A stretch of DNA of 9,195 nt from Caldilineaceae bacterium (GTDB lineage Bacteria; Chloroflexota; Anaerolineae; Caldilineales; Caldilineaceae). The stretch spans positions 1 to 9,195 of the forward strand of contig JAAUPU010000056.1 in assembly GCA_012032975.1 (NCBI GenBank). Direction: 5' to 3'. A program made the position numbers and the translations under genes. This document shows, in pieces, positions 1-9,195 of the stretch; the stretch's first letter is position 1, and every line of letters begins with the position of its first letter. Under the pieces are notes generated by a model. The model had not been told where the DNA came from. It searched no databases and saw only the letters and a list, made by a program, of their open reading frames with translations.

Positions 1-130
1 GAAGCGCGACGCGGCCGCCATGGTCTGCAATGGCACGCGCCATCGCCTGGCCCAGTCCACCGCCCGCACCGGTGATCAGGGCTGTCTTGCCGGCTAGCAT
101 TGGATTTGCCGCTTCAGATTGAATGGCCAT
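1..130 (-). CDS. Short-chain dehydrogenase/reductase (SDR), N-terminal part
   Basis: Only the first 43 codons are present; the gene continues beyond the left edge. The protein begins MAIQSEAANPMLAGKTALIT and then shows the SDR cofactor motif TGAGGGLG (TGxxxGxG) at about residues 20-27. This is followed by the first Rossmann helix (GQAMARAIADHG) and the second strand (GRVAL). SDRs are NAD(P)-dependent oxidoreductases, usually soluble, with a catalytic Ser-Tyr-Lys triad that would lie outside the window. The substrate cannot be told. The start codon overlaps the stop of the upstream PhoD-like gene as TGATG, so the two are probably translationally coupled. A second in-frame ATG (residue 11, MLAGK) is closer to the usual SDR N-terminus but has no visible ribosome binding site. 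The family call is firm, the exact start less so. Confidence 0.85.
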   Translation of the reverse strand, partial: MAIQSEAANPMLAGKTALITGAGGGLGQAMARAIADHGGRVAL

Positions 131-1540
131 CAGAAGGTGTAGCCCTGCGACGAAAGTAGGTCGCCCTTGCGGCCAAAGACCTCGACGGTCAGCCCGCTCA
201 GGCTGGCTGAGATGCGGGTGAAGTTATCGTTGGTCTGCATCGGCGCAGCTTCGGACACCTCATAGACCGTCTCCGAGCGACTCTCCAGGCGCCCGTTCAA
301 CTGGTAGAGCTGACCCCTGCCGCGGGGATAGGGAGAGAAGAACGCCGAGGAGACAACCGAGAGCACGTTGAAGTCTGGACTGTCGGTGCAGACCAGCCGG
401 GAGGTGGTGGAAAATGATAGTCGCCGCCGAGAAAGACGACGCGCGCACCGACTCGGTGCGAATCAGCTCAAGCAACTCGGTGCGCTGGCGAATAAAGCCA
501 GACCATTTGTCCATGCGGCTGGAGCCAGGCAGTGGGTCTGGAAAAAGGGCACGGAAGTAGCGATGAATTTGACGCGGCCAGATCGGTCGGTCAGCCAGCG
601 CCGGAGCGCCGCCATCTGCTCGACACTCATGATTGCACGTTGGGCTGGAATGTCGCTCAGCACCCGTTCCGTGCGCGTGTCGGTGACGAAGAAATCACAA
701 CAGCCGTCCTGAAAGGTGTACCAGAAATGCTCTGGCACGCCGGACATTTTGTTCTCGGCCACCATCGGCAACAATGGGCTGTAGCTGGCTTGATAGGTCT
801 GGTAGGCGTGGATGGCTGCAGGATATTTGACTACGAGGTCGCGCGGGGTGGCGAATGCTGGCCAAGCGTCCTCGATCTCATGGTCGTCGAGGGTCATGTA
901 GGTCGGCGTGCGCGCCATCAAACTGCGCAGATAAGGCTGACAGAATGCGTCCCGATAGCGCGCATTGTATTCATCCAGACATTGATCGGGTGTGATGATG
1001 TTCAGGTCGTCGGCGTAGATCTGGTCGCCGATGGTGAGCAGCAGATCGGTGCGTCGCCCACCGTCAATCTGTTGCAGAATGGATCGAAAGGTCTTGTCCC
1101 CGCGCGAGTCGAACCAGGCGCCGCCAAAGAGACGCAGCAGGTAGCGACACGAGCCAAAGACAAACGAGCGGGGCCGCAGCGGGTCGTCGGTCGCGGTTCG
1201 TATAGCGATCTCTTCGATCCCGTCCCATTCCAGTGGGAAGTCGGCGGTCAACGCTTCGGGTTCCAGCTCGGAAAAGAACCATCCCATTTGATAGCGATAG
1301 CTGCGGTCGGCTTCCAGGTTGGTCAACTGGACCACGCCGGTCATGTCGAAGTTGGGGTTCATCTTGAAAAACAGTGGCGGACGAAAGCGGGGCGAGCGTG
1401 TCGCGCGCACGCGGATGACGCCAAAGCAGCGGCGGGGTCCGTCGGGCGTGGCTTCAAAAAGGGCGCGTCCCCAAACGCGCGCCGAATCCCGGCGTCGTTG
1501 CGCCAAGGATAGGGCCTACCGAAAGCGGCTGAACCTGCAC
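130..1540 (-). CDS. PhoD-like metallophosphatase (alkaline phosphatase D family), frame interrupted in four places
   Basis: The restored protein is about 470 residues. Family motifs appear in order: FVFGSC near residue 126-131, GDQIYADD near 171-178, LDDHE near 217-221 and GGDYH near 373-377. These are the metal-binding motifs of the PhoD metallophosphatase fold, which hydrolyses phosphomonoesters or diesters. No signal peptide or Tat motif is seen at the N-terminus, unlike secreted PhoD, so a cytoplasmic enzyme is likely. The start is a GTG at 1540 with GAGGAG eight bases upstream; it gives VQVQPLSVGPILGATTPGF, which runs into ARVWGRALFEA after a one-base correction. Frame breaks lie near 1482 (one extra base) and near 540, 436 and 411-414 (one missing base each). 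All restore conserved sequence, for example SVPFF joined to PDPLPG, and GGDYHF joined to STTSRLV. The gene lies 97 bases after the acetamidase and overlaps the SDR start. The breaks are more likely sequence errors than decay, because every catalytic motif survives. Confidence 0.85.
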
Positions 1541-1571
1541 GGTCGTGTCTCCTCACTTGTCTGTGTGCCGG

Positions 1572-1635
1572 AACCAGGTCGCGCCAAAGGCTGGCGAGAC
1601 TCGCTGATGATTTTGGTGGATGGCGCGACCTGGTT
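1572..1635. repeat. Perfect 15-bp inverted repeat (hairpin) between acetamidase and PhoD-like gene
   Basis: AACCAGGTCGCGCCA at 1572-1586 is matched exactly by its reverse complement at 1621-1635, with 34 bases between. The loop contains a smaller nested repeat, GCGA-GAC-TCGC, at 1594-1604. On the minus strand the hairpin begins four bases after the acetamidase TGA and has no U-tract after it. On the plus strand the 3' arm runs into TTTTT (1634-1638). It could be an intercistronic RNA hairpin that protects or terminates the upstream message, or a terminator for antisense transcription. The structure is certain; its role is not known. Confidence 0.7.
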
Positions 1636-1637
1636 TT

Positions 1638-2564
1638 TCAACGATCGAGATAGCGCTTGGGCATCTTGCAGATCATGGTGTAGGCCGGGTCGAAGATGTT
1701 GCCGATCTCATATTCGACCGCCTGCCCCATGAGGATGTGTGCGCCGAGCGGGTCGAGGTCGTAGTCACTCTGCAGCCAGCGCAGCATTTCGCTGGTGGCG
1801 TGTTGCGTAGCCTGGTCGAGGGGCCGCGCATTGCCGGCCGCAAAGATATAGTCTGCGTTCTCGCCGCGCGGCCAGTGGATACGCTTGCCCTTGACCAGAT
1901 CGACGCTGAAGGTCACGTCGAACGAGATCTCGATGCCCGTGCCGACGATCTCGCCGTCGCCTTGCAGTGCGTGGCCGTCGCCGATGTGAAAGAGCGCGCC
2001 GGGGGCAAAGACGGGGAAGTAGACGGTGACGCCAGCCACAAAGCCGCGGTAATCCATGTTGCCGCCATGCTGTGCCGAGGTCGCGGTGGAGATAGCCTGG
2101 CCGCCGGCCGGTGCGACGCCAAAGCAGCCGACCATCGGCGCCAGCGGCAACGCCAGGTTGCCCAACTTGGTGTCGGCCGGCTCGATCAGCGTAGCTGTGC
2201 CCGCGGCATTGTCCACGCGCCAGGTCGCCAACGCCTGACTCGGATCGGTCGGCCGCGGCAGGTCGGCGACATCCTCCGGATCGACCACGTTGGCGGCCAC
2301 CACCTTGCGCGTCCAGCCATGAGGCCGGTTGGGCGTCAGCTTCTCCAGGTGGACGACCAGCGTGTCGCCCGGCTCGGCGCCTTCGATGAAGAAGGGTCCG
2401 GTCATGGGATTGCCGCGCGGGGTGATCGGCTGGTCGCTGGCATCCGCACCGCGTGCGTCCACCGTGGTGGTGACAACCGCGTCGCCGGGTGCGATGGTCA
2501 ACACTGGCGGGTGAGAGCCGATGGTCGTGTGATAGTGGGTAGGTGAGAAGTGATGGGTGGGCAT
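1638..2564 (-). CDS. Acetamidase/formamidase family protein
   Basis: This is an intact frame of 308 residues, typical for the FmdA/AmdA family, which hydrolyses short-chain amides such as formamide or acetamide to ammonia and the carboxylate. Family landmarks seen are PFFIEGAEPGDTLVVHLE (residues 57-74), PHGW (81-84), HGGNMD (166-171) and GDGHALQGDGE (195-205), the best-conserved block of the family. There is no signal peptide, so a cytoplasmic enzyme is expected. The ATG at 2564 is preferred because AAGGA lies about nine bases upstream; a longer reading back to 2636 would add a low-complexity, proline-rich stretch with no ribosome binding site. It is the third gene of the minus-strand run, separated from the Rieske gene by about 105 bases holding inverted repeats. 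The substrate within this pathway is unknown. No frame breaks are seen, in contrast to both neighbours. Confidence 0.92.
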   Translation of the reverse strand: MPTHHFSPTHYHTTIGSHPPVLTIAPGDAVVTTTVDARGADASDQPITPRGNPMTGPFFIEGAEPGDTLVVHLEKLTPNRPHGWTRKVVAANVVDPEDVADLPRPTDPSQALATWRVDNAAGTATLIEPADTKLGNLALPLAPMVGCFGVAPAGGQAISTATSAQHGGNMDYRGFVAGVTVYFPVFAPGALFHIGDGHALQGDGEIVGTGIEISFDVTFSVDLVKGKRIHWPRGENADYIFAAGNARPLDQATQHATSEMLRWLQSDYDLDPLGAHILMGQAVEYEIGNIFDPAYTMICKMPKRYLDR

Positions 2565-2595
2565 GGTGGGTTTCCTTGGTGGTTTTTGGTGGGAA

Positions 2596-2645
2596 GGGAT
2601 GACAGGGTGAGAGGGATGGCGCGGGACAACGGTCATCCCGCCATC
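2596..2645. repeat. Overlapping inverted repeats between Rieske and acetamidase genes
   Basis: Two mutually exclusive hairpins share a 3' arm. GGGATGAC (2596-2603) pairs perfectly with GTCATCCC (2632-2639). GATGGC plus GGGA (2615-2620, 2623-2626; a GC bulge between them) pairs with TCCCGCCATC (2636-2645). Neither is followed by a run of T on the minus strand. A 10-bp palindrome, CAGAATTCTG, lies next to them at 2657-2666, just after the Rieske stop. This may be an intercistronic processing or stabilising element, a REP-like repeat, or chance in GC-rich DNA. Confidence 0.5.
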
Positions 2646-2669
2646 TTGTCTGCATTCAGAATTCTGTAT

Positions 2670-3036
2670 TCAGATATAGAGCACGACATCCTCCCCCTCG
2701 GCGACGACGCGATAGGTGCGCACGCGCAGTTTTTCGTCGAAGATGGGCGCGGGCCGGTTTTGATGTCGAACTCCCATGGTGCCAGGGACATTTGAGGATC
2801 TCGCCCTCGCGCTGGTACTCGACTGCACCGTCCTCTCCGCTGACGACCAGCGGTCGCAGCCGACCGTGGCAGAGCGGACCGGCGCGATGGGGGCAGCGGT
2901 TGAAGAGCGCGTAGTAGCTGCCGTCGATGTTAAAGACGCCGATCTGCCGCCCGTCGATTTCCACAACTTTGCGCTGTCCGGGTGCGATCTCTGCGGTCTG
3001 TCCAACGACGTTTCGCTTCGCCTGGTTGTCTGCCAT
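2670..3036 (-). CDS. Rieske [2Fe-2S] ferredoxin-like protein, frame interrupted near the C-terminus
   Basis: This is a small protein of about 122 residues after correction, starting MADNQAKRNVVGQTAEIAPG. The Rieske cluster ligands are plain: C48-P-H50 in NRCPHRAGPLC and C83-P-W-H86 in LKCPWHH. The two Cys and two His bind one [2Fe-2S] cluster. Single-domain Rieske proteins of this size act as electron carriers for oxygenases or as regulatory or redox partners. There is no transmembrane anchor. After CPWHH the frame shifts near 2775 (a T is missing, giving CPWHHWEFDIKTG) and again near 2747-2758. The C-terminus then reads IFDEKLRVRTYRVVAEGEDVVLYI, a normal Rieske ending. The ATG lies one base after the amidohydrolase stop (TGA-G-ATG), so the two proteins are probably made together and may work on the same substrate. 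No oxygenase large subunit is present in the window. Confidence 0.88.
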
Positions 3037-3037
3037 C

Positions 3038-4182
3038 TCAGAAACCGTAGAATTCGCGGGCGTTTTCATACATGACCCGGTCCCGATAGGCGGGTGCGAA
3101 GTCAGCCATAAAACCCTTCGGCTCGTCCCAATCCCAGTGGGGATAGTCGCTGGCGTAGAGCAGCAGCTTGTCGGCGTGGATCCACTCCATGAAGGTGTGC
3201 AGGTCGGCCTTGGTGGGGGTGTTGGGCAGCGGCTGGGTGCCAAAACGGATGTGGTCGTTGACATATTCGCTGGGCAAGCGCTTGACCCAGGGCGTGTAAT
3301 CGCGCAGCCCCTTCCAGTCACCGTCCATGTGCCAGAGCAACCCCGGCACCCAGAAGACGTCATGCTCGATAAAGAGGAAGCGGAAGCTGGGAAATTTTTC
3401 AAAAACGCCTTCGCAGATCAGGCTGACCATGTGGGCCATCGCGATCTGCGGGCGGGCCATGCGCATCTCCAGATAGTAGGATGGGTAGCCAGCCGCGGTC
3501 GGCGAGGCGGCGACGCCCGCGCCCTCCGCGCCAAAATGGACGCAGACCGGCAACCCCATCTCCTGGCAGGCCGCGTAGATGGGGTGGTAGAAGCGGTTGC
3601 CGAAAGGTACGCCGCGCGCCGGCCGGCATCATCACTTGCACAAAATCCGCCCGTTCGCCCAGCCGGTGGATCTCGGCCGCGGCCTGGATGGGGTCGGTGG
3701 GCGCGATGTGGATGGAGGCGCGGAATCGCGGGTCCGCGGTGAGCCAATGTTCCGCGGTCCAATCATTGAAGGCGCGGCAGTAGGCCGCGCCGTAGTCGGC
3801 GTCTGGATGCACAGCCGCCGCGTAGGGGCCGCCGGTCAGAATGGCAAGATCGATGTCGTACACATCGAGATGCTTTTCGATGGCCACCTGGGGCACAGGT
3901 CGCCGGGTTGACCTCCGCGCCGACCCAGAGATCATGGCGCGCGCCGTTGCCGGGGATATTCGTGTGGCCCAGGGTCGGCATCATCGAACCAAAATCCTGG
4001 ATGTGTTCGACATAGTGGCGCGGCAGGTAGGGGAAGAGCGTCTTGGGGTCGTCAAACTGGTGGTGAACATCACAGTCGATGATGCGCGTGCGCGCGGCGT
4101 TGTTCTCGGGCGTGGCTTCGTCGGGCATGGCGTCGGTGCGCGTAGCGGTCGGCACGGGCAAAGTCAGAGTGGAATCCATCAT
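3038..4182 (-). CDS. Amidohydrolase family protein (amidohydrolase-2/ACMSD-like), frame interrupted twice
   Basis: The restored length is about 380 residues. The N-terminal metal-site strand reads IIDCDVHHQF (residues 34-43). A central VHFG carries a ligand His near 215. The block FIEHDVFWVPGLLWHMD is near 271-286, and YASDYPHWDWDEP near 342-354 supplies the conserved Asp. These match the amidohydrolase-2 (PF04909-type) TIM-barrel family, which includes decarboxylases and hydrolases of aromatic-derived acids; the substrate is unknown. Two extra bases break the frame, near 3893-3905 (between VGAEVNP and PQVAIEKHLDVYD) and near 3612 (GAR joined to VPFGNRFYHPIYAA). Two tandem ATGs start the gene. 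The second (4179) has the better six-base spacing from AGGAGG (4186-4191), the first (4182) only three. It is the first gene after the promoter at 4230-4257 and is one base from the Rieske gene. Confidence 0.88.
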
Positions 4183-4229
4183 GGACCTCCTGGCCAGAAA
4201 AGGACGACTTTGGTTGGCAAGATGGCACT

Positions 4230-4257
4230 ATGATAGCGGATGCAGTACAATTGTCAA
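4230..4257 (-). promoter_or_regulatory. Sigma70-type promoter of the minus-strand amidohydrolase operon
   Basis: Read on the minus strand, TTGACA (4257-4252) is followed after 16 bases by TATCAT (4235-4230). Transcription would start near 4223, about 40 bases before the amidohydrolase start and upstream of its AGGAGG. The -35 is a perfect consensus and the -10 has two mismatches. It is the only good promoter I see ahead of this gene run. Confidence 0.65.
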
Positions 4258-4267
4258 ACAAGGTTGT
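4247..4267. promoter_or_regulatory. Possible operator: two adjacent ACAA/TTGT palindromes at the -35
   Basis: ACAATTGT (4247-4254) and ACAA-GG-TTGT (4258-4267) are two perfect small palindromes whose centres are 12 bp apart. The first overlaps the -35 box of the minus-strand promoter. Such placement would suit a dimeric repressor of the catabolic operon. No regulator gene is in the window, and short AT-rich palindromes also occur by chance, so this is only a candidate. Confidence 0.35.
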
Positions 4268-4369
4268 CGAGGGTGACGAGCACAATTCGGCTGTTGTCGG
4301 GCCTTCGCTTTGGCGACCCATTGGCCCGGAGTTTCTTCCGTGGCACGAAGAGTTGGAGGAGTCTCGACG

Positions 4370-4840
4370 GTGTACTCGCATCGCGTCATTCTGTTGGGTC
4401 TATTGACCTTGATGATGGCACTTTGGGTCGCGGGCTGTCAGCCAATGCCTGCGCAGCCCGCGACATCTGCGCACAGCTATGAAGCGGTTGGTGTAACGCC
4501 CAACGCGGCCTTCAAGCTGCATCTCGGCCAAGAGGCTGTGATTGACCAGAGCGCGATGCACCTGCTCTTTGCCGCCGTCGAAGAGGACGCGCGTTGCCCG
4601 AGCCAGGTCACATGCAACGAGGATGGCCCGGCGCTGATCCGCGTGGACGTCACCTTGAAAGATGGCAGTGTGCGTCAACTGATCCTGGACGCCAACTCGT
4701 CCAACCCGGCCAATGCAATCGAAATGATCGAAGAATACAGCCTGCGCGCAGCCCGCTTGACGCCGCTGGCTGAATTGCCCGAGTCGCCGATTCCCACCCA
4801 AGAGTACGTCGCCACGCTGGTCATCCGCAACGAAAAATAG
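4370..4840 (+). CDS. Small secreted lipoprotein with a paired-cysteine domain
   Basis: This is a 156-residue protein starting at GTG 4370, chosen because GGAGGAG (4355-4361) lies eight bases upstream and because this start gives a compact signal peptide. The signal has H and R near the start, a hydrophobic core (VILLGLLTLMMALWV) and the lipobox VAGC, with the lipidated Cys at 23. The mature part contains DQSAMHLLFAAVEEDARCP and VTCNEDGPALIRVDVTL. The pattern resembles a widespread uncharacterised bacterial lipoprotein domain with an 'EDSRCP...C..aG.a.v.l' core, in which the two Cys probably form a disulfide. A longer reading from 4310 would add residues with no ribosome binding site. The function is unknown; it is expected to be anchored on the outer face of the membrane. 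It ends 20 bases before the M81 gene and is probably co-transcribed with it. Confidence 0.82.
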   Translation: MYSHRVILLGLLTLMMALWVAGCQPMPAQPATSAHSYEAVGVTPNAAFKLHLGQEAVIDQSAMHLLFAAVEEDARCPSQVTCNEDGPALIRVDVTLKDGSVRQLILDANSSNPANAIEMIEEYSLRAARLTPLAELPESPIPTQEYVATLVIRNEK

Positions 4841-4860
4841 GTCAGAAAGGGCCAAACCCC

Positions 4861-6357
4861 ATGAACATTCTGGTCGGCGAATGCAAGCAAGAGGTCTCCT
4901 CTTTCAATCCAGTTGCCAGCAGTTATGATGACTTCGTCGTGACCGCAGGCCCAGAGATTCTGGATTATCATCGCGGGCGCAACACCGAAATCGGCGGCGC
5001 GCTGACGGTTTTGAAAGCCATGAAGGCTTGGAATTGACGCCAACCTACAGCGCCCGTGCGATCACATCGGGCGGCTTGCTGGCACAGACCGATTTCCAGC
5101 GCATCGCTCGCGAATTTTTGGGTTCCGTGGGTAGTGTCGTCGCGTCAGCGACGCCGATCGATGCGGTCTATCTCTCTCTGCACGGCGCGATGGCCACCGA
5201 CCAGGAGGATGACCCCGAAGGATTTCTCATCGCCGAAATCAGGCAGATTTTGGGCGAAGAAATCCCCATCGTTGCCTCATTTGATCTCCACGGCATCGTC
5301 ACCGACCGCATCCTGCGCCATACGAATGCGATTGTCTCCTACCACACCTATCCGCACATTGACTTTGCCGACACCGGTGCACGGGCCGGCCGTCTGCTCT
5401 TGCAGATTCTTGCGGGCAAAGTGCGACCCGTGACAGCCTTTGTGCCGATCCCGGCGCTGGTACGCGGCAACGAACTGATCACGGCAACCGGTCTCTTTGG
5501 CCAAATGATCCGCAGCAGCCAGGCCATCGAAGCCAGCCCCGGCGGCCTCTCCGCCGGGATGTTCATCGGCAATCCTTTCACCGATGTGCGCGAGCTACGT
5601 TCCAACAGCTTTGTCGTGACCGACGGCGATCCTGCCCGCGCCGGAGCGCGAGCGATCGCGATGGCTGAAGATTTTGGCGCGTGCGCGAAGATCTGCAGCG
5701 CCGCTGGATCAGCCTGGACGAAGCGCTGGCAACCGCTCAAGCTGCGACCGGTGCGGTCATCCTTGTCGACGCCGCGGATGCAACCAGCTCGGGCGCATCG
5801 GGCGACAGCAACATCATCCTGCGCGGGTTGCTGAATCTTGGCTATCAAAAACGGGCGCTGCTCCCCATCGTGGATCCAGATGCCGTTCAAGATGCAGTGG
5901 CCGCGGGGATTGGCGCCACTGTGACGACCACAATCGGCGGCAAGCTGGATAGCGCTCGCTTTCAGCCGGTCCCGATCACGGGTCATGTCCATCTGCTCTC
6001 GGAGGGTCACTTCATCAGCGAATCCAATGGCACCTATTGGGACTCGGGACCGACGGCCGTGATCCAGGCAGGTTCGATCACCATGTGGCCACGAGCCGTC
6101 CGGTGAGCTTGTATGACCGCTCACTCTTTTGGGCGCACGGCCAGGATCCGCACCACTTCGATGTCATCGTGGTCAAGTCGCCCCACTGCCAGCCCCACTT
6201 TTTCGACGACTGGGCTGAACAGACGATCAATGTGGATATAGCCGGATCGACCAGCGCCAACCTGCCCACGCTTGGCCATACTCGTTGCCAGCGTCCCATT
6301 TTCCCGCTGGACGCAGAAGTCGAATTCCAGCCCCGGGCACGCCTTTTTCAGCGCTAG
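4861..6357 (+). CDS. M81 family metallopeptidase (MlrC/microcystinase C-like), frame interrupted three times
   Basis: The restored protein is 499 residues, the usual size for this family, named for MlrC, which degrades linearised microcystin products; most members have unknown peptide-like substrates. It opens MNILVGECKQEVSSFNP, the counterpart of the family's 'HETNTFSP' start. Family motifs are YLSLHGAM (about 104-111), SFDLHG (140-145) and SYHTYPHIDFADTG (160-173), which supply likely metal ligands. The C-terminal domain has DSGPTAVIQAGSITM, then VVKSPHCQPHFFDDW. One base is missing at each of three places: near 5025 (MK joined to GLELTPTYSARAITSGG), 5672-5675 (AEDF joined to WRVREDLQRRW) and 6085 (ITM joined to VATSRPVSLYDRSLFWAHG). 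All lie in short homopolymers. There is no signal peptide, so it is cytoplasmic. A weak AAAGGG stands before the start. The link to the lipoprotein is positional only. Confidence 0.9.
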
Positions 6358-6385
6358 ACAGCGAACGATTCGGAGTTGGTGCGAG

Positions 6386-6640
6386 ATGGCCAAGCTGAAA
6401 CTCGACCTTCACGACATCTACAACAAAGGCGACAAGATCGAAGCCGAGTTGAACCGCGTCATGCGGGAGGCGGTGGACAAACGCATCAGTCTGGTCGAGA
6501 TCATCCCCGGCAAAGGCAGCGGTCAGCTCAAGAAGCGGGTGCTGCGTTTCCTCAACCAATCCGAGATCAAGGCGCTCTATCACCGTGTAGAAAAGGACGA
6601 CAAGAACCACGGGCGCATCTTCGTCCATCTGCGTCATTGA
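6386..6640 (+). CDS. Stand-alone Smr (MutS2 C-terminal-like) domain protein
   Basis: This is an intact 84-residue protein. It begins MAKLKLDLHDIYNKGDKIEA, where LDLH is the first Smr motif (usually LDLHG), followed by a helix and the strand VEIIPGKGSGQLKKRVLRFL. The latter is the second motif, normally HGKGxG; here the His is replaced by Pro. It ends with a short strand, RIFVHLRH. Smr domains bind nucleic acid and some nick DNA or cleave RNA; the altered second motif makes nuclease activity uncertain. ATG 6386 has GGAG about ten bases upstream. A longer in-frame reading from 6272 would overlap the M81 3' end and is not supported. The gene starts 28 bases after the M81 stop, so it probably shares its transcript, but I see no functional reason for the pairing. 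Confidence 0.85.
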   Translation: MAKLKLDLHDIYNKGDKIEAELNRVMREAVDKRISLVEIIPGKGSGQLKKRVLRFLNQSEIKALYHRVEKDDKNHGRIFVHLRH

Positions 6641-6748
6641 CAAAGCAATCTCTGCCACGAGTTTCACAAATTGTACGAATATACGCCAAGACGTCGGGCA
6701 GAATTCGTGCGCAATGTGTGACGCGTGGTTCAGCAAAGGAACTACCAC

Positions 6749-7734
6749 ATGACCTCCAACGAATTTCCTGCCAACTCAGATCTGAGCATCTGCTTCCGTC
6801 CCGATGATGGTCCTACCGTTTGGACGAACTTTTTGCCAAGCGACAAACGGGCATTGCCCATCGTCAGGCCTGGACGCCTGACGAATTGACCGAGGCCATC
6901 GCGGACGCGCATGTGTTGGTTGTCTCTGGTTTCTGGCGCAACGAACTGCTGGAGCTTGCGCCAAAGCTGAGATTTATCCAGTCCATCGGCGCGGGTTACG
7001 ACCAGTTTCCGCTGGATGAATTGCGCAGCCGTGGCATTCGCCTGGCTTCGGCTGCCGGCGTCAACCGCAATGCAGTCAGCGAACACGCGCTCGCGCTGAT
7101 GCTCGCTTTCACCCGTCAGCTCAACAGCGGGTTTGCCAATCAGCAGCAGCGGATCTGGCGCGGCATGATCGGCGACTACAACCGACGCGAGGATGAACTG
7201 GCGGGGAAAACCATGCTGCTCGTGGGACTTGGCGGCATCGGCGGGCGGATCGCCAAGCTGGCCAAGGCGTTCGACATGCACGTGGTCGCGGTCAAGCGCA
7301 ACCCTGCCACCGCGGGCGGCCCGGCGGACGAGATCTTCGCAACCGACCAGTTGACCACTCTCTTGCCGCGCGCCGATTTTTTGGTGCTTGCCTGCCCGCT
7401 CACACCCGAAACCGAAAAGCTGATCGGCGCCAAGGAATTGGCGGCCATGAAACCGACCGCATATCTTATCAATGTCGCACGCGGTGGGGTGGTCGATGAG
7501 GCTGCGCTGATCCACGCGCTGCAAGAGCAATCCATCGCCGGCGCGGGACTGGATGTCACCATCCAGGAGCCATTGCCGGCGGATTCACCGCTCTGGACAA
7601 TGGACAATGTGATCTTGACGCCGCACACCGCCGGCGAGACCCGTCGCTATGAGGAGAACGTGATCGACATACTTGTCGAGAACATTGGACGTTTGGCCGA
7701 GGGTGAAAACCCGCTGCAAAATCAGATTGTTTGA
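6749..7734 (+). CDS. D-2-hydroxyacid dehydrogenase (NAD(P)-dependent), one frame break near the N-terminus
   Basis: The restored length is 328 residues. Features seen are the N-terminal substrate-domain strand (HVLVVSGFW), the linker VNRNAVSEHALALMLAFTR, the Rossmann motif GLGGIGG (160-166) and NVARGGVVDEAAL with catalytic Arg245. IQEPLPADSPLW follows with Glu274, then LTPHTAGE with catalytic His293. The family reversibly reduces 2-keto acids to D-2-hydroxy acids. The residues after the second Rossmann strand are AVKRNP rather than an acidic residue, which suggests NADP(H) preference (inference). ATG 6749 follows AAAGGA (6735-6740) at eight bases. From it the frame runs MTSNEFPANSDLSICFRPDDGP, then a base is missing near 6812 and the rest continues as LDELFAKRQTGIAHRQAW. 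Starting at TTG 6820 instead would drop the first beta strand. It sits 108 bases after the Smr gene, with no clear promoter or terminator in the gap. Confidence 0.9.
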
Positions 7735-7770
7735 TGCGGTCGCTAATCTTACATTTCAACGCGTTGGCAA

Positions 7771-7799
7771 TTGACAAGGCTCTGCTGCTTGGATATACT
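7771..7799 (+). promoter_or_regulatory. Strong sigma70-type promoter of the ilvB leader
   Basis: TTGACA (7771-7776) is separated by exactly 17 bases from TATACT (7794-7799), one mismatch from the full consensus. The start of transcription should fall near 7806. That gives a leader of about 445 bases before ilvB: roughly 140 bases ahead of the leader peptide, then the attenuator. It begins 36 bases after the dehydrogenase stop, so the ilvB unit is independent of the upstream genes. Confidence 0.8.
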
Positions 7800-7899
7800 A
7801 TGAACCATTCTGTAGGCAACTTGACCAATCTCCACTGTGCAACATGCACCGGTCGTCTTGCGCCAGGATCGGCGCTTCGAGTGCAAACCGCAGCAAACT

Positions 7900-7917
7900 C
7901 GATCGGAAACCCGGTCG
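7900..7917 (+). other. Small hairpin in the 5' leader ahead of the leader peptide
   Basis: CGATCGG (7900-7906) pairs with CCGGTCG (7911-7917) over an AAAC loop, seven pairs including one G-U, and is followed by GCTTTTG. The T-run is only four bases, so it is a weak terminator at best. It may be a pause or structural element of the long 5' leader. The remainder of 7807-7936 shows no convincing gene. Confidence 0.4.
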
Positions 7918-7949
7918 GCTTTTGAAAAAGCGAACCAAGGCAGCCCAAC

Positions 7950-8057
7950 ATGAATGCCAGTTTTCTCTCCAGCCTAGAGCTTATTATCATCGTACTTAGC
8001 GAGCTTCTGGTCGTAGTACTCGGCGACCAAGAGCCGATGCTGGTTGGAGAAGCATAG
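7950..8057 (+). CDS. ilvB leader peptide (branched-chain amino acid attenuator peptide)
   Basis: This is a 35-codon ORF, too short for routine gene callers. ATG 7950 is preceded by AAGG (7937-7940) at nine bases, and TAG 8055-8057 ends it. The peptide core is LELIIIVLSELLVVVLG (residues 9-25). Sixteen of 35 residues are Leu, Ile or Val, including 12 of the 14 at positions 11-24. Codons look chosen for sensitivity: GTA is used for three of five valines and CTT/CTA for four of eight leucines. In the visible 314 codons of ilvB I find only one GTA. Such peptides regulate in cis: shortage of charged Leu-, Ile- or Val-tRNA stalls the ribosome on these codons and lets the downstream antiterminator form. 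The ORF ends 35 bases before the terminator stem and about 195 bases before ilvB. Although hydrophobic, it is unlikely to act as a membrane protein. Confidence 0.9.
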   Translation: MNASFLSSLELIIIVLSELLVVVLGDQEPMLVGEA

Positions 8058-8119
8058 GGAAAGCACCTTCCCTTGCCGCAGGTCATTGTAGACCCTTCCC
8101 AACCGGGAAGGGTTTTTTT
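8004..8119 (+). promoter_or_regulatory. Ribosome-mediated transcription attenuator of ilvB
   Basis: Competing structures can be drawn by hand. Antiterminator: GGTTGG-A-GAAG (8042-8052) pairs with CTTCCCAACC (8095-8104), ten pairs with one bulged A. It consumes six bases of the terminator 5' arm and its whole loop. Pause or protector: TGGTCG (8008-8013) pairs with CGACCA (8024-8029), extendable by three pairs past one mismatch. Alternatively CTTCT (8004-8008) pairs with AGAAG (8048-8052), hiding the antiterminator strand. The antiterminator strand overlaps leader codons 31-35, so a ribosome at the TAG would mask it and allow termination, whereas one stalled on the Leu/Ile/Val codons would leave it free. 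A further hairpin, AGGGAA/TTCCCT (8056-8073), is compatible with the terminator. Folding energies were not computed. Confidence 0.82.
8093..8119 (+). terminator. Rho-independent terminator of the attenuator
   Basis: CCCTTCCC (8093-8100), loop AACC, GGGAAGGG (8105-8112), then seven T's (8113-8119). The stem is a perfect eight pairs and can be extended by A8092-T8113. It lies inside the transcription unit, before ilvB, so it must be conditional for ilvB to be expressed from the upstream promoter. Confidence 0.95.
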
Positions 8120-8251
8120 GTACATAGCGTTGGCGGGTATTGCCCGTGCAAGCGGCAACATTCGCCTGGCGCCGTTTTGTGGACCAGCTACCGAATGATC
8201 CCGTTCAATCGCATGAAAATCGCATGTAAAAACATGTAAGGAGTGCTTACG

Positions 8252-9195
<944 letters not shown>

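Follow-up and report, generated by a model that had tools for sequence, protein, structure and literature searches.

One question raised by the end of this stretch of DNA, the whole of which (9,195 nucleotides of a Caldilineaceae genome) is called the window here, is how the expression of the acetolactate synthase gene ilvB might be controlled by the sequence in front of it. Leader-peptide attenuation of ilv genes is a classical mechanism, and in the E. coli ilvBN, ilvGMEDA and leu attenuators, as here, the control codons are followed by the antiterminator and then by the terminator, with the position of the ribosome deciding between the two structures. In the window, the region 7771-8251 lies between a D-2-hydroxyacid dehydrogenase gene (6820-7734) and ilvB (8252 onward), and contains in sequence a promoter, a leader ORF, an antiterminator strand and a terminator (Table 1). 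From this layout, and from its conservation in relatives, we conclude that the element is very probably a ribosome-mediated transcription attenuator of ilvB.

Table 1. Features of the ilvB upstream region, in window coordinates; RNA structures and the leader are predictions.
Feature	Position	Strand	Details
Sigma70-type promoter, TTGACA-17-TATACT	7771..7799	+	11/12 consensus; -35 box TTGACA 7771-7776, 17-base spacer, -10 box TATACT 7794-7799
Leader peptide ORF, MNASFLSSLELIIIVLSELLVVVLGDQEPMLVGEA	7950..8057	+	ATG to TAG, 35 codons; leaders also in relatives
Control codons, run 1	7980..7997	+	Leu Ile Ile Ile Val Leu (LIIIVL)
Control codons, run 2	8004..8021	+	Leu Leu Val Val Val Leu (LLVVVL)
Hairpin A	8000..8036	+	within the ORF, across the second codon run; -18.1 kcal/mol in the window
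Antiterminator strand, 5', GGUUGGAGAAG	8042..8052	+	also the final leader codons
Hairpin C	8052..8076	+	inside the antiterminator, around the leader stop codon; sequence variable
Hairpin B, GGUC-AUUGUA-GACC	8081..8094	+	inside the antiterminator; 3' side doubles as terminator base
Antiterminator strand, 3', CUUCCCAACC	8095..8104	+	common to terminator 5' arm and loop
Intrinsic terminator	8090..8119	+	stem of 8-11 pairs, then seven T
ilvB, acetolactate synthase large subunit	8252..9195	+	TIGR00118; Pfam TPP_enzyme_N, _M; cut at the window end

A sequence-only reading of the window had described a near-perfect promoter, a 35-codon ORF packed with Leu/Ile/Val codons, a ten-pair antiterminator overlapping the end of that ORF and a perfect terminator with seven T's, and all four parts, along with the coordinates given for them, withstood closer analysis. 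The promoter departs from consensus at a single position, and a scan of 7600-8300 returned this one site, with a mean of 0.4 in shuffles. As would be expected of a leader-peptide attenuator, the predicted ORF carries a run of codons for the end products of the pathway: its densest 14-residue segment holds 12 Leu/Ile/Val, whereas among 2000 dinucleotide shuffles of 7735-8251 none reached 11 of 14 or more, one reached 10 and 26 reached 9. The antiterminator joins 8042-8047 and 8049-8052 to 8095-8104 in ten pairs, with A8048 unpaired, and its duplex energy (-18.1) was equalled by 12 of 2000 strand shuffles. Between the ORF and ilvB, the predicted intrinsic terminator forms eight perfect pairs (8093-8100/8105-8112), extended to 11 (8090-8115), followed by seven T's (8113-8119), the first of which take part in the pairing at the foot of the stem. 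A second terminator-like site lies on the minus strand (7973-7956) and 0.9 sites are expected by chance, so the terminator scan alone is no proof. The ilvB gene starts at ATG 8252, preceded by GGAG at 8240-8243, and matches TIGR00118 with E 8.4e-127 and 423.9 bits, a score under the whole-protein cut-off because the window ends within the gene. Further upstream, an M81 peptidase (DUF1485, then MlrC_C; 5028-6106, plus strand) and an amidohydrolase (3038-4182, minus strand) are each split over more than one reading frame, and represent either frameshifted genes or sequencing errors.

In a collection with one genome per species, the best 33 of 80 ilvB matches were 78-87% identical and came from metagenome-assembled genomes labelled Caldilineaceae, Litorilinea, Anaerolineae or Chloroflexi/Chloroflexota, in line with the Chloroflexota-like host suspected earlier. 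A close group of 42 loci (L001-L041 and L050) was retained from these 80, the other 38 lying outside it. Within 700 bases upstream of ilvB, an ORF with at least 9 Leu/Ile/Val in 14 residues was called by automatic threshold in 35 of the 42 loci; leaders are sparser in L025 and L050 and less dense, as seen by eye, in L034-L037, and none was made out in L040, where the helix is also within chance (68/500 shuffles). A related terminator occurs in the window and in all of L001-L041. Two alignments (A1 and A2) were built with 38 rows, namely the window, L001-L033, L038, L039, L041 and L050, omitting L034-L037 and L040 as too diverged.

One of these loci (L007), in a genome that would belong to the order Caldilineales, has ilvB, ilvN, ilvC and leuA behind the element. 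Across the 46 genomes of this order, a covariance model of the antiterminator (R1) found one copy each in 40. Thirty of these copies were checked and have ilvB directly downstream, with the terminator pattern unmatched in two (L106 and L110); nine further copies are loci L001, L003, L010, L011, L012, L021, L024, L028 and L041, and the copy in G053 lies 612 bases before the matched part of an ilvB whose N-terminal part was not found. In G020, G021, G031 and G032 a diverged version of the terminator or element precedes ilvB; in G046 and G051, TIGR00118 gave no hit at 1e-120. Relatives with an intact ilvB and no leader or terminator, which the sequence-only reading had said would speak against it, were looked for; the element or a diverged version is present in 44 of the 44 genomes of the order with a detectable ilvB, so none with the gene and without the element was found.

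The promoter is less constant. Over the 38 family rows, window included, plus L034-L037, a site with at least 9 of 12 consensus bases lies 60-330 bases before the antiterminator strand in 26 of 42 loci and is absent from 16, which include most of the L019-L032 group, against 2 of 42 control stretches inside ilvB. In L010 and L034-L037, 5-6 bases separate the end of the -10 box from the ATG of the leader; translation from leaderless transcripts might therefore occur at these ORFs.

How the RNA folds was modelled at the moment when the terminator loop has just been made. At this point GGUUGG.GAAG is predicted to pair with CUUC.CCAACC, enclosing hairpins C and B, and judged by eye all 38 loci have the GGUUGG-CCAACC helix in their minimum-energy fold, with hairpin B as drawn in 34 (the exceptions being L008, L014, L016 and L018). 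In these models, then, two hairpins usually lie within the antiterminator, which takes up the terminator loop as well. Capture of the loop together with the 5' arm would explain why the loop sequence AACC is conserved, and the variants AGCC, GACC and AACU within the family keep the pairing through G-U. Hairpin B is paired in 100% of cells, with three of its four pairs invariant. In its six-base loop (8085-8090) an A and a G are kept in at least 90% of rows, and no helix accounts for them.

The other hairpins are less uniform. Hairpin A has a family mean z of -2.9, falling to about 0 in L039 and -0.45 in L020; its main helix is paired in 73% of cells and shows compensatory changes (U-A/C-G, A-U/G-C and C-G/U-A), and it may serve in pausing or synchronisation. 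Hairpin C averages z -2.1 in the family, with -1.1 in the window alone (27/200 shuffles) and values above 0 in L016 and L021; significance is not reached in every locus. A protector hairpin 1:2 was also considered and is not supported, its mean z over 38 loci being -0.69 versus -0.33 on the reversed strand; the window alone offers a nine-pair candidate early in the ORF, UCUCCAGCC, matched by 17 of 200 shuffles.

Conservation of the antiterminator, for which the sequence-only reading had asked for covarying pairs, was assessed at two distances. Over the 37 distinct rows of the close family, 98.4% of cells in the helix are paired and all standard departures are one-sided G-U changes; in this strict family the strand hardly varies. 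RNAalifold applied to A2 missed the alternative helix; what it recovered was the terminator, together with a short helix (45-48/55-58). Taking all helices together, 85.7% of cells are paired, above all 500 shuffles and against at most 61.1% in slid versions; cells changed on both sides number 41 versus 23.6 in shuffles and the covariation score also exceeds them, whereas two of the five change measures do not (both-side-changed pairs, 7 versus 6.8; pair types, 23 versus 25.5). The both-side changes of the close family are located in hairpin A. In L034 and L036, two loci found through ilvB alone, the antiterminator pairing was equalled by 3 and 5 of 500 shuffles.

A search of 298 genomes of the class gave a match at E 0.001 in 50, at 52 places, of which 16 were strong and 36 weaker; in this search, as in that of the order, the filters were the stricter ones applied to sets of more than 40 genomes, under which weak matches are lost. 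All 36 diverged copies have a Leu/Ile/Val-rich ORF (10-13 of 14) over the match or just before it. Their own strands pair with a mean of -17.2 kcal/mol versus -15.2 (sd 0.38) when partners are permuted, and 0 of 2000 permutations were as good, in a test that leans towards pairing because the copies were found with a covariance model holding the helix, and that is further limited by their relatedness to each other. Both sides of the helix have changed in some of them: GGUUGG/CCAACC becomes CGUUUGG/CCAAACG in L203 and L211, CAGUUGG/CCAACUG in L207 and, by eye, UGUUUAGGA/UCCUAAACA in L231. A control with 21 leader-plus-terminator loci chosen without the model gave -15.7 versus -14.4 (sd 0.52), reached by 14 of 2000 permutations; five of them (L154, L157, L168, L171 and L184, of which L157 is the same place as diverged copy L211) beat 95% of 300 shuffles and the other 16 do not. 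This control weakens the evidence for pairing outside the class. Taken together, the data point to an alternative antiterminator that shares a strand with the terminator and is kept across relatives.

The near-invariance in sequence of hairpin B and the terminator would also suit a metabolite-sensing riboswitch, responding for example to ppGpp or a branched-chain amino acid through hairpin B and the junction, with the ORF incidental; ilvB is indeed under ppGpp riboswitches in some bacteria, according to the available portion of PMC10272879. Such invariance can equally be explained by every base serving two helices, and a riboswitch leaves the Leu/Ile/Val runs and the codon bias described below with no role. 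Searches with Rfam 15 at the gathering score gave no match in the window (best E 0.33 at a relaxed threshold), no family at threshold in eight Chloroflexota relatives (L001, L024, L034, L040, L042, L044, L056 and L061) and none in 20 diverged loci, and the T-box model RF00230 has no match in the window. We regard a riboswitch as very unlikely.

For the preferred attenuator, the following course of events is proposed. Transcription would start behind the promoter, and a ribosome would translate the leader. When charged tRNA for Leu, Ile or Val runs short, the ribosome is expected to stall in the codon runs. The front edge of a ribosome lies about 12 bases ahead, and in this case it would end short of 8042 and leave the strand 8042-8052 free. 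As 8095-8104 emerges, the free strand would pair with it, enclosing hairpins B and C. The terminator would thereby lose its 5' arm and its loop, and RNA polymerase would read on into ilvB. With plentiful amino acids, the ribosome would reach the stop codon at 8055 and cover 8042-8052, and the terminator would form. Stalling, termination and the amino-acid response are what we infer from the sequence and its folding.

A nascent-RNA model is partly consistent with this scheme. With free RNA from four bases before the strand, as for a ribosome stalled in the codon runs, the antiterminator has a mean probability of 0.72 (0.43-0.87; 38 loci), against 0.05 with a ribosome on the stop codon (0.06-0.34 in the loci with an early stop, discussed below) and 0.40 with no ribosome. 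In the window, the antiterminator wins with free RNA from 8030 (8030-8125) and loses from 8038. The window and those loci with 13-16 bases between strand and stop fit the ribosome-coverage model; several relatives, in which this distance is 25-31 bases, fit it only in part, as a ribosome on the stop codon would leave some of the strand uncovered. A switch at equilibrium was considered and rejected: complete transcripts mostly favour the terminator in every ribosome state modelled (means 0.99), so the switch would have to be kinetic, set while RNA polymerase moves. The claim that the locus has the architecture of the enterobacterial ilv attenuators thus holds for the kind and order of the parts, but not for the fold, since here the antiterminator encloses hairpins and pairs with the terminator loop and no 1:2 protector is conserved, which differs from the E. 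coli ilv and leu attenuators; nor does equilibrium folding explain the switch. Attenuation requires a ribosome close behind RNA polymerase, as established for E. coli systems, so the element would imply closely coupled transcription and translation in Chloroflexota and would make this coupling testable there.

Eleven loci (L019, L020, L022, L023, L025, L026, L029, L030, L031, L038 and L050) have a leader TGA just before the antiterminator strand, which places the strand outside the translated leader frame. The strand is nevertheless 98.6% identical among them, and hairpin B with the terminator 95.6%, versus 76.5% for the spacer behind the strand and 59.5% for third codon positions of ilvB. Since the strand is kept even where it is untranslated, the VGE with which the other leaders end is most simply seen as following from the RNA. 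These loci bear directly on the idea that the ORF encodes a small hydrophobic protein with a function of its own, the terminator merely tuning ilvB. By eye, the peptides are hydrophobic enough for a membrane segment, but they differ in N-terminus and length, the C-terminal VGE part is missing from 11 loci, the C-terminal motif tracks an RNA strand that is kept even when untranslated, and the leader prefers codons that are rare in ilvB; we consider a functional protein extremely unlikely.

Codon choice distinguishes the leaders from the gene that follows. Over 38 loci, GTA makes up 110 of 210 Val codons in the leaders versus 156 of 2168 in ilvB, and CTT 165 of 303 Leu codons versus 143 of 1936, and in 38 of 38 loci both have a higher frequency over the 35 codons that precede the leader stop than they have in ilvB. 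Computed p-values for this bias overstate the evidence because the loci are related. The preference is also seen in fourteen leaders of a wider phylum sample (CTT 70/157, GTA 32/80) and is weaker in the diverged class set (CTT 82/261, GTA 30/173). The same two codons, CUU and GUA, are the control codons of C. glutamicum ilvBNC in the accessible part of PMC11857589. The bias predicts which tRNA isoacceptors sense starvation: if the attenuator operates as proposed, CUU and GUA would mark the tRNA species that lose their charge first.

Substitution of possible regulatory codons before S. coelicolor ilvB had no effect (PMC1262725, as far as its available text goes), so that layout alone is no proof of mechanism. 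An attenuator of the sort suspected there, acting mainly through translation or Rho or sensing by something other than the codon runs, is extremely unlikely here, given the strong terminator with its T run in the window and L001-L041 and an antiterminator backed by the pairing tests.

Beyond ilvB itself, the attenuator appears to have been put to wider use. Of the diverged copies, 22 of 36 have ilvB downstream, and nine (L205, L208, L218, L220, L224 and L227-L230) precede ilvD, encoding dihydroxy-acid dehydratase; use of the element is therefore not confined to a single gene. Five have neither gene called downstream (L196, L212, L214, L219 and L223). In L214 (genome G387) and L219 (G362) the copy precedes a short protein, of 138 and 148 amino acids, that has no Pfam match and by eye resembles the end of an aminotransferase, and both genomes hold a second copy before ilvD; the copies in L196 and L212 are followed by similar small ORFs (FWVDEEEW, FWLDEEEW). 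Weak matches to the model (E 0.05-0.8) also lie before ilvB in the Anaerolineae-like loci L042, L043, L044, L047, L053 and L056.

Similar systems have been described in Actinobacteria. The Corynebacterium ilvB-II motif or ilvBNC attenuator likewise has a Leu/Ile/Val leader before ilvB and an overlapping terminator and antiterminator (PMC10272879, PMC11857589, in the portions available); its first hairpin is described in PMC11857589 as an anti-antiterminator blocking the antiterminator, whereas no such pairing is supported across the Chloroflexota family. Candidate ilvB leaders of Corynebacterium, Mycobacterium and Streptomyces share the Leu/Ile/Val ORF and the terminator, but in the available text of PMC1262725 these ORFs overlap the terminators and the mode of regulation is left open, while the stop codon here lies 35 bases before the terminator. 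Narunsky et al. (PMC10272879) argue for uORF attenuation of ilvB being common; Chloroflexi are not named in the main text, and the ilvB-OMG motif reported there, with 41 representatives in 'various bacterial phyla', may overlap with the Chloroflexota loci. In the portions available, the one mention of Chloroflexi in PMC9413887 is in a reference, PMC4833913 names them just as a group for which few genomes exist, and PMC2965389 has no mention of them under the terms tried. A literature search found no Chloroflexota attenuator among the titles listed; the 2010 survey by Lopatovskaya et al., to which PMC4833913 and PMC10272879 refer, was outside its coverage, and we therefore make no claim of priority.

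Comparison thus gives good support to a new RNA family within a known mechanism. Specifically, these loci probably make up an undescribed family of one Chloroflexota class: a leader-peptide attenuator before ilvB and ilvD, with an antiterminator that encloses two hairpins and captures the terminator loop, with a leader C-terminus (VGE, VGR or FGR) that is a by-product of the RNA strand, and with one lineage that moved the stop codon ahead of the strand and kept the strand. With it, a mechanism known from textbooks would reach a deep phylum, most of it uncultured, in a version that the Rfam models did not detect.

How far attenuation of this kind reaches across the phylum was surveyed in 80 ilvB upstream regions from 78 genomes (three from G134; L120 is cut by its contig), about every second of some 150 places among the matches listed, in which at least 241 of 301 genomes were matched. 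A leader with at least 9 of 14 Leu/Ile/Val and a terminator behind it occur in 19 of the 80 regions, and in 21 with at least 8 of 14, compared with none of 400 shuffles at the 8-of-14 threshold and none of 80 reverse strands at the 9-of-14 threshold. In two of these regions, L168 and L171, found without the covariance model, the leader ends SPFRMA.CQA and the strand CGUUUAGGA matches the terminator loop UCCUAAACG; the layout is the same and the sequence different. Beyond the order, the upstream comparison suggested by the sequence-only reading gives a mixed picture, with a leader and terminator in 19 of the 80 regions and T-boxes in some others. Of 40 ilvB upstream regions from this sample, 39 of them without a leader call, nine match the T-box model RF00230 (L119, L131, L143, L158, L163, L165, L172, L177 and L178). 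These T-box leaders serve the same gene in the same phylum, and differ in sensing uncharged tRNA rather than a slowed ribosome and in having no leader peptide. Chloroflexota therefore seem to use two different tRNA-sensing switches at ilvB. Two Dehalococcoides genomes are reported, in the available portion of PMC2494555, to carry T-boxes upstream of ile tRNA ligase and of trp genes. Outside this sample, Leu/Ile/Val-rich short ORFs (9-12 of 14) also precede ilvB in L065, L066, L072, L074, L077 and L078, from metagenome-assembled genomes labelled Armatimonadetes or Fimbriimonas-like.
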